NCBI GenBank assembly: GCA_020248265.1
Contig: JADCHX010000004.1
Location: 477,473-541,472, forward strand
From: Rhodocyclaceae bacterium
GTDB lineage: Bacteria; Pseudomonadota; Gammaproteobacteria; Burkholderiales; CAIKXV01
Length of the DNA: 64,000 nt
Direction: 5' to 3'
The position numbers and the translations under genes were made by a program. The notes below the pieces were generated by a model. That model saw only the letters and a list, made by a program, of their open reading frames with translations, made no database searches and was not told the DNA's origin. Shown piece after piece: positions 1-64,000 of this stretch (the first letter of the stretch is position 1; every line of letters starts with the position of its first letter).

Positions 1-372
1 GAGCCAGGCTGGTACAGCGAACCCGTCTATGCCTGGCACGAGGGCAAGCTTTCCTGCCGTTTCTCCGCGACGCTGATCGAGAGCGCGCAGCGTGTGTCGG
101 GCGAGGTGCTGACGCCGGTGCAGCGCGAAGCCCTGCGGCGCGTCGAGGAACTCGCCGAAGAACTGTGCATCCAGGTGGCCTTTCGTCCGGGCGACATGCA
201 GTTCATCAGCAACTACCGGGTGCTGCACGACCGGACTGCGTTCAGCGACGACGGGGATCGCGAGCACGGCCGGCTGCTCTACCGCGTCTGGCTCACGCTG
301 CCGGGTGCGCGTTCGCTGCCGCCCGAGTGGGGCGGGCGGGCGCGCAGCGGCATCGCGCGCCAGCAGGGATGA
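1..372 (+). CDS. TauD/TfdA-family 2-oxoglutarate dioxygenase, 3' part
   Basis: Only the last 123 residues are inside the window; the 5' end lies to the left. The reading frame is open from base 1 and ends in TGA at 370-372. The segment RPGDMQFISNYRVLHDR is typical of the C-terminal half of TauD/TfdA oxygenases, with the distal iron-binding His in LHDR, and RLLYRVWL carries the Arg that normally binds the 2-oxoglutarate carboxylate. Members are soluble Fe(II) enzymes that hydroxylate sulfonates, aryloxyacids or other small acids; the substrate cannot be told from this end. It is followed after 92 bases by a Bug receptor on the same strand, which suggests an uptake-plus-degradation unit, but this is inference. 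Confidence 0.85.
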   Translation, partial: EPGWYSEPVYAWHEGKLSCRFSATLIESAQRVSGEVLTPVQREALRRVEELAEELCIQVAFRPGDMQFISNYRVLHDRTAFSDDGDREHGRLLYRVWLTLPGARSLPPEWGGRARSGIARQQG

Positions 373-464
373 GCGATCCGGCACGGAAACTGCAACACGC
401 TGCGGTGCCGTGCGCGCGGGTACGCGCGCCGGGAACGACAGGGATCCAACAACGAGGGGGCGTC

Positions 465-1478
465 ATGCACGACAAGGGGAAACAGTCCGCGCGCCTGCAG
501 CGTGCGATCGTGGCCGCATCGATCGGCTGCGCGGCGGCTGCGGGCGCGTTGGTGCCGGACATTGCGCTGGCGCAGGCCTGGCCGGCGAAGCCGGTGCGCT
601 TCATCCTCGGATTCCCGCCCGGCGGCGGGTCGGACATCCTCGGCCGCATCGTCGCGGCGCGCATTCAGGAGCAGATCGGGCAGTCCGTCCTGATCGAGAA
701 CCGGCCTGGGGCGTCGGGCAACATTGCCGCCGAGCTCGTCGCGAAGTCGGCTGCAGACGGCTACACGATCTACCTCGCACAGATCGCCGCGGTGGCCATC
801 TCGCCCTCGCTGTTCCCGAAGCTCGGCTACGACCCGCTTCGCGATTTCGCGCCGATCTCGCTGATCGCCACCGGGCCGAACGTGCTGGTCGTGCATCCGG
901 CGCTGCCGGTGAAGAACGTGAAGGACCTGGTCGCGCTGGCGCGCCAGCAGCCCGGGCAGATGAACTATGCATCGGTCGGCCCGGGCAGCATCCAGCACCT
1001 GGCGGGCGAATCGTTCAACCTGCTGGCGGGCGTGAAGACCGTGCACGTGCCCTACAAGGGCAGTTCGCCGGCCGGTCTCGACCTGATGGCCGGGCAGGTC
1101 GCGTTCATGTTCGACTCGACGCCGCCGATCACCGCCTTCATCAAGTCGGGCCGCATGCGCGCGCTGGCGGTCACGACCGCGAAGCGCTCGCCGCTGCTGC
1201 CCGAGGTGCCGACCGTGGCGGAATCGGGCCTGCCCGGCTTCGATTTCGCGACCTGGTGGGGCCTGATGGCCCCGGCCGGCACGCCACGCCCGATCATCGA
1301 CCGCCTGAACGCCGAACTCGGAAAGTCGCTGCAGCATCCCGAGGTGCGCGAGCGTATCCTCGGCGTCGGCGCCGAACCGGCGCACACCACGCCCGAGGCC
1401 TTCGGCGCGCTGATCCGCAGCGAGATCGCCCGCTGGGCCAGGGTGATCAAGGCGGCGGGCGTGAAGGTCGACGGCTGA
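465..1478 (+). CDS. Bug-family tripartite tricarboxylate transporter substrate-binding protein
   Basis: Predicted periplasmic solute receptor of 337 residues. The ATG at 465 is preceded by a GAGGGGG ribosome site and opens a signal peptide (basic n-region, Ala-rich core, cleavage near ALA-QA at about residues 36-38). The mature part begins with the family signature WPAKPVRFILGFPPGGG and contains the PGASGNIAAE loop and the VPYKG motif, all typical of Bug receptors. These proteins bind carboxylates or amides for TctAB-type permeases, or act as sensors. No permease gene is adjacent, so this is an orphan receptor, as is usual for Bug genes in Burkholderiales. A downstream enoyl-CoA hydratase starts 60 bases later and may be co-transcribed. 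Confidence 0.93.
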   Translation: MHDKGKQSARLQRAIVAASIGCAAAAGALVPDIALAQAWPAKPVRFILGFPPGGGSDILGRIVAARIQEQIGQSVLIENRPGASGNIAAELVAKSAADGYTIYLAQIAAVAISPSLFPKLGYDPLRDFAPISLIATGPNVLVVHPALPVKNVKDLVALARQQPGQMNYASVGPGSIQHLAGESFNLLAGVKTVHVPYKGSSPAGLDLMAGQVAFMFDSTPPITAFIKSGRMRALAVTTAKRSPLLPEVPTVAESGLPGFDFATWWGLMAPAGTPRPIIDRLNAELGKSLQHPEVRERILGVGAEPAHTTPEAFGALIRSEIARWARVIKAAGVKVDG

Positions 1479-1538
1479 GGTCGCGACCCCGGCCGCGTCG
1501 CCAGCCACGCACCGGCCACGTTCCAAGGAGACAGCACG

Positions 1539-2312
1539 ATGTCCAGTCCGGTATTGCTCGAACGCCCCGCAGACCATGTCGCGGTGGTGCGCATCAACCG
1601 TCCCGATGCGCGCAACGCGCTCAACATGGAGGTTCGCCGGCTGATCGCCGACCACCTCGCCGCGCTGACCGACGACGCGTCGGTGCGTTGCGTGATCCTC
1701 GCCGGTGGCGAGAAGGCGTTCGCCGCGGGTGCCGACATCCGCGAGATGGCCGAGGCCGACCCGATCGAGATGATGAAGCGCAATGCGTTCCGCCTGTGGC
1801 AGGCGATCGCACTCTGCCCGAAGCCGATGATCGCCGCGGTGCGCGGCTTCGCGCTCGGCGGTGGCTGCGAACTGGCGATGCATGCCGACATCATCGTCGC
1901 CGGCGACAGCGCGAAGTTCGGCCAGCCCGAGATCCGCATCGGCATCGTCCCGGGTGGTGGTGGCACGCAGCGGCTGCCCAGGGCGGTAGGCAAGTTCAAG
2001 GCGATGAAGATGCTGCTCACCGGTGACATCATCACCGCCCGGGAAGCCGATGCGATGGGGCTGGTCAGCGAAGTGGTACCCGACGCCGAGGTGGAGGCGC
2101 GCGCGCTCGCGCTGGCCGTCCAGATCGCCCAGATGCCGCCGATCGCCGCGCGCCAGATCAAGGAATGCGTACTCGCCGGTCAGGACACCTCGCTGCATGC
2201 CGGGTTGATGCTCGAGGCGAAGGCGATCCAGCTCTCGTTCGCGAGCTTCGACCAGAAGGAAGGCATGGCCGCGTTCATCGAGAAGCGCAAGCCGGGCTTC
2301 GAGGGGCGCTGA
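1539..2312 (+). CDS. Enoyl-CoA hydratase/isomerase family protein
   Basis: A 257-residue crotonase-fold enzyme, full length for the family, probably hydrating trans-2-enoyl-CoA in fatty-acid or aromatic-acid breakdown. The oxyanion-hole segments AAGADI (about 62-67) and GFALGGGCELA (103-113) are present. Both catalytic glutamates are in place, Glu111 in GGGCEL and Glu131 in FGQPEI, with the 20-residue spacing of rat hydratase Glu144 and Glu164, so true hydratase activity is likely rather than isomerase only. AAGGAG lies about 8 bases before the ATG. It follows the Bug receptor gene in the same direction and faces the thioesterase operon tail to tail. Confidence 0.93.
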   Translation: MSSPVLLERPADHVAVVRINRPDARNALNMEVRRLIADHLAALTDDASVRCVILAGGEKAFAAGADIREMAEADPIEMMKRNAFRLWQAIALCPKPMIAAVRGFALGGGCELAMHADIIVAGDSAKFGQPEIRIGIVPGGGGTQRLPRAVGKFKAMKMLLTGDIITAREADAMGLVSEVVPDAEVEARALALAVQIAQMPPIAARQIKECVLAGQDTSLHAGLMLEAKAIQLSFASFDQKEGMAAFIEKRKPGFEGR

Positions 2313-2341
2313 GCGGCGTCGGTACGGCGCCGGTAAGGCTG

Positions 2342-2359
2342 CGGCGGACCGGTCCGCCG
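2342..2359. terminator. Perfect palindrome between convergent genes, possible bidirectional terminator
   Basis: The 18 bases form two self-complementary halves (CGGCGGACC and GGTCCGCCG). It lies in the 59-base gap between the convergent enoyl-CoA hydratase and thioesterase genes, where a shared terminator is expected. There is no loop beyond the minimum and no T-tract, so an alternative role as a protein-binding site is possible. Confidence 0.35.
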
Positions 2360-2371
2360 TGCCGGCTGGTC

Positions 2372-2767
2372 TTATCGACCGAGTGCGGTGAGCTTGGCCT
2401 TCACCCGCTCGTCGTACTTCGCCGGGTCGACGATGAAGCGCTCGTGCGTGCCTTCACCGACCTTCTCGACCTCGTCGAACACCTCGACGCGGAACGACAG
2501 CCTGCGCCGGTCGACTGCGACCAGTTCGACCTCGGCACGCACCTGCTGTGCCGGGAAGGAGGGTGCGAGGTGCTGCACCTGGACCGAAGTCCCCAGTGTC
2601 CGCTGGTCGGCGGACAGCCAGGGCTCGATGGTGTGGATCGCCGCCCGCTCGATCAGCAGCACCATCGAGGGCGTAGAGAAAACCGGCACCACGCCGCGCG
2701 TCATGCACAGCGCTTCGGTCACTTCCCAGGAGAGGGATCCCTTGAGGCCTGCTTCGAGTCCGGACAT
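2372..2767 (-). CDS. FlK-like hot-dog thioesterase
   Basis: A 131-residue single hot-dog domain protein, cytoplasmic, predicted to hydrolyse acyl-CoA thioesters. The sequence resembles fluoroacetyl-CoA thioesterase FlK: VFSTPSMVLLIERAA, GTSVQVQHLAP, RRLSFRVEVFD and GTHERFIV follow the same order. The FlK catalytic set Thr42, Glu50, His76 corresponds to Thr32, Glu40, His66 here, with identical spacing (8 and 26). Most FlK-like proteins act on ordinary short acyl-CoAs, so activity on fluoroacetyl-CoA should not be assumed. It is the last gene of a minus-strand set after the FAH-fold and aldo/keto reductase genes, 12 bases behind the reductase. Confidence 0.85.
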   Translation of the reverse strand: MSGLEAGLKGSLSWEVTEALCMTRGVVPVFSTPSMVLLIERAAIHTIEPWLSADQRTLGTSVQVQHLAPSFPAQQVRAEVELVAVDRRRLSFRVEVFDEVEKVGEGTHERFIVDPAKYDERVKAKLTALGR

Positions 2768-2779
2768 GGTGAACCTCGC

Positions 2780-3754
2780 TCAGACCAGCACGCCCTTGAG
2801 TTGCGCCTCGGGATAGCGGGTGCCGGCAATGGCCGCCGGCGAGAAGGTCTCCGACAGCGTCGCGATCTCGCCAGCCGTGAGCGTGATCTCGGCTGCGCCG
2901 AGGTTCTCTTCGAGGAAGGTGCGGCGCTTGGTGCCCGGGATCGGCACGATGAACTCGCCCTGCGCCATCACCCAGGCAATCGCGATCTGCGACGGGGTCG
3001 CCTTGCGCTCGGCCGCGATGCGCTCGAGCGGGGCGAGCAGCGCGACGTTCTTCGCGACGTTCTCGGGCAGGTAGCGCGGGTGCTGCCGGCGGCGGTCTTT
3101 CTCGATCAGTGCGTCGAGCGTCTTGATCTTCGCCGACAGGAAGCCGCGGCCGAGCGGTGCATAGGCCATGTAGCCGACGCCGAGCTCCTTGCAGGCGGCG
3201 ATCAGGCCGTTCTCGGCATCGCGCGACCACAGCGAATACTCGGTCTCGACCATGTCGATCGTGGCCGCCTTCATCGCACGGCGCAAGGTGTCGGGGCCGC
3301 ACTCGGACAGCACGAGGTAGCGGACCTTGCCCTGCTCCTGCAGCCGCTTCATCGCGCCCACCGTCTCCTCGATCGGCACGTTCGGGTCGACCCGGTGCAG
3401 GCCGTAGATGTCGATCTCGTCGACACCCAGGCGCTTCAGGCTCTTGTCGCAGGCCTCGATCGCGTACTCCGGCCGGCCGTTCACGCCACCACCACCCATC
3501 AGGTTGCCGAACTTCGTGCAGACGATCACTTCCTTGCGCCGGCCCTTGATCGCCCTGGCGACCAGTTCCTCGTTCACGCCGTTGCCGTAGGCATCGGAGG
3601 TGACCAGCAGGTTGCAGCCGAGGTCCATCGCGCGATGCATCGTCGCGATCGACTCGGCATCGTCCGGCGTGCCATAGGAGATCGACATGCCCATGCAGCC
3701 CAGGCCGATGGACGAGACCTGCGGGCCGTTTGCGCCGAGTTTGCGTTGCTTCAT
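2780..3754 (-). CDS. Aldo/keto reductase with altered catalytic Asp
   Basis: A 324-residue (alpha/beta)8 NADPH-dependent oxidoreductase of the aldo/keto reductase family (GLGCMGMS start, HRVDP, TEYSLWSRD, APLGRGFL, GTKRRTFLEENL). Of the usual Asp-Tyr-Lys-His tetrad I see Tyr56 (AYG), Lys81 (TKFG) and His120 (GLHRVDP). The aspartate position, normally in FDT-DxYG, is Val51 in LLVTSDAYG (codon GTC where GAC is expected). One base would restore it, so this is either a real loss that weakens catalysis or a sequence error. GGGAG lies 9 bases before the ATG. It sits between the FAH-fold hydrolase and the FlK-like thioesterase, probably in one operon. Confidence 0.92.
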   Translation of the reverse strand: MKQRKLGANGPQVSSIGLGCMGMSISYGTPDDAESIATMHRAMDLGCNLLVTSDAYGNGVNEELVARAIKGRRKEVIVCTKFGNLMGGGGVNGRPEYAIEACDKSLKRLGVDEIDIYGLHRVDPNVPIEETVGAMKRLQEQGKVRYLVLSECGPDTLRRAMKAATIDMVETEYSLWSRDAENGLIAACKELGVGYMAYAPLGRGFLSAKIKTLDALIEKDRRRQHPRYLPENVAKNVALLAPLERIAAERKATPSQIAIAWVMAQGEFIVPIPGTKRRTFLEENLGAAEITLTAGEIATLSETFSPAAIAGTRYPEAQLKGVLV

Positions 3755-3799
3755 CTGTCCAGCTCCCGGGGTGGTTGGTGACTTGAATGCGGCGGAAGG

Positions 3800-4489
3800 T
3801 TACTTCGCGTAGGTGACGAACAGGTCGTCGAAGCCGTCGACATGGCCGTGAAGCTGGTCGCCCGGGAAGCACGGGCCGACGCCGGCCGGGGTGCCCATCA
3901 TGATGATGTCGCCGGGGAACAGCTCGACCAGGTGCGACAGATAGGAGATGGTCTCTGGCGTGTTCCAGATGTGCTGGTTCAGATCGCCCTTCTGCTTCAC
4001 TTCGCCATTGACCTTCAGCCAGATCGCTCCGCTGGCCGGATGGCCGATCTGCGCGGCCTTCTTCAGCCCGGTGCACGGCGCCGACTGGTCGAAGCCCTTG
4101 CCCATCTCCCACGGGCGGCCCATCTTCTTCGCCTCGCCCTGCAGGTCGCGGCGGGTCATGTCGAGGCCGACACCGTAGCCGTAGACATGGTCGAGCGCCT
4201 TGTCGACGGCAATGTTCTTGCCGCCGGTGCCGATCGCCACCACCAGCTCGATCTCGTGATGCAGGTCTTTCGTGCCGACCGGGAACGGAATGGTCTGGTT
4301 GTTCGGGACGATCGCGTCGGTCGGCTTCTGGAAGAAGAACGGCGGCTCGCGGTCGGGATCGTGGCCCATCTCGCGCGCATGGTCGGCGTAGTTGCGGCCG
4401 ACGCAGTAGATCCGGCGCACCGGGAAGGTGGCGGCTTCGCCTTCGACGGGCAGCGAGACGGTTTTCGGTACTTCGATCACGTAGCTCAT
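3800..4489 (-). CDS. Fumarylacetoacetate hydrolase family protein (fumarylpyruvate hydrolase-like)
   Basis: A 229-residue FAH-fold hydrolase, the size of NagK/fumarylpyruvate hydrolase-type enzymes, predicted to cleave a C-C bond in an acylpyruvate during aromatic ring degradation. Metal ligands are visible as Glu79 and Glu81 in LHHEIELVVAIG and Asp110 in VGLDMTRRDLQ; Lys131 in GKGFD completes the site. YADHAREMG near residues 34-42 is a family signature. I chose the ATG at 4489 because GAGG sits about 5 bases upstream and the preceding in-frame start only adds unconserved residues. First gene of a three-gene minus-strand unit with an aldo/keto reductase and a thioesterase. Confidence 0.93.
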   Translation of the reverse strand: MSYVIEVPKTVSLPVEGEAATFPVRRIYCVGRNYADHAREMGHDPDREPPFFFQKPTDAIVPNNQTIPFPVGTKDLHHEIELVVAIGTGGKNIAVDKALDHVYGYGVGLDMTRRDLQGEAKKMGRPWEMGKGFDQSAPCTGLKKAAQIGHPASGAIWLKVNGEVKQKGDLNQHIWNTPETISYLSHLVELFPGDIIMMGTPAGVGPCFPGDQLHGHVDGFDDLFVTYAK

Positions 4490-4517
4490 GCGATCCTCAA
4501 GGAGTGGCTGGACGAAA

Positions 4518-4566
4518 CCGGACATTCTGCCAGAATCGCCGGTCATCCGAATGTCAGCCGGACATT
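4518..4566. promoter_or_regulatory. CCGGACATT direct repeats with inverted AATGTC, possible operator
   Basis: CCGGACATT occurs at 4518-4526 and 4558-4566, exactly 40 bases apart, and the inverted element GAATGTC lies between them at 4549-4555. The cluster is 30-80 bases upstream of the FAH-fold gene start at 4489 and in the 203-base gap shared with the divergent esterase gene, so it could bind a regulator of either. No regulator gene is adjacent. Confidence 0.3.
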
Positions 4567-4654
4567 ACGGCCATCGGCGCACGACGGCTCGCCGGCCCGC
4601 CGATCGCGCAGGCGCGCAAGGCGTGCTGTAACGGTGCTGTTCGAAGCCATCGCG

Positions 4655-4678
4655 CAGACTCCCAGACTCCCAGACTTC
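4655..4678 (+). repeat. 8-bp tandem repeat, about 3 copies
   Basis: CAGACTCC at 4655-4662 and 4663-4670, then CAGACTTC at 4671-4678 with one change. It ends 14 bases before the GTG start of the esterase gene and occupies the place of its ribosome site. It looks like replication slippage. Confidence 0.75.
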
Positions 4679-4692
4679 ACCCGGGATAGCCA

Positions 4693-5754
4693 GTGAAACC
4701 CCCGAGTTTCGATCCGAACGCCAGCCGCCTCGGCAGGCGCCTCCTCGACACGATCGAGCGCGCGTTGTCGTCCGTGGGCCTCGTGCCGCCCGGCGAAGTC
4801 ACGGTGACCGAGGTGCCCGGAGCGGACCCGGGCGCACGATCCCCCGGTGCAGCGCGTCCGGGCCGCGTCGTGTCGCATGTGTTCAGCAATGCCGCCGGCA
4901 GTCGCGTGTACAGGGTCTACCGCCCGTCGGGCGCGGCGCCGGTGCTGCGCCCGGTGGTCGTGATGCTGCACGGCTGCACCCAGTCGGCCGAGGATTTCGC
5001 CGCTGGAACGCAGATGAACCGGCTGGCCGACCGGCACGGTTTCGTCGCCGTCTACCCGGAGCAGGCACCGGGCGCGAATGCGTCGAAGTGCTGGAACTGG
5101 TTCAGCAGCGAGAACCAGCAGCGGGGCTGCGGCGAGCCGTCGCTGATCGCCGGCATCACCCGCGAGGTGATCGAGCGCGAAGGCGGCGATCCGAAGCGGG
5201 TGTTCGTCGCAGGGCTGTCGGCCGGTGGTGCGATGGCCGTGATCATGGTCGAGACCTACCCTGATCTGTACGCGGCTGCGGGCGTGCATTCAGGGTTGCC
5301 GTATGCGTCGGCGCACGATGTGATGTCGGCGCTGTCGGTGATGCAAGGGGGTGTCGCTGGCGAGGCGGTGTTCGTGCCGGCGGCCGGCGCTCGGGCCGTA
5401 CCGGTGATCGTGTTCCATGGCGACAGTGATCCGACGGTTCATCCGTCCAACGGTATCGAGATCGTCGCCCGCGCCGGAAAGGTCCACGCTGCGCAGGCCG
5501 ATGCGCCGTTGCTTCGACCCGTCTCCTCGCGTGGCACCTCGGGCGGCGGGCGCGAGTACACCCGCACGGTGCATCAGTGCGACGAAGGCCATGCGCGGAT
5601 CGAGGCGTGGACACTGCACGGGGCTGGGCATGCATGGTCGGGTGGCCATGCCAGCGGGTCGCACACGGATGCATCGGGTCCGGACGCATCGGCCGAAATG
5701 GTGCGGTTCTTTCTGTCGCTGCCGGTGGACGCGCCGTCTCGGACTACGGCCTGA
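4693..5754 (+). CDS. PHB-depolymerase/LpqC-family esterase
   Basis: A 353-residue alpha/beta-hydrolase of the extracellular PHB depolymerase family. The core begins with VVVMLHGCTQSAEDF (oxyanion HGC at about 93-95). The nucleophile is Ser176 in GLSAGG, the acid most likely Asp246 in HGDSDPTV, and the base His313 in HGAGHAWSGG. Related enzymes hydrolyse polyhydroxyalkanoates, feruloyl or other esters. The first 60 residues are not conserved and no convincing signal peptide is seen. The start is GTG at 4693 with no clear Shine-Dalgarno site; a later start before HVFSNAAG cannot be excluded. The stop is 82 bases before the tRNA gene on the other strand. Confidence 0.9.
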   Translation: MKPPSFDPNASRLGRRLLDTIERALSSVGLVPPGEVTVTEVPGADPGARSPGAARPGRVVSHVFSNAAGSRVYRVYRPSGAAPVLRPVVVMLHGCTQSAEDFAAGTQMNRLADRHGFVAVYPEQAPGANASKCWNWFSSENQQRGCGEPSLIAGITREVIEREGGDPKRVFVAGLSAGGAMAVIMVETYPDLYAAAGVHSGLPYASAHDVMSALSVMQGGVAGEAVFVPAAGARAVPVIVFHGDSDPTVHPSNGIEIVARAGKVHAAQADAPLLRPVSSRGTSGGGREYTRTVHQCDEGHARIEAWTLHGAGHAWSGGHASGSHTDASGPDASAEMVRFFLSLPVDAPSRTTA

Positions 5755-5836
5755 TCGGGCAATCGCATGGTTGCACGGTCGGACCGCAGGGCAACGGTAC
5801 GAACAGGGTGCTCGAAACGGACCGGCAGAAGGAGGC

Positions 5837-5913
5837 TGGCGCGCCCGGCGGGATTCGAACCCACGACCCCAGGCTTCGGAGGCCTGTACTCTATCCAGCT
5901 GAGCTACGGGCGC
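5837..5913 (-). tRNA. tRNA-Arg (anticodon CCG)
   Basis: Read on the minus strand, the 77 bases fold into a full cloverleaf. The acceptor stem is GCGCCCG/CGGGCGC, the D-arm is GCTC...GAGT, the anticodon stem CAGGC/GCCTG carries loop CTCCGAA (anticodon CCG, reading CGG), and the T-arm is GTGGG-TTCGAAT-CCCGC. The discriminator is G and the 3' CCA is encoded at 5839-5837. CGG is expected to be a frequent Arg codon in DNA this G+C-rich. Confidence 0.97.
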
Positions 5914-6020
5914 CAAGCTGCGCGAAGGATAGCCTGTTTCGGGAGGACGGTCCAACGGCGGCCGTCTGGCCGCCCGCCACCGCCGGAATCGCGCTATCGT
6001 TCCCGCCGGAGGAAGCGAAC

Positions 6021-6329
6021 ATGCGCGAAAAACTCGAATCGATGCAGGCGGCTGCGGCCCGGGTGAAGTCGGGTGCCAGCCTGGTGATGAGCGCCAACCT
6101 GGAACGGCCGCCGATGGCCTTCCTGCGCGAACTGGTCCGGCGCAAGGTGCGCGACCTGCGCGTGATCGGCGTGGTCGGTGGCGATCTCAACATCGATTTC
6201 CTGGTCGGGGCCGGCGCGGTCTCGGTGGTCGATACCTGCAGCGTGACCATGGGCGAGTTCGCGCGCACCGGTCCCAACTTCGCCCGGCATGTGCTGGGCG
6301 CACGGGTGAGGGCCCTCGACAACACGTGA
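6021..6329 (+). pseudogene. CoA-transferase alpha subunit, N-terminal part ending at an in-frame TGA
   Basis: The 102-residue N-terminal third of a family I CoA-transferase alpha subunit (GctA/IpdA-like). [20 protein letters not shown] and VIGVVGGDLNIDFL match the start of the family. The frame stops at TGA 6327-6329, but homology continues in the same frame straight through it: GVLFSQAQAGSMGVPYVP follows and then the rest of the subunit. So this is one gene cut by a nonsense codon, not a frameshift. GGAGGAAG lies upstream of the ATG and a TATCGT -10-like box is at 5995-6000. The change could be a real mutation, a sequence error or, less likely, a recoded UGA; see findings. Confidence 0.8.
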
Positions 6330-6362
6330 GGGGTTCTCTTCTCGCAGGCCCAGGCTGGGTCC

Positions 6363-6902
6363 ATGGGGGTTCCATACGTTCCGGTGATCGGGCTGGTCGG
6401 CACCGACCTGCTCGCCCGCCGCGACGACATGGTGGTTGCGCCCGATCCTTTCGGTGACGGCCCGAACGGTAGCGGCAAGAAGAGTGTGGTCGCGCGTGCG
6501 ATGCGGCCCGACGTGGCGGTGTTCCATGCACAGTGCGCCGACCGTGCCGGCAACGTGTCGTTCGGCTACCACGTCGAGGCGGTGATGCTGGCCGAGGCGT
6601 CCGCGCAGGTGGTGGTGACGGTCGAGGAGATCGTCGATCGCGTAACCGAGAAGACCGCCGACGGTGCCTTCCTGCCGTCGATCCTGGTCGATGCGGTGGT
6701 GCATGCGCCGTTCGGTGCACACCCGGGCGGGCTCACCGGGCGCTACCCGGTCGATCGCGATGCGATGCGCGCCTATGCAGCCGCCGCGCAGTCGGACGAG
6801 ACGTTCGCTTCATGGCTCGATGAACACGTCTTCGGCGTCGACGACCAGGCCGACTACGTCGAGCGCTTCGTCCCCGATACGATCCGCGGGGGCCGGCGAT
6901 GA
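6363..6902 (+). pseudogene. CoA-transferase alpha subunit, C-terminal part after the in-frame TGA
   Basis: The remaining about 190 residues of the alpha subunit, in the same frame as the N-terminal part. GVPYVPVIGLVGTDLL, VVAPDPFGDG, RPDVAVFHAQCADRAGNVSFGY and VDAVVHAPFGAHPGG are typical of the C-terminal two thirds. The ATG at 6363 lies inside the conserved core, so independent translation from it would give an incomplete Rossmann-like fold. The stop overlaps the start of the beta-subunit gene by four bases, the normal arrangement for this pair. The intact beta subunit suggests that the lesion is recent or that both parts are still made. Confidence 0.8.
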
Positions 6903-7642
6903 GCGACCCGCGCGGTTACAACGACGACGAGCTGATGGCGGTGCTGCTGTCGCGCGAGGTGCGCGACGGCGAGATCTCCGCCTGCGGTGCGCTGTCGCAA
7001 CTGCCCGCCACCGGCCTGCTGCTGGCGAAGCACACGCATGCGCAGGACGCCGAGCTGATCATCCTCAATACGGTGTTCCGGCCGTTCCACACCTCGCGCC
7101 AGTTCCATTTCCTCGCCCAGCGCGGCGAACTCGGCCTGTTCTTCGTCAGCGGCGTGCAGATCGACCGCCAGGGCAACTACAACCTGCACCAGCTCGGGGA
7201 AGACCCGGACCATCCGACGATGCGCTTCCCCGGCGGTTATGGCGGCGGGATGATCTACTACTGCGCGCGGCGCACCGTGGTGTTCCGCACCGAGCACACC
7301 CGGCGCTCGCTGGTCGAGCACTGCGACTTCGTGTCGGCCGCCGGCGCCACGCCGTCGGATGTGCTTCGGCTCGGTGGCCCGAGCAAGGTGGTCACGCCGA
7401 AGGCGACGCTGGGTTTCGACGCCGGGGCCGGCGAACTGCGCCTTGAATCGGTGCATCCGGGGCACACGATCGACGAGGTGCGCGCGAACACCGGCTTCGA
7501 CCTTGGCGACACGTCGTCTGTGCCGGCGACCGGTGCACCGACCGCGGAAGAGCTGCGCGTGCTGCGTACCGTGGTGCGGCCGCTGATGATCGAGACCGGT
7601 ACCTATGCGCGCTGGGCGGAACGGGCGATCGCAGCGGGGTGA
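6899..7642 (+). CDS. CoA-transferase beta subunit (GctB/IpdB-like)
   Basis: A 247-residue partner of the broken alpha subunit, overlapping it by ATGA, so translation is coupled. The segments SAGG-type loop (GALSQLPATGLLLAK), VSGVQIDRQGNYN, GGYGGGMIYYCARRTVVFRTEH and LRLGGPSKVVTPKATLGFD are family features. The catalytic glutamate of true family I transferases, expected in an ESG/ENG motif near residue 50, is not apparent: that region reads AELIILNTVF. IpdAB-type homologues also lack it and act as ring-cleaving hydrolases, so a hydrolase role is possible. The substrate is unknown. The stop is followed by a separate alpha/beta-hydrolase gene after 37 bases. Confidence 0.88.
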   Translation: MSDPRGYNDDELMAVLLSREVRDGEISACGALSQLPATGLLLAKHTHAQDAELIILNTVFRPFHTSRQFHFLAQRGELGLFFVSGVQIDRQGNYNLHQLGEDPDHPTMRFPGGYGGGMIYYCARRTVVFRTEHTRRSLVEHCDFVSAAGATPSDVLRLGGPSKVVTPKATLGFDAGAGELRLESVHPGHTIDEVRANTGFDLGDTSSVPATGAPTAEELRVLRTVVRPLMIETGTYARWAERAIAAG

Positions 7643-7679
7643 TAGCATCCCCGCCTGATCCTTCCGCCGGAGCGCATCG

Positions 7680-8558
7680 ATGAGCGACAAAGTCTTCCGC
7701 GACCTCGACCAGAAGGCGCTCGACGACGCCTATGACCAGCAGGTCTGGGCGCCCAATTCGAAGCAGGTGAATGGCCGGCTGGCTGTGCTGAGCGAGCAGG
7801 TGCGCCAGCGCATCGGTGCGCCGATGCGCGCGGCCTATGGGCCGACCGAGGTCGAGCAGCTCGACGTCTATCGCACGAAGGAGCCGAACGCGCCGGTGAT
7901 GGTCTACGTGCACGGCGGTGCCTGGAAGGGCCATGTCGCGCGCGACCATGCCTACCCGGGTGAGATGCTGGTGCGAGCCGGCGCGCACATGGTGGTGCCC
8001 GATTTCGCACCGGTGCAGGACGTCGATGGCAGCCTGTTCCCGATGGTCGACCAGGTGCGGCGTGCGATCAAGTGGACGTGGGAACATGCGAATGACTTCG
8101 GCGGCAATCCCGATCGCATCTACGTCTGCGGCCGATCCTCGGGCGCGCACCTGTCCGGCTGCGCGATGATCACCGACTGGGCCGGCGCATTCAGCGTGCC
8201 GGCCGACATCGTGAAGGGCTACGTGCTCCAGAGCGGCATGTACGACCTGCGCGGACCGCGGCTTTCCAAGCGCGGTGCCTACGTGAAGTTCACCGACGAG
8301 ATGGAACACTTGCTGTCGCCGATGCGCCACCTGGACCGCATCACGGTGCCGGTGTCGCTGCTGGTGGGTACCTTCGAATCGCCCGAGTTCCAGCGCCAGT
8401 CGCGCGACTTCGCGCAGGCGCTGAAGGATGCCGGCAAGCCGGTGACCTTCGAGGTGGTCGAGGGATACAACCACTTCGAGATCGCCGAGACCGCCGCCAA
8501 TCCGTTCGGTGCCGCCGGCCGTGCGATGCTGGCGATGCTGGGGCTGCAGCCGCGCTGA
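7680..8558 (+). CDS. Alpha/beta hydrolase, arylformamidase/esterase-like
   Basis: A 292-residue cytoplasmic alpha/beta-hydrolase with the hormone-sensitive-lipase type oxyanion motif HGGAW (78-82), a nucleophile elbow GRSSG (Ser153) and the C-terminal base His265 in GYNHFEI. The acid is probably Glu233 or Glu236 in FESPEF, a feature shared with kynurenine-formamidase-like enzymes. The substrate is unknown, but proximity to the CoA-transferase pair suggests a role in the same catabolic route. CGCCGGAG precedes the ATG, and TAGCAT at 7643-7648 is a possible -10 box, so it may have its own promoter. Confidence 0.9.
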   Translation: MSDKVFRDLDQKALDDAYDQQVWAPNSKQVNGRLAVLSEQVRQRIGAPMRAAYGPTEVEQLDVYRTKEPNAPVMVYVHGGAWKGHVARDHAYPGEMLVRAGAHMVVPDFAPVQDVDGSLFPMVDQVRRAIKWTWEHANDFGGNPDRIYVCGRSSGAHLSGCAMITDWAGAFSVPADIVKGYVLQSGMYDLRGPRLSKRGAYVKFTDEMEHLLSPMRHLDRITVPVSLLVGTFESPEFQRQSRDFAQALKDAGKPVTFEVVEGYNHFEIAETAANPFGAAGRAMLAMLGLQPR

Positions 8559-8574
8559 GGCTGCGCCGCGCCGC

Positions 8575-9588
8575 TCACTCGACCTTCAGCCCTGTCTCCT
8601 TGATCAACTTCGAGTAGACGGCCAGTTCGCGGCGGATACGCTCGCCGAAGGTCTTCGGTGCCTCGTAGAGCACCTCGACCGACTGCCCGGCGAGCGCGGC
8701 CTGCGTCTGCCTGTCGCGCAGGGAGCCAGCCAGCGCATCGCTCAGCCGGGCGATCGTCGGCTCGGGCGTCTTCGCCGGCGCCAGCACGCCGAGCCAGAGC
8801 GTGAACTCGTAGCCGGGCAGTCCGGATTCGTCCACCGTCGGCAGGTTCGGGAAGCGCGGCAACCGTGCGAGCGTGGTCACGCCCAGCGCGCGTACGCGGC
8901 CCGCCTCGATCAGCGAGTCGGCCACCAGCATCGTGGTGAACACCATCGAGATGCGCCCGGCCACGGCGTCGGTGATCGAGGAGGCGCCAGACTTGTACGG
9001 GACATGGGTGAGTTCAGTGCCGGTCATGCGCGCGAACACTGCACCGGCGAGGTGCCCCGGGGTACCGATGCCGCCGGACCCGTAGTCGATGGCGCCCGGC
9101 TTCCTGCGCGCCAGGGCGATCATCTCCTTCACCGTCTTTGCGGGCAGCGACGGATTAACGAGCATCACGTAGGGCGACACGCCGATCAGCCCGACCGGGG
9201 CGAAATCGCGTTCCGCATCGTAGGGCAGCTTGCGCAGGGCCGGGTTGATCGCATGGGTCGAGGTGGTGCCCACCAGCAGGGTGTAGCCGTCAGGGTTGGC
9301 GCGCGCGACTACCTCGCTGCCGACCACGCCACCGGCGCCCGGGCGGTTCTCGACCAGCACCTGCTGGCCCAGCAGTTCACCCATGCGCGGGCCGACCGGC
9401 CGGATCACGCCATCGTTGCTGCCGCCGGCCTCGAACGGCGAGATGATGCGCACCGGCTTGACCGGGAACGATTGCGCATGGGCGCCCGTGGCGGCCAGCA
9501 GCGAGAACGCCGCGATGCCGGCCAGTGCGGCGCGGTGGCGCAGGCCCCCGTGGGCGGGACGGACAGGCACGTTGATCGGGTGAGCCAT
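8575..9588 (-). CDS. Bug-family tripartite tricarboxylate transporter substrate-binding protein
   Basis: A second Bug receptor, 337 residues after choosing the ATG at 9588, which has AGAGGAG about 10 bases upstream; a longer frame adds only unconserved residues. The signal peptide runs to about residue 38 (AATGAHA-QS). The mature start FPVKPVRIISPFEAGGSND, the GAGGVVGSE loop and HVPYKSG are family features. It is convergent with the alpha/beta-hydrolase (16-base gap) and divergent from the IclR regulator, a common arrangement in which the regulator controls the receptor gene. Confidence 0.92.
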   Translation of the reverse strand: MAHPINVPVRPAHGGLRHRAALAGIAAFSLLAATGAHAQSFPVKPVRIISPFEAGGSNDGVIRPVGPRMGELLGQQVLVENRPGAGGVVGSEVVARANPDGYTLLVGTTSTHAINPALRKLPYDAERDFAPVGLIGVSPYVMLVNPSLPAKTVKEMIALARRKPGAIDYGSGGIGTPGHLAGAVFARMTGTELTHVPYKSGASSITDAVAGRISMVFTTMLVADSLIEAGRVRALGVTTLARLPRFPNLPTVDESGLPGYEFTLWLGVLAPAKTPEPTIARLSDALAGSLRDRQTQAALAGQSVEVLYEAPKTFGERIRRELAVYSKLIKETGLKVE

Positions 9589-9686
9589 TCTGCAGGTCTC
9601 CTCTGGTCGTATGCGGAACGCCGCCAGCATCATGCAGCGTCGCCTCAGGTTGGGCATGGCGCGCACTGGTGCACGTACCGTGCCTG

Positions 9687-10565
9687 ATGGACAATCGAAC
9701 AATGCCACGCAATGACCTTCGGCGCACGACGACGCCCGCCCAGAAGACCCGCAGCCCCGCGGCGGCTCGTACCCCGGAGTCCGGTGCCGGTGCAGCCCGG
9801 TCCGCCGGCCTGCGTCGCGGGCTGGAGATACTCAGCCTGTTCTCGGAACTGCGCCCGGAACTGGGCGTGAGCGAGGTCGCGCGCGAACTGGGCGTGCACA
9901 AGAGCCGGGTGCATCGCGCGATCAAGACGCTCGAGGACATGTGCTACCTGCGGCGCGACCCGCGCTCGCGCCGCTACTGCCTCGGATACAAGGCGTTCGA
10001 GATCGGGGCGCTGGCCGGCCGGCATTCGAACACGATGAGCTGGGCGCGTCCCCAGTTGCGCGAGCTGGCGTCGCGTTTCGATGCCAGCGTGTCGCTGCGG
10101 CTGGTCGACGACACCGATCTGCTGATCGTGGACACGGTCGAGAGCGTCGACGATCCCGACCTGCACGTGCCCACCGGTGCGCGCATCCCGCTCAACTACG
10201 GTGCAGGCGGACAGGTGCGTGCCGCCTTCCTGCCCGATGCGCAGATCCGGGAGCTGATCGCGCTGCACGGATTGCCGCGTTACACGCTGAAGTCGATCAC
10301 CAGCGAGGCGGAGTTCCTGAAGGCGGTGCATGCGACGCGCGAACGCGGCCACGCAGTGAGCGAGGGCGAGACCGTCCCCGGCTCGTTCAGCGTTGCCGCG
10401 CCGATCGTCGATCCGTCGGGCGTGCTCACCGCCGTGCTGGTCGGGTCGCGCCGCAAGACAGGCTTCACGCCGGCGCGCGTCTCCGAATTCGCACGGGCCG
10501 CGGTCGAGACGGCGAACCTGATCTCGGCACGCCTGCCGGTGCCTGCGCCGACCGACGGTCACTGA
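9687..10565 (+). CDS. IclR-family transcriptional regulator
   Basis: A 292-residue regulator with an N-terminal winged helix (RRGLEILSLFSEL, then GVSEVARELGVHKSRVHRAIKTL as the helix-turn-helix) and a C-terminal IclR effector domain (LRLVDDTDLLIVDTVES, GAGGQVRAAFLP, VSEGETVPGSFSVAAPI). IclR proteins respond to aromatic or small acid ligands. The first 40 residues are basic and unstructured; ATG at 9687 or 9702 are both possible and neither has a good ribosome site. It is divergent from a Bug receptor (98-base gap) and tail to tail with an FAD monooxygenase, so either could be its target. Confidence 0.92.
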   Translation: MDNRTMPRNDLRRTTTPAQKTRSPAAARTPESGAGAARSAGLRRGLEILSLFSELRPELGVSEVARELGVHKSRVHRAIKTLEDMCYLRRDPRSRRYCLGYKAFEIGALAGRHSNTMSWARPQLRELASRFDASVSLRLVDDTDLLIVDTVESVDDPDLHVPTGARIPLNYGAGGQVRAAFLPDAQIRELIALHGLPRYTLKSITSEAEFLKAVHATRERGHAVSEGETVPGSFSVAAPIVDPSGVLTAVLVGSRRKTGFTPARVSEFARAAVETANLISARLPVPAPTDGH

Positions 10566-11779
10566 ATCGCGGCGACCTCCTCGAGGCTCTTCATCAGGGA
10601 CGTGCGCAGGATGTATTCGCGCGCCCGCTTCGGGTCGACAGCCGTGTCGTGCAGCATGTCGTGGTTGCGCTTGCGCACTTCCGGGTCGCGTTCGTTGATC
10701 AGCTTCTTGTTGCGCTCGGTGATGGTCTTCACGTGGTTGACCGCCACGTGCTTGCGCTGCCGGGTGTAGCGGTCGAGCACCGACATGTCCATGCTGCCGT
10801 CGAGGATGCCGACCAGCTTCTCGCCGAGGTTGATCGAGTCGTGCACGCCGCTGTTCATGCCGACGCCGCCGATCGGGCTGTTCACATGGGCGGAATCGCC
10901 GGCGAGCAGTGCACGACCGACGTTGAACGTGTCTGCCACCAGCTGGTGGCTCGAGTACAGCTTGCGGTAGACGATGTCGTAGGGCTTCGAATTGGGCAGG
11001 AACTTCTGCAGCTGCTTCTGGCAGTAGTCGTCCGACAGCAGCATCTCGGGGTCGTCGTCGAGGCTGGTCGGGAAGTGCACGCGCCAGCGCTCGGGCTGGC
11101 CCCACTTGAACAGGTTCGCCCACTGTTCGGGATCGGACAGGTAGTTGCGGTACGAATAGCCGTGCAGCTTGTCGAAGTCGTGCACGACCGACACGGTCAG
11201 CACCTGGTCGGGATAGGTATAGCCCTCGAAGGCGATGTTCGACGCCTTGCGCACGACGCTGCGCGCGCCCTCGCCGCTGATGATGAACGAGCCGGGGATG
11301 CGTTCGGTCTCGCCACCTTCGTTGGTGACGATCGCGGTGACGCCATCGGCGTCCTGTTCCATGTCTACCAGCGTCGTGCCCATCCGGATCTTCACGTTCG
11401 GATACGTGCGCAGCATCTTCATCGCCTCTTCAGCGACCTTGATGCGCTCGCACTGCAGGACGAACGGAAAGCGCGTGTCGTCCTTCAGTACCGCATGGTC
11501 GAACTCCGCGATCATGCTGTCGGACAGGCGGTCCCAGAACTGGAAGGTCGGCGCGATCAGGCCGCGCGGCTCGATGCGCTCGTACAGCCCGAGGTCCGCG
11601 AACATCTCGAGCGTGGACGGATGGATGCTGCCGGTGCGCGGCGCCTGGTCGAGGAAGTTGGCCTCGGTGAAGGTCTCGATCAGCAGCGTGTTCACGTCGT
11701 GCTGCGCGAGGTAGAGGGCGAGCGAGCAGCCGGCCGGGCCGGCGCCGACGACGATCACGGGGGCGTTCTTCGAAAGCAT
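10559..11779 (-). CDS. FAD-dependent aromatic-ring monooxygenase (PheA/TfdB-like)
   Basis: A 406-residue class A flavoprotein hydroxylase. The FAD dinucleotide fold is at the N-terminus (VIVVGAGPAGCSLALYL, residues 8-24) and the flavin-ribityl motif GDSAHVNSPIGGVGMNSGVHD begins late in the chain. It resembles FAD_binding_3 phenol/2,4-dichlorophenol hydroxylases but is shorter, lacking the C-terminal thioredoxin-like domain. Such enzymes use NAD(P)H and O2 to hydroxylate phenolic rings. Its stop overlaps the IclR gene's stop by seven bases, and the VOC gene lies upstream on the same strand (85-base gap), suggesting an aromatic-degradation unit of VOC protein plus hydroxylase. Confidence 0.9.
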   Translation of the reverse strand: MLSKNAPVIVVGAGPAGCSLALYLAQHDVNTLLIETFTEANFLDQAPRTGSIHPSTLEMFADLGLYERIEPRGLIAPTFQFWDRLSDSMIAEFDHAVLKDDTRFPFVLQCERIKVAEEAMKMLRTYPNVKIRMGTTLVDMEQDADGVTAIVTNEGGETERIPGSFIISGEGARSVVRKASNIAFEGYTYPDQVLTVSVVHDFDKLHGYSYRNYLSDPEQWANLFKWGQPERWRVHFPTSLDDDPEMLLSDDYCQKQLQKFLPNSKPYDIVYRKLYSSHQLVADTFNVGRALLAGDSAHVNSPIGGVGMNSGVHDSINLGEKLVGILDGSMDMSVLDRYTRQRKHVAVNHVKTITERNKKLINERDPEVRKRNHDMLHDTAVDPKRAREYILRTSLMKSLEEVAAIQ

Positions 11780-11864
11780 GGGGATGTCCTGCGGGAATGC
11801 ACGGGGCGGGTGGGGCGCGCTGGCGCCCGACCCTGGGGATGGCGGATGAAGCGGTGCGACCGGG

Positions 11865-12272
11865 CTACTCGACCGGCTTGACTTCCTTCACCGCGCCTTT
11901 CCAGCCGCTGGCGGTGACGTCGAACACGATGCCGTTCGGATCCTTGTACTTCACCTCGTAGAAGCTCTTCTTGGCTGCCGTCGGCCGGCCGTACAGGTAG
12001 GTGCCACCCGCCTTCTCGACCTGCTTCTCGGCTTCCTCGAGGTTGTCGACCCACATGCCGAAGTGCATCACGCCGTAGAACGGGCCGTTGGAGTCGATGC
12101 CCTCGGCCTTGCCGTGCTTGTTGAGCAGCGCGACGTTGATGGTGCCGTCGGAGACGTAGACGCCGTTCTGTGCGTCGCCGGCGTGGGTCATGCCGAACGC
12201 CTCTTCGAAGAACTTCTGCGCGGCGGCGACATCGGGAACGGACAGGGCGATGTGGCGAAGCTTCATGGTCAT
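11865..12272 (-). CDS. VOC-superfamily (glyoxalase/dioxygenase fold) protein
   Basis: A 135-residue protein with two vicinal-oxygen-chelate half-modules: LRHIALSVPDVAAAQKFFEEAFG at the start and VMHFGMWVDNLEEAE / VKYKDPNGIVFDV later. Possible metal ligands are His in LRHIAL, His in VMHFGM and the acid in DPNG. Members include glyoxalase I, extradiol dioxygenases and epimerases, so the reaction is not defined. I took ATG 12272 because AGAGG is 10 bases upstream; a second ATG follows two codons later. It probably heads a two-gene unit with the FAD monooxygenase. Confidence 0.85.
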   Translation of the reverse strand: MTMKLRHIALSVPDVAAAQKFFEEAFGMTHAGDAQNGVYVSDGTINVALLNKHGKAEGIDSNGPFYGVMHFGMWVDNLEEAEKQVEKAGGTYLYGRPTAAKKSFYEVKYKDPNGIVFDVTASGWKGAVKEVKPVE

Positions 12273-12366
12273 GGCAGTGGATCCTCTGAGGTTGGACGTT
12301 CCGTTATTGCGAACGAGTCTACCCGCGATCCGCCGGCTTGTCATGCCGGCGCACTGCAGCGCGTGC

Positions 12367-12372
12367 TAGATT
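12367..12372 (+). promoter_or_regulatory. -10-like box TAGATT just before apaH
   Basis: TAGATT ends nine bases before the apaH ATG at 12382 and no Shine-Dalgarno sequence is present. Transcription from this box would start at or within two or three bases of the start codon. No -35 element is found at 16-18 bases spacing, so this is tentative. Confidence 0.3.
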
Positions 12373-12381
12373 CCGCGCACC

Positions 12382-13206
12382 ATGGCCACCTACGCGATCG
12401 GCGACATCCAGGGCTGCTACGACTCGCTGATGGAGCTCCTCGGCGAGATCCGTTTCGATCCGGCACAGGACCGGCTCTGGCTGGTCGGCGACCTGGTCAA
12501 TCGCGGCAGCCAGTCGCTGGCGGTGCTGCGCTTCGTTTCCGGGCTCGGACCGCGCGCGGTGACGGTGCTCGGCAACCACGACATCCATCTGCTGATGGTT
12601 GCCTCCGGCATGACGCGCAAGCGCGGCGGCGATACCTTCGACGACGTGCTCGACGCGCCCGACCGGCATGAACTGCTGGGCTGGCTGCGGCGCCAGCCGC
12701 TGCTGCATGCCGAGCGCGGCCATGTGATGGTGCACGCCGGCCTGCTGCCGCAGTGGACGCTACCCGAGGCCGTCGCGCTCGCGCGCGAGACCGAGGCACG
12801 GCTGGCCGGGCCGGGCTATCTCGAGTTCTTCGCCGAGTTGTACGGAAACGACCCTGTCGCCTGGGATCCAGCGCTGGCCGGGCATGCGCGGGCGCGCTTC
12901 GTGGTGAACGTGTTCACCCGGATGCGCTTGGTCGATCGTGCCGGCAACCTGGACTTTTCGCACAAGGGCGCGCTCGACCGCGCGCCCGTCGGGCTCGTAC
13001 CGTGGTTCGACTCGCCGCTGCGCAGCCGGATCGATCCGACCATCCTGTTCGGGCACTGGTCGGCACTGGGCCTGGTCGAGAAGCCGGGTGTGCTCGGGCT
13101 GGACACCGGATGCGTCTGGGGGCGCCAGCTCACGGCGCACCGCCTGGAGGACGGCAGGCGCTTCTCGATCGACTGTACGGTTCAGTCGGAGATGGAACCG
13201 GACTGA
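12382..13206 (+). CDS. apaH: Symmetrical bis(5'-nucleosyl)-tetraphosphatase
   Basis: A 274-residue calcineurin-type metallophosphatase that splits Ap4A into two ADP, limiting the alarmone and decapping Np4-capped RNA. The motifs GDIQG (7-11), GDLVNRG and GNHD in the first 70 residues bind the two metals; PWFDSP and GLDTGCVWG in the C-terminal half are ApaH-specific. The length equals E. coli ApaH. It does not sit with ksgA/pdxA as in enterobacteria. The last codons and the stop lie in a 14-bp tandem repeat, so copy changes there would not alter the protein. Confidence 0.95.
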   Translation: MATYAIGDIQGCYDSLMELLGEIRFDPAQDRLWLVGDLVNRGSQSLAVLRFVSGLGPRAVTVLGNHDIHLLMVASGMTRKRGGDTFDDVLDAPDRHELLGWLRRQPLLHAERGHVMVHAGLLPQWTLPEAVALARETEARLAGPGYLEFFAELYGNDPVAWDPALAGHARARFVVNVFTRMRLVDRAGNLDFSHKGALDRAPVGLVPWFDSPLRSRIDPTILFGHWSALGLVEKPGVLGLDTGCVWGRQLTAHRLEDGRRFSIDCTVQSEMEPD

Positions 13207-13248
13207 CGGAACCGGACTGACGGAACCGGACTGACGGAACCGGACTGA
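13194..13248 (+). repeat. 14-bp tandem repeat, 4 copies, spanning the apaH stop codon
   Basis: The unit GGAACCGGACTGAC starts at 13194, 13208, 13222 and 13236; the last copy ends in A instead of C. Each copy contains TGA, and the first one is the apaH stop. It fills the 48-base gap to the convergent lipoprotein gene. Copy number may vary between strains. Confidence 0.92.
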
Positions 13249-13254
13249 AGCAGT

Positions 13255-13710
13255 TCAGCGCGTGACGCGCGAGACGCCACCGCCCGAAAGTATGCGCACA
13301 CGCTCGCCCGGCTTGAACTGCTCGTCGGCTTCCTGGGTGATCGCGATCATGTTGCCGTTGTCGAGCCGCACCGTGATCTCGAGCCCGTCCTTGCGGGTCA
13401 CGCCCTCTTCGATCGCCGAGCCGGCAAGGCCGCCTGCGACGGCACCCACGACCGCGGCGATCGTGCTGCCCCGGCCGCCGCCGACCGTGCTGCCGGCGAC
13501 GCCGCCCACGACGCCGCCGGCGAGCGTACCGATCGGCGTACGCGTGCCTTCCAGGCGCACGGTGCGTACGCCCTCGACGGTACCCATGCGCACGCTCTGC
13601 TCGGTGCGCGCCTGGTTGCGCGAGTAGGTGTTCGCGCCCTGGCCCGGTGCGCATGCGGAGAGCACCAGCACCGAGGCGAGTGCGATGGCCGATCCGTGGA
13701 TCTTCTTCAT
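13255..13710 (-). CDS. Glycine-zipper outer-membrane lipoprotein (SlyB/Pcp-like)
   Basis: A 151-residue lipoprotein. A signal peptide leads to the lipobox LVLSAC with Cys20 as the lipid anchor. The middle (about residues 58-105) is a long glycine-zipper repeat of GG/AG pairs that would pack against the membrane, and the end (ITVRLDNGNMIAITQ, FKPGERVRILSGGG) is the small beta domain of SlyB-type proteins. These stabilise the outer membrane under stress. The ATG at 13710 has AAGGAG nine bases upstream. It is convergent with apaH and follows, on the same strand, the PfkB kinase gene (82-base gap). Confidence 0.9.
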   Translation of the reverse strand: MKKIHGSAIALASVLVLSACAPGQGANTYSRNQARTEQSVRMGTVEGVRTVRLEGTRTPIGTLAGGVVGGVAGSTVGGGRGSTIAAVVGAVAGGLAGSAIEEGVTRKDGLEITVRLDNGNMIAITQEADEQFKPGERVRILSGGGVSRVTR

Positions 13711-13792
13711 GTCGGAGACTCCTTCGGAGGGTTTTCCCTCACTGCTGTCGCCCGCGCGGATGGTCCGCTCCGGGATGCTGCCTGATCCGGTT

Positions 13793-14725
13793 TCAGTCGA
13801 GGCTGCAACCGAACGTTTCACGGTACCGTACCGCGATTTCATCGCGGGTGAAGCGGTGGTTCTGTCCACCCCGGTGGCTGATCTTGATGGCGCCGATCAG
13901 CGATGCCAAGCGGCCGATCGTCGGCCAGTCCATTCCTGACGAAATGCCATGCAACAGGCCAGCCCGGTAGGCATCGCCACACCCCGTCGGGTCGACCACC
14001 TCGGCTCTAACGCTGGGGATCTCGATGCGTTGACCCCCGGTGTAGATGTGCGACCCGTTGCCACCGAGCGTGACGATCAGTGCCTCGACCTTGCCGGCGA
14101 GCGCCTCGAGGGTGTGTCCGGTACGGTCCTGCAGCAGCTGCGCTTCGTAATCGTTGACGGTCACGTAGGTTGCCGCGTCGATGAATCGCATCAGGTCGGC
14201 GCCGTCGAACATCGGCAGCCCCTGGCCGGGATCGAAGATGAACGGGATGCCGGCCTCCGCGAACTGCCGGGCGTGCTGGATCATGCCGTCGCGTCCGTCA
14301 GGCGAAATGATCCCGAGCTTCGTACCTGCCGCGTCGTTGACGTTGTTGAGGTGCGAGTGGTTCATCGCGCCGGGATGGAAGGCGGTGATCTGGTTGTCGT
14401 CCAGGTCGGTGGTGATGAAGGCCTGCGCGGTGAAGCTGTCGGCGACCTGGCGCACATGCGTGCGCGACAGCCCGAGCGAATCGAGGCGGGACAGGTAGGG
14501 CGCGGCGTCGTCGCCGACAGTCGCCATGATGGTCGGTTCGGTACCCAGCATTTTCAGCGTGTACGCGATGTTGCCGGCGCACCCGCCGAACTCGCGCCGC
14601 ATGTCTGGCACGAGGAAAGCCACGTTCAGGATCTGGATCTTCTCGGGCAGGATATGGTTCTTGAACCGGTCATGGAACACCATGATGGTGTCGAAGGCGA
14701 TCGAGCCGCAGATGAGCGTGGACAT
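13793..14725 (-). CDS. PfkB-family carbohydrate/nucleoside kinase
   Basis: A 310-residue ribokinase-fold enzyme, probably adenosine kinase-like. MSTLICGSIAFDTIMVF, FGGCAGNIAY and the C-terminal VDPTGCGDAYRAGLL (anion hole and catalytic Asp) define the family. The ATG at 14725 begins right at the first beta strand; a GTG 13 codons earlier is less likely. Related betaproteobacterial proteins are annotated as carbohydrate or adenosine kinases and the sugar cannot be told from sequence. A TATACT box on the minus strand at 14824-14819 could be its -10 element. Confidence 0.9.
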   Translation of the reverse strand: MSTLICGSIAFDTIMVFHDRFKNHILPEKIQILNVAFLVPDMRREFGGCAGNIAYTLKMLGTEPTIMATVGDDAAPYLSRLDSLGLSRTHVRQVADSFTAQAFITTDLDDNQITAFHPGAMNHSHLNNVNDAAGTKLGIISPDGRDGMIQHARQFAEAGIPFIFDPGQGLPMFDGADLMRFIDAATYVTVNDYEAQLLQDRTGHTLEALAGKVEALIVTLGGNGSHIYTGGQRIEIPSVRAEVVDPTGCGDAYRAGLLHGISSGMDWPTIGRLASLIGAIKISHRGGQNHRFTRDEIAVRYRETFGCSLD

Positions 14726-14780
14726 GTGTGCTGTGGGTCCGAGGAAGGCGTACGGTCGTGGCACCGCCGCCGGGTTGGGG

Positions 14781-14798
14781 ACGCTGCGCGCGCAGCGT
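14781..14798. repeat. 18-bp perfect palindrome
   Basis: ACGCTGCGC followed by its exact complement GCGCAGCGT, in the 209-base gap between the divergent PfkB kinase and the hypothetical gene at 14935. It lies in the presumed leader of the kinase. It could be an operator or a leader hairpin; G+C-rich palindromes also arise by chance. Confidence 0.4.
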
Positions 14799-14934
14799 GC
14801 GGGAGTTCAGGCCGGCCGAGTATAGCGTCCCGTCATCGCGGTCCGGCCGGGCCATGGGCACTGCCCGGCAGCCGTCTGCGGGCCCGCGCGTCGGCTACCA
14901 TGTATGTCCCGATTCCCGGACACCGCGCACGATC

Positions 14935-15348
14935 ATGAACAGCCACCTGCCCTATCGCGCCACCACCGCGAACGGCGAAACGATCGATGTCACCTTCGAC
15001 CTGCACGCCGAAACCTGCAGCGAGACGGATGTCGTCGCACTGCTCACCGTGCTGCTCGAAGCGATCGACGCGCGGGTCGCCAGCCGGGAGGGCGTCAGCA
15101 ACGGCGATGTGCTGCAGGCACTGGCCATGGCCAGCGCGCTTCGGGTGGCGATGATCCCGGCACCGCGGACGGTCACCGAGCCGCTCGCGCGCGACCTTCT
15201 CGATACTGCACTGGCCTGCGCCAGCTTCGCGCAGCGCGTGCCGGCGGTGCAACCGGCAGCGTCGCCGCCGGCGGTGCAACCAGCCGCGTCGCCAGCAGCG
15301 TCGCCGGCGGGCAACCCCGCCGTGCCACCGGCTGCGCAGCAACCCTAG
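14935..15348 (+). CDS. Hypothetical protein with Pro/Ala-rich tail
   Basis: I do not recognise this 137-residue protein. Residues 1-103 look folded: a beta-like start (YRATTANGETIDVTFDL), then helical segments (ETDVVALLTVLLEAIDARV, DVLQALAMASALRVAMI, LARDLLDTALACASFAQRV). Residues 104-137 are a repetitive tail with PAVQPAASP occurring twice. No signal peptide or membrane segment is seen. It starts the plus-strand run of the ligase-associated repair genes, 53 bases before the exonuclease gene, so it may belong to that operon. TACCAT at 14896-14901 is a possible -10 box. Confidence 0.65.
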   Translation: MNSHLPYRATTANGETIDVTFDLHAETCSETDVVALLTVLLEAIDARVASREGVSNGDVLQALAMASALRVAMIPAPRTVTEPLARDLLDTALACASFAQRVPAVQPAASPPAVQPAASPAASPAGNPAVPPAAQQP

Positions 15349-15401
15349 GGCCTGCGGCACCGGGCAATCCGGCGCAGCGCACGACAGCACTGGAAGGCGG
15401 G

Positions 15402-16493
15402 ATGGCGGTCCTCGAACTGAGGCCGGCGGGTCTCTACTGCCCGGCCGGCGACTTCTACATCGACCCATGGCGGCCGGTGGATCGTGCGGTGCTCACCCAC
15501 GCGCATGCCGACCATGCGCGGCGCGGCCATGCGCGCTACCTCGCGCAGCGCGATGCGCTGGGCGTGCTGCACGCGCGGCTCGGTCCGGTGTCCATCGATG
15601 CGGTCGATTACGGAGAGGCGAGGACGATTGGCGGTGCCCGGGTGTCGCTGCATCCTGCCGGGCATGTCCTGGGCTCGTCGCAGGTCCGGGTCGAGGTCGG
15701 TGGCGAGACCTGGGTCGTCACCGGCGACTACAAGCTCGATCCCGATCCCACCTGCGTCGCGTTCGAGCCGGTGCGCGCCGACGTTCTGATCACCGAATCG
15801 ACGTTCGGTCTGCCGATCTACCGCTGGTCGCCGCCTGGCCGGTTGTTCGCCGAGATCGACGAATGGTGGCGCGGCAATGCGGCTCAGGGGCGGCCCAGCG
15901 TGGTCTATGCGTATGCCTTCGGCAAGGCGCAGCGCATCCTGGCCGGTGTCGACGCGTCGATCGGGCCGATCATCTGCCACGGCGCGGTCGAGGTGCTGAA
16001 CCGCTGCTATCGCGAGGCGGGCGTCGCGCTGCCGGCGACGCTGGCGCCGACCGGATCCGCCCGGGCGGCCGACCGCGCGGCCTGCCCTGGCGCCCTGGTG
16101 CTGGCGCCGCCGTCCGCGCAGTCGACGCCGTGGCTGCGCCGTTTTCCCGATGCGAGCGACGCGTTCGCATCGGGATGGATGCAGCTGCGCGGCGCGCGGC
16201 GCCGGCGCTCGGTCGACCGTGGCTTCGTGATGTCGGACCATGCAGACTGGCCGGGATTGCTGCGCGCGATCGAGGCGAGCGGCGCAACCCGCGTCTATGC
16301 GACGCACGGCTATGCGGCCTCGCTGGCGCGCTACCTGACCGATCGCGGCCTGGATGCGCGTACCTTCGAGACGCGCGAGTTCGACGCGCAGTATTCGGGC
16401 GAGCAGGAAGAACCTGCGCTGCCTGGCGATGGTGGTGCGGTGGTCGACGCGGGCGGCGGCGACGCTGCTGCCGGAGGTCCGTTCGATGCGTGA
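15402..16493 (+). CDS. Ligase-associated DNA exonuclease (metallo-beta-lactamase/beta-CASP fold)
   Basis: A 363-residue nuclease related to the Ysh1/SNM1 superfamily and to the exonuclease of the ligase-associated DNA-repair set. The metal motif LTHAHADHARRGH (31-43) is followed by HPAGHVLGSSQ, VVTGDYKLDPDPT and, near the C-terminus, MSDHADWPGLL, the beta-CASP histidine motif. It probably trims DNA ends for the ligase encoded next. The ATG at 15402 follows a GGAAGGCGGG site. The gene overlaps the ligase start by eight bases, so translation is coupled. Confidence 0.93.
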   Translation: MAVLELRPAGLYCPAGDFYIDPWRPVDRAVLTHAHADHARRGHARYLAQRDALGVLHARLGPVSIDAVDYGEARTIGGARVSLHPAGHVLGSSQVRVEVGGETWVVTGDYKLDPDPTCVAFEPVRADVLITESTFGLPIYRWSPPGRLFAEIDEWWRGNAAQGRPSVVYAYAFGKAQRILAGVDASIGPIICHGAVEVLNRCYREAGVALPATLAPTGSARAADRAACPGALVLAPPSAQSTPWLRRFPDASDAFASGWMQLRGARRRRSVDRGFVMSDHADWPGLLRAIEASGATRVYATHGYAASLARYLTDRGLDARTFETREFDAQYSGEQEEPALPGDGGAVVDAGGGDAAAGGPFDA

Positions 16494-18093
16494 ATTCGCT
16501 GCCCTCTACCGCGCACTCGATTCGACCACCTCGACCCGCGCCAGGCGCATCGCCCTGGCCGCTTACTTCGGCAAGGCGCCGCCGGCCGATGCAGCCTGGG
16601 CGGTGTATTTCCTGTGCGGCGGAAAGCCCAGGCAGGCAGTGCCGGTGAAGCTGCTGCGTGCGATCGCCGCCGAGCGTGCGCAGATACCCGACTGGCTGTT
16701 CGAGGAGAGTTACCAGGCGGTCGGCGACCTCGCCGAGACCATCGCCTTGCTGCTGCCGCCAGCGATCGCCGCCGGCAGCACGGTGCCCTTGCACGAATGG
16801 GTCGAGCAGCGCCTGCTCCGGCTGCGCGGCACCCCGCCCGAGGCCCTTGCGCCGCTGCTCAACGGCTGGTGGGATGAACTCGATGCCCACGAGCGATTCG
16901 TCTGGAACAAGCTGATCACCGGCGGCTTCCGCGTCGGCGTCTCGCGCCAGCTCGTGGTGCAGGGGCTCGCCGAGGCGACCGGGTTGCCGACACAGGTGCT
17001 GGCCGAGCGGCTGACCGGCGACTGGAAGCCGGACGCGGCCGCCTGGCAGCGGCTGGTCGATCCTGTCGAGGACTCCGTGCCACCGGGCCGGCCGTATCCG
17101 TTCTTCCTCGCCCATCCGCTGGCCGGTTCGGTCGAGACGTTGGGCGAGCGCAGCCGCTGGGCGGCCGAGTGGAAGTGGGACGGCATCCGCGCGCAGCTCG
17201 TGCGCCGCAGCGGCGACACCTATGTCTGGTCGCGCGGCGAGGAACTGGTGACGCCGCGCTTCCCGGAAGTGGCGGCCGCCGCCGCGCGCCTGCCGGACGG
17301 CTGCGTGATCGATGGCGAACTGGTGGCATGGCGCGACGGGCGGGTCGCGCCATTCGCGCTGCTGCAGCAACGGATCGGGCGTACGAAGCTGACCGCAGCG
17401 GTACTCGGGCGCGCGCCGGTCGCCTTCATCGCATACGACCTCCTGGAGCACGGCGGGACGGACCTGCGCACCGAGCCGTTCGCCGGTCGCCGCGAGTGGC
17501 TCGAGCGCGTGGTCGCCGCGCTCGGGGATCCGGTGGTCTCGGTGTCGCCGCTGGTCGATGCCGTTTCGTGGCAGGACCTCGCGGCGATGCGGCTGGAAGC
17601 ACGCGCGCGCAGCGTCGAAGGCCTGATGCTCAAGCGGGTCGATTCGGCCTACGGCATCGGACGCACCCGGTCCGGTCCGGCCGGCGATTGGTGGAAGTGG
17701 AAGATCGACCCGCTGTCCATCGATGCAGTGCTGGTCTACGCACAGCGCGGCCACGGCCGCCGTGCCAGCCTGTACACCGACTACACGTTCGCGCTCTGGA
17801 ACGAGGGCGCGCTGGTGCCGTTTGCCAAGGCCTACTCCGGGCTGACCGACGCGGAGATCGCGAAGGTCGACGCCTACATCCGCCAGAACACGGTCGAGAA
17901 GTTCGGTCCGGTACGCAGCGTGACGCCGAAGCTCGTCTGCGAGATCGGCTTCGAAGGGATCGCGCAGAGCCCGCGGCACAAGTCGGGCATCGCGGTGCGC
18001 TTCCCGCGCATCCTGCGGCTGCGCGACGACAAGCGGGTCGAAGATGCCGATACGCTCGAACAACTGCGCACGCTCGCCGGTGCCCTGTCGTGA
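16486..18093 (+). CDS. ATP-dependent DNA ligase (ligase-associated repair family)
   Basis: A 535-residue ATP-dependent ligase of the PP_1105-like family, distinct from NAD-dependent LigA. An N-terminal DNA-binding domain (1-205) precedes the nucleotidyltransferase domain with the AMP-accepting Lys230 in EWKWDGIR, CVIDGELVAW, motif IV in SVEGLMLKR and motif V in WWKWKID, then an OB-fold domain ending near residue 535. It seals nicks or ends prepared by the neighbouring exonuclease. The start lies inside the exonuclease gene's last codons. It has no fused polymerase or nuclease, unlike LigD of non-homologous end joining, and no Ku gene is in the window. Confidence 0.95.
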   Translation: MREFAALYRALDSTTSTRARRIALAAYFGKAPPADAAWAVYFLCGGKPRQAVPVKLLRAIAAERAQIPDWLFEESYQAVGDLAETIALLLPPAIAAGSTVPLHEWVEQRLLRLRGTPPEALAPLLNGWWDELDAHERFVWNKLITGGFRVGVSRQLVVQGLAEATGLPTQVLAERLTGDWKPDAAAWQRLVDPVEDSVPPGRPYPFFLAHPLAGSVETLGERSRWAAEWKWDGIRAQLVRRSGDTYVWSRGEELVTPRFPEVAAAAARLPDGCVIDGELVAWRDGRVAPFALLQQRIGRTKLTAAVLGRAPVAFIAYDLLEHGGTDLRTEPFAGRREWLERVVAALGDPVVSVSPLVDAVSWQDLAAMRLEARARSVEGLMLKRVDSAYGIGRTRSGPAGDWWKWKIDPLSIDAVLVYAQRGHGRRASLYTDYTFALWNEGALVPFAKAYSGLTDAEIAKVDAYIRQNTVEKFGPVRSVTPKLVCEIGFEGIAQSPRHKSGIAVRFPRILRLRDDKRVEDADTLEQLRTLAGALS

Positions 18094-18100
18094 GGACGGG

Positions 18101-18943
18101 ATGCTGACCGCATACCGGCTGCTCGGCGTCGATTTCACCAGCGCACCGCGCCGCGCCAAGCCGATCACGGTCGCCCGTGGCTGGCTGTCGGGCGACGGTA
18201 CCGGGGTGCATGTCGATGCGCTCGATGCCCTCGCCACGTTCGAAGCCTTCGAGGCCCTGCTCGCCGAGCCGGGGCCGTGGATCGGCGGCTTCGACTTTCC
18301 CTTCGGCCTGCCACGCAGCGCAGTGTCCGACCTCGGCTGGCCGATGGAGTGGCGCAGCCTGGCACTCGCCTGCGCGGCGATGCCCAGGGCGGCATTCCGT
18401 GCCTGCCTCGACGCGCACCGGCAGGCGCGGGCCGTCGGCGACCGCTACGCGCATCGGGCGGTCGACCGGCCGGCGGCCTCGCACAGCCCTCTGAAGCTGG
18501 TCAATCCGCCGGTCGCGCTGATGTTCCTGGAGGGGGCAGCCCGGCTGGCACGCGCCGGCATCACGGTGGCCGGACACGTCGAGGGCGATCCGGCACGGGT
18601 CGCGGTCGAGGCCTATCCGGGATACCTCGTGCGCGCGATCACGCGTGCGTCGTACAAGAGCGACACGCGCGCGAAGCAGACCCCCGAACGGCACGCGGCG
18701 CGCGGCGCGATCCTCGAAGCGCTGTGCGCTGGCGACCATCCGCTGGGCATCCGCCTGTCGGCCGAAGCGCAGCTGCTCGAGCGTGCGCTCGCCGACGGCA
18801 GCGGCGACACCCTCGATGCCATCGTCTGCGCGCTGCAGGCGGGCTGGGCGCTGCAGCAGCGGCGCCATGGCGTACCGGCCACGGTCGATCCGATCGAGGG
18901 ATGGATCGTCGGGGTGCCCGCGCTGCCGCCGGATGCCGCGTGA
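18101..18943 (+). CDS. DUF429 protein, predicted RNase H-like nuclease
   Basis: A 280-residue DUF429 protein. The family is predicted to have an RNase H fold with an acidic active site. Matching segments are GVDFTSAP (Asp11), WIGGFDFPFGLPR (Asp65), VEAYPGYLVR and GDTLDAIVCALQAGW. Function is not established. It starts eight bases after the ligase stop and its own stop overlaps the helicase start (TGATG), so it is embedded in the ligase-associated operon, an addition to the usual four-gene set. An extra nuclease or nuclease-like subunit of the repair system is the obvious inference. Confidence 0.88.
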   Translation: MLTAYRLLGVDFTSAPRRAKPITVARGWLSGDGTGVHVDALDALATFEAFEALLAEPGPWIGGFDFPFGLPRSAVSDLGWPMEWRSLALACAAMPRAAFRACLDAHRQARAVGDRYAHRAVDRPAASHSPLKLVNPPVALMFLEGAARLARAGITVAGHVEGDPARVAVEAYPGYLVRAITRASYKSDTRAKQTPERHAARGAILEALCAGDHPLGIRLSAEAQLLERALADGSGDTLDAIVCALQAGWALQQRRHGVPATVDPIEGWIVGVPALPPDAA

Positions 18944-21483
18944 TGGCCACCGGCGCGTCCGGGGTGCATGGCGAATCCGGTGCGGGCGAGGTGGCCGACG
19001 GCAGACACATGGGTGCAGTCGTCGGGCAGCGCGCGCTGCGCCTGCCCGCGGAGCTTGCCCGCTGGTTCGAGGGTCGTGGCTGGCGTCCGTTCCCGTTCCA
19101 GCGCGAGGTCTGGCAGGCGTATGCCCGTGGCGACAGCGGCCTGCTGCATGCGACCACCGGCGCCGGCAAGACCTATTCGGTCTGGTTCGCGGCGCTGATC
19201 GAGGCCCTGCGCGGCGGTGCCCGGCGTGCGAAGCCGCGACCGTACGCGGTGCTCTGGATCACGCCGATGCGCGCGCTCGCCGCCGACACCGCGCGTGCGC
19301 TCGCCGAGCCGCTGGCCGAACTGGGGCTGGACTGGACCGTTGGCCAGCGCACCGGCGATACCGGCAGCGCCGAACGCGCGCGCCAGCAGCGCCGGCCGCC
19401 GACCGCGCTGGTGACCACGCCGGAGAGCCTGTCGGTGATGCTCGCCCAGGCCGATGCCGCATCGCTGCTGGGCAACGTGAGGCTGGTGGTGGTCGACGAA
19501 TGGCACGAACTGCTCGGCAGCAAGCGCGGCGTGCAGGCGCAGCTTGCGCTGGCGCGGATCGCGCGCTTCAGCCCCGGGGTACGTATCTGGGCGCTGTCGG
19601 CGACGATCGGCAACCTCGCGCAGGCGCGCGAGGCGCTGCTCGGCTCGATGGGCCTGGCGGGCGTGCTGGTGCAGGGCAAGGTGCCCAAGCGCGTGGTGGT
19701 CGACACCGTGATCCCGGACGCACCGGACCGCTTCCCGTGGGCCGGCCACCTCGGGATGCGCATGGTGGAGCCGGTCGCGCGCGAGATCGAGGCGGCCGCC
19801 ACCACGCTGGTGTTCACCAACGTCCGATCGCATGCGGAGCAGTGGTACCAGGCGCTGCTCGAAGCGCGGCCGCAATGGGCGGGCCTGATCGCGCTCCACC
19901 ACGGATCGCTCGACCGGCGCCTGCGCGACTGGGTCGAACTCGGGCTCAAGGAAGGCCGGCTGAAGGCGGTGGTGTGCACGTCCTCGCTCGACCTGGGCGT
20001 GGACTTCCTGCCGGTCGAGCGGGTGATCCAGGTGGGCAGCCCGAAGGGCATGGCCCGCCTGCTGCAGCGTGCCGGGCGCTCGGGCCATGCGCCCGGCCGG
20101 GTGTCGCGCATCTCGTGCGTGCCGACGCACAGCTTCGAACTGATCGAGGCCGCTGCTGCGCGCGTGGCCGCGGGCGATCGGCGGGTGGAGGCGCGCGTGC
20201 CGCCGCAGGCCCCGATCGACGTGCTGGTGCAGCACCTGGTCACGGTCGCGCTGGGCGGTGGCTTCGACGCCGACGCGCTGTATGACGAGGTACGCACGAC
20301 CTGGGCATACCGCGACCTCGCGCGATCCGACTTCGACTGGGTGATCGACTTCGTCACCCGCGGCGGATCACTGCATGCATACCCCGAGTACCGCCGGGTC
20401 GAACGGACCGAGGACGGCCGCTACCGGGTGACCGACCGCGCGATCGCGCGCCGGCACCGGATGTCGATCGGTACCATCACCGCCGACAGCGCGATGGACG
20501 TGCGCTTCCTCGGCGGCGGCCGCATCGGCACCGTCGAGGAATCGTTCGTGAGCCGCCTCAAGCCGGGACAGGCCTTCCTGCTCGGGGGGCGGCTGCTGGC
20601 ATTGGTGCGCATCCGCGAGATGACGGCCTATGTACAGAGGGCGAAGCCGGGTACGGCTGCGGTGCCGCGCTGGATGGGCGGGCGCAGCCCGCTGTCGACC
20701 GAACTCGCCCATGCGGTGGTCGAGATGATCGACCGCGCGGGACAGGGCGACCGCAGCCTGCCGGAACTGCGTGCGGTAGCGCGCCTGGTCGAACTGCAGC
20801 AGCGCTGGTCGGTGGTGCCGCGAGCCGACGAACTGCTGGTCGAGACCGTGCGCACGCGCGAGGGCCACCATCTGTTCTGCTTCCCGTTCGCGGGCCGGCT
20901 GGTGCATACCGGGCTCGCGTCGCTGTTCGGCTGGCGCGCGGCGCGCGGCGCGCCCAATACCTTCAGCGTCGCGGTCAGCGACTACGGCTTCGAGCTGCTG
21001 TCGCCGGTGCCGGTCGACTGGAAGGCTGCTTTCGCCGGTGGACTGCTCGACGGCGCCGGCCTGCAGTCGCACCTGCTCGAGAGCCTGAACGCGGGCGAAC
21101 TCGCGCGCCGTCAGTTCCGCGAGATCGCGCGCGTCTCCGGGCTGGTGTTCACGGGCTTCCCCGGCCAGCCGAAGCGCGCGCGCGAGCTGCAGGCCAGCGC
21201 CGGGCTGTTGCACGATGTGTTCGAGCAGCACGATCCAGGCAACCTGCTGCTCGCGCAGGCCCGCGCCGAAGTGATGCGCGACGAACTCGACCTCGCCCGG
21301 CTCACCGACACGCTGGCCCGCATGCGTTCGATGGCGCTGCGGCTGGTCGAGGTCGAGCATCCGACCCCTTTTGCGTTCCCGCTGATGGCGGCACGCATCC
21401 GCGAGAAGGTGTCCACCGAAAAGGTCGGCGACCGTATCGCGCGCATGGTCGCGGAGCTGGAACGCGCGGCGGAGGCGGGATGA
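18943..21483 (+). CDS. Ligase-associated DEXH-box DNA helicase (Lhr-core type)
   Basis: An 846-residue superfamily 2 helicase. RecA1 has the Q-like FQREVWQAY, Walker A TTGAGKT (71-77), motif II DEWH (185-188) and motif III LSATIGN. RecA2 has TLVFTNVRSHAEQWY, CTSSLDLGVDF and LLQRAGRSGHAPG. A long C-terminal region corresponds to the winged-helix and beta-barrel domains of Lhr-core. Lhr-type helicases translocate 3' to 5' and unwind RNA:DNA or DNA duplexes. The length is right for the ligase-associated subfamily. It overlaps DUF429 by one base and PdeM by four, so all are translationally coupled. Confidence 0.95.
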   Translation: MATGASGVHGESGAGEVADGRHMGAVVGQRALRLPAELARWFEGRGWRPFPFQREVWQAYARGDSGLLHATTGAGKTYSVWFAALIEALRGGARRAKPRPYAVLWITPMRALAADTARALAEPLAELGLDWTVGQRTGDTGSAERARQQRRPPTALVTTPESLSVMLAQADAASLLGNVRLVVVDEWHELLGSKRGVQAQLALARIARFSPGVRIWALSATIGNLAQAREALLGSMGLAGVLVQGKVPKRVVVDTVIPDAPDRFPWAGHLGMRMVEPVAREIEAAATTLVFTNVRSHAEQWYQALLEARPQWAGLIALHHGSLDRRLRDWVELGLKEGRLKAVVCTSSLDLGVDFLPVERVIQVGSPKGMARLLQRAGRSGHAPGRVSRISCVPTHSFELIEAAAARVAAGDRRVEARVPPQAPIDVLVQHLVTVALGGGFDADALYDEVRTTWAYRDLARSDFDWVIDFVTRGGSLHAYPEYRRVERTEDGRYRVTDRAIARRHRMSIGTITADSAMDVRFLGGGRIGTVEESFVSRLKPGQAFLLGGRLLALVRIREMTAYVQRAKPGTAAVPRWMGGRSPLSTELAHAVVEMIDRAGQGDRSLPELRAVARLVELQQRWSVVPRADELLVETVRTREGHHLFCFPFAGRLVHTGLASLFGWRAARGAPNTFSVAVSDYGFELLSPVPVDWKAAFAGGLLDGAGLQSHLLESLNAGELARRQFREIARVSGLVFTGFPGQPKRARELQASAGLLHDVFEQHDPGNLLLAQARAEVMRDELDLARLTDTLARMRSMALRLVEVEHPTPFAFPLMAARIREKVSTEKVGDRIARMVAELERAAEAG

Positions 21484-22139
21484 CGGCGCTGGTCACGATC
21501 GCCGGCGAACGTCTGCAGCTGTTGCCGCAGCGCGCACTGCTGTGGCCGGCACGTGCGCTGCTGATGGTTGCGGATGCGCATTTCGGAAAGGCTGCACGCT
21601 TTCGCACGCTCGGCGTGCCGGTGCCCTCGGGCACCACGGCCGTCAACCTGCAGGTCCTCGACGACCTGGTCGCCCGGCACACGGTCGAGCGCATCGTGTT
21701 CCTCGGCGACCTGATGCATGGGCGCCTGCTGCCCGGGTCGGCGACCTTCCATGCGCTGATCGCCTGGCGTGAACGGCGTCCGGAGCTGTCGCTCGAACTG
21801 GTGCCGGGCAACCATGACCGTCACGCGGGCGAGCTGCCGCCGGCGCTCGGCGTCCAGGTGCACGAAGACCCGCACGACATCGGTCCGTTCGCGCTGCGCC
21901 ACCACCCGGAGGCGCTGCCTGGCCGCTACGTGCTGGCCGGGCATGTGCATCCGGTGGTCACGCTGCATGGCAGCGGGCGCGACCGTGTGCGCGCGCCGTG
22001 CTTCACCTTCGGCGACACGGTCGGCGTGCTGCCGGCCTTCGGCGCATTCACCGGCGGCCATGTCGTGGAGCGCTCCGGGGCCGGGCGGATCTTCGTGGTC
22101 GCAGGCGAGCGGGTGCTCGCGTTGCCCGGAGCGCGCTAG
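21480..22139 (+). CDS. pdeM: Ligase-associated metallophosphoesterase PdeM
   Basis: A 219-residue calcineurin-like phosphoesterase, predicted DNA endonuclease/phosphodiesterase, and last gene of the ligase-associated operon. Metal motifs in order are [14 protein letters not shown] (start), [17 protein letters not shown] and AGHVHPVV. The start overlaps the helicase stop by ATGA. Its 3' end overlaps the DUF2256 gene on the other strand by four bases, so the repair operon and the photolyase operon end tail to tail with no room for a separate terminator. Confidence 0.93.
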
Positions 22140-22312
22140 AGCGCCCTTGTCGCCCGGCACGCGTCGGAGCAGTACTTCACCTCGGCCCAGTTGTTGCGCC
22201 AGCGCTTGCGCCAGGTCATCGGCCGGCCGCATGCGGCGCAAGGCTTCTGCGGCAGCGACTGCTTGTTGCCCTTGAACGCGCCAGCCTTCGCAGGGGTCTG
22301 CTTCGTTGCCAT
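22136..22312 (-). CDS. DUF2256 small zinc-ribbon-like protein
   Basis: A 58-residue protein read from ATG 22312 to TAG 22136. The sequence has a basic start, [13 protein letters not shown], then [20 protein letters not shown]. Four cysteines (25, 28, 48, 52) form a CxxC/CxxxC pair typical of a small zinc-binding module. DUF2256 genes are often found beside photolyase/cryptochrome genes, as here, but no function is known. It follows the SDR gene by ten bases and ends the photolyase operon. Confidence 0.9.
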
Positions 22313-22322
22313 CGGCCGGTGC

Positions 22323-23072
22323 TCAGCCCCTGATCAGCGGCCGGATCGTGCTGAAGCCGCCGTCGACCGCGATCACCTGGCCGGTCACCCGCCGTGCCAG
22401 CGGCGACAGCAGCCAGCCGACCAGCGAGGCGACTTCGTCCGGGTGGCCGATGCCGCCGATCGGGTACTGCCGCGCGGCAGCCTGCCGGATGTTGTCGTTC
22501 GCCAGCAGCGGCGCTGCCATCGGCGTCTCCATCAGTCCCGGTGCGATGGCGTTGACGCGGATGTCGTTCGGCGCATAGGTTGCCGCGGCCGAGCGTACGA
22601 GCGACTCGATGGCACCCTTCGCGGCGGCGACCGCCTCGTGGTTGACCACGCCGATGCGCGCGACGATGGTGGAGAACAGCACGACCGACCCGCCGCCGCC
22701 CGCGGCGCCCGCGCCGCGGTGCGCCTCGACGAAGGCGCGCAGCGAGAAGAATGCGGTGTCGAGGTTGGCCGACAGCACCGAGCGATACTGCGCTTCACCG
22801 GTCCGGTGCATCGGCTGGATCAGCGTGCTGCCGGCTGCGTTCACCAGGGCGCCCGGCAGCCCGAAGCGTTCCGTGCAGGCCGCCAGCGCGCCGGTGGCAC
22901 CGGCTTCGGTCGAGACATCGGCCTCGAGCACCGCGCCCGTCCAGCCGCTCGCCGCGAGCCTGTCCGGCGAGCGAGTCACCAGCACCGGTGTCCAGCCGGA
23001 AGGGTCGAGGGTTGCGGCGATCGCGCGGGCCAGGCCGCCGGAACCACCGGTGATCAGTACGGGTCTTGTCAT
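22323..23072 (-). CDS. SDR-family protein lacking the catalytic Tyr
   Basis: A 249-residue Rossmann-fold short-chain dehydrogenase. The cofactor motif TGGSGGLA (9-16), NAAG, FSTI and the C-terminal [12 protein letters not shown] are normal. The active site is not: where YxxxK is expected the sequence is HEAVAAAK, so Lys is kept but the Tyr position is Val. It may bind NAD(P) without ordinary dehydrogenase activity or use other residues. It overlaps the Fe-S photolyase gene by ATGA, which suggests a role tied to photolyases, for example in cofactor supply; this is inference. Confidence 0.88.
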
Positions 23073-24685
23073 CGCAGGAGGTCCTTCGGTGTGCTGTCGG
23101 GAGGAACGCCGTCGCCGGCGCGGATCGCGGTTGCACGCGCACCGATCGAGGCGCGTGCGTCATCGCCCAGCCGGGCGAGGTTCTTGAGCTGCAGCGCCAT
23201 GCGGGTGTTCTTCGACAGGCGAGGCTGGTGGCGCAGCAGGAAGTCCCAGTAGAGCGTGGTGAACGGGCAGGCGTCTTCCCCGGTCGACTTGCCTGGGTCG
23301 AACCTGCAGCCCTTGCAGTAGTTGCTCATGCGCTCGATGTAGCGGCCGGTGGCCGCATACGGCTTCGAGGCCATCACGCCGCCGTCGCCGTAGAGCGCCA
23401 TGCCCAGCGTGTTCGGCAGCTCGACCCATTCGATCGCATCGACATACACCGCGAGGTACCAGCGATGTACTGCCTTCGGATCGATGCCCAGCAGCAGCGC
23501 ATACAGACCGGTGACCATCAGCCGCTGGATATGGTGCGCGTAGCCGAGTTCCAGCGTCTGTCCGATCGACTCGCGCAGGCAGGCCATCGGCGTGTCGCCG
23601 GTCCAGTAGAACGCGGGCAGCGGTTGCCGCGCATCGAGCGCGTTCAGGTCGAGGTAGCCGGGCATCGTGCGCCAGTAGATGCCGCGCACGTACTCGCGCC
23701 AGCCGAGCACCTGCCGGATGAAGCCCTCTGCCGCGGCGATCGGAACCTGGCCCGCGCGCCATGCGCGCTCGGCCGCGGCCACCACCTCGCGCGGATCGAG
23801 CAGCTTCAGGTTCATCGCGGCCGACAGGTGTGCGTGATAGAGCCACGGCTGCCCGGTCCACATCGCGTCCTGGTGGTCGCCGAACAGGGGCAGCCGCTGC
23901 CCGATGAACGCATCGAGCGCGGCCAGGGCATCGGCGCGGGTCACCGGCCAGGCGAACCGATCAAGCGAGCCGGGGTGCCCGGACAGCCGCTGGTCGATCA
24001 GGTCGATCACCTCGCGGGTGATCGCATCGGGCTGGAACAGCAGTGGCGCTGGCACGCCCTGCGGTCCGGAGGCCGGGAACGACTTCCGGTTCTCGGAATC
24101 GAAATTCCACTGTCCGCCGGCGGGTTCGTCGCCATCCATCAGCACCGAATGGCGCACCCGCATCTCGCGGTAGAAGAACTCCAGCCGCAACTGCTTGCGG
24201 CCCTTTGCATGGCGTTCGAAGTCTTCGCCGCTGCACAGGAAGTGCCGGTCTTCCAGCAGCGACGGCGCGGCCGGATGCGCGGCGAAGGTCTCGCGCAGCC
24301 GCCATTCGCCGGGCGTCACCATCACGATCGACCGTGGCTTCAGCGCGGCCTCGGCCTGCGCCAGTGCTGCGCCGAGCGAAGCCGCGCCCGACGGATCATC
24401 CAGCCGGCTGTACCAGGTGCGCAGCCCGTCGTCGGCGGCCTGCTGCGCGAAATGGCGCATGGCGGAGAGGAACATCGCCGTGCGCGGCCTAGAACTCCAG
24501 GTCTGCGTCGATTCGTCGAGCGCCTCGGCCATGAACAGCGCATCCTGCGCGGGGTCGAACCCGTCGAAGGCGGCCGAACGGCGGTCGAGCTGGTCGCCCA
24601 GCACGAACACCAGCCGCCGTATCGGTGGCGACGGCGCACGCCCGGGCAGGTCGGGCACGGTGAACGCCTGTCTCTGCGCAGCCAT
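23069..24685 (-). CDS. Fe-S cluster bacterial cryptochrome/photolyase (PhrB-like, 6-4 type)
   Basis: A 538-residue flavoprotein of the FeS-BCP group, which repairs (6-4) photoproducts with blue light. The N-terminal Rossmann domain starts LVFVLGDQLD; the FAD domain includes QTLELGYAHHIQRLM and ELPNTLGMALYGDGG. The [4Fe-4S] ligands Cys457, Cys460 and Cys473 have the same spacing as Agrobacterium PhrB Cys438, 441 and 454, and the Cys in PMACLRESIG matches the fourth ligand (Cys350). This group uses a lumazine antenna. The start overlaps the upstream photolyase's stop by one base (TGATG). Confidence 0.94.
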   Translation of the reverse strand: MAAQRQAFTVPDLPGRAPSPPIRRLVFVLGDQLDRRSAAFDGFDPAQDALFMAEALDESTQTWSSRPRTAMFLSAMRHFAQQAADDGLRTWYSRLDDPSGAASLGAALAQAEAALKPRSIVMVTPGEWRLRETFAAHPAAPSLLEDRHFLCSGEDFERHAKGRKQLRLEFFYREMRVRHSVLMDGDEPAGGQWNFDSENRKSFPASGPQGVPAPLLFQPDAITREVIDLIDQRLSGHPGSLDRFAWPVTRADALAALDAFIGQRLPLFGDHQDAMWTGQPWLYHAHLSAAMNLKLLDPREVVAAAERAWRAGQVPIAAAEGFIRQVLGWREYVRGIYWRTMPGYLDLNALDARQPLPAFYWTGDTPMACLRESIGQTLELGYAHHIQRLMVTGLYALLLGIDPKAVHRWYLAVYVDAIEWVELPNTLGMALYGDGGVMASKPYAATGRYIERMSNYCKGCRFDPGKSTGEDACPFTTLYWDFLLRHQPRLSKNTRMALQLKNLARLGDDARASIGARATAIRAGDGVPPDSTPKDLLR

Positions 24686-26355
24686 CAGGGCACCGGCCTT
24701 CCGGGGCTGGCCGGGTCTTCGATGGCGTCGTTCCAAAGGCTTGCCTGCCCCGCTGCGGCGGCTGCGGATGCGGCCGACCGGCGCGGCCGGGCGCGCGCAG
24801 TGCCCGCCGGTACGCGGGTGCGGCGGTCGGCGGGCGGCAGTCCGCTGCGCCGGCTGCCGTGCCGCTGCTGGATCGCGTCAGCCTCGACGCGCGCGTCCGG
24901 GTGCCGCCGGATGGCGGCGATGCGCTCGCGCGCCTGCCGGTAGGCGGTGGCATGGTCGACGATCGGGGCGGGATAGTCGGTGCCGATGATGCAGCCGGAC
25001 TCGCGCTGCACCGCCAGCGGCATCGTGTGGGGTTCGGCGAGGTAGCGCGCCGGCACCCGCGCCAGCGCCGGCAGCGCCGCGCGCAGGAACACGCCCTGCG
25101 GGTCGTGGTCGATCACCTGTTTGGCTGGCGAATAGATGCGGATCGTGTTGATGCCGGTGGTGCCCGACTGCATCTGGAACTGGCTGTAGTGGATGCCTGG
25201 TTCGAAGTCGAGGAAGGCGCGCGCCAGGAACGGCGCGGTGTGGCCCCAGTGCAGCCACAGGTGGTAGGACGCGAACGAGACCAGCATCGCGCGCATCCGG
25301 AAGTTGATCCAGCCGCAGCGCGCGAGCGCCTGCATGCAGGCATCGACCATCGGATAGCCGGTCTCGCCGAGCTGCCATGCGAGCAGCCGCGCGGCCGCGT
25401 CGCTGTCCGGGACGATCGGCCCGCCGTCGCGCAGCGCATCGCAGGCGCGCGCGAAATTCTCGAACTCGATGCGCGGCTCGTCTTCGAGCTTCTGCATGAA
25501 GTGGCAGTGCCAGCGCAGCCGTCCCTGGAACGAATGCAGCGAGCCCGCCCAGCGCGAATCGATGGCTTCGCCGGCGGCGCGCCGGGTGCGGATGTCCAGG
25601 GCGCGTGCCGCTGCGGCCTGGGCGACCCGGCGCATCGAGATCGAGCCCCAGGCGAGATGCGGCGACAGGCGCGAGCAGCGCTCGAAGGCGTCGACCGGGC
25701 TCGACATGCCGCGCCGGTAGTCGACGCCGCGTACCGCGAGGAACTGTGCGAGCGTGGCCAGTGCGGCCGGTTCGCCGCCGCGCTGCGCGTCCGGGCGGGT
25801 CGAGCGGGCCAGCCCGAGCGCATCGTGGCCCATCCGGTGTCCGTGGTCCAGGCCTGCAGGGCCGGTCAGCCGCGCGGGCACGTCGGCGATCGGCTCGGCC
25901 ATCCGCCGCGCCCAGCGGCCCGCCCAGCCGTCCCGGCTCTTCAGCCGGCGCACCACTCCGGTCTGCGGGATCTCCGTCCATGCAACGCCGTTCGACCTGC
26001 ACCAGTGGCCGACCGCAATGTCACGGTCGAAGGTCAGGCGGTTGCCGGTCTCCTCGTGGCTCCACAGGGTGTCGAAGCCGGCTTCGCGGCGCAGGGCGTC
26101 GAGCACGCCCGCCACTTCGCCGGTGCGCAGGGTCAGCGCGATCCCGCGGCGGCGCAGCTCGCGATCGAGCGCCTCCAGGCATTCGTCGATGAACCTGAAC
26201 TGCGCAGGGTCGAACTCGCGCGAGTGCAACAGCGATGGTTCGTAGACGTAGAGGGCGATGACCGGCCCGCGCGCTGCAGCCGAGGCGAGCGGGCGGTGGT
26301 CGTCGATGCGCAGGTCGCGCTTGAACCAGACAACGGAAAGGGCCACGGGCCGCAC
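24685..26355 (-). CDS. Cryptochrome/deoxyribodipyrimidine photolyase family protein
   Basis: A 556-residue photolyase/cryptochrome. It begins with VVWFKRDLRIDDHRPL, the alpha/beta antenna domain. The FAD domain contains SRLSPHLAWGSIS, HCHFMQKLEDEP, TGYPMVDACMQAL, WINFRMRAMLVSF and SQFQMQSGTTGIN. The size and the tail of the FAD domain differ from classical CPD photolyase PhrB, so it may belong to another cryptochrome class. The last about 80 residues are a low-complexity Arg/Ala/Pro tail. The start is probably the GTG at 26355. It heads a four-gene coupled minus-strand operon. Confidence 0.93.
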   Translation of the reverse strand: MRPVALSVVWFKRDLRIDDHRPLASAAARGPVIALYVYEPSLLHSREFDPAQFRFIDECLEALDRELRRRGIALTLRTGEVAGVLDALRREAGFDTLWSHEETGNRLTFDRDIAVGHWCRSNGVAWTEIPQTGVVRRLKSRDGWAGRWARRMAEPIADVPARLTGPAGLDHGHRMGHDALGLARSTRPDAQRGGEPAALATLAQFLAVRGVDYRRGMSSPVDAFERCSRLSPHLAWGSISMRRVAQAAAARALDIRTRRAAGEAIDSRWAGSLHSFQGRLRWHCHFMQKLEDEPRIEFENFARACDALRDGGPIVPDSDAAARLLAWQLGETGYPMVDACMQALARCGWINFRMRAMLVSFASYHLWLHWGHTAPFLARAFLDFEPGIHYSQFQMQSGTTGINTIRIYSPAKQVIDHDPQGVFLRAALPALARVPARYLAEPHTMPLAVQRESGCIIGTDYPAPIVDHATAYRQARERIAAIRRHPDARVEADAIQQRHGSRRSGLPPADRRTRVPAGTARARPRRSAASAAAAAGQASLWNDAIEDPASPGRPVP

Positions 26356-26503
26356 GGATCGGGACGAAGGGCGCAGAGTCTATGCGCAGCGGTGCCGGAC
26401 GGTACCGCTGCGCCGCTTGTCCGGGCGGCGGGCGGCTGCGTACGCCGGCCGCCGACTCGCGCTACCCTCCGGTTCCGTTCAATCCCTGTCGAGGAGTCCT
26501 GCC

Positions 26504-27049
26504 GTGCACAAACCCATCCGCCGCATCGTCACCGGACATGACGCCAAGGGCGTCGCCGTCGTTGTCGAGGACCGCGACGCCCCGAACGTGCGCACCGTCG
26601 AGCTGCGCGGCGGCCTGACCATGAGCGAGCTCTGGGTCAGCGACCGCTCGCCGATGGCGATCGACGCGCCCGATGCGACGGCCTCGGTGAAGACCCTGCA
26701 GCCACCGGCCGGCGGCAACGTGTTCCGCGTGGTGCGCTTCCCGCCGGAGAAGACCTTCATCCACAACCTGACCGGCGAAAAGGCGCGTGCCGCATTCGGT
26801 GCGGTGGGCTCGGCCGAGGCCTCGCAGCACAGCGAGAACGTGCGTCACCCGCTGATGCACAAGACGAAGACCGTAGATTACGGCCTCGTTCTTGAGGGCG
26901 AGATCTGGCTGGTGCTCGACGATTCCGAAGTGCTGTGCCGGCAGGGCGACGTGATCATCCAGCGCGGCACCAACCACGCGTGGAGCAACCGCTCGGACAA
27001 CGACTGCGCGGTCGCGTTCATCCTGATCGACGGCGAACACGACAAGTAG
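26504..27049 (+). CDS. Cupin-domain protein
   Basis: A 181-residue small beta-barrel protein. The cupin core lies at about 115-170: HPLMHKTKTVDYGLVLEGE, then DVIIQRGTNHAWSNRS, containing the metal-site His and Glu residues of motifs 1 and 2. Members range from dioxygenases to sugar isomerases, and this one resembles uncharacterised cupins near aromatic-degradation genes. The start is GTG at 26504, with GAGGAG seven bases upstream and a TACCCT -10-like box at 26463-26468. It is divergent from the photolyase operon and tail to tail with ppx. Confidence 0.88.
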   Translation: MHKPIRRIVTGHDAKGVAVVVEDRDAPNVRTVELRGGLTMSELWVSDRSPMAIDAPDATASVKTLQPPAGGNVFRVVRFPPEKTFIHNLTGEKARAAFGAVGSAEASQHSENVRHPLMHKTKTVDYGLVLEGEIWLVLDDSEVLCRQGDVIIQRGTNHAWSNRSDNDCAVAFILIDGEHDK

Positions 27050-27076
27050 CCTCGACCGCCGCTGCGCGCCGCCCGG

Positions 27077-28591
27077 TCAGGCGACTTCGAGCAGTTCCTG
27101 CATCGGGCGCACGTCGAGCGTGATGCCCGCCTTGCGCCACTGCGCGATCTCGTCGCGCAGCAGGGCGGCGGTCAGCGGGTTGGCCACCAGCCAGTTCGGC
27201 TCGAGCTTGAGCCGGTACTCGCCGCGCTGCATGCGCGCCTCGATCACCGGCAGCACGAGGTCGGTGCGCGAGCGGTGGAACATCGCCGCCAGGCGCAGCG
27301 CCATCGTCGCCGCGATGTCCGCCGGGGTTTCGAGCATGCCCTGCATCTTGTCGAGCGAACCGCGGTGCGCCAGCGCCAGGGTCGCCAGCCGTGCCTGCTC
27401 GCTGCGCGAGAAGCCGGGCATGTCCGCGTTGCGGATGATGTAGGCGGTGTGCTTGTGGTAGCCGGAATGGGCGACCGTGATGCCGATCTCGTGCAGCCGC
27501 GCCGCCCAGTCGAGCAGGTGCCCGGCCGTGGCAGCGCCGGCCGGTTCCCCGTCGAGGAGATCGTGCAGCAGCGCCTGCGCAAGCGTGCCGACGCGGCGGG
27601 CCTGCGCTGCATCGACGTGGTAGCGCTGCATGAACTGCTCGACGGTCAGGTCGCGCATGTCGTGATGGTGGAAGCGGCCCAGCATATCGTAGAGGATGCC
27701 CTGGCGCATGGCGCCGGTGGCCAGCCCCATGTGCGGCACTTCCAGGGCCTCGAACACGGCGAGCATGATCGACAGACCGCCGGGCAGCACCGGCACCCGG
27801 TCGGCGCGCAGGCCGGCCAGCGCCAGCGCGTCCAGCCGGTCGAGCGCGCCGATGCGGATCATCTGCGCTTTCAGGCGCTGCAGGCCATCGAGCGTGATGC
27901 CGTTGTCGGTGTAGCCGTTGAACTCGAGCAGGTCGCCCAGCGCGCGGGCCGTGCCGGAGGAGCCTATCGCATGCATCCACTCGCCGTGGCGGAATGCCTT
28001 GCGTATGGTCTCGAGCTCGGTGCCGGCGGCGGTTTCGGCGGCACGGAAGTTCGACTTGCTCAGCCGGCCGTCTGCGAAGTGCCGCATCGAGAAGCTCACG
28101 CAGCCCATGTACAGGCTCTCCAGCTTCCGCGGTTCCAGTCCGACCCCGATGATGCATTCCGTGGAGCCGCCGCCGATGTCCACCACCAGTCGGGGAGCCG
28201 GCGACGGCGGCAGGCCGTGCGCGACACCGAGGTAGATCAGCCGCGCTTCCTCGCGTCCGGCCACCACCTCGATCGGGAAGCCCAGCGCCGCTTCGGCCCT
28301 GGCCAGGAACTCTTTCGCGTTCTTCGCGACCCGCAGCGTGTTGGTGCCGACCGCGCGCACCGCATCGATCGGCATCCCGCGCAGGCGTTCGCCGAACTGA
28401 CGCAGTGCGTTCAGGCCGCGCTGCTGGGCGGCTTCGTCCAGGCGTTTGTCGGCGCCCAGCCCGGCGCCGATGCGTACCGGCTCGCGCAGCGAATCAAGCG
28501 GGTAGACCTGCTCTCCGACGACCCGGGCAACCTGCAGGTGGAAGCTGTTCGAACCAAGATCGACAGCCGCCAGGGTGGACAGCTGCGTCAT
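27077..28591 (-). CDS. ppx: Exopolyphosphatase (Ppx/GppA family)
   Basis: A 504-residue enzyme that releases phosphate from polyphosphate and may also hydrolyse pppGpp. The actin-like ATPase fold shows VDLGSNSFHLQVARV (10-24), VDIGGGSTECIIG and IGSSGTARAL; the C-terminal HD-like helical domain starts near residue 320. The length matches E. coli Ppx. It follows phoU on the same strand with 46 bases between, linking phosphate sensing with polyphosphate turnover. No pst, phoB or phoR genes are nearby. Confidence 0.95.
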   Translation of the reverse strand: MTQLSTLAAVDLGSNSFHLQVARVVGEQVYPLDSLREPVRIGAGLGADKRLDEAAQQRGLNALRQFGERLRGMPIDAVRAVGTNTLRVAKNAKEFLARAEAALGFPIEVVAGREEARLIYLGVAHGLPPSPAPRLVVDIGGGSTECIIGVGLEPRKLESLYMGCVSFSMRHFADGRLSKSNFRAAETAAGTELETIRKAFRHGEWMHAIGSSGTARALGDLLEFNGYTDNGITLDGLQRLKAQMIRIGALDRLDALALAGLRADRVPVLPGGLSIMLAVFEALEVPHMGLATGAMRQGILYDMLGRFHHHDMRDLTVEQFMQRYHVDAAQARRVGTLAQALLHDLLDGEPAGAATAGHLLDWAARLHEIGITVAHSGYHKHTAYIIRNADMPGFSRSEQARLATLALAHRGSLDKMQGMLETPADIAATMALRLAAMFHRSRTDLVLPVIEARMQRGEYRLKLEPNWLVANPLTAALLRDEIAQWRKAGITLDVRPMQELLEVA

Positions 28592-28637
28592 CGCGCCGGC
28601 CGCCCTCCGGCCAGCCCCACCGTGCGCCGGCGGGCGG

Positions 28638-29339
28638 TCATTGCTCCACTTCGCGTTCGAGCTGCTCGGCGCTCACGTGCCGCACGTCCTTGCCCTTGAT
28701 CAGGTAGACCACGTACTCGGACATGTTTTTCGCATGGTCGCCGATGCGTTCGATCGCCTTCGCCACCCAGAGGATCTCGAGCGATGACGAGATGGTGCGC
28801 GGATCCTCCATCATGAAGGTGATCAGCTTGCGCACGATCGTCTTGAACTCGTCGTCGACCTGCTCGTCGAGCCGTACGACCTTGGCCGGTACCGCGATGT
28901 CGAGCCGCGCGAACGCATCGAGCGACTGGCGAAGCATGTCGACCGCGATCTCGGACACGTGCTTGATGTCGCGGTAGCGCGGGATCTGCAGCGCGTCGCG
29001 CTCGTGCAGGTTCTTCGCCATGCGGGCGATCTTCGACGCCTCGTCGCCGATGCGCTCGAGGTCGGTGATGGTCTTGATGACCGTCAGGATCATGCGCAGG
29101 TCGATTGCCGTCGGCTGGCGGCGCGCGATGATGTGGCTGCACTGTTCGTCGATCTCGATCTCGAGCCCGTTGACCCGGTGGTCGGCTTCGATGATGCGGT
29201 CGCACTGCTCGATGTTGCCGGTGGACAGGACCTCGATCGCGCTGGTGATCTGCTGCTCGACGATGCCACCCATCTGCAGCACGCGGGCGCGCACGGCCTC
29301 GAGTTCCGCATCGAACTGCTTCGCGATGTGCTGGTTCAT
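28638..29339 (-). CDS. phoU: Phosphate-signalling protein PhoU
   Basis: A 233-residue all-helical protein with two three-helix PhoU repeats, each with the metal-binding ExxxD-type motif (LEIEIDEQCSHIIAR in the first, LDEQVDDEFKTIV in the second). It represses the Pho regulon by linking the Pst transporter to PhoR. It starts with MNQHIAKQFDAELEAVR, as in typical PhoU. The neighbour downstream is ppx; upstream is rpiA (94-base gap). The usual pstSCAB genes are absent here, so the operon is a split version. Confidence 0.95.
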   Translation of the reverse strand: MNQHIAKQFDAELEAVRARVLQMGGIVEQQITSAIEVLSTGNIEQCDRIIEADHRVNGLEIEIDEQCSHIIARRQPTAIDLRMILTVIKTITDLERIGDEASKIARMAKNLHERDALQIPRYRDIKHVSEIAVDMLRQSLDAFARLDIAVPAKVVRLDEQVDDEFKTIVRKLITFMMEDPRTISSSLEILWVAKAIERIGDHAKNMSEYVVYLIKGKDVRHVSAEQLEREVEQ

Positions 29340-29433
29340 GTCGGTGTCCCGGTGTCGAGTGATGGATGACCGTGCAGGGTATCTCCCGAATGTGACACGC
29401 GCGTGGCGGCCGTGTCTGCGCAGGATGGCACGT

Positions 29434-30096
29434 TCAACCAGCCAGCGTGCGTACGCCGCCGGCGGAGGCCACCAGCGCGATGTCGGCCGGACGGCGCGCG
29501 AACAGGCCGTTGCAGACCACGCCGGCGATCTGGTTCAGTTCCGACTCGAGCGCAACCGGGTCATGCATCTTCAGGCCATGCACGTCGAGGATCAGGTTGC
29601 CGTTGTCGGTGACGAAGCCGGCGCGCAGGGATGGCTGGCCGCCCATGCGCGCGACCTGCCGCCCGACATGGCTGCGGGCGATCGGCAACACCTCGATCGG
29701 CAGCGGGAAACGGCCGAGCGTACCGACCAGTTTCTTCTCGTCGACGATGCAGACGAAGCGCGTGGCGACGGCCGCCACGATCTTCTCGCGGGTGAGTGCG
29801 CCGCCACCGCCCTTGATCATGCGCATCCGGGCGTCTATCTCGTCGGCGCCGTCGACGTACACCGCGACCTCGTCGACGCTGTTGAGGTCGATCACCCGGA
29901 TCCCCGCGGCCTTCAGCTTCGCGCTGCTGCCTTCGGAGCTGGACACGGCGCCTTCGATCCGGCCTTTCATTGCCGCAAGCTCGGCGATGAAGAAATCGAC
30001 GGTCGAGCCGGTGCCCACGCCGATGACGGCGTTTTCCGGTACGTGCGCGATCGCAGCTTTCGCGGCGCTGCGCTTGAGTTCGTCCTGCGTAGCCAT
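29434..30096 (-). CDS. rpiA: Ribose-5-phosphate isomerase A
   Basis: A 220-residue cytosolic enzyme of the pentose phosphate pathway, interconverting ribose-5-phosphate and ribulose-5-phosphate. The motifs [43 protein letters not shown] (active-site Asp, Glu and Lys) and FPLPIEVLP are all present. The length is that of E. coli RpiA. No ribosome site is visible; a minus-strand AATAAT box ends six bases before the ATG, so the mRNA may be leaderless. It is divergent from ilvA. Confidence 0.96.
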
Positions 30097-30102
30097 GAGA
30101 TG

Positions 30103-30108
30103 ATTATT
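30103..30108 (-). promoter_or_regulatory. -10-like box AATAAT just before rpiA
   Basis: On the minus strand AATAAT ends six bases before the rpiA ATG, so transcription would start at the A of ATG. No Shine-Dalgarno sequence is present between. The -35 region is weak. Confidence 0.3.
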
Positions 30109-30211
30109 GCAGGATCAGGCACCGGATGCACCCGGATCGGCGCCGTGCCGGCCGGCACACCGCCGCCGCACCCCGTTGCGTCTTCGTCACCCACCTTCAG
30201 CGCTGGAAGCC

Positions 30212-31726
30212 ATGCCCACGGAATACCTCGAACGCATCCTCAAGGCCCGCGTCTACGACGTCGCGATCGAGACGCCGCTCGACCTCGCCCCCTCGCTGTC
30301 GGCACGGGTCGGGAACTCGGTGCTGCTCAAGCGGGAGGACATGCAGCCGGTGTTCTCGTTCAAGCTGCGCGGCGCCTACAACAAGATGGTGAACCTGTCG
30401 CCCGCCGCTCTGCGGCGCGGCGTGATCGCGGCCTCTGCCGGCAACCATGCGCAGGGTGTCGCGCTGTCCGCGCAGAAGCTCGGCTGCAAGGCAATGATCG
30501 TGATGCCGGTCACCACGCCGCACATCAAGGTGCAGGCGGTGGCGGCGCGGGGCGCCGAGGTGGTGCTGGCCGGGGATACCTACGACGAAGCCTATGCGCA
30601 TGCGCTGGTGCTGATGAAGCGCCACCGGCTGACCTTCGTGCATCCCTACGACGATCCGGACGTGATCGCCGGACAGGGTACGATCGGCATGGAGATCCTG
30701 CGCGACCATCCGGGGCCGATCGATGCGATCTTCGTCGCGATCGGCGGTGGCGGCCTGATTTCCGGCATCGGCGCCTACGTGAAGCGGCTGCGGCCGGACA
30801 TTCGCCTGATCGGCGTCGAGCCGGTCGATTCCGATGCGATGTACCAGTCGCTGCAGGCCGGGCGCCGGGTACGCCTGGAGCAGGTCGGCCTGTTCGCCGA
30901 TGGCGTCGCGGTGAAGCAGGTCGGGGAGGAAACGTTCCGCCTGTGTCAGGTGCTGGTCGACGAGATCATCCGGGTCGACACCGACGAGATCTGCGCCGCG
31001 ATCAAGGACGTGTTCGAGGATACCCGCTCGATCCTCGAGCCGGCCGGTGCGCTGGCCATCGCCGGCCTGAAGGCGTGGACCAAGCGCGAGAAGGTGCGCG
31101 GCAAGACGCTGGTGGCGATCGCGTGCGGCGCGAACATGAACTTCGACCGCCTGCGTTTCGTCGCCGAACGGGCCGAGATCGGCGAGTCGCGCGAGGCCAT
31201 CCTCGCGGTGACCATCCCGGAGCGGCCGGGCAGCTTCAAGGCGTTCTGCGCGCTGCTCGGCCCGCGCAATGTCACCGAGTTCAACTACCGCTATGCGGAC
31301 GCGGCGCAGGCGCAGGTGTTCGTCGGCATCGAGGTGAAGAGCCGGCGCGAGACCGCCGATCTGGTGAAGGTTCTGAAGAAGGCCGGTCTGGCGGCACAGG
31401 ACCTGACCGACAACGAGATGGCCAAGCTGCATGTGCGCCACCTGGTCGGCGGGCGGGCGCCCTCGGTGGACGACGAGATCGTCTACCGTTTCGAGTTCCC
31501 GGAGCGTCCCGGCGCGCTGATGCGTTTCCTCGAGGCGATGAGCGGCGGCTGGAATATCAGTCTGTTCCACTACCGCAACCACGGGGCCGACTACGGGCGC
31601 GTGCTGGTCGGCATGCAGGTGCCGCCCGGGGATGCGGCGCGGTTCCGCCGGTTCCTGGCGGAACTCGGCTATCGCTACCAGGATGAGTCGGCAAACCCGG
31701 CCTACCGGTTGTTCCTCGGCCGTTGA
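30212..31726 (+). CDS. ilvA: Threonine ammonia-lyase, biosynthetic (threonine deaminase)
   Basis: A 504-residue PLP enzyme making 2-oxobutanoate from threonine, the first step of isoleucine synthesis. The PLP lysine is Lys51 in VFSFKLRGAYNK; the phosphate loop is AIGGGGLISGIG. Two C-terminal ACT-like regulatory domains (from about residue 330; VTIPERPGSFKAFCALL and FEFPERPGALMRFLEAM) identify the long, isoleucine-inhibited biosynthetic form rather than the short catabolic TdcB. The ATG at 30212 follows GGAAG. It is divergent from rpiA. Confidence 0.96.
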   Translation: MPTEYLERILKARVYDVAIETPLDLAPSLSARVGNSVLLKREDMQPVFSFKLRGAYNKMVNLSPAALRRGVIAASAGNHAQGVALSAQKLGCKAMIVMPVTTPHIKVQAVAARGAEVVLAGDTYDEAYAHALVLMKRHRLTFVHPYDDPDVIAGQGTIGMEILRDHPGPIDAIFVAIGGGGLISGIGAYVKRLRPDIRLIGVEPVDSDAMYQSLQAGRRVRLEQVGLFADGVAVKQVGEETFRLCQVLVDEIIRVDTDEICAAIKDVFEDTRSILEPAGALAIAGLKAWTKREKVRGKTLVAIACGANMNFDRLRFVAERAEIGESREAILAVTIPERPGSFKAFCALLGPRNVTEFNYRYADAAQAQVFVGIEVKSRRETADLVKVLKKAGLAAQDLTDNEMAKLHVRHLVGGRAPSVDDEIVYRFEFPERPGALMRFLEAMSGGWNISLFHYRNHGADYGRVLVGMQVPPGDAARFRRFLAELGYRYQDESANPAYRLFLGR

Positions 31727-31741
31727 CCGCTGGCGCCCGGG

Positions 31742-31747
31742 TACAAT
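31742..31747 (+). promoter_or_regulatory. -10-like box TACAAT before the lytic transglycosylase gene
   Basis: TACAAT (5 of 6 consensus) ends six bases before the in-frame GTG at 31754. It would start transcription at that GTG, giving either a leaderless message from GTG or an about 90-base leader before ATG 31844. A TTGACC lies only 13 bases upstream, too close for a standard -35. Confidence 0.35.
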
Positions 31748-31843
31748 CGGGCGGTGAAGCGTTTTTCCACACTGACCTGCTGGCATGAGCCGGGCGCAGA
31801 CGGTTGCTTCCGCACGGAAGGTGCCGGGAGTGCCGCCGCCGTC

Positions 31844-33820
31844 ATGGGCCGGGCAGGCGTCTCTTTATCGGGATTGCGGGCCGGGCTGGCGATCGCGCTG
31901 GTCATCGGACTGGCTGTCGGGCTCGCACCGGTGCTGGTGCCCGCCGCGGCGGCGCAGCCCCAGGTATCGGCGCAGGTGCTGCAGCAGGACGATGAGTTCC
32001 GCGCGGCCCGGGAAGCGTTCCGGCTCGGGCAGGCGGCGCGGCTCGATCAGGTGGCGCCCCGTTTGCGTGGTCACCCGCTCGAGCCCTGGGTCATGTACTG
32101 GCAGTTGCGGCTGCGGCTGGAGACCGCCGAGACCGCCGAGGTGCAGGCCGCACTGGCACGGCTGGCCGACACCCGGGCGGGCGACCAGTTGCGGGCCGAC
32201 TGGCTCAAGGTGCTCGGTCGTCGCGGCCAATGGGACCTGTTCGCGGCTGAACACCCACGGCTTGTGAACAGCGATACCGAGGTCGACTGCCATGCGTTGA
32301 CCCGGCGGCGTGTCGCCGGCGACGCCTCGGCGCTCGCCGAGGCGCGGCCGCTCTGGTTCACCGGGCGCGACCTGCCGGAGAGCTGTACGCCGCTGTTCCA
32401 GGACCTGATCGCCTCCGGAGCGCTGCGCGCCGATGACATCTGGGCGCGTATCCGGCTCGCGTTCGAGGCCGGGCAGGCGGGCACCGTGCGTCGCGTGGCC
32501 GCATTTCTGCCCGCCGGGCAGCAGCCCGACGGCAAGGCGGTCGATTTCGCGCTGAACAATCCGCAGGCGGTACTCGACCGCAGGAACGAGCTGCGCACCC
32601 GCGCGCAGCGCGAGGTCGTGATGTTCGCGGCGCATCGGCTGGCGCGCACGTCGCCGCCGAACGCAGCCGAGGCGTGGGGGCGCATCGACCAGCTGTTCAG
32701 CGAGGCCGAGCGCGGATACACCTGGGGCGCGATCGCCTGGCTGGGCGCGCGCCGGTTCGATCCCGAGGCGCTGCGCTGGTTCCGCATGGCCGGCGGCGTG
32801 CAGCTCAACGACGAGATGCTCGGCTGGCGGGTACGCGCCGCGCTGCGCGCCGAGGCATGGCCGGAGGTACTTGCCGCAATCGGTCAGATGACACCGCGCG
32901 AGCAGCAGGAGGCCGCCTGGCGCTACTGGCGCGCACGCGCGCTGCGCGAACTCAATCGCAACGATGAGGCGGTGCCGATCCTCGCTGCACTGTCGCGCGA
33001 GTTCAGTTTCTATGGCCAGCTCGCGCTGGACGATCTCGGTCCGGTGGCCGGGCCACCCGCGCCGCCGCCCTTCAAGCCGTCGCGCGAAGAGATGGAAGCG
33101 TTCGGCAAGCATCCGGCGGTGCAGCGGGCGCTGGCGTTCTACCGGCTGGAGATGCGTGTCGACGGCAACCGCGAATGGTTCTGGGCGATCCGCAACATGA
33201 CCGACGAGCAATTGCTGTCGGCGGCCGAGTGGTCGCGGCGCAACCGGCTCTGGGACCGTGCGATCGCGACCGCCGAGCGCACCCGCGAACGCCATGACTT
33301 CTCCCTGCGCTTCCTGGCGCCGTTCCGGGAGGAAGTGCAGGTGCACGTGAAGAGCCACCAGCTCGACGAGGCCTTCGTGCTCGGGCTGATCCGCCAGGAG
33401 AGCCGTTTCCTGCCGGATGTGCGGTCGCATGCCGGCGCCTCCGGCCTGATGCAGCTGATGCCGGCCACGGCTGCCTGGGTGGCCAAGCGCACCGGCATGC
33501 TGGATTTCCGGCCGTCGCTGGTGAACGACGTACAGGTCAACCTCGGTCTGGGCACTGCCTATCTGCGTACCGTGCTCAACGACCTCGACGACCATCCGGT
33601 TCTGGCGTCGGCGGCATACAATGCGGGTCCCGGGCGCGCGCGCGCGTGGCGCACGGTGCAGCCCCTGGATGCGGCAATCTACGCCGAGAGCATCCCGTTC
33701 GGCGAAACGCGCGACTATGTGAAGCGCGTGATGTCCAACGCTACCTACTACGCCCAGCAGTTCGGGCATCAGGTGACATCGTTGCGGGCCCGTATCGGCA
33801 CCATTCCCGCGCGCAACTGA
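31844..33820 (+). CDS. Soluble lytic murein transglycosylase (Slt70-like)
   Basis: About 658 residues, periplasmic, cleaving the glycan strand of peptidoglycan with anhydromuramic acid formation. A signal peptide (GLRAGLAIALVIGLAVGLAP, cut near AAAA-QP) is followed by a long alpha-superhelical U domain and a C-terminal SLT domain. The catalytic Glu is in GLIRQESRF; ASGLMQLMPATAAWVAK and VLASAAYNAGPGRA complete the site. I favour ATG 31844 because it places the signal peptide at the N-terminus; GTG 31754 would add 30 residues and lies just after a -10-like box, so it remains possible. Confidence 0.93.
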   Translation: MGRAGVSLSGLRAGLAIALVIGLAVGLAPVLVPAAAAQPQVSAQVLQQDDEFRAAREAFRLGQAARLDQVAPRLRGHPLEPWVMYWQLRLRLETAETAEVQAALARLADTRAGDQLRADWLKVLGRRGQWDLFAAEHPRLVNSDTEVDCHALTRRRVAGDASALAEARPLWFTGRDLPESCTPLFQDLIASGALRADDIWARIRLAFEAGQAGTVRRVAAFLPAGQQPDGKAVDFALNNPQAVLDRRNELRTRAQREVVMFAAHRLARTSPPNAAEAWGRIDQLFSEAERGYTWGAIAWLGARRFDPEALRWFRMAGGVQLNDEMLGWRVRAALRAEAWPEVLAAIGQMTPREQQEAAWRYWRARALRELNRNDEAVPILAALSREFSFYGQLALDDLGPVAGPPAPPPFKPSREEMEAFGKHPAVQRALAFYRLEMRVDGNREWFWAIRNMTDEQLLSAAEWSRRNRLWDRAIATAERTRERHDFSLRFLAPFREEVQVHVKSHQLDEAFVLGLIRQESRFLPDVRSHAGASGLMQLMPATAAWVAKRTGMLDFRPSLVNDVQVNLGLGTAYLRTVLNDLDDHPVLASAAYNAGPGRARAWRTVQPLDAAIYAESIPFGETRDYVKRVMSNATYYAQQFGHQVTSLRARIGTIPARN

Positions 33821-33858
33821 GCGACCGAGCTGTGCACGCAACCGAGCTGGAAATCGAG

Positions 33859-34815
33859 ATGAGCAGAGTGAACAGAGTTTGCCTGGTCGGCGGCAGCGGA
33901 TTCGTCGGGCGGCATGTCGCCGAGCGGCTGGCGGCGCGCGGTGTGCGGGTGATCATCCCGACGCGCAACCGGGAACGCGCAAAGGCCGACCTGATCGTGC
34001 TGCCCAGTGTCGAACTGGTGAGTGCCGACGTGAACGACGCAGAGCAACTGTCCGGACTGGTGGCCGGCTGCGACGCGGTGGTCAACCTGGTCGGCATCCT
34101 GCACGAGGGCCGATCCGGCGACTTCCGTCGCGCGCATGTCCTGCTCACCGAGCATTGCATCGCCGCCTGCGTGCGCCATGGGGTGCACCGCTATCTGCAC
34201 ATGAGCGCGCTGGGTGCCGGGCCGTCCGCGCCGAGCGAGTATCAGCGCACGAAGGGCGAAGCCGAACAACGGGTCATGGCAGCGCAGGCGGCGGGGCTCG
34301 CGACCACGATCTTCAGGCCCTCGGTGATCTTCGGCGACGGCGACAGTTTTCTCACGCTGTTCGCGCGGCTGCTGGCGCTCGCGCCGTTCGTCCCGCTCGG
34401 TTCGCCCGATGCCCGCTTCCAGCCGGTCTGGGTCGAGGACGTCGCGCATGCGTTCGTCGCGGCGCTCGACCTGCCGCAGACGGCAGGCCAGTGCTACGAC
34501 CTGGTCGGGCCGGACGTCTTCACGCTGCGCGAGCTGGTGCAACGGGTCGGCAAGGTCACCGGCCACGAGCGGCCGGTGGTCGGGTTGCCGGATGGGCTGT
34601 CGCGGTTGCAGGCACGCGTGTTCGGCATGCTGCCGGTGAAACTGATCACCTACGACAACTACCTGTCGATGACGGTCGACAACGTGTCGTCGATGCCCTT
34701 CCCGAGGGTGTTCGACCGCACGCCGTCCGCGCTCGAGCCGATCGTGCGCCAGTACCTGGGCAACGCCACGCCGCGTGGCCGCTACCAGGCATTCCGCTAC
34801 CGCGCGGGCCGCTGA
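33859..34815 (+). CDS. NDUFA9-like atypical SDR (complex I subunit family)
   Basis: A 318-residue Rossmann protein of the atypical SDR group related to mitochondrial NDUFA9. It starts CLVGGSGFVGRHVAERLAAR and has VVNLVGILHEG, YLHMSALGA, YQRTKGEAE and TIFRPSVIFGDGD. A YxxxK (YQRTK) is present. Bacterial members bind NAD(P)H and may act in quinone-pathway or membrane-linked metabolism; no assigned reaction. It begins 38 bases after the transglycosylase and is followed by a GST 11 bases later, so a single transcript from transglycosylase to cca is plausible. Confidence 0.9.
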   Translation: MSRVNRVCLVGGSGFVGRHVAERLAARGVRVIIPTRNRERAKADLIVLPSVELVSADVNDAEQLSGLVAGCDAVVNLVGILHEGRSGDFRRAHVLLTEHCIAACVRHGVHRYLHMSALGAGPSAPSEYQRTKGEAEQRVMAAQAAGLATTIFRPSVIFGDGDSFLTLFARLLALAPFVPLGSPDARFQPVWVEDVAHAFVAALDLPQTAGQCYDLVGPDVFTLRELVQRVGKVTGHERPVVGLPDGLSRLQARVFGMLPVKLITYDNYLSMTVDNVSSMPFPRVFDRTPSALEPIVRQYLGNATPRGRYQAFRYRAGR

Positions 34816-34826
34816 GGCGAGGCACG

Positions 34827-35522
34827 ATGCACGGTCGGTCGCCCGGACCCGAAGGCATGCCCGGCACCGGCGCAGGGCTGCTCCTGGTGATCGGAAACCG
34901 CAACTATTCGTCCTGGTCGCTCAGGCCCTGGCTCGCGCTGGCGATGACCGGCGCGGCGTTCGATACGATACGCATCCCCCTGTACCAGGCGGACAGCCAG
35001 GCTCGTATCCGCCAGTACTCGGCGGCCGGCAAGGTGCCGGTGCTGGTCGACTGTGGATGCACCGTCTGGGACTCGCTGGCGATCTGCGAATATCTGGCCG
35101 AGCGCTTCCCTTCGGCCAGGCTGTGGCCGGCCGACCCGGCCGCACGCGCCCAGGCACGCTCGGTCGCGTGCGAGATGCATTCCGGCTTCGCTGCGCTGCG
35201 CCGCGAGCTGCCGATGAACATCCGCTACGACCGCGCCGGCCATGCCTGGTCGCCGGAGGCGCAGGCGGACATCGACCGGGTGCTGGCCCTGTGGTCCGGC
35301 CTGCGTGTGCGTCACGACGCTGGCGGGCCGTTCCTGTTCGGCCGTTTCTCGATCGCCGATGCCATGTATGCCCCGGTCGTGCTGCGCCTGCGCAGCTACG
35401 GGGTGGCTGTCCCCGAGGCGTGCGCCGCTTACATGCGCTCGGTGCTGGACCTGCCGCCGATGCAGGAATGGATCGCGGCAGCCATGTCCGAGCCCGAGCG
35501 GATCGAGCCGTTCGAGCGGTGA
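34827..35522 (+). CDS. Glutathione S-transferase family protein
   Basis: A 231-residue GST. The thioredoxin-like half holds [18 protein letters not shown] (Ser/Tyr cluster near the glutathione thiol) and [10 protein letters not shown] with the cis-Pro; the helical half contains [18 protein letters not shown]. The substrate is unknown; related proteins are in the YfcF/YibF-like group. The first 11 residues are non-conserved and the start could be the second ATG ten codons on. It lies between the NDUFA9-like gene and cca, seven bases before the latter. Confidence 0.9.
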
Positions 35523-35529
35523 GCCGCTG

Positions 35530-36765
35530 ATGGAAACCTTCCTGGTCGGCGGATCGGTGCGGGACGGACTGCTCGGACTGCCGGTGGTCGACCGCGACTG
35601 GGTGGTGGTGGGTGCGACACCGCAGCAGATGCTCGATCTCGGCTACCGAGCCGTCGGGCGTGATTTCCCGGTGTTCCTGCATCCGGTCACCCACGAAGAG
35701 CATGCGCTCGCGCGCACCGAGCGCAAGAGCGGGCCGGGCTATCGCGGTTTCGTCGTGCAGGCTTCGCCCGATGTGACGCTGGAAGAGGACCTCGCCCGAC
35801 GCGACCTCACGATCAATGCGATCGCACGCGATGGCGCCGGCGCGCTCATCGACCCGCACCACGGTGTGCGCGACATCCAGGCGCGCGTGCTGCGCCATGT
35901 CAGTGCCGCGTTCGCCGAAGACCCGGTGCGCATCCTGCGGCTCGCGCGCTTCGCGGCGCGCTTCACCGATTTCACCGTCGCGCCGGAAACCCTTGCGCTG
36001 GCGCGCGGCATGGTCGATGCGGGCGAAGTGGATGCGCTGGTCGCCGAGCGGGTCTGGCAGGAACTGGCCAAGGGCCTGTCCGAGCGCGAACCGTCACGGA
36101 TGATCCAGGTGTTGCGCGACTGCGGTGCCCTGGAGAAGGTGCTGCCCGAGGTCGATTGCCTTTTCGGTGTACCACAGCCGGCGGCGCACCACCCCGAGAT
36201 CGATACGGGCGTGCACGTGACGATGGCGATCGACCTCGCCGCCCGCGAGCAGGCACCGCTGCCGGTGCGCTTCGCACTGCTGGTGCACGACCTGGGCAAG
36301 GGCACGACTCCGCCGGCCGAGTGGCCGCGGCATGTCGCGCACGAGCAGCGCGGGGTGCCGCTGATCGACGCGCTGTGCCGCCGGCTGCGCGTGCCGTCCG
36401 AATGCCATGACCTCGCCGGGCTGGTGGCGCGGTTCCACACCGACATCCACCGCGCACTCGAACTGCGCCCGGCTACCGTTCTGAGGGTGATCGAGGGCAG
36501 CGACGGCATGCGCCGGCCCGAGCGCTTCCTGCAGATGCTGCAGGCGTGCGAGTTCGATGCACGCGGCAGGCTGGGGCTGGCGTCCCGGCCCTATCCGCAA
36601 CGGCTGCGGATGCAGGCTGCGCTGGAGGCGGCCCGCAGCATCGATGCCGGCGCGATCGCACGGGCATCGGCGCGCGACCGGATCGCAGACGAAGTCAGAC
36701 GCGCCCGGCTGGCCGCCGTCACTGCGACGATCGGCAGCGCCGGTCGGGTTGAGCCGCCCGGCTAG
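35530..36765 (+). CDS. cca: Multifunctional CCA-adding tRNA nucleotidyltransferase/phosphohydrolase
   Basis: A 411-residue class II enzyme that adds or repairs the 3' CCA of tRNA without a template. The head has [21 protein letters not shown] (nucleotidyltransferase GGxVRD and the DxD acids), and [16 protein letters not shown] (nucleotide-specificity RRD). A C-terminal HD domain (LLVHDLGKG) gives the phosphatase/phosphodiesterase activities of the long form. The length equals E. coli Cca. The tRNA-Arg in this window already encodes CCA, so repair is the likely need. It faces the DEAD-box helicase tail to tail with three bases between. Confidence 0.96.
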
Positions 36766-36768
36766 TGC

Positions 36769-38103
36769 CTAGTCCGGCCGGCTGTACGAACGGGTCCGCG
36801 GTGCGCCCGTAGCGGCACGGTCGCGATGGCGGTAGTTGCCGCCGGGGCCGCCTGGTGCCGCCGGCTTTCCGGGGCGCCCGGCGCTCGGGCCGGTATGCCG
36901 GCGCACCGGTGCGCCGGACCGGTCGCGATCGTAAGGACGCGACGATGGCGCCGATGCGGAGCGCGGACGCGGCTCCAGGCCCGCGATCACGGTGATCGGG
37001 ATCGTCTGCGACGTGAAGCGCTCGATCGTGCGTACGACGCCCCGGTCGCGGATGCCGATGAAGCTGATCGCGATGCCCTGGCGGCCGGCACGGCCGGTGC
37101 GCCCGATGCGGTGGACATAGTCTTCGGCCTGGCGCGGCAGGTCGTAGTTGATCACGTGCGAGATGCCCTGGACGTCGATGCCTCGAGCGGCCACATCGGT
37201 GGCGACGAGTACCCGCAGCCCGCCCGAGCGCAGCGACTGCAGCGTGCGTGATCGCTGGCTCTGCTTCATGTCGCCGTGCAGCGCGGCTGCCGAGAAGCCG
37301 CTCTGCAGCAGCGACTGCGCGAGGTCGTCGGCGGAACGCTTGGTCGACGTGAACACGATCGCCTGCTTCATGTCGACATCCCGCAGCAGGTGATCGAGCA
37401 GCCGGTTCTTGTGGCCCATGTCGTCGGCGATATGCATGCGCTGCTCGATGTTCACATGTGGCGTCTGCTGGCTGTCGACGGTGATGCGCACCGGATCTTT
37501 CAGCATCGAGGTGGCCAGGCGCACGATGCCCGGCTCCATCGTCGCGGAGAACAGCATCGTCTGGCGCGAGGCGGGCATCTTCGACACGATCGCGTCTAGG
37601 TCTTCGCTGAAGCCCATGTCGAGCATGCGGTCTGCCTCGTCGAGCACCAGCAACTGCAGCCGCGAAAGGTCGACGCGGCCGGAGTTCATCTGATCGAGCA
37701 GGCGGCCGGGGGTGGCCACCAGGATATCGACGCCCATCTTCAGCATCCGGTTCTGCACCGGGTAGGGCATCCCGCCGACGATCGATACCGTCTTCACGCG
37801 GCGCAGGTTGCGACCGTAGGTCTCGCTCGCCCGGGTGACCTGCATCGACAGCTCGCGCGTCGGGGTCAGCACCAGGACGCGCGGGCCATTGCCGTGGGCA
37901 GGATGCGGCACGGTCAGCAGTTGCAGCGCGGGCAGCATGAAGGCGGCGGTCTTGCCGCTGCCGGTCTGCGACGAAACCATCAGGTCGCGCCCCTGCAAGG
38001 CGACGGGGACCGCCTGTGCCTGCACTGCGGTGGGTTCGGTATAGCCGGCAGCCGTGACAGCTTCAAGAATGGGAGCGGCGAGGCCGAGTTCGGCGAATGT
38101 CAT
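36769..38103 (-). CDS. DEAD-box RNA helicase (RhlE-like)
   Basis: A 444-residue RNA helicase for RNA folding and decay. It has the Q motif (GYTEPTAVQ), Walker A SQTGSGKT (45-52), PTRELSMQV, LDEADRML, LFSATM, ATDVAARGID and HRIGRTGR. The last about 70 residues are an Arg/Pro/Gly-rich tail for RNA binding. I chose ATG 38103, which begins MTFAELGL and has AGAGGA eight bases upstream; longer starts are unconserved. A long leader (about 250 bases) is suggested by a promoter-like pair at 38386-38358, as is common for cold-induced helicase genes. Confidence 0.94.
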   Translation of the reverse strand: MTFAELGLAAPILEAVTAAGYTEPTAVQAQAVPVALQGRDLMVSSQTGSGKTAAFMLPALQLLTVPHPAHGNGPRVLVLTPTRELSMQVTRASETYGRNLRRVKTVSIVGGMPYPVQNRMLKMGVDILVATPGRLLDQMNSGRVDLSRLQLLVLDEADRMLDMGFSEDLDAIVSKMPASRQTMLFSATMEPGIVRLATSMLKDPVRITVDSQQTPHVNIEQRMHIADDMGHKNRLLDHLLRDVDMKQAIVFTSTKRSADDLAQSLLQSGFSAAALHGDMKQSQRSRTLQSLRSGGLRVLVATDVAARGIDVQGISHVINYDLPRQAEDYVHRIGRTGRAGRQGIAISFIGIRDRGVVRTIERFTSQTIPITVIAGLEPRPRSASAPSSRPYDRDRSGAPVRRHTGPSAGRPGKPAAPGGPGGNYRHRDRAATGAPRTRSYSRPD

Positions 38104-38561
38104 CTTCTGATTCCTCTGCGCTGCCATTCCGGTGGGAGCGCCTGCGATTGCGATGGGCAGAAGGGCACGCCGTCCGAAAGCGGAAACGGCAAGTCTGACG
38201 CGCAAACGAAACGCAGCAGTCGGCAGGCCCGTACACCGGCACCAACCGAATCACACTCCATCAGGCAAGCCTGAGGGAACGCTGCGGGAAGGAACATCCG
38301 TTCGCCTTGAAGCGGCGGATCGGCCTTCCGGAGAGGTCAGGGACGATGAGCAAAAACATTGTTCGCGTACGGAAGCGAAGTCGCAAAGTCATGTAAATTG
38401 CAACTGCACCGATCGCGGAAGCCGGAAGATACGCGAAATCGGGCAAGATACCAAGCGGATCCGACGCGGCTTCCGGCGCCCTGCTAAAGAACATGCGGCG
38501 CAAGCCGTAATTACAGACTTCTGCTTTTGCGACCTCACGCCCGAACGGGCGCGGGCTGCCC
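38104..38561. other. 458-base non-coding region between divergent helicase and kinase genes
   Basis: The largest gap in the window. It is less G+C-rich than its surroundings, especially 38340-38530. The left part is probably the 5' leader of the helicase. The right part should hold the kinase promoter: TAATTA at 38508-38513 is a -10 candidate but has no -35 partner. GGAAGCCG (38418-38425) and CGGCTTCC (38467-38474) form an inverted repeat with a 41-base loop. Open frames across it have no family features and atypical composition, so I see no gene. Confidence 0.7.
38358..38386 (-). promoter_or_regulatory. Sigma-70-like promoter candidate for the DEAD-box helicase
   Basis: On the minus strand TTGCGA (38386-38381) and AACAAT (38363-38358) are 17 bases apart, each with four matches to the -35 and -10 consensus. 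Transcription would start near 38351, leaving a leader of about 250 bases before the helicase ATG. Confidence 0.3.
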
Positions 38562-39863
38562 ATGGCTGCCGACCCGAACATGCGCGAAGATTTCCCGAAG
38601 AAGATCGGCAAGTACCGCATCCTGCGCGAGTTGGGGCGCGGTGCCACCAGCAGCGTCTTCCTGGCTACCGACCCGTTCGGCGACCGCGAGGTGGCGATCA
38701 AGCTGTTCACCTGCACGGACTCGGCCGACGTACGCATGGCCCGCCGCTACCGCAATATGTATCTGAACGAAGCGACGCTGGCGGGCAAGCTGTTGCACCC
38801 CTACATCACGACGATCTTCGATGCGGTCGATGACGAGGATGCCAGCTACATCGTGATGGAGTACGTGCCGGGTGGCACGCTCGAGTACTACGCCAACGTC
38901 GCGCGTCTGCTGCCGGTCGAGCGGGTGATCGAGGTCGTGTTCAAGTGCGCGCAGGCGCTTTTCTTCGCCCAGCAGCGCGGCGTGATCCACCGCGACATCA
39001 AGCCGGCGAACATACTGGGTCACGCGGATACGCTGTTCAAGGTCAGCGACTTCGGGTCTGCGCTGTCGATGACCGCCGAGAACACGCAGATCAACGGCAT
39101 CGGCTCGCCTGCCTACATGTCGCCGGAGCAGGTGCGCGACGAGCCCCTGACCCACCAGACCGACATCTACTCGCTGGGCGTGGTGCTCTACCAGCTGCTG
39201 ACCGGAAAGCTGCCGTTCGCCGGCGGCAGCCATGCGAGCCTGGTCTACCAGATCCTCAACATCGAGGCGGTGAAACCCTCGGAAGCGCGCGAGGGTCTCT
39301 CGCCGGACCTCGACCGCATCACGATGCGCGCCATGGCGAAGGATGCAGCGCTTCGCTATGCGACGTGGCAGGAGTTCGCGGACGACCTGTCGCGCGTGGT
39401 CGGATCGCTGGCGTTGCCGCAGAGCGACCTGAACGATGCCGTGAAGTTCGCGGCAATCAAGGCGCTGAGTTTCTTTCGCGAGTTCGCGGACGTCGAGATA
39501 TGGGAGGCGCTGCATGTCACCCGCTGGTGGCGCGCGGCCGCGTCTACGGTGCTGATCCGCGAAGGGGAGCAGGGCGACAGTTTCTTCATCCTGGCCGAGG
39601 GCGAGGTGCGCGTCTCGCGCGGTGGCACTACGCTGAACATCCTCGCGCCGGGCGACTGCTTCGGCGAGATGCTCTACTTCAGCGCTCCGGTCGCGCGGCG
39701 CACGACATCCATCACCACCCTGACTCCGACGATGGTGATCGAGATCAAGGCTTCATCGCTCAATACGGCCAGCGATGCGCTTCAGGTGAAGATGAACCGC
39801 GCGTTCCTGCGCATCCTGCTCGACCGCCTTACCCTGGCCAACGCGCGCCTCGCCTCAGCCTGA
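38562..39863 (+). CDS. Ser/Thr protein kinase with C-terminal cyclic-nucleotide-binding domain
   Basis: A 433-residue cytoplasmic Hanks-type kinase fused to a CRP-like sensor domain. Kinase features are the G-loop LGRGATSSVF (24-33), Lys47 in VAIK, Glu70, HRDIKPAN (143-150, Asp145 catalytic), DFGSA (163-167) and SPAYMSPEQ; the active-site set is complete. The CNB domain (about 300-430) has VLIREGEQGDSFFILAEGEV and the phosphate-binding cassette FGEML...ARR, in which Glu and Arg keep the ten-residue spacing of CRP Glu72 and Arg82, so cNMP binding is plausible. There is no transmembrane segment. A start at the second Met (38580) is possible. No cognate phosphatase is adjacent. Confidence 0.93.
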   Translation: MAADPNMREDFPKKIGKYRILRELGRGATSSVFLATDPFGDREVAIKLFTCTDSADVRMARRYRNMYLNEATLAGKLLHPYITTIFDAVDDEDASYIVMEYVPGGTLEYYANVARLLPVERVIEVVFKCAQALFFAQQRGVIHRDIKPANILGHADTLFKVSDFGSALSMTAENTQINGIGSPAYMSPEQVRDEPLTHQTDIYSLGVVLYQLLTGKLPFAGGSHASLVYQILNIEAVKPSEAREGLSPDLDRITMRAMAKDAALRYATWQEFADDLSRVVGSLALPQSDLNDAVKFAAIKALSFFREFADVEIWEALHVTRWWRAAASTVLIREGEQGDSFFILAEGEVRVSRGGTTLNILAPGDCFGEMLYFSAPVARRTTSITTLTPTMVIEIKASSLNTASDALQVKMNRAFLRILLDRLTLANARLASA

Positions 39864-39884
39864 GCCGGGCCCGGGCTGCTACCG

Positions 39885-40508
39885 CTACTGCAACGTCATC
39901 ACCACATGGTCGCGGTAACCGCTGCGCTCTTTCAGCCGGCCGTACCAGGCCTCGAGCGCCGGCAGGGGCGGGCGCTCGAAGTCCATGTTCAGGAAGCGGT
40001 GGACGGCGCAGCCCAGCGGGATGTCGCCCATCGTGAATGCATCGCCCGTCACGTAAGCATGGTCGGCCAGGTGGCTGTCGAGCAGCCGGAAGTGCTGGAT
40101 GCTCTGCTCGATCGCCGATGCAACCGCCTTCGGATCGCGTTTTTCCGGCGCTACCCGGTACAGGTTGAAGAAGGCGATGCGCAGCGAGGTACCCCAGGCG
40201 CTGGTCGAGTGCCATTCCATCCAGCGATCGGCGTCGGCACGCGCCTGCAGCGACTTCGGGCACAGCGTGCCGCTGCCGTACCTTTCGGCCAGGTAGCGCA
40301 CGATGGCGTTCGATTCCCACAGCACGAAGCCGTCGTCGTCGATCGTCGGCACCAGTCCGTTGGGATTCATCTGCCGGTACCAGTCTTCGGTGTTGCGCCC
40401 GAACTCGAGCCCGGCGTCGATGCGCTCGTACGGCGTACCGGTCTCCGCCAGGCACCAGAGTACCTTCTGCACGTTGATCGAAGTGATACGACCCCATACT
40501 TTCAGCAT
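39885..40508 (-). CDS. Glutathione S-transferase family protein
   Basis: A 207-residue GST, shorter than and not closely similar to the one at 34827. The N-terminal half begins KVWGRITSINVQKVLWCL, with PNGLVPTIDDDG (cis-Pro) and WESNAIVRYLAERY (Glu-Ser that hold the glutathione gamma-glutamyl); the C-terminal half has YVTGDAFTMGDIPLGCAVHRF. GGAGG precedes the ATG at 40508. The substrate is unknown. It is convergent with the kinase gene (21-base gap) and divergent from the response-regulator gene. Confidence 0.92.
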   Translation of the reverse strand: MLKVWGRITSINVQKVLWCLAETGTPYERIDAGLEFGRNTEDWYRQMNPNGLVPTIDDDGFVLWESNAIVRYLAERYGSGTLCPKSLQARADADRWMEWHSTSAWGTSLRIAFFNLYRVAPEKRDPKAVASAIEQSIQHFRLLDSHLADHAYVTGDAFTMGDIPLGCAVHRFLNMDFERPPLPALEAWYGRLKERSGYRDHVVMTLQ

Positions 40509-40647
40509 CCGCGTTGCCTCCGGAGGATAATCATGTCGCGGGGAGCCTAACCGGCCGTTAACGGTCGCGCGGATAGGCTCCGCGGCTCGAGTCTGACAGA
40601 AAGAGCGGTCGAGGCACCGACCGCGCCGCAGCAACCCTGGGCCACCG

Positions 40648-41319
40648 ATGCGCATCCTGCTCGTAGAAGACGACACCATGATCGGCGACAGCGTGCGCTC
40701 GGCGCTCAAGCACGAGGGTTTTGCGGTCGACTGGGTACGGGATGGGCGTGCGGCGCAGGGCACGCTCGCCACCGAGCACTTCGACCTGGTTCTGCTCGAT
40801 CTCGGCCTGCCGCAGGTCTCCGGCCTCGATGTGCTGCGTGCGCTGCGCGCCCAGAAGAATGCCACTCCGGTGATCATCGTCACCGCCCGCGACGACCTCG
40901 CCAGCCGGGTCGCCGGGCTGGACGCCGGTGCCGACGACTACCTCGTAAAGCCGTTCGAACTCGAAGAGCTGACCGCGCGGATGCGTGCCGTCATCCGCCG
41001 CCATGTCGGCCGTGCCGATCCGGCGATCGAAGTCGGGCCGGTCACGCTCGACCCCACCACGCGTACCGTCACTGTGCGCGGCGAGCAGGTGATCCTGTCC
41101 GCGCGCGAATACGCGGTGCTCGAGGCGATGATGCTGCGCCCGGGCGCGATCCTGTCGCGCGCGCAGCTCGAAGACCGGCTCTACGGCTGGGGCGAGGAGA
41201 TCGAGAGCAACGCGATCTCGGTCTACATACACCAGATCAGGCGCAAGCTCGGCGACGATTTCATCCATACCGTGCGTGGCGTCGGCTACTACGTCGGCAA
41301 GCCGCGCGCCGGGCGCTGA
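40648..41319 (+). CDS. OmpR-family response regulator (QseB/PmrA-like)
   Basis: A 223-residue two-component regulator. Receiver domain: acidic pocket Asp8/Asp9, phospho-acceptor Asp51 in VLLDLGLP, Thr in IVTARDD and Lys in LVKPFE. A winged-helix DNA-binding domain follows (VILSAREYAVLEAMMLRPGAILSR and VYIHQIRRKLG with the recognition helix). Twelve bases separate it from its histidine kinase. The HtrA gene 104 bases after the kinase suggests control of envelope stress, but that is inference. Confidence 0.95.
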   Translation: MRILLVEDDTMIGDSVRSALKHEGFAVDWVRDGRAAQGTLATEHFDLVLLDLGLPQVSGLDVLRALRAQKNATPVIIVTARDDLASRVAGLDAGADDYLVKPFELEELTARMRAVIRRHVGRADPAIEVGPVTLDPTTRTVTVRGEQVILSAREYAVLEAMMLRPGAILSRAQLEDRLYGWGEEIESNAISVYIHQIRRKLGDDFIHTVRGVGYYVGKPRAGR

Positions 41320-41331
41320 GCGGGCGCGGCA

Positions 41332-42732
41332 ATGCATTCGATCCAGGCGCGTGTCCTCTGGTCGTCGTTCGCGCTGGTGTCGCTGACGGCGCTGATCCTC
41401 GGCGCGGTTACCTATTTCGGCGTACTGCGCGAGACCGAGACGCTCTTCGACTACCAGCTCAAGCAGATGGCGCTCTCGCTGCGCGACCAGAGCGTGGGCA
41501 CGCCCGTCGAGCAGGCGCTGCCGCCGCCGGAGCCCACCGATTTCGTGGTGCACGTATGGACCAGCGATGGCCAGGCCGTCTACCGCTCTCGCCATGTGCC
41601 CGGCATGCCTGGCGCCGTTTCGCTCGGTTTCTCGACGGTGCAGATCGCTGGCGATCAGTGGCGGATGTTCAGCCTCGGCTTCGGCAATCGCGTGATCCGG
41701 GTAGCGCAGCCGATGTCCGTGCGTCGGCAACTGGCGGCAGAGGCGGCGCTGCGCAGCGTGATGCCGCTGCTGGCGCTCGCCCCGCTGCTGGCACTGGCGG
41801 TCTGGTGGCTGGTCGGCTTTTCGCTCTGGCCCCTGCGCCGGGTCGCGAACGAGGTGAAAGGGCTGCAGGCGCAGGCCCTGGCGCCGATCGATTCCCGCGG
41901 GCTGCCGAGCGAGATCGAGCCGCTGGTCGGTTCGCTCAATGCGCTGCTCGGCCGGTTGCGCGGCGCCTTCGAAAAGCAGCAGGCATTCGTGGCCGATGCG
42001 GCCCATGAACTGCGCTCCCCGCTCACCGCGCTGAAGTTGCAGCTCGAGGTCCTCCAGCGCGCGGCTGAGCCCGATGCGCAGCGCGCGGCGACCGAGCGGC
42101 TTGCGGCCGGCATCGAGCGGGCGCGGCGCCTGGTCGAACAGCTCCTGACGCTGGCGCGCAGCGAGCCGCGCGACGACTCCGCAGGCATGCGCAGCAGTGC
42201 GCCGGTTCCGGTGCGCATCGACCTGGCGGAGACGGTCCACGATGCGGTCGTCGACACCGTCGCGCTCGCCGCCGATCGCGGCATCGAGCTGTCGCTCGAG
42301 CGCGGAGCGGAGCGTCCCGCCGCCGCCGATGGCACTGTCGCCGGCGTGGTACCGCAGGACCTCCATCGCGGCCCGGTCCATGCCGAATCGCCGGACCCGC
42401 AGGCGCTGTCCGCCCTGGTGCGCAACCTGGTCGACAACGCCGTCCGCTACGGGCGCGCCGGCGGACGCGTCGTGGTGCGCGTCGAGGCGACCGGGCAGGG
42501 GGCCCTGCTTACCGTCGACGATGACGGGCAGGGCATCCCCGTCGAGGAGCGCGAGCGCGTGTTCGACCGTTTCTACCGGCGCCATCCTGGCGAAACGACG
42601 GGCAGCGGACTGGGGCTTGCCATCGTGCGCGCGATCGCCGAACGGCATCGCGCCACCATCGTGCTCGACGATGCGCCGATCGGCGGCCTGCGCGTGCAGG
42701 TGCGCTTTCCCGTCGTCGCCGAAACGGCTTAA
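41332..42732 (+). CDS. Membrane sensor histidine kinase (QseC/PmrB-like)
   Basis: A 466-residue inner-membrane kinase. Transmembrane helices lie at about 8-30 and 141-165, enclosing a periplasmic sensor of about 110 residues; a HAMP-like linker follows. The phospho-acceptor is His225 in ADAAHELRSPLTALK. The ATPase has the N box NLVDNAVRYG, G1 DDDGQGIP and G2 GSGLGLAIVRAI. It partners the response regulator just upstream. The signal is unknown; the periplasmic part has no metal-binding cluster that I can recognise. Confidence 0.95.
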   Translation: MHSIQARVLWSSFALVSLTALILGAVTYFGVLRETETLFDYQLKQMALSLRDQSVGTPVEQALPPPEPTDFVVHVWTSDGQAVYRSRHVPGMPGAVSLGFSTVQIAGDQWRMFSLGFGNRVIRVAQPMSVRRQLAAEAALRSVMPLLALAPLLALAVWWLVGFSLWPLRRVANEVKGLQAQALAPIDSRGLPSEIEPLVGSLNALLGRLRGAFEKQQAFVADAAHELRSPLTALKLQLEVLQRAAEPDAQRAATERLAAGIERARRLVEQLLTLARSEPRDDSAGMRSSAPVPVRIDLAETVHDAVVDTVALAADRGIELSLERGAERPAAADGTVAGVVPQDLHRGPVHAESPDPQALSALVRNLVDNAVRYGRAGGRVVVRVEATGQGALLTVDDDGQGIPVEERERVFDRFYRRHPGETTGSGLGLAIVRAIAERHRATIVLDDAPIGGLRVQVRFPVVAETA

Positions 42733-42836
42733 CGCGATGCTAATCGTTCGCTAACCCGGCGCTCATGTCCTGCGCAGACCATCCGTCACGCAAGGCGCGC
42801 GCGCCTCGTGCGCGCCGATGGTGACAGGAGGACTGC

Positions 42837-44123
42837 ATGCAGGAACGTATCGAAGGTAGTGGCATCCCCGGCGGCGGGCAGCCGCAGGCGAGCGTCGCGC
42901 ACACGCGGCTCAAACCGGTCGTCAGGATGCTGTTTCTGGCTGCTGTGCTGGCAGCTGGCACCGCGCTGGCCTGGAACCCCGCGCGGTACATCGTCGACTC
43001 AGCCGTGCATCCGGCCACCGAGCGTACGTCCGCGCCAGCCGCGCGTATGGCCGAGGCCAGCCTGGCCGTCCCGATTCCGCCGATGCCCGCACCGAACTAT
43101 CGCGCGATCGTCGAGCGGTTCGGTCCGTCGGTGGTCGGCATCAATGTCGCCGGCACGCGGCCGGTCGCCCGCAATCCGTCCGATCCGATGCAGCAGTTCT
43201 TCCGCGGCCTGCCCGGCATGCCGCAGCCGCGCGGCGATGCGCCTTTCCGTGGCCAGGGCTCGGGGTTCATCGTCAGCGCCGACGGCCTGGTGCTGACCAA
43301 TGCCCATGTCGTGCGCGATGCGAAGGAGGTGACGGTCAAGCTCCAGGACCGTACCGAACATCGTGCGCGCGTGCTCGGCATCGACCCGGCCACCGATATC
43401 GCGGTACTCAGGATCGACGCGGCCAACCTGCCGGCGGTGGTACTGGGCGATCCGTCGCAGGTGCGGGTCGGCGACTACGTGCTGGCGATCGGTGCGCCGT
43501 TCGGATTCGAGCAGAGTGCTACCCAGGGCATCGTCAGCGCCAAGGGGCGTGCGCTCCCCGGCGACTCCCGCGTGCCCTTCATCCAGACCGATGCTGCGGT
43601 CAACCCGGGCAACTCCGGTGGGCCCCTGTTCGACGGGTCCGGCCGGGTGATCGGCATCAACTCGCAGATCTATTCCAGCAGCGGCGGCTTCCAGGGGCTC
43701 GCGTTCGCGATCCCGATCGACGTGGCGATGCGCGTGAAGGACCAGATCGTGGCCACCGGGCGGGTCGACCATGCGCGCCTCGGCGTGGTGGTCCAGGACC
43801 TCGACCAGGCGCTTGCCGAGTCGTTCGGCCTGCCCCGGCCGGATGGTGCGGTGATCAGCGCCGTGCAGCCGGGCAGCGCTGCGGCCGCAGCCGGGCTCAG
43901 GCCGGGCGACGTGGTCGTGCGCGTCGCCGGCCAGCCGGTGAACACTGCGGCCGAACTGTCGCAGCGGATCGGCGCCGCGCGCCCCGGCGAGACGCTGTCG
44001 CTGCAGGTGTGGCGCGAACGTGCGCCGCGCGAGGTCAGGGTGCGGTTGCAGGCGGTTGCGCAGGCCGAGTCGGCCGAGGTGACTCGTCCGTCAGCCGCGC
44101 CCGCACATCGCCAGCCTGGGTGA
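42837..44123 (+). CDS. HtrA/DegP-type periplasmic serine endoprotease
   Basis: A 428-residue trypsin-like protease with one clear PDZ domain. A single hydrophobic segment at about 30-47 anchors or exports it. The catalytic triad is His in LTNAHVV, Asp in ATDIAVLRI and Ser in NPGNSGGPL. The PDZ domain spans about 295-390 (RLGVVVQDLDQAL to GLRPGDVVVRVAGQPV). It degrades misfolded envelope proteins. One PDZ resembles DegS more than DegP, but the architecture is common among Do-like proteases. Position behind a two-component system fits stress regulation. Confidence 0.94.
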   Translation: MQERIEGSGIPGGGQPQASVAHTRLKPVVRMLFLAAVLAAGTALAWNPARYIVDSAVHPATERTSAPAARMAEASLAVPIPPMPAPNYRAIVERFGPSVVGINVAGTRPVARNPSDPMQQFFRGLPGMPQPRGDAPFRGQGSGFIVSADGLVLTNAHVVRDAKEVTVKLQDRTEHRARVLGIDPATDIAVLRIDAANLPAVVLGDPSQVRVGDYVLAIGAPFGFEQSATQGIVSAKGRALPGDSRVPFIQTDAAVNPGNSGGPLFDGSGRVIGINSQIYSSSGGFQGLAFAIPIDVAMRVKDQIVATGRVDHARLGVVVQDLDQALAESFGLPRPDGAVISAVQPGSAAAAAGLRPGDVVVRVAGQPVNTAAELSQRIGAARPGETLSLQVWRERAPREVRVRLQAVAQAESAEVTRPSAAPAHRQPG

Positions 44124-44155
44124 GCGGCTGGTAGTGCTCGCTCACTTCAGCATGT

Positions 44156-44180
44156 CGTCCGGCCAATCGGCCGGACGTTT
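44156..44180. terminator. Hairpin terminator between convergent htrA-like and ABC-F genes
   Basis: The arms CGTCCGGCC (44156-44164) and GGCCGGACG (44169-44177) pair perfectly over nine bases with a four-base loop, followed by TTT on the plus strand. It lies between two convergent genes and could stop transcription from either side. Confidence 0.6.
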
Positions 44181-44201
44181 GCGATGGCTTCGGAGCCCGC
44201 G

Positions 44202-46220
44202 CTACAGGGCCGCCATGCGGGCCAGCGTTTCCTGGCGAGCCATCCAGTCGGCTTCCGCCAGGTCCAGCCGTTTGCCGATATCGCCGCTGCGCGCGAGTGC
44301 CGCAGCCAGTTCGGCCTGCCGCGGCGGCAGGTAGAGATCCGGATCTCCGAGCAGCGCGTCGAGCCTGGCCTTTTCCGTGGTCAGACGCTCGATTTCCTGC
44401 TCGAGTTTCGCGATCTCGCGCTCGATCGGCTTGCGTTGCCCACCCGTGGACCTGCCGTCATGCGTTTTCGCCGCCGTTGCCTTCGCGGCTGCAGCCTTGG
44501 GCACCGCTGCCGCTGCCTCTGGCGGCGCGGCGGGCACGCTGGCGCCCTGCGCCTGGGGCTGCGCCTTCGCGGCCTGCCGGGCGGCTGCACGCGTGCGCTG
44601 CTCGAGCCACTGGCGGTAGTCGTCGAGATCGCCGTTGAACGGCTCGACCTTGCCATCGGCGACCAGGATGAACTCGTCTGCGGTCGAGCGCAGCAGGTGG
44701 CGATCGTGGGACACCAGGATCAGCGTGCCGTCGAACTGTGCGAGTGCCATGGTCAGCGACTCGCGCATCTCGAGGTCGAGGTGGTTGGTCGGTTCGTCGA
44801 GCAGCAGCAGGTTCGGCCGGCGGAACACGATCATCGCCAGTGCCAGGCGCGCCTTCTCGCCGCCGGAGAACGGCGCGATCTTCGATACCGCCATGTCGCC
44901 GCCGAAGTCGAAGCGGCCCAGGAAGGCGCGCAGTTCGCCTTCCTTCGCCCGCGAGTTGATCTCGCGCGCGAGTCGGGTGATGTGGCCGATCGGGGTGTCG
45001 TCCGGTCGCAGCCGTTCGATCTCGTGCTGGGCGAAGTAGCCGATGGCAAGGTTGCGGCCGAGGGTGAGCTCGCCACCCAGCGGCGCCAGTTCACCGGCCA
45101 GCGTGCGCACCAGCGTGGTCTTGCCCTGGCCGTTGGCACCGAGCACGCCGATCCGCTGGCCCGGGATCAGCGTGAGGCTCACGCTGCCGAGGATGACCGT
45201 CGGCCTGCCGGTGCCCGGGCCGGGTCTCAGACTTGCGTCGCTGCCGCCGGCGGGGTATCCACAGGCGACGTGGTCCATGTGGATCATCGGGTTCGGGCTC
45301 TGCCCGGCATCGTAGAACTCGAACTGCACCGGGCTGGAAGCATGGGCTGGCGCGACCAGCGTCATCCGCTCCAGCGCCTTCACCCGGCTCTGCGCCTGGC
45401 GCGCCTTGCTCGCCTTGGCCTTGAAGCGCGCGATGAACGATTCCAGGTGGGCGATGTGCGCCTGCTGCTTGATGAATGCGGACTGCTGCACGGCGAGCTG
45501 TATCGCGCGTTCCTTCTCGAAGGTCGAGTAGTTGCCCCCGTAGCGCTTGAGCGTGCCGCCGTCCAGGTGCAGGGTGACGTTGATCGCCGAGTCGAGGAAG
45601 TCGCGGTCGTGGGAGATGATCACCAGCGTGCCCGGATAGCGCGCCAGCCATTCTTCCAGCCAGACGATCGCGTCTAGGTCGAGGTGGTTGGTCGGTTCGT
45701 CCAGCAGCATCAGGTCGGACGGCGACATCAGCGTCTGCGCCAGCGCCAGCCGCATCTTCCAGCCGCCAGAGAAGCTCGACACCGGATTGTCGAGCTGTGC
45801 GGGCTTGAAGCCCAGGCCGAGCAGCAGCGACTCGGCGCGCGAGCGGGCGGTATACGCATCGTGGTCGGCCAGCTTCGCGTGGAGTTCGCCGGCGGCGTGC
45901 CCGTCGTGGGCAGCCTCGGCCTTCTCGAGGTCTGCTTCCAGCTGGCGCAGTTCGCGGTCACCGTCGATCACGAACTCGGTGGCGCCGCGCTCGCTGTGCG
46001 GCGCGTGCTGTGCCACGTGCGCAATGCGCCAGTGTGCCGGGATGAAGACGTCGCCGGCATCGGGCAGCAATTCCCCGAGCAGCAGCGAGACGAGGGACGA
46101 CTTGCCGCTGCCGTTGTCGCCGACCAGCCCGACATGCTCGCCGGGGGCGATCTGGACGGTTGCATCGGAGACGAGCAGCTTGGCGCCGCGGCGCAGGGCG
46201 AGGTTCTGGAAGCGGATCAT
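44202..46220 (-). CDS. ABC-F family ATP-binding protein (YheS/Uup-like)
   Basis: A 672-residue soluble protein with two ABC ATPase domains and no membrane segments, a ribosome-associated factor by family. The first cassette has GDNGSGKSS, SSFSGGWKMRLALAQ and LMLLDEPTNHLD; the second has GANGQGKTT, APFSGGEKARLALAM and LLLLDEPTNHLD. The inter-domain linker (about 240-320) is rich in Lys and Gln. The C-terminal about 130 residues are Ala-rich followed by a coiled coil. I placed the start at MIRFQNLAL. A GATAAT box ends six bases before it, pointing to a leaderless message. Confidence 0.95.
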   Translation of the reverse strand: MIRFQNLALRRGAKLLVSDATVQIAPGEHVGLVGDNGSGKSSLVSLLLGELLPDAGDVFIPAHWRIAHVAQHAPHSERGATEFVIDGDRELRQLEADLEKAEAAHDGHAAGELHAKLADHDAYTARSRAESLLLGLGFKPAQLDNPVSSFSGGWKMRLALAQTLMSPSDLMLLDEPTNHLDLDAIVWLEEWLARYPGTLVIISHDRDFLDSAINVTLHLDGGTLKRYGGNYSTFEKERAIQLAVQQSAFIKQQAHIAHLESFIARFKAKASKARQAQSRVKALERMTLVAPAHASSPVQFEFYDAGQSPNPMIHMDHVACGYPAGGSDASLRPGPGTGRPTVILGSVSLTLIPGQRIGVLGANGQGKTTLVRTLAGELAPLGGELTLGRNLAIGYFAQHEIERLRPDDTPIGHITRLAREINSRAKEGELRAFLGRFDFGGDMAVSKIAPFSGGEKARLALAMIVFRRPNLLLLDEPTNHLDLEMRESLTMALAQFDGTLILVSHDRHLLRSTADEFILVADGKVEPFNGDLDDYRQWLEQRTRAAARQAAKAQPQAQGASVPAAPPEAAAAVPKAAAAKATAAKTHDGRSTGGQRKPIEREIAKLEQEIERLTTEKARLDALLGDPDLYLPPRQAELAAALARSGDIGKRLDLAEADWMARQETLARMAAL

Positions 46221-46226
46221 CCGCCG

Positions 46227-46232
46227 ATTATC
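46227..46232 (-). promoter_or_regulatory. -10-like box GATAAT just before the ABC-F gene
   Basis: On the minus strand GATAAT (5 of 6 consensus) ends six bases before the ATG at 46220, so the transcript would begin at the start codon. No Shine-Dalgarno sequence is present in the short gap. Confidence 0.35.
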
Positions 46233-46316
46233 GCCCGCCGGGCAGGTAACATCGACGCTCGATTGCACGGATGCACGAAGGTGCTTCCGCGCTGCACGCA
46301 ACTGCAAGGGGGTGGC

Positions 46317-47330
46317 ATGGCGATCCTGGTGACCGGCGGCAGCGGTTATGTGGGGCTCAACGTGGTGGAGGCGCTCGCACGCGCCGGGCGCGAGGTGGTC
46401 TCGTTCGACATGACGCTACCGCCGCCTGTGGCCGCGGTGGAGCTGTCCGCACTGCCCGGGAGGGTGCATGCCGTCGATGGCGACCTGATGGATGCGGGGG
46501 CGCTCGACCGGGCGTTCCGTACGGTGCCGATCGAAGCGGTGATACACACGGCCGCGGTGACCTCCGGTCCCGCGCGCGAGGCCTCCGAGCCGGCGCGGGT
46601 GTTGCACGTGAACGTGCTGGGCACCATCGGCCTGCTGGAGGCTGCCCGGCGGGCTTGCGTACGGCGCGTGGTGATCACCAGTTCGGGCGCCGCCTACGGC
46701 GAGTCGCTCTACCGGCCGGGTCTGATGGACGAAGATGCAACGCCGGTGCTGCCGACGACGCTCTATGCCACCAGCAAGTACGCGGCCGAACGTGCCGCGC
46801 GCCGGCTGGCCGAGCTGTGGCAGATGGAGGTCGCCTGCACCCGGCTCGGTACGCTGATCGGGCCCTGGGAGCGCGACGGCTCTGCTCATGCGCAGGGCGT
46901 GCGCGACAACTTCGGCCCGCATTCGCAGCTCGCGCGCATCGCGGTGGCCGGCGGCGAGGCCCTGCTCCCGGCGGACGAATGCACGCGCGACTGGGTCTAC
47001 AGCCCGGATGTCGGCCGTGCGCTGGTGCTGCTCGCCGATGCCCCGTCGCTGCCGCACTTCGTCTACAACCTGAGCGCAGGCATCGACTGGAGCGGGGATA
47101 TCGCCGAATGGTGCGAGGTGCTCGCCGCACGCTTCCCGGCGTTCTGCCACCGCATCGCGCGGCCGGGCGAGGCGCCGAACGTGCACTACACCGATCGCGC
47201 GCGCAGCCTGATGGCGGTGGAACGGTTCGAGGCGGACCATGGCTTCGTCGCCACCCGCGATCGCACCGTGATCCACCGCGCATTCGCCGACTGGGTGGGG
47301 CGGGTGGGCAGCGCCTGGTACGCGGGCTGA
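46317..47330 (+). CDS. NAD(P)-dependent extended SDR (epimerase/dehydratase-like)
   Basis: A 337-residue extended short-chain dehydrogenase. The NAD motif is VTGGSGYVGLNVVEAL (5-20); VVITSSGAAYG gives the catalytic Ser, and YATSK the Tyr and Lys. Related proteins are sugar-nucleotide epimerases, dehydratases and reductases; no product can be named. The ATG at 46317 has AAGGGGGTG just upstream. It is divergent from the ABC-F gene and not clearly in an operon. Confidence 0.9.
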   Translation: MAILVTGGSGYVGLNVVEALARAGREVVSFDMTLPPPVAAVELSALPGRVHAVDGDLMDAGALDRAFRTVPIEAVIHTAAVTSGPAREASEPARVLHVNVLGTIGLLEAARRACVRRVVITSSGAAYGESLYRPGLMDEDATPVLPTTLYATSKYAAERAARRLAELWQMEVACTRLGTLIGPWERDGSAHAQGVRDNFGPHSQLARIAVAGGEALLPADECTRDWVYSPDVGRALVLLADAPSLPHFVYNLSAGIDWSGDIAEWCEVLAARFPAFCHRIARPGEAPNVHYTDRARSLMAVERFEADHGFVATRDRTVIHRAFADWVGRVGSAWYAG

Positions 47331-47437
47331 GCGCGCCTGCCGGGCCCTTCTGCTTTCGCGCCGGTGCTGCTATCGTGTCCGGAAAGATACAACGACAGCG
47401 ACCACGATCGCGACCCTGACCACAGGAGGAGACCTGC

Positions 47438-48040
47438 ATGAACGGAATTCCGGCTTTCCGGGCCTTTACGGCCCTGCTCTGCTTCGCCGCAGCCCTGCTG
47501 GCCGGCTGTGCATCCGCACCGTCGGGCACGGGCTGGGTGACACTGATCGACGGCGGCAAGGGCCTCGAGAACTTCACCCGGCTCGGCGACGCCAACTGGC
47601 GAGTGGTCGATGGTGCGATCCAGGCCGACCGCAAGAACGGCACGCCGGCCGGCATCCTGCTGTCGAAGGATTCCTGGCGCGACTTCGATCTCTACGCCGA
47701 GTTCTGGGCCGACGAGGAGGCCAACAGCGGCATCTACATCCGTGTGACCAACCGCGAGGTGGTGAACACGAAGGGCTCGTACGAGGTGCAGATCTGGGAC
47801 AAGAGCCCGACCTTCGCGACCGCCTCGCTGATGCCGCCGGCGAAGGCTGCGTCGACCTTCAAGGCTGCCGGACGCTGGAACACGATGCGGGTCACGGCGA
47901 AGGGCGACCGCATGACGGTGTCGATGAACGGCGAGCAGGCAGTGGATGTCGAGGACAAGGCCTTCCCCGCCGGGCCGATCGCCCTGCAGTACAACGCCGG
48001 GATCATCCGTTTCCGCAAGCTGATGATCCGGCCGCTGTAG
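47438..48040 (+). CDS. DUF1080 (3-keto-disaccharide hydrolase-like) lipoprotein
   Basis: A 200-residue lipoprotein. The signal peptide ends in the lipobox LLAGC with Cys24 as anchor. The rest is one DUF1080/concanavalin-like domain: GWVTLIDGGKGLENF, WRVVDGAIQAD, SGIYIRVTNREV, YEVQIWDKSP and RWNTMRVTAKGDRM. Members include 3-keto-glycoside hydrolases and carbohydrate-binding proteins of the periplasm. Alone here, without oxidoreductase partners, its role is open. AGGAGG precedes the ATG. A TATCGT -10-like box is at 47371-47376. Confidence 0.9.
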   Translation: MNGIPAFRAFTALLCFAAALLAGCASAPSGTGWVTLIDGGKGLENFTRLGDANWRVVDGAIQADRKNGTPAGILLSKDSWRDFDLYAEFWADEEANSGIYIRVTNREVVNTKGSYEVQIWDKSPTFATASLMPPAKAASTFKAAGRWNTMRVTAKGDRMTVSMNGEQAVDVEDKAFPAGPIALQYNAGIIRFRKLMIRPL

Positions 48041-48057
48041 CGCCCGCAGGGGGCGCT
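48039..48057. terminator. Hairpin between convergent DUF1080 and Bug genes
   Basis: The arms AGCGCCC (48039-48045) and GGGCGCT (48051-48057) pair over seven bases with a five-base loop. It is located in the 24-base gap between convergent stops and begins in the DUF1080 stop codon. There is no T-tract, so strength is uncertain. Confidence 0.4.
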
Positions 48058-48064
48058 GCAGCGG

Positions 48065-49099
48065 TCAGTCCGGCACCGCCCCCGACACCCGGATCACCTC
48101 TGCCCATTTGCGGTTCTCCCTGCGGATGAACTCGACATAGGCGGTGGGGCCGAGGAATGTCGCGGTCCCACCGACGCCTGCGAAGCGTTCCTGCACGTCT
48201 GGCATCGCGACCAGTCGTGCGCTGTCCTTCGCCAGGCGGTCCACGACCGCCGCCGGCATGCCTGCCGGGCCGGACAGCCCGGTCCAGATGCTGCCTTCGA
48301 CGCTCGGGTAGCCAGCCTCGGTCATCGTCTGCACGTCCGGGAACAGCGCAGCGCGCTTTTCCGACAGCGCCGCGATCACGCGCAGCCGGCCAGCCTTCAC
48401 CTGGCTGATCAGCGACGGCAGGCTGTCGAACATCACCTGCACCTGGCCGCTGGCGATGTCGGTCACGGCGGCGGCCGCACCCTTGTACGGGACATGCGTC
48501 ATTGGTATGCCGGTGGCCAGCTTGAACTGCTCGCCCATCAGTTGCGGGCCGCTGCCGTTGCCGGCCGAGGCGAACAGGAAGCCGCCGGGCTTCGCCTTCG
48601 CGAGCGCGATGAATTCCTTCACTGTCTTCGCTGGCAGGTCGGCATTGATCGCCATCAGCGCCGGCAGGATCGCGACCAGCGCGACGTGGGTGAAGTCGCG
48701 GAAGGCGTCGTACGGCAGCTTGCGATAGAGCACCGGTGCGACGCCGTGCGACGTGCTCGACGACAGCAGCAGGGTGTGCCCGTCGGGCGTTGCCTTCGAG
48801 ACCAGTTCGGATGCGGCGATGCCGCCGGCGCCTGCACGGTTCTCGACCAGTACCTGCTGCCCGAGCGACTCCGTGAGCTTCGAGCCGACCACGCGAGCCG
48901 TGAAGTCGAGCGCGCCGCCCGGGGGTACGTGGACGATCAGGCGCAGCGGGCGGTCGGGGAAGGCTGGCTGTGCGGCAGCGGTCGGCGGCAGTGCCACGGC
49001 CAGCAGTGCCGTCCCGCCGGCCAGGGCCGCGGTGGCCATCGTGCGCCCGGCGCCCGCCCGCTGGCTGCGCTGCGGCCGTGATGAATCGATTCGCTCCAT
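48065..49099 (-). CDS. Bug-family substrate-binding protein of a tripartite transporter
   Basis: A 344-residue periplasmic receptor. The signal peptide runs to about residue 44 (LPPTAAA-QP). The mature protein has FPDRPLRLIVHVPPGGALDFTAR, ENRAGAGGIAASE and HVPYKGAAAA, the classic Bug features. The ATG at 49099 has AGGAG eight bases upstream. It directly follows tctA on the same strand (62-base gap), so it is a good candidate for the receptor of that transporter, alongside the receptor upstream of tctB. Confidence 0.93.
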   Translation of the reverse strand: MERIDSSRPQRSQRAGAGRTMATAALAGGTALLAVALPPTAAAQPAFPDRPLRLIVHVPPGGALDFTARVVGSKLTESLGQQVLVENRAGAGGIAASELVSKATPDGHTLLLSSSTSHGVAPVLYRKLPYDAFRDFTHVALVAILPALMAINADLPAKTVKEFIALAKAKPGGFLFASAGNGSGPQLMGEQFKLATGIPMTHVPYKGAAAAVTDIASGQVQVMFDSLPSLISQVKAGRLRVIAALSEKRAALFPDVQTMTEAGYPSVEGSIWTGLSGPAGMPAAVVDRLAKDSARLVAMPDVQERFAGVGGTATFLGPTAYVEFIRRENRKWAEVIRVSGAVPD

Positions 49100-49161
49100 G
49101 GCGGTTTCTCCTGCTGACGTCCGTGGCTTCAAGGGCGGTCCGTGCCGCGTCAAGGCTCCGT

Positions 49162-50667
49162 TCAGGCTGCGACAGTCCGTCTGCCGAACCTGCGCAGCAG
49201 CGGTGCGATGAACGGTATCGAAAGTGCAAGCGCGCTCGCGGCAAGCAGTGCGATGCAGATCGGGCTGCGCACGAACACGCCCGGGTCCGCCCCGGAGATG
49301 GTCATCGCCTGCCGGAACGATTGCTCCATCATGCCACCGAGCACGAGCGACAGCACGAGCGGCGCGACCGGGATCGCCATCTTGCGGAACACGTAGCCGA
49401 TCACGCCGAAACCCAGCGCCAGGTATAGCTCGAAGATGTTGCCGTTGACTGCGAAGATGCCGATCGCCGAGATCGACACCACCATCGGCAGCAGCAGCCC
49501 GATCGGTATGTAGAGCAGGCGCACGAACACCCCGACCAGTGGCAGGTTCAGTATCAGCAGCACGAGGTTGCCGATGTACATGCTGGCGATCAGCCCCCAG
49601 ACCAGATCGGGCCGCTTCTCGAACAGCAGCGGCCCGGGCTGCAGCCCGTACATGATGAAGGCCGCCAGCAGCACCGCGGTCGAGCCGGAGCCCGGTACCC
49701 CCAGCGTCAACAGCGGGACCATCGCGCCGCCGGTCGATGCATTGTTCGCCGCCTCGGGCCCGGCGACGCCTTCGATCATGCCGGTTCCGAACTTCGCCTT
49801 GTCGCGCGAGAGCATGCGCTCGACGCTGTACGACAGGATGGTGGCGATGGTCGCGCCGGCGCCCGGCAGCACGCCCTTGAAGAATCCGATTCCGGTGCCG
49901 CGCACGATGGGCATCAGCGACCGCCGCCACTCGTCGCGGGTCAACCAGAGGCTGCCCGACAGCCGTACGATCTCCGAGCGTCCCTTCAGCAGGTCTTCCA
50001 GGCCGATGAAGACCTCGGCGATCGCGAACAGTCCCACCACCACGACGATGAAGCCGATGCCGTCCTGGAGTTCGGGCATGTCGAAGGTGAATCGCTGCTG
50101 CCCGCTCTGCAGGTCGATGCCGATGGTGGCGAACATCAGCCCGAGGAACATCGACAGCAGGCCCTTGGCCAGCGAAGCCCCGGTCAATGCAGCCACCGAA
50201 GTCATTGCGAACAGCATCAGCGTGAAGTATTCGGCAGGTCCGAACCTGAGCGCGAAGCCCGCGAGCGGCACCGCGAGCAGCGACAGCAGCACCACCGAAG
50301 CGGTGCCGGCGATGAAGGAGGCGATCGCCGAGATCGCCAATGCCGCGCCTGCACGCCCGCCGCGCGCCATCGCGTAGCCGTCGAGCGCGGTCATCACCGA
50401 CGACGATTCGCCGGGTGTGTTGATCAGGATCGATGTGGTCGACCCGCCGTACATCGCGCCGTAGTAGATGCCGCACAGCATGATCAGCGAAGAGGTCGGT
50501 TCGATGCCGTAGGTGATCGGCAGCAGGAGCGCGATCGCGGCAGCCGGGCCGATGCCGGGCAGCACCCCGATGACCGTGCCGAGCAGGCAGCCCAGGAACA
50601 CATAGGCCAGGTTGACCGGCTGGGTGGCTACCGAGAAACCATTGAGCAGGTGATCGAATGCGTCCAA
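49162..50667 (-). CDS. tctA: Tripartite tricarboxylate transporter large permease
   Basis: A 501-residue inner-membrane protein with about 10-12 hydrophobic helices, the TctA permease using an ion gradient. The signature GCLLGTVIGVLPGIGPAAAIALL lies near the start; GIYYGAMYGGSTTSILINTPGE, GFFKGVLPGAGATIA and GGAMVPLLTLGVPGSGSTAVLL follow. I place the start at TTG 50667 (LDAFDHLLNGF, as in homologues); an earlier start would overlap tctB. Order on the minus strand is receptor, tctB, tctA, receptor. Confidence 0.93.
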   Translation of the reverse strand: MDAFDHLLNGFSVATQPVNLAYVFLGCLLGTVIGVLPGIGPAAAIALLLPITYGIEPTSSLIMLCGIYYGAMYGGSTTSILINTPGESSSVMTALDGYAMARGGRAGAALAISAIASFIAGTASVVLLSLLAVPLAGFALRFGPAEYFTLMLFAMTSVAALTGASLAKGLLSMFLGLMFATIGIDLQSGQQRFTFDMPELQDGIGFIVVVVGLFAIAEVFIGLEDLLKGRSEIVRLSGSLWLTRDEWRRSLMPIVRGTGIGFFKGVLPGAGATIATILSYSVERMLSRDKAKFGTGMIEGVAGPEAANNASTGGAMVPLLTLGVPGSGSTAVLLAAFIMYGLQPGPLLFEKRPDLVWGLIASMYIGNLVLLILNLPLVGVFVRLLYIPIGLLLPMVVSISAIGIFAVNGNIFELYLALGFGVIGYVFRKMAIPVAPLVLSLVLGGMMEQSFRQAMTISGADPGVFVRSPICIALLAASALALSIPFIAPLLRRFGRRTVAA

Positions 50668-50686
50668 GGGTGGCGTCTTTCCCGCG

Positions 50687-51187
50687 TCAGAAGGGCAGGA
50701 TGCCCTGTGGCAACCGCACCGACAGCACACGGGTGAACAGAAGCCAGGCGCCGATGGTGAAGCCGGCTGCCGTGCAGAGGTTGGTGACCCTGTGTCCGGC
50801 GTTGAACACCGACATCAGCCCGAGCAGGAAGACCACCGTGGACAGCAGGAACCCGACGCGTTCGAACACGAAGAAGTAGACCCCGGTCCAGGTTGTGATG
50901 CCGGCGACCATCAGCGTCGAGTGGAGGTCGAAGGGCAGGTTGCCCTCGAGCAGCACGGGTATCCGGCCATCGCCCGTGCGCCAGAGGTCGACCACCATCA
51001 GCAGTGCGCACAGGAGAAGCCCGCCGCTGACCAGGATCGGGAAAATCTGCGGGCCGAGCGGATCGGCGAGCTCCGGGTGGGGCAGCGCCAGCGTCGCGCG
51101 CAGGTAGGCTGCCGCAGTCGCCAGCGTGGCAAGCAGCATCAGGATCGCCGGCAGCCGGCGTGGAGCCGGCGCGGAGGGCAGGTTCAT
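50687..51187 (-). CDS. tctB: Tripartite tricarboxylate transporter small permease
   Basis: A 166-residue membrane protein with four predicted helices (about 12-32, 47-67, 92-113 and a long stretch at 115-160), the size and pattern of TctB. GPQIFPILVSGGLLLCALLM is the typical first conserved block. It pairs with TctA encoded 19 bases downstream. The upstream receptor gene ends 61 bases away, so all are likely one transcript. Confidence 0.9.
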   Translation of the reverse strand: MNLPSAPAPRRLPAILMLLATLATAAAYLRATLALPHPELADPLGPQIFPILVSGGLLLCALLMVVDLWRTGDGRIPVLLEGNLPFDLHSTLMVAGITTWTGVYFFVFERVGFLLSTVVFLLGLMSVFNAGHRVTNLCTAAGFTIGAWLLFTRVLSVRLPQGILPF

Positions 51188-51248
51188 CGGAAAACCGGCG
51201 CCCGCGCGGGTGTCGGGCAGTGCCGCCGCCCGCCACGGGCGCCATGCA

Positions 51249-52307
51249 TCACTGGCCGGCCTTCAGTGCGCCGAGCTCGGACATGATGCTGCGTGCTTCT
51301 TCATGTTCTTTCTTCAGGAAGGCTGCCGTTTCGCGCGACGGCATGAAGCCGTAGTCCCAGCCGTTGTCGGCGACGAACTTCTTCCACTCCGGTGTCTTCA
51401 TCGTGCGCGCGAACACGTCGTCCCAGAAATCGATCTGCGGCTGGGTCATTGCGCGCGGCCCGAGGAAGACATACCAGCTGTCCTGGATCACGTCGAAGCC
51501 CATCTCGCGGAACGTGGGCACGTCGGGCATGCTCGCCGTGCGTTTCGGCGACGAAATGCCGAGGATGCGCATCTTGCCCGACTGCATGTGCGGCACGGCG
51601 TTGTTCGACGCGTTGACCATTGCGTCGATATGCCCTCCGAGCACGTTGGTGGCAGCCTCGGCGCCCCCGCCGAAGGTGACCATGCGCAACCTGCGCGGGT
51701 CTGCGCCGACCGCGCGGGCGAGCAGGGCGACCACGAAGTGGTTCGTGCTGGCCAGCGTGCTGCCGGGCGAGATGGTCAGCGATGCCGGATCCTTGCGCAG
51801 GCGATCGGCGAAATCCTTCAGCGTCTTGATCGGCGATTCCGTGCGTACCGCCAGCGACACCGGCTCGGTGCCGATGTAGGGCAGGACGGTCAGGTCGTTG
51901 TAGGTCAGGTTGGTACGGCCTGCGAGCTGGTTGGTCAGGATGCCTGCCTGCGCGATGGCGATGTAATGGGCATCGCCTGTTTTCTGGCTGACGTAGGTGT
52001 ACGCCAGCGTCCCGCCACCGCCGACCCGGTTGGTGACCACCGCATCGACGATCTTGTTGTCCGCCCAGATCTTCTGCAGCGCGCGTGCGGCCTTGTCGTT
52101 GCCGCCGCCCGGAGATGCCAGCACCACCAGTTCGACCGTCCGGCTGGGCTTCCAGGGCTGCGCCTGCACCGGGCCCGCAGCGAGCGCGAAACCGAGCAGC
52201 GCGCCGGCCGCCAGCACGGCCAGGCGGTTGATCGAGCGGGGTACCTGGCGCAGCGCCTCGGGTGCCGCCCGCATCGGGTGTCGTGACATGCAGGAATCAG
52301 GTTGCAT
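51249..52307 (-). CDS. Bug-family (TctC-like) substrate-binding protein
   Basis: A 352-residue receptor, first gene of the transporter operon. After a signal peptide (AVLAAGALLGFALAAGPVQA-QP, cut near residue 50) the protein reads VELVVLASPGGGNDKAARALQ, NRVGGGGTLAYTYVSQ and later MVTFGGGAEAATNVLGGHID. It diverges more from standard Bug motifs than the other three here and resembles the receptors that travel with TctAB. I used ATG 52307 (GGAG seven bases before); the true start could be six or eleven codons later. Confidence 0.9.
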   Translation of the reverse strand: MQPDSCMSRHPMRAAPEALRQVPRSINRLAVLAAGALLGFALAAGPVQAQPWKPSRTVELVVLASPGGGNDKAARALQKIWADNKIVDAVVTNRVGGGGTLAYTYVSQKTGDAHYIAIAQAGILTNQLAGRTNLTYNDLTVLPYIGTEPVSLAVRTESPIKTLKDFADRLRKDPASLTISPGSTLASTNHFVVALLARAVGADPRRLRMVTFGGGAEAATNVLGGHIDAMVNASNNAVPHMQSGKMRILGISSPKRTASMPDVPTFREMGFDVIQDSWYVFLGPRAMTQPQIDFWDDVFARTMKTPEWKKFVADNGWDYGFMPSRETAAFLKKEHEEARSIMSELGALKAGQ

Positions 52308-52421
52308 CAAGCCGCTCCGTCGTTCGGGGGAAAGGTGGCCGAAATGGCCGGACCGCAGATTCTGCAAGCAATCGACATACCACCGCAATCCCGGATGCTT
52401 GCAATTCGACCCGGACGGCCA

Positions 52422-53176
<755 letters not shown>

Positions 53177-53180
<4 letters not shown>

Positions 53181-54403
53181 ATCCGTATCGCCTGTGCAGG
53201 GTCGAGGCGCGCGGCGCGCCGCGCGGGCAGCATCGCCGCGACCACGCCCAGCAGGATGGCGCCCAGGGTGGTGTACAGGTACAGGGGCATGTCGACATGG
53301 GCATTGAACAGCCGGGTGCCATCGGCCGAGGTGAGGATGCCGCTCATGAACGAGGCCAGGCCGTAGCCCATCGCGCAGCCGAGCAACGACCCGATCAGCC
53401 CGATGATCGCGCCCTGCAGCAGGAACACCCGCAGCACGCGTCCGCGCGACGTGCCCATCGCCCGCAGGATGCCGATCTCGCGTGTCTTCTGCACCACGGC
53501 GACCATCAGCACGCTGGCCACGCCGATCGCGACCACCAGCCCGAAGCACAGGCGGATCAACCGAGTCATCAGCGTCTGGTTCGACAGCGCGACCATCAAC
53601 TGTCGGTTGGTGCGGATCCAGCTTTCGACCAGGTGCGGGGTGACTCGAGAGAGGTCGGCTGCGACGCGTTCAGCCTCCCACAGGTCATCCACCGTGACAT
53701 CGATGCTGGTCACGCCGCCGGGCAGGGCATGCAGGGCCTGCGCGGTCGCCAGCCCGACATAGGCGTAGAGCTGGTTCAGGTTCTTCGCGCCGAGGTCGAA
53801 GATGCCGCGTACCCGGTAGGTGTCGCCGGTGGAACTCGGCGTCGACAGCCTTACCGTGTCGCCGATGCCTACCCCCAGGTCTTCCGCCAGGTCGCGCCCG
53901 AGCAGCACGTCGCCGGGATCGACCCGGAGCGTACCCGCGACGAGCTTCTGGTCGAGGCGGGTGACGGCTGCATGGTACTCGGGCACGATCCCGATGATGC
54001 TCAAGGACTTGTTCGAATCGCCGCGCGTGACCAGGCCCGGGCCGGCGGCAAGCGGCGAGATCGCACGCACGTCGGCGTTCTCGCGCAGGCGTGCGACCGT
54101 GGCCTGCCACTGATCGATCGAACGCAGCCGTTGCCCGCGCGGCTGGACATCGGCCAGCACGACCGGCGATCCGTCCGGCGAACGCGCCGCGCGCAGTGGC
54201 CGCGCGATTTCTTCGACCGGCTTGACCGTCAGGTGTGGCTGCACGCCCAGGGTACGCTGCACGATGTCGCGCTGCAGTTCGCCGAGGAAGCCAGTGATGA
54301 ACACGATGAACGAGATGCCCAGTGCGGCGCCGACCACGATCAGCGCGGTCTGCAGCCCGCCTTCGCGCAGGAAGCGCCAGGCGACGATCCATTCGAAGCG
54401 CAT
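53177..54403 (-). CDS. FtsX/LolC-like ABC transporter permease
   Basis: A 408-residue inner-membrane protein with one N-terminal transmembrane helix (about 18-40), a large periplasmic domain, and three C-terminal helices (about 285-310, 328-355, 375-395): the MacB/LolCE topology. KTREIGILRAMGTSRGRVLRVFL is the coupling motif to the ATPase. The ATG at 54403 follows AGGACTG; a GTG one codon earlier is possible. Between the MacA-like adaptor (22-base gap) and the LolD-like ATPase (4-base overlap), it forms a three-component exporter. Confidence 0.92.
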
Positions 54404-54425
54404 CACCGGCAGTCCTGCGCAAGGG

Positions 54426-55625
54426 TCACCGGGCGCGCGCCCGCGAGCCGTCTTCGAGGCCGCGGGTGAGCACCACCCTGTTGCCGGCTTCCAGCCCGGA
54501 CAGCACCTCGACCTTCGATCCGCCGCGGATGCCGAGGGTCACCGGCACCGCGACCAGTCGCCCGTGGTCCAGCCGCTGGACGGTCGCACGGCCTTCCGCT
54601 TCGCGCACCGCTGCGGCAGGGATCACGCGCGCCTTGTCCTTTCGCGCGACCTCGATGTCGATCGACACCGTCATGTCGGCACGCAGGTAGGGTGGCTGTG
54701 ACGCGACGCGGAAGCGCGCCTCGACCGAGCCGCGGGAGGTGTCCACACCCGGACTCACGTAATACAGCTCGGCGCCAAACCGCTCGTCGGGGAATGCGTC
54801 GCTGGAGGCGATCGCACGGCTGCCTGCGCGCAGGTAGGGCAGGTTCTTCTCGTCGATCTGCGCGGTAAGCCGGGTCTCGCCGCGCGAGGCGACCACCAGC
54901 AGCCGCTTCGAGGACGTGACGATGTCGCCCGGCTCCACGCTGCGTACCAGCACCGTGCCCGGGACCGAGGCCCGGATCACGGTCTGCGCCAGCTTCGCCT
55001 CCGCCAGTTGACGCGCCGCCACCGCTTCGCGCAACCGGACCGCCGCGTCGCGTGCCGCGACCCCGCCTGCGCCCTGGGCACGCCGCTGCGTGCGTGCCGA
55101 TTCCAGCTGGTTGCGTGCGAAGGCAACCTGCCGGTCGGCGTCGTCCAGGCGGGCATCGCTGATGAAACCCTTGTCGCGCAGCGCACGCTGGCGCTGCAAG
55201 TCGGCTTCCGCGAAGCGCAGCTGCGCCTCGGCCTGGGCCAGCGCATCGGCCGACTGCGGCAGGGTCAGTTCACCCACGCTGTCGACACGCGTGCGCGCGG
55301 TCGACTCTGCCGCCTGCGCCTGCGCGACGCCGGCTCGCAGTTCCTGGGGGTCGAGCTCGATCAGCGGCTGGCCTGCCGCGACCGTGTCGCCTTCGACGAC
55401 GCGGACGTTCACCACGCGGCCGGTGATCACCGAGCCGATCTCGATCCGGTTCGGTGCCTGCACGCGGCCGCTGACCACGATCGCATGGACGATCGTTGCG
55501 TCCTCCACCGTCGCCAGCTCGACCGCCGGGCCGCGCCACTGCATCCAGCCGGCCCCGGCGCCAGCCGCGACCAGCAGCACGGCCACTGCGCCGAGCCGGC
55601 GGATCCCGTGCCTTTCGACGCTCAT
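54426..55625 (-). CDS. MacA/HlyD-type periplasmic adaptor protein
   Basis: A 399-residue membrane-fusion protein. One N-terminal transmembrane helix (about 10-28) is followed by the lipoyl half (GRVQAPNRIEIGSVITGRV), a long alpha-helical hairpin (about 95-205), the second lipoyl half (IRASVPGTVLVRSVEPGDIV) and beta-barrel domains. It links an inner-membrane ABC permease to an outer-membrane channel. No TolC gene is nearby. GGGGAG precedes the ATG at 55625. It is 13 bases behind the MidA methyltransferase gene, which probably leads the transcript. Confidence 0.93.
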   Translation of the reverse strand: MSVERHGIRRLGAVAVLLVAAGAGAGWMQWRGPAVELATVEDATIVHAIVVSGRVQAPNRIEIGSVITGRVVNVRVVEGDTVAAGQPLIELDPQELRAGVAQAQAAESTARTRVDSVGELTLPQSADALAQAEAQLRFAEADLQRQRALRDKGFISDARLDDADRQVAFARNQLESARTQRRAQGAGGVAARDAAVRLREAVAARQLAEAKLAQTVIRASVPGTVLVRSVEPGDIVTSSKRLLVVASRGETRLTAQIDEKNLPYLRAGSRAIASSDAFPDERFGAELYYVSPGVDTSRGSVEARFRVASQPPYLRADMTVSIDIEVARKDKARVIPAAAVREAEGRATVQRLDHGRLVAVPVTLGIRGGSKVEVLSGLEAGNRVVLTRGLEDGSRARAR

Positions 55626-55638
55626 TGGCGCGCTCCCC

Positions 55639-56856
55639 TCACAACAGCCGCGACAGGTCGCGTGCACCGAGCCCGGGCAGCGCGAGATCGCAGTCGCGTG
55701 CGATCGTCATCACCTTGAACAACTCGCCCATCTCGGCCGGCGAAAGCAGTCGTTGCGCAGCGGCCGCCTGAGGCAGGTAACGGCCCGGCTGGTCGGCCGG
55801 TGTGCGGCCAAGAAGCCCGCCGATGCCCGCATCCAGGAGGAAATGAGCCTGGGTGGTGTAGCCGGCAAGTCGGCCACCGACGCCGACGGCGGCCTCGGCG
55901 ATCGCGGTGAAATCCACATGGGCGGTGATGTCCTGCAGGCCGGGCAGGAAGAACGGATCGGTGTGGGCATGCTGCCGATAGTGGCACATCAGCGTGCCCT
56001 GACGGCGCTGCGGGTGGTAGAACTCGGCACGGCCGAACCCGTAGTCGATGAACAGGGCCACGCCGCGCTGCAGGCGCTCGATCAGCGAGGCCGCCAGCGC
56101 GGTCGCCGCCGGTGCCACTTCGGACAGGTAACCGTCGGTATCGGCGGGTATCGGCAGTCGTTCGATCGCCGCCGACAGGCTGCGCTCGGCGATCGGCCTG
56201 TCGACCCAGGCAAAGGACGGGCCGGACGCTGCGGTAGCCGATCCGTCGATGCCCTGCCGGGACAGCGCGACGCAGCGCTCCAGCGGGCCGTCCGCCGTCC
56301 AGTGCACGAGGCGTACCGGCACCACGTCGAGTACTTCGTTGGCGACGATCGCGCCGTGTACGGACGCTGGAAGCGCGTCGAGCCAGCGCACGCGCGGCAG
56401 CAGTGCCGGATGCCGTGCTTCGAGGGCTTCGCGCTGCCGGGCGCGCAGTTCGCCGCTCAGTTCGAGGATCGAGTAGTGCGCGGGCAGGGCGTCCAGTTCG
56501 CGCAGCGCATCGAGCAGGTCGCAGGCCAGGCGGCCGGTGCCGGCGCCGAGTTCGATCAGTTCGCTGCCGGGGTCCCGCAGCACCGGTGCCAGGGTGCGCG
56601 CGAGCGTGTGGCCGAACAGGGGCGTCAGCTCCGGGGCGGTTGTGAAGTCGCCGTCCGCGCCGAACTTGCGCGCGCCGCCGGTGTAGTAGCCGAGGTCCGG
56701 CTCGTACAGGGCCAGTTCCATGTATCGCGAAAAATCGATCGCTCCGTCGGCGGCGGTGATCGCCTCGGCGATCCGCCGGACGAGCGCACGGCTGGCGGCG
56801 AGGGCTTCGGGCGCCGGTTCGGGCAGGGCTGCGAGCGGACGCAGGGTGGATTGCAT
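55639..56856 (-). CDS. MidA/NDUFAF7-like SAM-dependent methyltransferase
   Basis: A 405-residue class I methyltransferase homologous to mitochondrial complex I assembly factor NDUFAF7 (protein-arginine methyltransferase). Features in order are SRYMELALYEPDLGYYTGG, GDFTTAPELTPLFG, the SAM site ELGAGTGRLACDLL (about 101-114), IVANEVLDVVPV and FIDYGFGRAEFYHP, all family-specific. It is cytoplasmic. Its link to the exporter genes behind it is only operonic. The start codon is 44 bases from the divergent pteridine reductase start. Confidence 0.93.
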   Translation of the reverse strand: MQSTLRPLAALPEPAPEALAASRALVRRIAEAITAADGAIDFSRYMELALYEPDLGYYTGGARKFGADGDFTTAPELTPLFGHTLARTLAPVLRDPGSELIELGAGTGRLACDLLDALRELDALPAHYSILELSGELRARQREALEARHPALLPRVRWLDALPASVHGAIVANEVLDVVPVRLVHWTADGPLERCVALSRQGIDGSATAASGPSFAWVDRPIAERSLSAAIERLPIPADTDGYLSEVAPAATALAASLIERLQRGVALFIDYGFGRAEFYHPQRRQGTLMCHYRQHAHTDPFFLPGLQDITAHVDFTAIAEAAVGVGGRLAGYTTQAHFLLDAGIGGLLGRTPADQPGRYLPQAAAAQRLLSPAEMGELFKVMTIARDCDLALPGLGARDLSRLL

Positions 56857-56866
56857 GGACGCGAGG

Positions 56867-56872
56867 TAAGAT
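56867..56872 (+). promoter_or_regulatory. -10-like box TAAGAT overlapping an upstream ATG of the pteridine reductase gene
   Basis: TAAGAT (5 of 6 consensus) would start transcription near 56879. The ATG at 56871 would then lie outside the message, which supports the GTG at 56901 (with GGGAG eight or nine bases upstream) as the real start. No good -35 is seen. Confidence 0.35.
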
Positions 56873-56900
56873 GTGGATCGGACTACGGGAGCGCACAGCG

Positions 56901-57641
56901 GTGCAGGGACAGGTCGTGCTGATCACGGGTGGAGCCAAACGGGTGGGAGCCGCCATCTGCCGTTCGCTGCATGCCGCGGGTGCAGACCTGATGGTGCACT
57001 ATCGCAGCTCCTCGAAGGAAGCACATGCGCTGCAGGACGAGCTGAATGCGATCCGTACCGATTCGGTCGCGCTCGCGCGCGCCGACATCCTGAAGCCGTC
57101 GAGCCTGCCCTCGCTGGTGAACGATACCGTCGAGCGGTTCGGCCGGCTCGACGTGCTGATCAACAACGCGTCCAGCTTCTACGCCACACCGGTCGGCGAG
57201 GTCACCGAGCGGGCATGGGACGACCTGATCGGCACGAACCTGAAGGCGCCGCTGTTCCTGTCGCAGGCAGCGGCGCCGCACCTGCGTCGCTCGCATGGTG
57301 CGATCGTCAATATCGTCGACATCCATGCCGAGCGGCCGCTGAAGAACTACCCGGTCTACAACGCGGCCAAGGGCGGGCTGGTCACGCTGACCCGGTCGCT
57401 GGCGCGCGAACTCGGCCCGGAAGTTCGGGTCAATGCGGTCGCGCCGGGGGCGATCATGTGGCCCGAAGACGGCGAATGGCAGGACGAGGTGGCGCGCCAG
57501 CGCATCATCAGTTCCAGCCTGCTCAAGCGCGTCGGCGAGCCGGAAGACATCGCGCGCGCGGTGAAGTTCCTGGTCATGGATGCGCCGTACGTCACCGGCC
57601 AGATCCTCGCGGTCGACGGCGGCCGCAATGTGCACATCTGA
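56901..57641 (+). CDS. Pteridine reductase (SDR, PTR1/FolM-like)
   Basis: A 246-residue short-chain reductase, predicted to reduce biopterin or dihydrofolate with NADPH. The cofactor motif TGGAKRVG is TGxxxRxG, the Arg variant typical of pteridine reductases. The active site is Asp in NIVDIHAERP (in place of the usual SDR Ser, as in Leishmania PTR1 Asp181) with Tyr and Lys in VYNAAKGG. It ends VTGQILAVDGGRNVHI. I chose GTG 56901 with GGGAG upstream; an ATG 30 bases earlier overlaps a -10-like box. ttcA follows after 75 bases on the same strand. Confidence 0.92.
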   Translation: MQGQVVLITGGAKRVGAAICRSLHAAGADLMVHYRSSSKEAHALQDELNAIRTDSVALARADILKPSSLPSLVNDTVERFGRLDVLINNASSFYATPVGEVTERAWDDLIGTNLKAPLFLSQAAAPHLRRSHGAIVNIVDIHAERPLKNYPVYNAAKGGLVTLTRSLARELGPEVRVNAVAPGAIMWPEDGEWQDEVARQRIISSSLLKRVGEPEDIARAVKFLVMDAPYVTGQILAVDGGRNVHI

Positions 57642-57716
57642 ACCGATGAAGCCGTCCGGCATCCCTTCCTGCATCGCCTGCCAGCCCGGCATGTACTGCC
57701 CGGTTGCTGGCTGACC

Positions 57717-58667
57717 ATGAACGCGCCTGACCCGAAGCTGCTGGAGCGCCAGCGGCGAGAAGCCATCAAGCTGGAGAAGCGGCTGTGCCGCCTCGCCGGG
57801 CAGGCGATCGGCGACTTCGGAATGATCGAGGCCGGCGATCGGGTGATGGTCTGTCTGTCCGGCGGCAAGGACAGCTACGGGCTGCTCGATATCCTGATGA
57901 AGCTGCGCGAGCGCGCGCCGATCGACTTCGAGATCGTCGCGGTCAACCTCGACCAGCGGCACCCGGGCTTCCCGGAGCATGTGCTGCCCGATTACCTGAC
58001 GGCCCTCGGCGTGCCGTTCCGCATCGAAGTGCAGGACACCTATTCGATCGTCAAGCGGGTGATCCCCGAGGGCAAGACGATGTGCTCGCTCTGTTCTCGG
58101 CTGCGTCGCGGCGTGCTGTACCGCGTGGCATCGGAGATCGGCGCGACGAAGATCGCGCTTGGCCATCATCGAGACGACATCCTCGAGACCTTCTTCCTGA
58201 ACCTGTTCTTCGGCGGCAAGCTGAAATCGATGCCGCCGAAGCTCGTGTCCGATGACGGCAGGCATGTCGTGATCCGGCCGCTCGCCTACGCGGCAGAGGA
58301 CGACCTCGAGGCCTATGCGTGCCTGCGGGCGTTCCCGATCATCCCCTGCGATCTGTGCGGGTCGCAGGAGACGCTGCAGCGCAAGCAGGTCAAGGCGATG
58401 CTGCGCGAATGGGACAAGCGCAATCCCGGCCGGGTCGAGACCATCTTCCGCAGCCTGATGAACGTGGTGCCGTCGCACCTGCTCGACCGCGCGCTGTTCG
58501 ACTTCGCGGCGGTGGCAGCGGGCGCGATGCCGCACGATGCCTCCGCCGTGGACATCGGTTTCGACGTCGACGTGAACCTGGAGCGGGCGATCGATGCAGG
58601 CACGGCCGTGCGCGCCGGCACCATCCCGCTGCTGCCGGCAGCCGACAAGGCCGGCGAGCGCGGGTAG
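57717..58667 (+). CDS. ttcA: tRNA 2-thiocytidine(32) synthetase TtcA
   Basis: A 316-residue Fe-S ATP pyrophosphatase that thiolates cytidine 32 of certain tRNAs, including arginine tRNAs. The PP-loop is SGGKDS (48-53). The cluster cysteines are Cys123 and Cys126 in [11 protein letters not shown] and one of Cys211/Cys214 in [10 protein letters not shown], matching E. coli Cys122, 125 and 222-region spacing. [14 protein letters not shown] is the adenylation-linked motif. The last residues are non-conserved; the stop lies in a 13-bp tandem duplication. Confidence 0.95.
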
Positions 58668-58686
58668 TTCGCACGGGTAGTTCGCA
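58661..58686 (+). repeat. 13-bp tandem duplication spanning the ttcA stop codon
   Basis: CGGGTAGTTCGCA occurs at 58661-58673 and again at 58674-58686. The first copy contains the TAG stop of ttcA. It directly abuts the palindromic site before the next gene. Confidence 0.9.
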
Positions 58687-58717
58687 GCTTGTCAAATTCA
58701 GTTTGACGAGCTAAGCT
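58687..58717 (+). promoter_or_regulatory. Palindromic operator and promoter of the HTH-aminotransferase gene
   Basis: The arms GCTTGTCAAA (58687-58696) and TTTGACGAGC (58702-58711) form a ten-base inverted repeat with one mismatch and a five-base spacer. TTGTCA at 58689-58694 and TAAGCT at 58712-58717 are exactly 17 bases apart, a -35/-10 pair, so the palindrome covers the -35 and the spacer. The box ends seven bases before the ATG at 58725. A small HTH protein binding here would repress its own transcription. Confidence 0.6.
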
Positions 58718-58724
58718 TCGCAGC

Positions 58725-60317
58725 ATGATGAATGATCGTCTCCACGGTTCTGCCGACATCGCGGCAGACAACTGCGCCGCACGCCTGGTCGGACTGTTCG
58801 GCAGCCAGGCCGAGGTGGCACGCCGGTTGCAGCTCGACCGTGCCGTGGTCAGCCACTGGATCAAGGTCGGCTACGTACCTGCCCGCTGGGGTACCGAGAT
58901 CGAACTGGCGACCGACGGTCGCATCACCGCCTCCGAGGTTGTGGCTGAAGCGAGCAGCCGCAAGCCGATCAAGCTCAAATCTCGCCCCGACGGCGAAGGG
59001 CCGTTCGGGTCCATCCTCCAAGGGAGTGACACGATGAGTCTCCAGTACGCGCCGTCCAAGCGCATTACCTCTTTCCACCCGCCGCAGCGCACGCTGATGG
59101 GACCGGGCCCGACCGAGATCCATCCGCGCGTGCTGACGACGATGAGCCAGCCGGCGATCGGCTACCTCGATCCGGTGTTCATCGAGATGATGGAAGAGCT
59201 GAAGTCGCTGCTGCGCTACGTCTACCAGACGAAGAACGCGCTGACCTTCCCCGCCTCCGGCCCGGGTTCGGTCGGGATGGAATACTGCTTCGTGAACATG
59301 GTCGCCCCGGGCGACAAGGTCGTCGTCTGCCGCAATGGCGTGTTCGGCGGCCGGATGGTCGAGAACGTCGAGCGCTGCGGCGGCATCCCGGTCGTCGTCG
59401 ACGATGCCTGGGGCGAGCCGGTCGACCCGCAGAAACTCGAGGATGCGCTTAAGGCCAACCCCGACACGAAGGTCGTCGCTTTCGTGCATGCCGAGACTTC
59501 CACCGGCGCGCGCTCCGACGCGAAGACGCTGGTCGAGATCGCCCACAAGTACGGCGCGCTGACCATCGTCGATGCGGTGACGTCCCTGGCCGGCGTGCCG
59601 GTGCTGGTGGACGAGTGGGGCATCGACGCGATCTACTCGGGCAGCCAGAAGTGCCTGTCCTGCACCCCCGGCCTGTCGCCGGTTTCGTTCAACGAGCGTG
59701 TCGTCGAGCACGTCAAGAAGCGCAAGGACAAGATCCACAGCTGGTTCATGGACATGAACCTGCTGCACAGCTACTGGAACGGCGGTGGCGGCGGCACCAG
59801 CACGGCTCCGGTGCGTACCTACCACCACACCGCCCCGACCAACGCCCTGTTCGCGCTGCACGAGGCGCTGGTCCTCATCCGTGAAGAGGGCCTGGAGAAC
59901 GCATGGGCGCGCGCGACGCGCCACCACATGGCGCTCAAGGCGGGGCTCGAGTCGATGGGCCTGAAGTTCCTCGTCAAGCCCGAGTACCAGTTGCCGCAGA
60001 TGAACGCGGTGCTCTGCCCGGAAGGCATCGACGAGGCAAAGGTCCGCCGCACCCTGCTCAACGAGTACAACCTCGAGATCGGTGCCGGTCTCGGGCCGCT
60101 GGCCGGCAAGATCTGGCGCATCGGCCTGATGGGCTACTCCTGCCGCACCGAGAACGTGATGCTCTGCCTGTCCGCGCTTGACCAGGCCATGTCCGACCAG
60201 GGTTCGAAGATCCATGTCGGTGAAGCGCAGGGCGCAGCCCATGCGGCGTACGCCACGCTGCATGCCAGCATCGCCCAGCAGAAGAAGGACCGCGCTAAAG
60301 TCGTGCGCGCCGCCTGA
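58725..60317 (+). CDS. HTH domain fused to alanine/serine-glyoxylate aminotransferase
   Basis: A 530-residue open frame. Residues about 17-65 are a Cro/YdaS-like helix-turn-helix (LVGLFGSQAEVARRLQLD, then VVSHWIKVGYVP and ELATDGRITASEV). From Met104 a class V PLP aminotransferase follows, with MGPGPTEIHPRV, ASGPGSVGMEY, HAETSTGA, DAVTSLAG and the PLP Lys in SGSQKCLSC; this part is full length (427 residues) for serine/alanine-glyoxylate aminotransferase. AAGGGAG lies eight bases before ATG 59034, so the enzyme can also be translated alone. The product may be a fusion, the enzyme, or both. Confidence 0.88.
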   Translation: MMNDRLHGSADIAADNCAARLVGLFGSQAEVARRLQLDRAVVSHWIKVGYVPARWGTEIELATDGRITASEVVAEASSRKPIKLKSRPDGEGPFGSILQGSDTMSLQYAPSKRITSFHPPQRTLMGPGPTEIHPRVLTTMSQPAIGYLDPVFIEMMEELKSLLRYVYQTKNALTFPASGPGSVGMEYCFVNMVAPGDKVVVCRNGVFGGRMVENVERCGGIPVVVDDAWGEPVDPQKLEDALKANPDTKVVAFVHAETSTGARSDAKTLVEIAHKYGALTIVDAVTSLAGVPVLVDEWGIDAIYSGSQKCLSCTPGLSPVSFNERVVEHVKKRKDKIHSWFMDMNLLHSYWNGGGGGTSTAPVRTYHHTAPTNALFALHEALVLIREEGLENAWARATRHHMALKAGLESMGLKFLVKPEYQLPQMNAVLCPEGIDEAKVRRTLLNEYNLEIGAGLGPLAGKIWRIGLMGYSCRTENVMLCLSALDQAMSDQGSKIHVGEAQGAAHAAYATLHASIAQQKKDRAKVVRAA

Positions 60318-60344
60318 GCCTGACCGCAGGCAACGCTGCACGGA

Positions 60345-60374
60345 GGGCTCGCTGATGGCGGGCCCTTCGTCTTT
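60345..60374 (+). terminator. Rho-independent-like terminator after the aminotransferase gene
   Basis: GGGCTCGC (60345-60352) pairs with GCGGGCCC (60358-60365) over eight bases with one G-T pair and loop TGATG. TTCGTCTTT follows. It lies 28 bases after the aminotransferase stop. Confidence 0.55.
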
Positions 60375-60536
60375 CCCGATCCCGGGTGCGTCTTTTGTCA
60401 GTCGGCGGGCTACCCGGCTGACGCGGTCGGCGCTACTCTAGGCAGGAAGTAGCCGATCGCCCTTTCCGCCCCGGCGATCCAGGCTTGCCGGGGCAGTTGC
60501 CTGTCGGTCACCCCGCCCGAGGATGCGTGCAGCGAC

Positions 60537-61502
60537 TTGAACGACCATTCCACCCCCACCCGAGATCCTGGCCTCCCGCCGCGGCAGCTGGATGTTGCGA
60601 TCCTGTTCGCCGACGTCGCGGGCAGTACGCGACTCTACGAGCTTTTCGGTGACCAGGCCGCGAAGAAGCTGATCGACGCCTGCCTGCGCTGCATGCGCGA
60701 GGCGGCGGTCGACTCGCGGGGCCGCGTGGTGAAGATCGTCGGCGACGAGATCATGTGCGTGTTCCCGGACGCCGAGTACGCCTATCTTGCCGCGACCGAG
60801 ATGCAGATCCGGGTGAGCGAACTCGCTACCCAGCCGGTCCCCGACTCGCAGATGCAGCCCGGCGCCCATTCGCGCGCAATCCGGGTCGGCTTTCATGCCG
60901 GGCCGGTGATCGAGGAGAACGGTGACCTGTTCGGCGACACGGTCAACGTAGCTGCGCGCATGACCGCCCTCGCCAAGGCCAACCAGATCATGACGTCCGG
61001 CGCGACGGTTGCGCGCCTGCCCGACCTTCTGCGCATCTCGACCCGCGAGATCGCCGCGCTGGCGGTCAAGGGCAAGGGCGAGGCGATCTCCGTGTTCGAG
61101 GTGATCTGGCAGGCAGGCGAAGACCTGACCATGGCGATCACAATGCAGCCGAACATCGCGAGCATCTCGATGATCATCCCCAGGTCCCTGCGGCTCGAGC
61201 GCGGCGAGTTCGAGCTGGTGCTCGACCCCGACCATCCCGGCGTGATCCTCGGGCGCGATCCCCGGTGCGAGCTCGTGGTGGCCGACCCGCAGGCATCGCG
61301 GCAGCACGCCCGTATCGATCGGCGCCGGGACAAGTTCTTCCTGATCGACCAGAGCACCAACGGCACCTTCGTCACTTTCGACGGCGAGCCCGAGATCGTG
61401 CTGTTGCGCGAGGAAGTGATGCTGCGCGGTCGCGGCCGTATCTCGTTCGGGCATTCGTCGATGGACAACGAAGAGACGGTGCGATTCTCGATGGTGCGTT
61501 GA
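60537..61502 (+). CDS. Class III adenylate cyclase with C-terminal FHA domain
   Basis: A 321-residue soluble protein. The cyclase domain (about 15-195) has metal-binding Asp26 in LFADVAGSTR and Asp70 in KIVGDE; Lys67 and Asp130 match the adenine-selecting Lys/Asp pair, and Asn137 and Arg141 in VNVAARM are the transition-state residues, so cAMP production is predicted. The FHA domain (about 225-320) keeps its phospho-threonine set: Gly239-Arg240, Ser254 and His257 in SRQHARI, Asn275-Gly276 in STNGTFV. The start is a TTG at 60537 without a strong ribosome site. A TACTCT -10-like box is at 60434-60439. Confidence 0.92.
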   Translation: MNDHSTPTRDPGLPPRQLDVAILFADVAGSTRLYELFGDQAAKKLIDACLRCMREAAVDSRGRVVKIVGDEIMCVFPDAEYAYLAATEMQIRVSELATQPVPDSQMQPGAHSRAIRVGFHAGPVIEENGDLFGDTVNVAARMTALAKANQIMTSGATVARLPDLLRISTREIAALAVKGKGEAISVFEVIWQAGEDLTMAITMQPNIASISMIIPRSLRLERGEFELVLDPDHPGVILGRDPRCELVVADPQASRQHARIDRRRDKFFLIDQSTNGTFVTFDGEPEIVLLREEVMLRGRGRISFGHSSMDNEETVRFSMVR

Positions 61503-61622
61503 GCAGGTATCGGCAGGCGATCCGCTCGGGATCGTGCGGCGAACCGCTGCAGGCATGGATTGACGCCGCTACCGTCTGCGACGATGCTGCCAGCGGTTCC
61601 ACTGCAAGCGCCTGCCGCCGAC

Positions 61623-63290
61623 ATGTCCCGACTTCGTTTCTCCATTGCGTCGACCGACGATGAGTTCGAACAGGTCCATCGTCTGAACCACGACACGTTC
61701 TGCCTCGAGATCCCGCAGCATCCGGCGCGGTCCGATGGTCGCATGGTCGATCGCTTCCATGCCGAGAACCTGTATGTCGTCGGCAAGTGCGGCGACGAAG
61801 TGGTTGCGATGGTCGCGCTGCGCGATCGGCGTCCGTTCTCTCTGGACGCGAAGCTGCCGTCGCTCGACGACTGGCTGCCCCCGGACCGGTGCACCGGGGA
61901 GGTGCGCCTGCTCGCGATCCGGCCGCGCCACCGGCATCGTGGCGCGATCGCTGGCCTGATGCGCGAGCTGTGGCGCACGGCCCACAGCCGCGGCCTCGAC
62001 CTGCTGCTCATATCGGGCACGACCCGGCAATTGAAGCTCTATCGGCAGCTCGGCTTCGAACCGTTCGGGCCGCGCGTCGGTTCCGTCGACGCGGAGTACC
62101 AGCCGATGCTGCTGCGGCGGGAGGCGCTGAACACCAGTCTGCGTTCGGTGGCGCACGCCCGTCCAGCCGGGGAAGGGCTGGCCGCGGCGCCCTTCTCGCC
62201 ATCACTCCCCCGGGTCGTCCCCGCGGTGCTGCAGGCCGCGGCCGTCCATCCGCGCGCGCACCGAGGCAGAACGGTGATGGCCACGCTGCGCCGGATACGC
62301 GAGCGTCTGTGTGCGGCGACTGGGGCGGAGGATGTGCAGGTGCTGGCCGGGACCGGTACGCTGGCCAACGACGCGATCGCAGCCCAGCTCGCGCGGCGTC
62401 CCGGCCGGGGACTGGTGCTGGTGAACGGCGAGTTCGGTGAGCGGCTCGCTGCACACGTGTCCGGTGCTGCTGCGGCGGCCGACGTGGTTCGGGTCGACTG
62501 GGGGCAGGCCTTCGACTTTCCCGCGATCGCGGCGTCGCTGGCTGGGCAACGGCCGGCATGGGCCTGGATGGTCCACTGCGAAACCTCGACCGGCCGCCTC
62601 AACGACGTCGATGGGTTTCGCGCCCTGTGCGAACGTCTCGGTTGCCTGCCGGTGCTCGACTGCGTGAGTTCGATCGGTAACCTGCCGGTAGCGCTCGGCG
62701 GAATCGGCCTGGCTTCCGGCGTCAGCGGCAAGGGTCTCGCCGCACTGACCGGGTTGGCACTGGTATTCCACCGTGCCGATGCGCTGGTTGCCGCGCGCCT
62801 GCCAGGTATGCCGCGCTGCCTGGACCTCGCCTGGTACCGGGAGCAGGATGGCATCGCCTGGTCGCTGTCGTCCAACCTCCTCGATGCGCTGGACAGGGCG
62901 ATCGAGCAGTGCCGCTGGATGCCTGCATCCAGCAGCGCGCCTTCGCCGGCACCGCCTGCCCCTGGCACCCTGCATCGGGCGGTGGTGTCGCGGCTGGCTG
63001 CGGGTGGCTTGCGGGTGCTGGTGGCGGACGAGTCGGCTGCGCCATTCCTGGTCACCGTCGAACTGCCGGGCTGGCTCGATGCTGCCGCTGTCGGCGCCGC
63101 CATGCAGCGTGCGGGCAGCACGATCGCCTGGGAGAGCCGCTACCTGCGCGAGCGCAACTGGGTGCAACTCGCCTGGATGGGACGACGCAGCGAACACGAG
63201 GTACTGGCGGCAGCCGATGCGCTGGTACGCTGCTGCCGCCAGCAGGCACTCGTACAGGATCTGCCTCCGCTTAGGCAACGGACGGCCTGA
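61623..63290 (+). CDS. GNAT acetyltransferase-class V aminotransferase fusion
   Basis: About 555 residues. The N-terminal domain (1-165) is a GNAT fold: FSIASTDDEFEQVHRLNHDTFCLE resembles the N-acyl amino-acid synthase (FeeM-like) entry, EVRLLAIRPRHRHRGAIAGLM carries the acyl-CoA pyrophosphate loop, and LKLYRQLGFEPFG ends it. The C-terminal domain (about 190-540) is a class V PLP aminotransferase: VLAGTGTLANDAIA, HCETSTGRLND, LDCVSSIGNLP and the PLP Lys in SGVSGKGLAALTG. I chose ATG 61623, where the GNAT domain begins; ATG 61584 and TTG 61560 are in frame. It is not the usual gene arrangement, and acylation plus transamination of one amino acid is an inference. Confidence 0.85.
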   Translation: MSRLRFSIASTDDEFEQVHRLNHDTFCLEIPQHPARSDGRMVDRFHAENLYVVGKCGDEVVAMVALRDRRPFSLDAKLPSLDDWLPPDRCTGEVRLLAIRPRHRHRGAIAGLMRELWRTAHSRGLDLLLISGTTRQLKLYRQLGFEPFGPRVGSVDAEYQPMLLRREALNTSLRSVAHARPAGEGLAAAPFSPSLPRVVPAVLQAAAVHPRAHRGRTVMATLRRIRERLCAATGAEDVQVLAGTGTLANDAIAAQLARRPGRGLVLVNGEFGERLAAHVSGAAAAADVVRVDWGQAFDFPAIAASLAGQRPAWAWMVHCETSTGRLNDVDGFRALCERLGCLPVLDCVSSIGNLPVALGGIGLASGVSGKGLAALTGLALVFHRADALVAARLPGMPRCLDLAWYREQDGIAWSLSSNLLDALDRAIEQCRWMPASSSAPSPAPPAPGTLHRAVVSRLAAGGLRVLVADESAAPFLVTVELPGWLDAAAVGAAMQRAGSTIAWESRYLRERNWVQLAWMGRRSEHEVLAAADALVRCCRQQALVQDLPPLRQRTA

Positions 63291-63303
63291 ACCGGCGCCC
63301 GGG

Positions 63304-64000
63304 CTACAGCCCGAGCCGCTGCCAGATGGTGGTCGTGAGTCCGGCCTGGTTCAGGGAGTAGAAATGCAGCCCCGGCGCGCCGGCCTGCAGCAGGCGGTCG
63401 CACATGTCGGTGATGACGTCCAGCCCGAACGCACGGATCGACGCCTTGTCGTCACCGAACTCCTGCAGCCGCAGGCGCATCCAGCGCGGGATGTCGGCAC
63501 CGCACATCTCCGAGAAGCGGGCGAGCTGGGTGTAGTTGCCGATCGGCATGATGCCCGGGACGATCGGGATCGTCACGCCGGCGGCCTCGCAGCGGTCGAC
63601 GAAGTCGAAGTAGGCGTCGTTGTTGAAGAAGTACTGGGTGATCGCCGAGTTCGCGCCGGCGTCGACCTTGCGCTTGAAGTTGGCGAGGTCGTCCTTCGGC
63701 GAGCGGGCCTGCGGATGTACCTCGGGATAGGCGGCCACTTCTATGTGGAACCAGTCGCCGGTCTGCTGGCGGATGAACGCGACCAGTTCGTTCGCGTAGC
63801 GGAATTCGCCTGCATCGACGGTACCGGACGGCAGGTCACCGCGCAGCGCGACGATGTGGCGGATGCCATTCGCCTTGTATTGCTCGAGGATCGCGGTGAT
63901 GTTTTCGCGCGTCGATCCGATGCATGACAGGTGCGGAGCCGCCTCGTTGCCCGACGACTGGATCTCGATCACCGTCTCCAGCGTCCGGTCGCGGGTCGAG
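63304..64000 (-). CDS. metF: Methylenetetrahydrofolate reductase, C-terminal part
   Basis: The 3' 232 codons of metF; the start lies beyond the right edge. It makes 5-methyltetrahydrofolate from 5,10-methylene-THF with FAD and NADH. The frame is open to the edge. Recognised blocks are HLSCIGSTRENI, GIRHIVALRGDLP, AAYPEVHPQA, FKRKVDAGANSAITQYFFN, PIVPGIMPIGN and GAPGLHFYSLNQAG. It is the FAD-only bacterial type with no regulatory extension. It converges on the GNAT-aminotransferase gene with 13 bases between. Confidence 0.95.
   Translation of the reverse strand, partial: STRDRTLETVIEIQSSGNEAAPHLSCIGSTRENITAILEQYKANGIRHIVALRGDLPSGTVDAGEFRYANELVAFIRQQTGDWFHIEVAAYPEVHPQARSPKDDLANFKRKVDAGANSAITQYFFNNDAYFDFVDRCEAAGVTIPIVPGIMPIGNYTQLARFSEMCGADIPRWMRLRLQEFGDDKASIRAFGLDVITDMCDRLLQAGAPGLHFYSLNQAGLTTTIWQRLGL

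Follow-up and report, generated by a model that had tools for sequence, protein, structure and literature searches.

The locus analysed here raises the question whether a metabolic enzyme can carry its own repressor, that is, whether a single gene encodes an aminotransferase with a DNA-binding head that acts on the promoter from which both are expressed. The window, i.e. the whole stretch of DNA that was analysed, comprises 64,000 nucleotides of a Rhodocyclaceae bacterium (contig JADCHX010000004.1), and all positions refer to it. The reading frame and its parts are:

58725..60317, + strand: full-length helix-turn-helix (HTH)-aminotransferase fusion, 530 aa; the start codon lies 7 nt past the -10 element, probably leaderless
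58770..58961, + strand: Cro/YdaS-type HTH domain, residues 16-79, modelled as five helices
58839-58868, + strand: recognition-helix region of the HTH domain, about residues 39-48
58962..59033, + strand: inter-domain linker, residues 80-103, probably disordered, varying in length by whole codons only
59034..60317, + strand: aminotransferase-only form from an internal ATG, 427 aa
59649-59651, + strand: the PLP lysine, Lys309 in the numbering of the full-length protein

Inspection of this frame in the window reveals no stop codon anywhere between 58725 and 60317. When the N-terminal part is searched in isolation, residues 22-71 match the Pfam family YdaS_toxin (E 5e-9) and a match to P22_Cro is also found (E 1e-6). 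The domain was assigned to the Cro/YdaS type because the YdaS_toxin score exceeds the curated cut-off of 30 bits both on the full protein (32.6) and on the isolated domain (36.3). A match to the NCBIfam domain "carph-isopro" stays below its own cut-off, and no paper on this domain was found. Residues 153-455 match Aminotran_5 (E 4e-23), while the match to Aminotran_1_2 is much weaker (4e-5).

The structure model of the full-length protein is reliable for the HTH only, the enzyme part being poor due to a shallow alignment. Within the HTH five helices are predicted with a pLDDT of about 80 across the domain, giving the all-helical fold of Cro proteins; the best PDB match of this model is Xfaso 1 Cro (3bd1, TM 0.85 by target, E 1.3e-3), and N15 Cro in complex with operator DNA (6on0) is also among the best matches. 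Model confidence is low past residue 80, which agrees with a linker that is flexible. The enzyme aligns along nearly its whole length with alanine-glyoxylate aminotransferase 1vjo (E 6e-106), its nearest solved relative; when scored against the NCBIfam equivalogs BhcA, PhnW and pyridoxamine-pyruvate transaminase it falls far short of their cut-offs. The lysine of the SQK motif is invariant in 48 sequences, as are many other enzyme residues. A class V fold-type-I sequence together with the PLP lysine places the protein among the alanine/serine-glyoxylate-type aminotransferases, and by its sequence it looks catalytically complete; transamination with glyoxylate would be its putative activity.

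The genome of the window is a multi-contig draft, and a missed stop or frameshift could in principle have joined two genes artificially. When relatives and the GTDB collection were searched, 125 fused loci were obtained, 98 of them distinct, and in all of these, including L057, the HTH is in frame with the enzyme. As the same in-frame fusion recurs at 98 distinct loci from many independent assemblies, we reject an assembly or sequencing artefact, the probability of which is practically nil. The claim of the sequence-only reading that the HTH runs without a stop into the enzyme is thereby confirmed, since the stop between the domains which it had named as refutation was sought in the 98 distinct loci and found in none.

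The fused loci all belong to a single betaproteobacterial order, within which they span six families. When 300 genomes were sampled evenly from this order, 37 were seen to carry this HTH, again in six families (f1, f6, f11, f29, f39, f46), and every readable carrier has a frame of about 500 aa or longer. A 94-aa frame in G163 was considered as a split gene and rejected, as the frame stops at the contig end. In a class-wide sample of 369 genomes the fusion is absent from the 368 genomes other than that of the window, and the one other match is weak and lies within a 73-aa frame. The apparent distant fusion in G282 was rejected too, because its HTH is attached to another protein, which is RhuM-like (a likeness judged from reading). 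At L146:1074-2429, in another member of the order, a RhuM-like protein carries a related small HTH, which indicates that this kind of HTH has been fused to other proteins as well. Six loci (L038, L046, L062, L078, L100, L111) are titled Bordetella parapertussis; they are environmental MAGs and look misnamed.

The fused locus is chromosomal and stable. The gene ttcA lies within the upstream DNA at 55 of the 86 eligible fused loci and is also found near five enzyme-only genes. One genome (G007) harbours two fused copies (L007 and L037). The dN/dS ratio is 0.084 in the HTH and 0.079 in the enzyme, and in the linker it amounts to 0.17; judged by this sequence comparison, the HTH is under purifying selection equal to that of the enzyme. 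Thirteen HTH residues are invariant, namely F25, G26, Q28, A29, R33, R39, A40, W45, K47, Y50, P52, R54 and W55. The linker has seven different lengths, for which the tree requires a minimum of ten changes, each by a multiple of three, and inside this otherwise variable region K85-S86-R87 (58977-58985) is invariant; this Lys-Ser-Arg could perhaps make an extra DNA contact.

If the head binds DNA, its own promoter is the place to look for a site. The features there are:

58689..58694, + strand: -35 element TTGTCA, which doubles as the left edge of the operator
58690..58708: predicted operator core, a 19-bp palindrome TGTCAAAnTnAnTTTGACA (window version TGTCAAATTCAGTTTGACG), assigned by cross-species conservation
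58712..58717, + strand: -10 element TAAGCT, separated from the -35 by a 17-nt spacer

A generic promoter scan found no promoter here, a miss explained by the weak -10 of the window (TAAGCT), and the promoter assignment consequently rests on cross-species conservation. The pattern TTGTCAAAnTnAnTTTGACA-n3-TAnnnT is present upstream of all 97 fused genes with readable upstream DNA, the family consensus of the -10 being TAnnnT, often preceded by TGn. In these 97 promoters the operator-consensus score is 13-16 out of 16, as against 12 or less in shuffled controls, and TTGTCAA is invariant. The left half of the palindrome is the -35 itself (TTGTCA, the sigma-70 optimum being TTGACA) and the right half falls within the 17-nt spacer. 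The dyad symmetry is 81% complementary about one base centre and 16-32% about neighbouring centres, and it takes in a central T/A pair that a promoter alone does not require. On the evidence of this conservation, the palindrome is not due to chance. The operator is still present where the HTH, of all those found, has diverged most (56% identity), and at both fused copies of G007. The inverted repeat with one mismatch which the first reading had seen across the -35 and spacer is present in the window, with arms of 11 nt (58686-58696 and 58702-58712) set 5 nt apart, and the presence of the palindromic core in all 97 homologous promoters supports the proposed layout of an autorepressor with a predicted operator over its own promoter. 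Directly before the operator, at the end of ttcA, a tandem 13-nt repeat CGGGTAGTTCGCA occupies 58661-58686 and includes the ttcA stop codon. Operator position 17 co-varies with HTH residues, but as a specificity signal this was dismissed, since the co-variation follows clades and lies mostly outside the recognition region.

A site in this position could also serve activation of the gene by its own product. Some Cro/CI-type regulators activate, and the CI-like PaaR2 does so at a low level (PMC8630535). However, a protein bound to this site would lie across the -35 and the spacer and block the polymerase there, and the conserved -35 together with the often extended -10 suggests a promoter which needs no help. 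We therefore think that activation is very improbable. Repression agrees with what is known of YdaS, a repressor and Cro analogue whose DNA binding lies over the region of its own promoter (PMC8630535).

The distance between the -10 and the first start codon has consequences for translation. In 51 of 97 loci this codon lies 6-10 nt past the -10 (7 nt in the window), which leaves a leader of about 0-4 nt, so that the mRNA is probably leaderless. Leaderless initiation is not universal: in about one half of the species the start codon lies 16-101 nt past the -10, so that the leader measures roughly 10-95 nt. A second initiation site is found inside the frame:

59020..59026, + strand: internal Shine-Dalgarno AAGGGAG for the short form, seven nt before the ATG at 59034, conserved at the nucleotide level

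The Shine-Dalgarno energy averages -1.4 kcal/mol at the first start over all loci and -7.0 kcal/mol at the internal start. A value of -4 kcal/mol or lower is reached by 92 of 96 internal starts as compared with 32% among 580 in-frame ATGs that served as controls (p 1e-34), and the glycine codon at the internal Shine-Dalgarno is GGG or GGA in 73 out of 74 cases versus 15% within the enzyme (p 2e-56); both p values count related sequences as if they were independent and thus overstate the odds, although the contrast is large. In some lineages the glycine is replaced by Glu or Arg, and there the Shine-Dalgarno is kept in another phase (GGAGAG, AAGGAG). The suggestion that the enzyme is also made alone from the ATG at 59034 thus gains comparative support from the strong Shine-Dalgarno in 92 of 96 loci and from its protection at the codon level. 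For E. coli mRNAs with a 5'-terminal AUG and an internal Shine-Dalgarno start, translation from both is possible (PMC4965119).

The strong internal ribosome site means that the HTH is not needed for translation of the enzyme. It could therefore be argued that the HTH part is just an upstream frame or a translational spacer without a DNA-binding role, and that the palindrome belongs to another transcription factor. Against this, purifying selection on the HTH is as strong as on the enzyme and residues of the recognition region are invariant. Furthermore, operator and HTH are present and missing together. The 15 enzyme-only homologues, which are 66-86% identical across the anchor region and begin about at the residue corresponding to the internal Met, have neither HTH nor operator, and their upstream DNA scores 8-11, equal to the shuffled background. 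One of them (G031) is nested within the fused clade of the enzyme tree, a position that fits a joint loss of HTH and operator; on this tree the label fused/unfused requires three changes in total, and at least two of these changes are forced by well-supported branches.

The operator is also essentially restricted to this gene in each genome checked, which speaks against the spacer reading as well. With one mismatch or less the genome of the window contains one site. In 17 related genomes the self-site is present, one per gene copy, with few or no others, and most genomes checked have a single strong site, the self-site; these counts rest on pattern searches. The sequence does not belong to this regulator exclusively, since palindromes at one mismatch or less also turn up in a few genomes that lack the fusion. 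In one of these, G258, a perfect site next to a LysR-like gene was judged unrelated, and a genome-wide palindrome search at two mismatches was discarded as too loose to define a regulon. Taken together, we regard a mere spacer role of the HTH as very improbable.

The comparative evidence establishes that fusion, predicted self-operator and dual start have been maintained in evolution, and from them we strongly infer binding, repression and two proteins. Very probably the locus encodes a self-contained autoregulated enzyme, in which a Cro-type autorepressor is fused to an alanine/serine-glyoxylate-type aminotransferase and long and short forms are made. The HTH head would bind the 19-bp palindrome that lies across the -35 and spacer in its own promoter. 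The bound protein would block RNA polymerase, resulting in direct negative feedback on the amount of enzyme. Fold-type-I aminotransferases are dimers. Each enzyme dimer would hence offer two HTHs to the two half-sites, which these could reach via the flexible linker. Translation of the long repressor-enzyme would begin at or near the 5' end of the mRNA, after a very short leader or none at all. The enzyme alone would be made from the internal ATG with its strong Shine-Dalgarno on the same mRNA, and of the two forms it is probably the more abundant. We infer that long and short forms would also combine into mixed dimers.

The enzyme part might in addition act as a sensor, as the first reading proposed, so that substrate or the PLP/PMP state alters the geometry of the HTHs and hence repression, as in a trigger enzyme. 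Such gating possibly extends autorepression and does not exclude it. It would be in line with the invariance of the active-site lysine and many other enzyme residues, and with the use of PLP-linked aminotransferase-type domains as sensors in MocR regulators (PMC5320631). However, the linker appears long and disordered in the model, which favours simple tethering over tight allostery, and simple concentration-dependent autorepression fits equally well; we consider the gating possible, though rather doubtful. Similarly tentative is a wider proposal, according to which the ratio of leaderless to Shine-Dalgarno initiation sets repression, mixed dimers with one HTH bind the palindrome poorly and substrate occupancy is possibly read too, making the fusion a new type of PLP-enzyme autorepressor independent of MocR.

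Downstream of the fusion an adenylate/guanylate cyclase catalytic domain is fused to an FHA domain (60537-61502, + strand). Two genes downstream of the fusion, a GNAT/FeeM-like N-acyltransferase is fused to another class V aminotransferase domain (61560-63290, + strand), and a homologue of the latter follows one of the two fused copies of G007 in the corresponding position.

In the open-access literature searched, no description of this HTH-aminotransferase fusion was found; each part, and the general plan, can be compared with known systems. The HTH resembles Cro/YdaS-type phage repressors (Xfaso 1 Cro 3bd1, N15 Cro 6on0, P22 Cro, E. coli YdaS) in sequence and modelled fold, and the predicted operator resembles their palindromic sites of about 18 bp, which lie over promoters including their own. 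Unlike in these repressors, the HTH is here part of a metabolic enzyme at a conserved chromosomal locus, away from a phage immunity region and with one operator. The enzyme shares the full-length match and the PLP lysine motif SxSQKxL with alanine/serine-glyoxylate aminotransferases (1vjo AGT, 3isl PucG, AGXT), but these match the enzyme part alone and are without a comparable DNA-binding domain. PutA, BirA and NadR are trigger enzymes with fused DNA-binding domains, i.e. metabolic enzymes which repress transcription; the fusion differs from them in enzyme and HTH, in its conserved dual start and in its single self-operator.

The closest parallel in architecture is the MocR/GabR subfamily of GntR regulators (GabR, PdxR, TauR, EnuR), with the common plan of an N-terminal DNA-binding domain followed by a fold-type-I PLP-enzyme domain, which in MocR can also act as dimeriser and ligand sensor (PMC5320631, PMC6677901). 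MocR proteins combine a GntR winged helix with an aspartate-aminotransferase-like (class I/II) domain and mostly bind multi-box sites (PMC5320631, PMC6677901). Here, in contrast, Pfam finds YdaS_toxin and P22_Cro and no GntR, the fold matches Cro proteins, and the best family and structure are Aminotran_5 and alanine-glyoxylate aminotransferase. MocR boxes are often several, with direct and inverted repeats mixed, whereas the fusion has one palindromic self-operator, keeps the active-site lysine and has an internal start for the head-free enzyme. Therefore, although the fusion resembles MocR in architecture, it is not a MocR regulator. It represents a second, apparently independent way, after MocR, in which a PLP aminotransferase and a DNA-binding domain have been brought together, and unlike in MocR the enzyme looks catalytically complete, its own gene appears to be the only clear target and a head-free form seems to be built in. 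The fused, unfused and secondarily lost states provide a natural experiment on how enzymes become regulators, and the highly constant and nearly unique operator makes self-repression readily testable. If true, the locus would also show, for a metabolic gene, a leaderless start and a Shine-Dalgarno start paired on a single mRNA.
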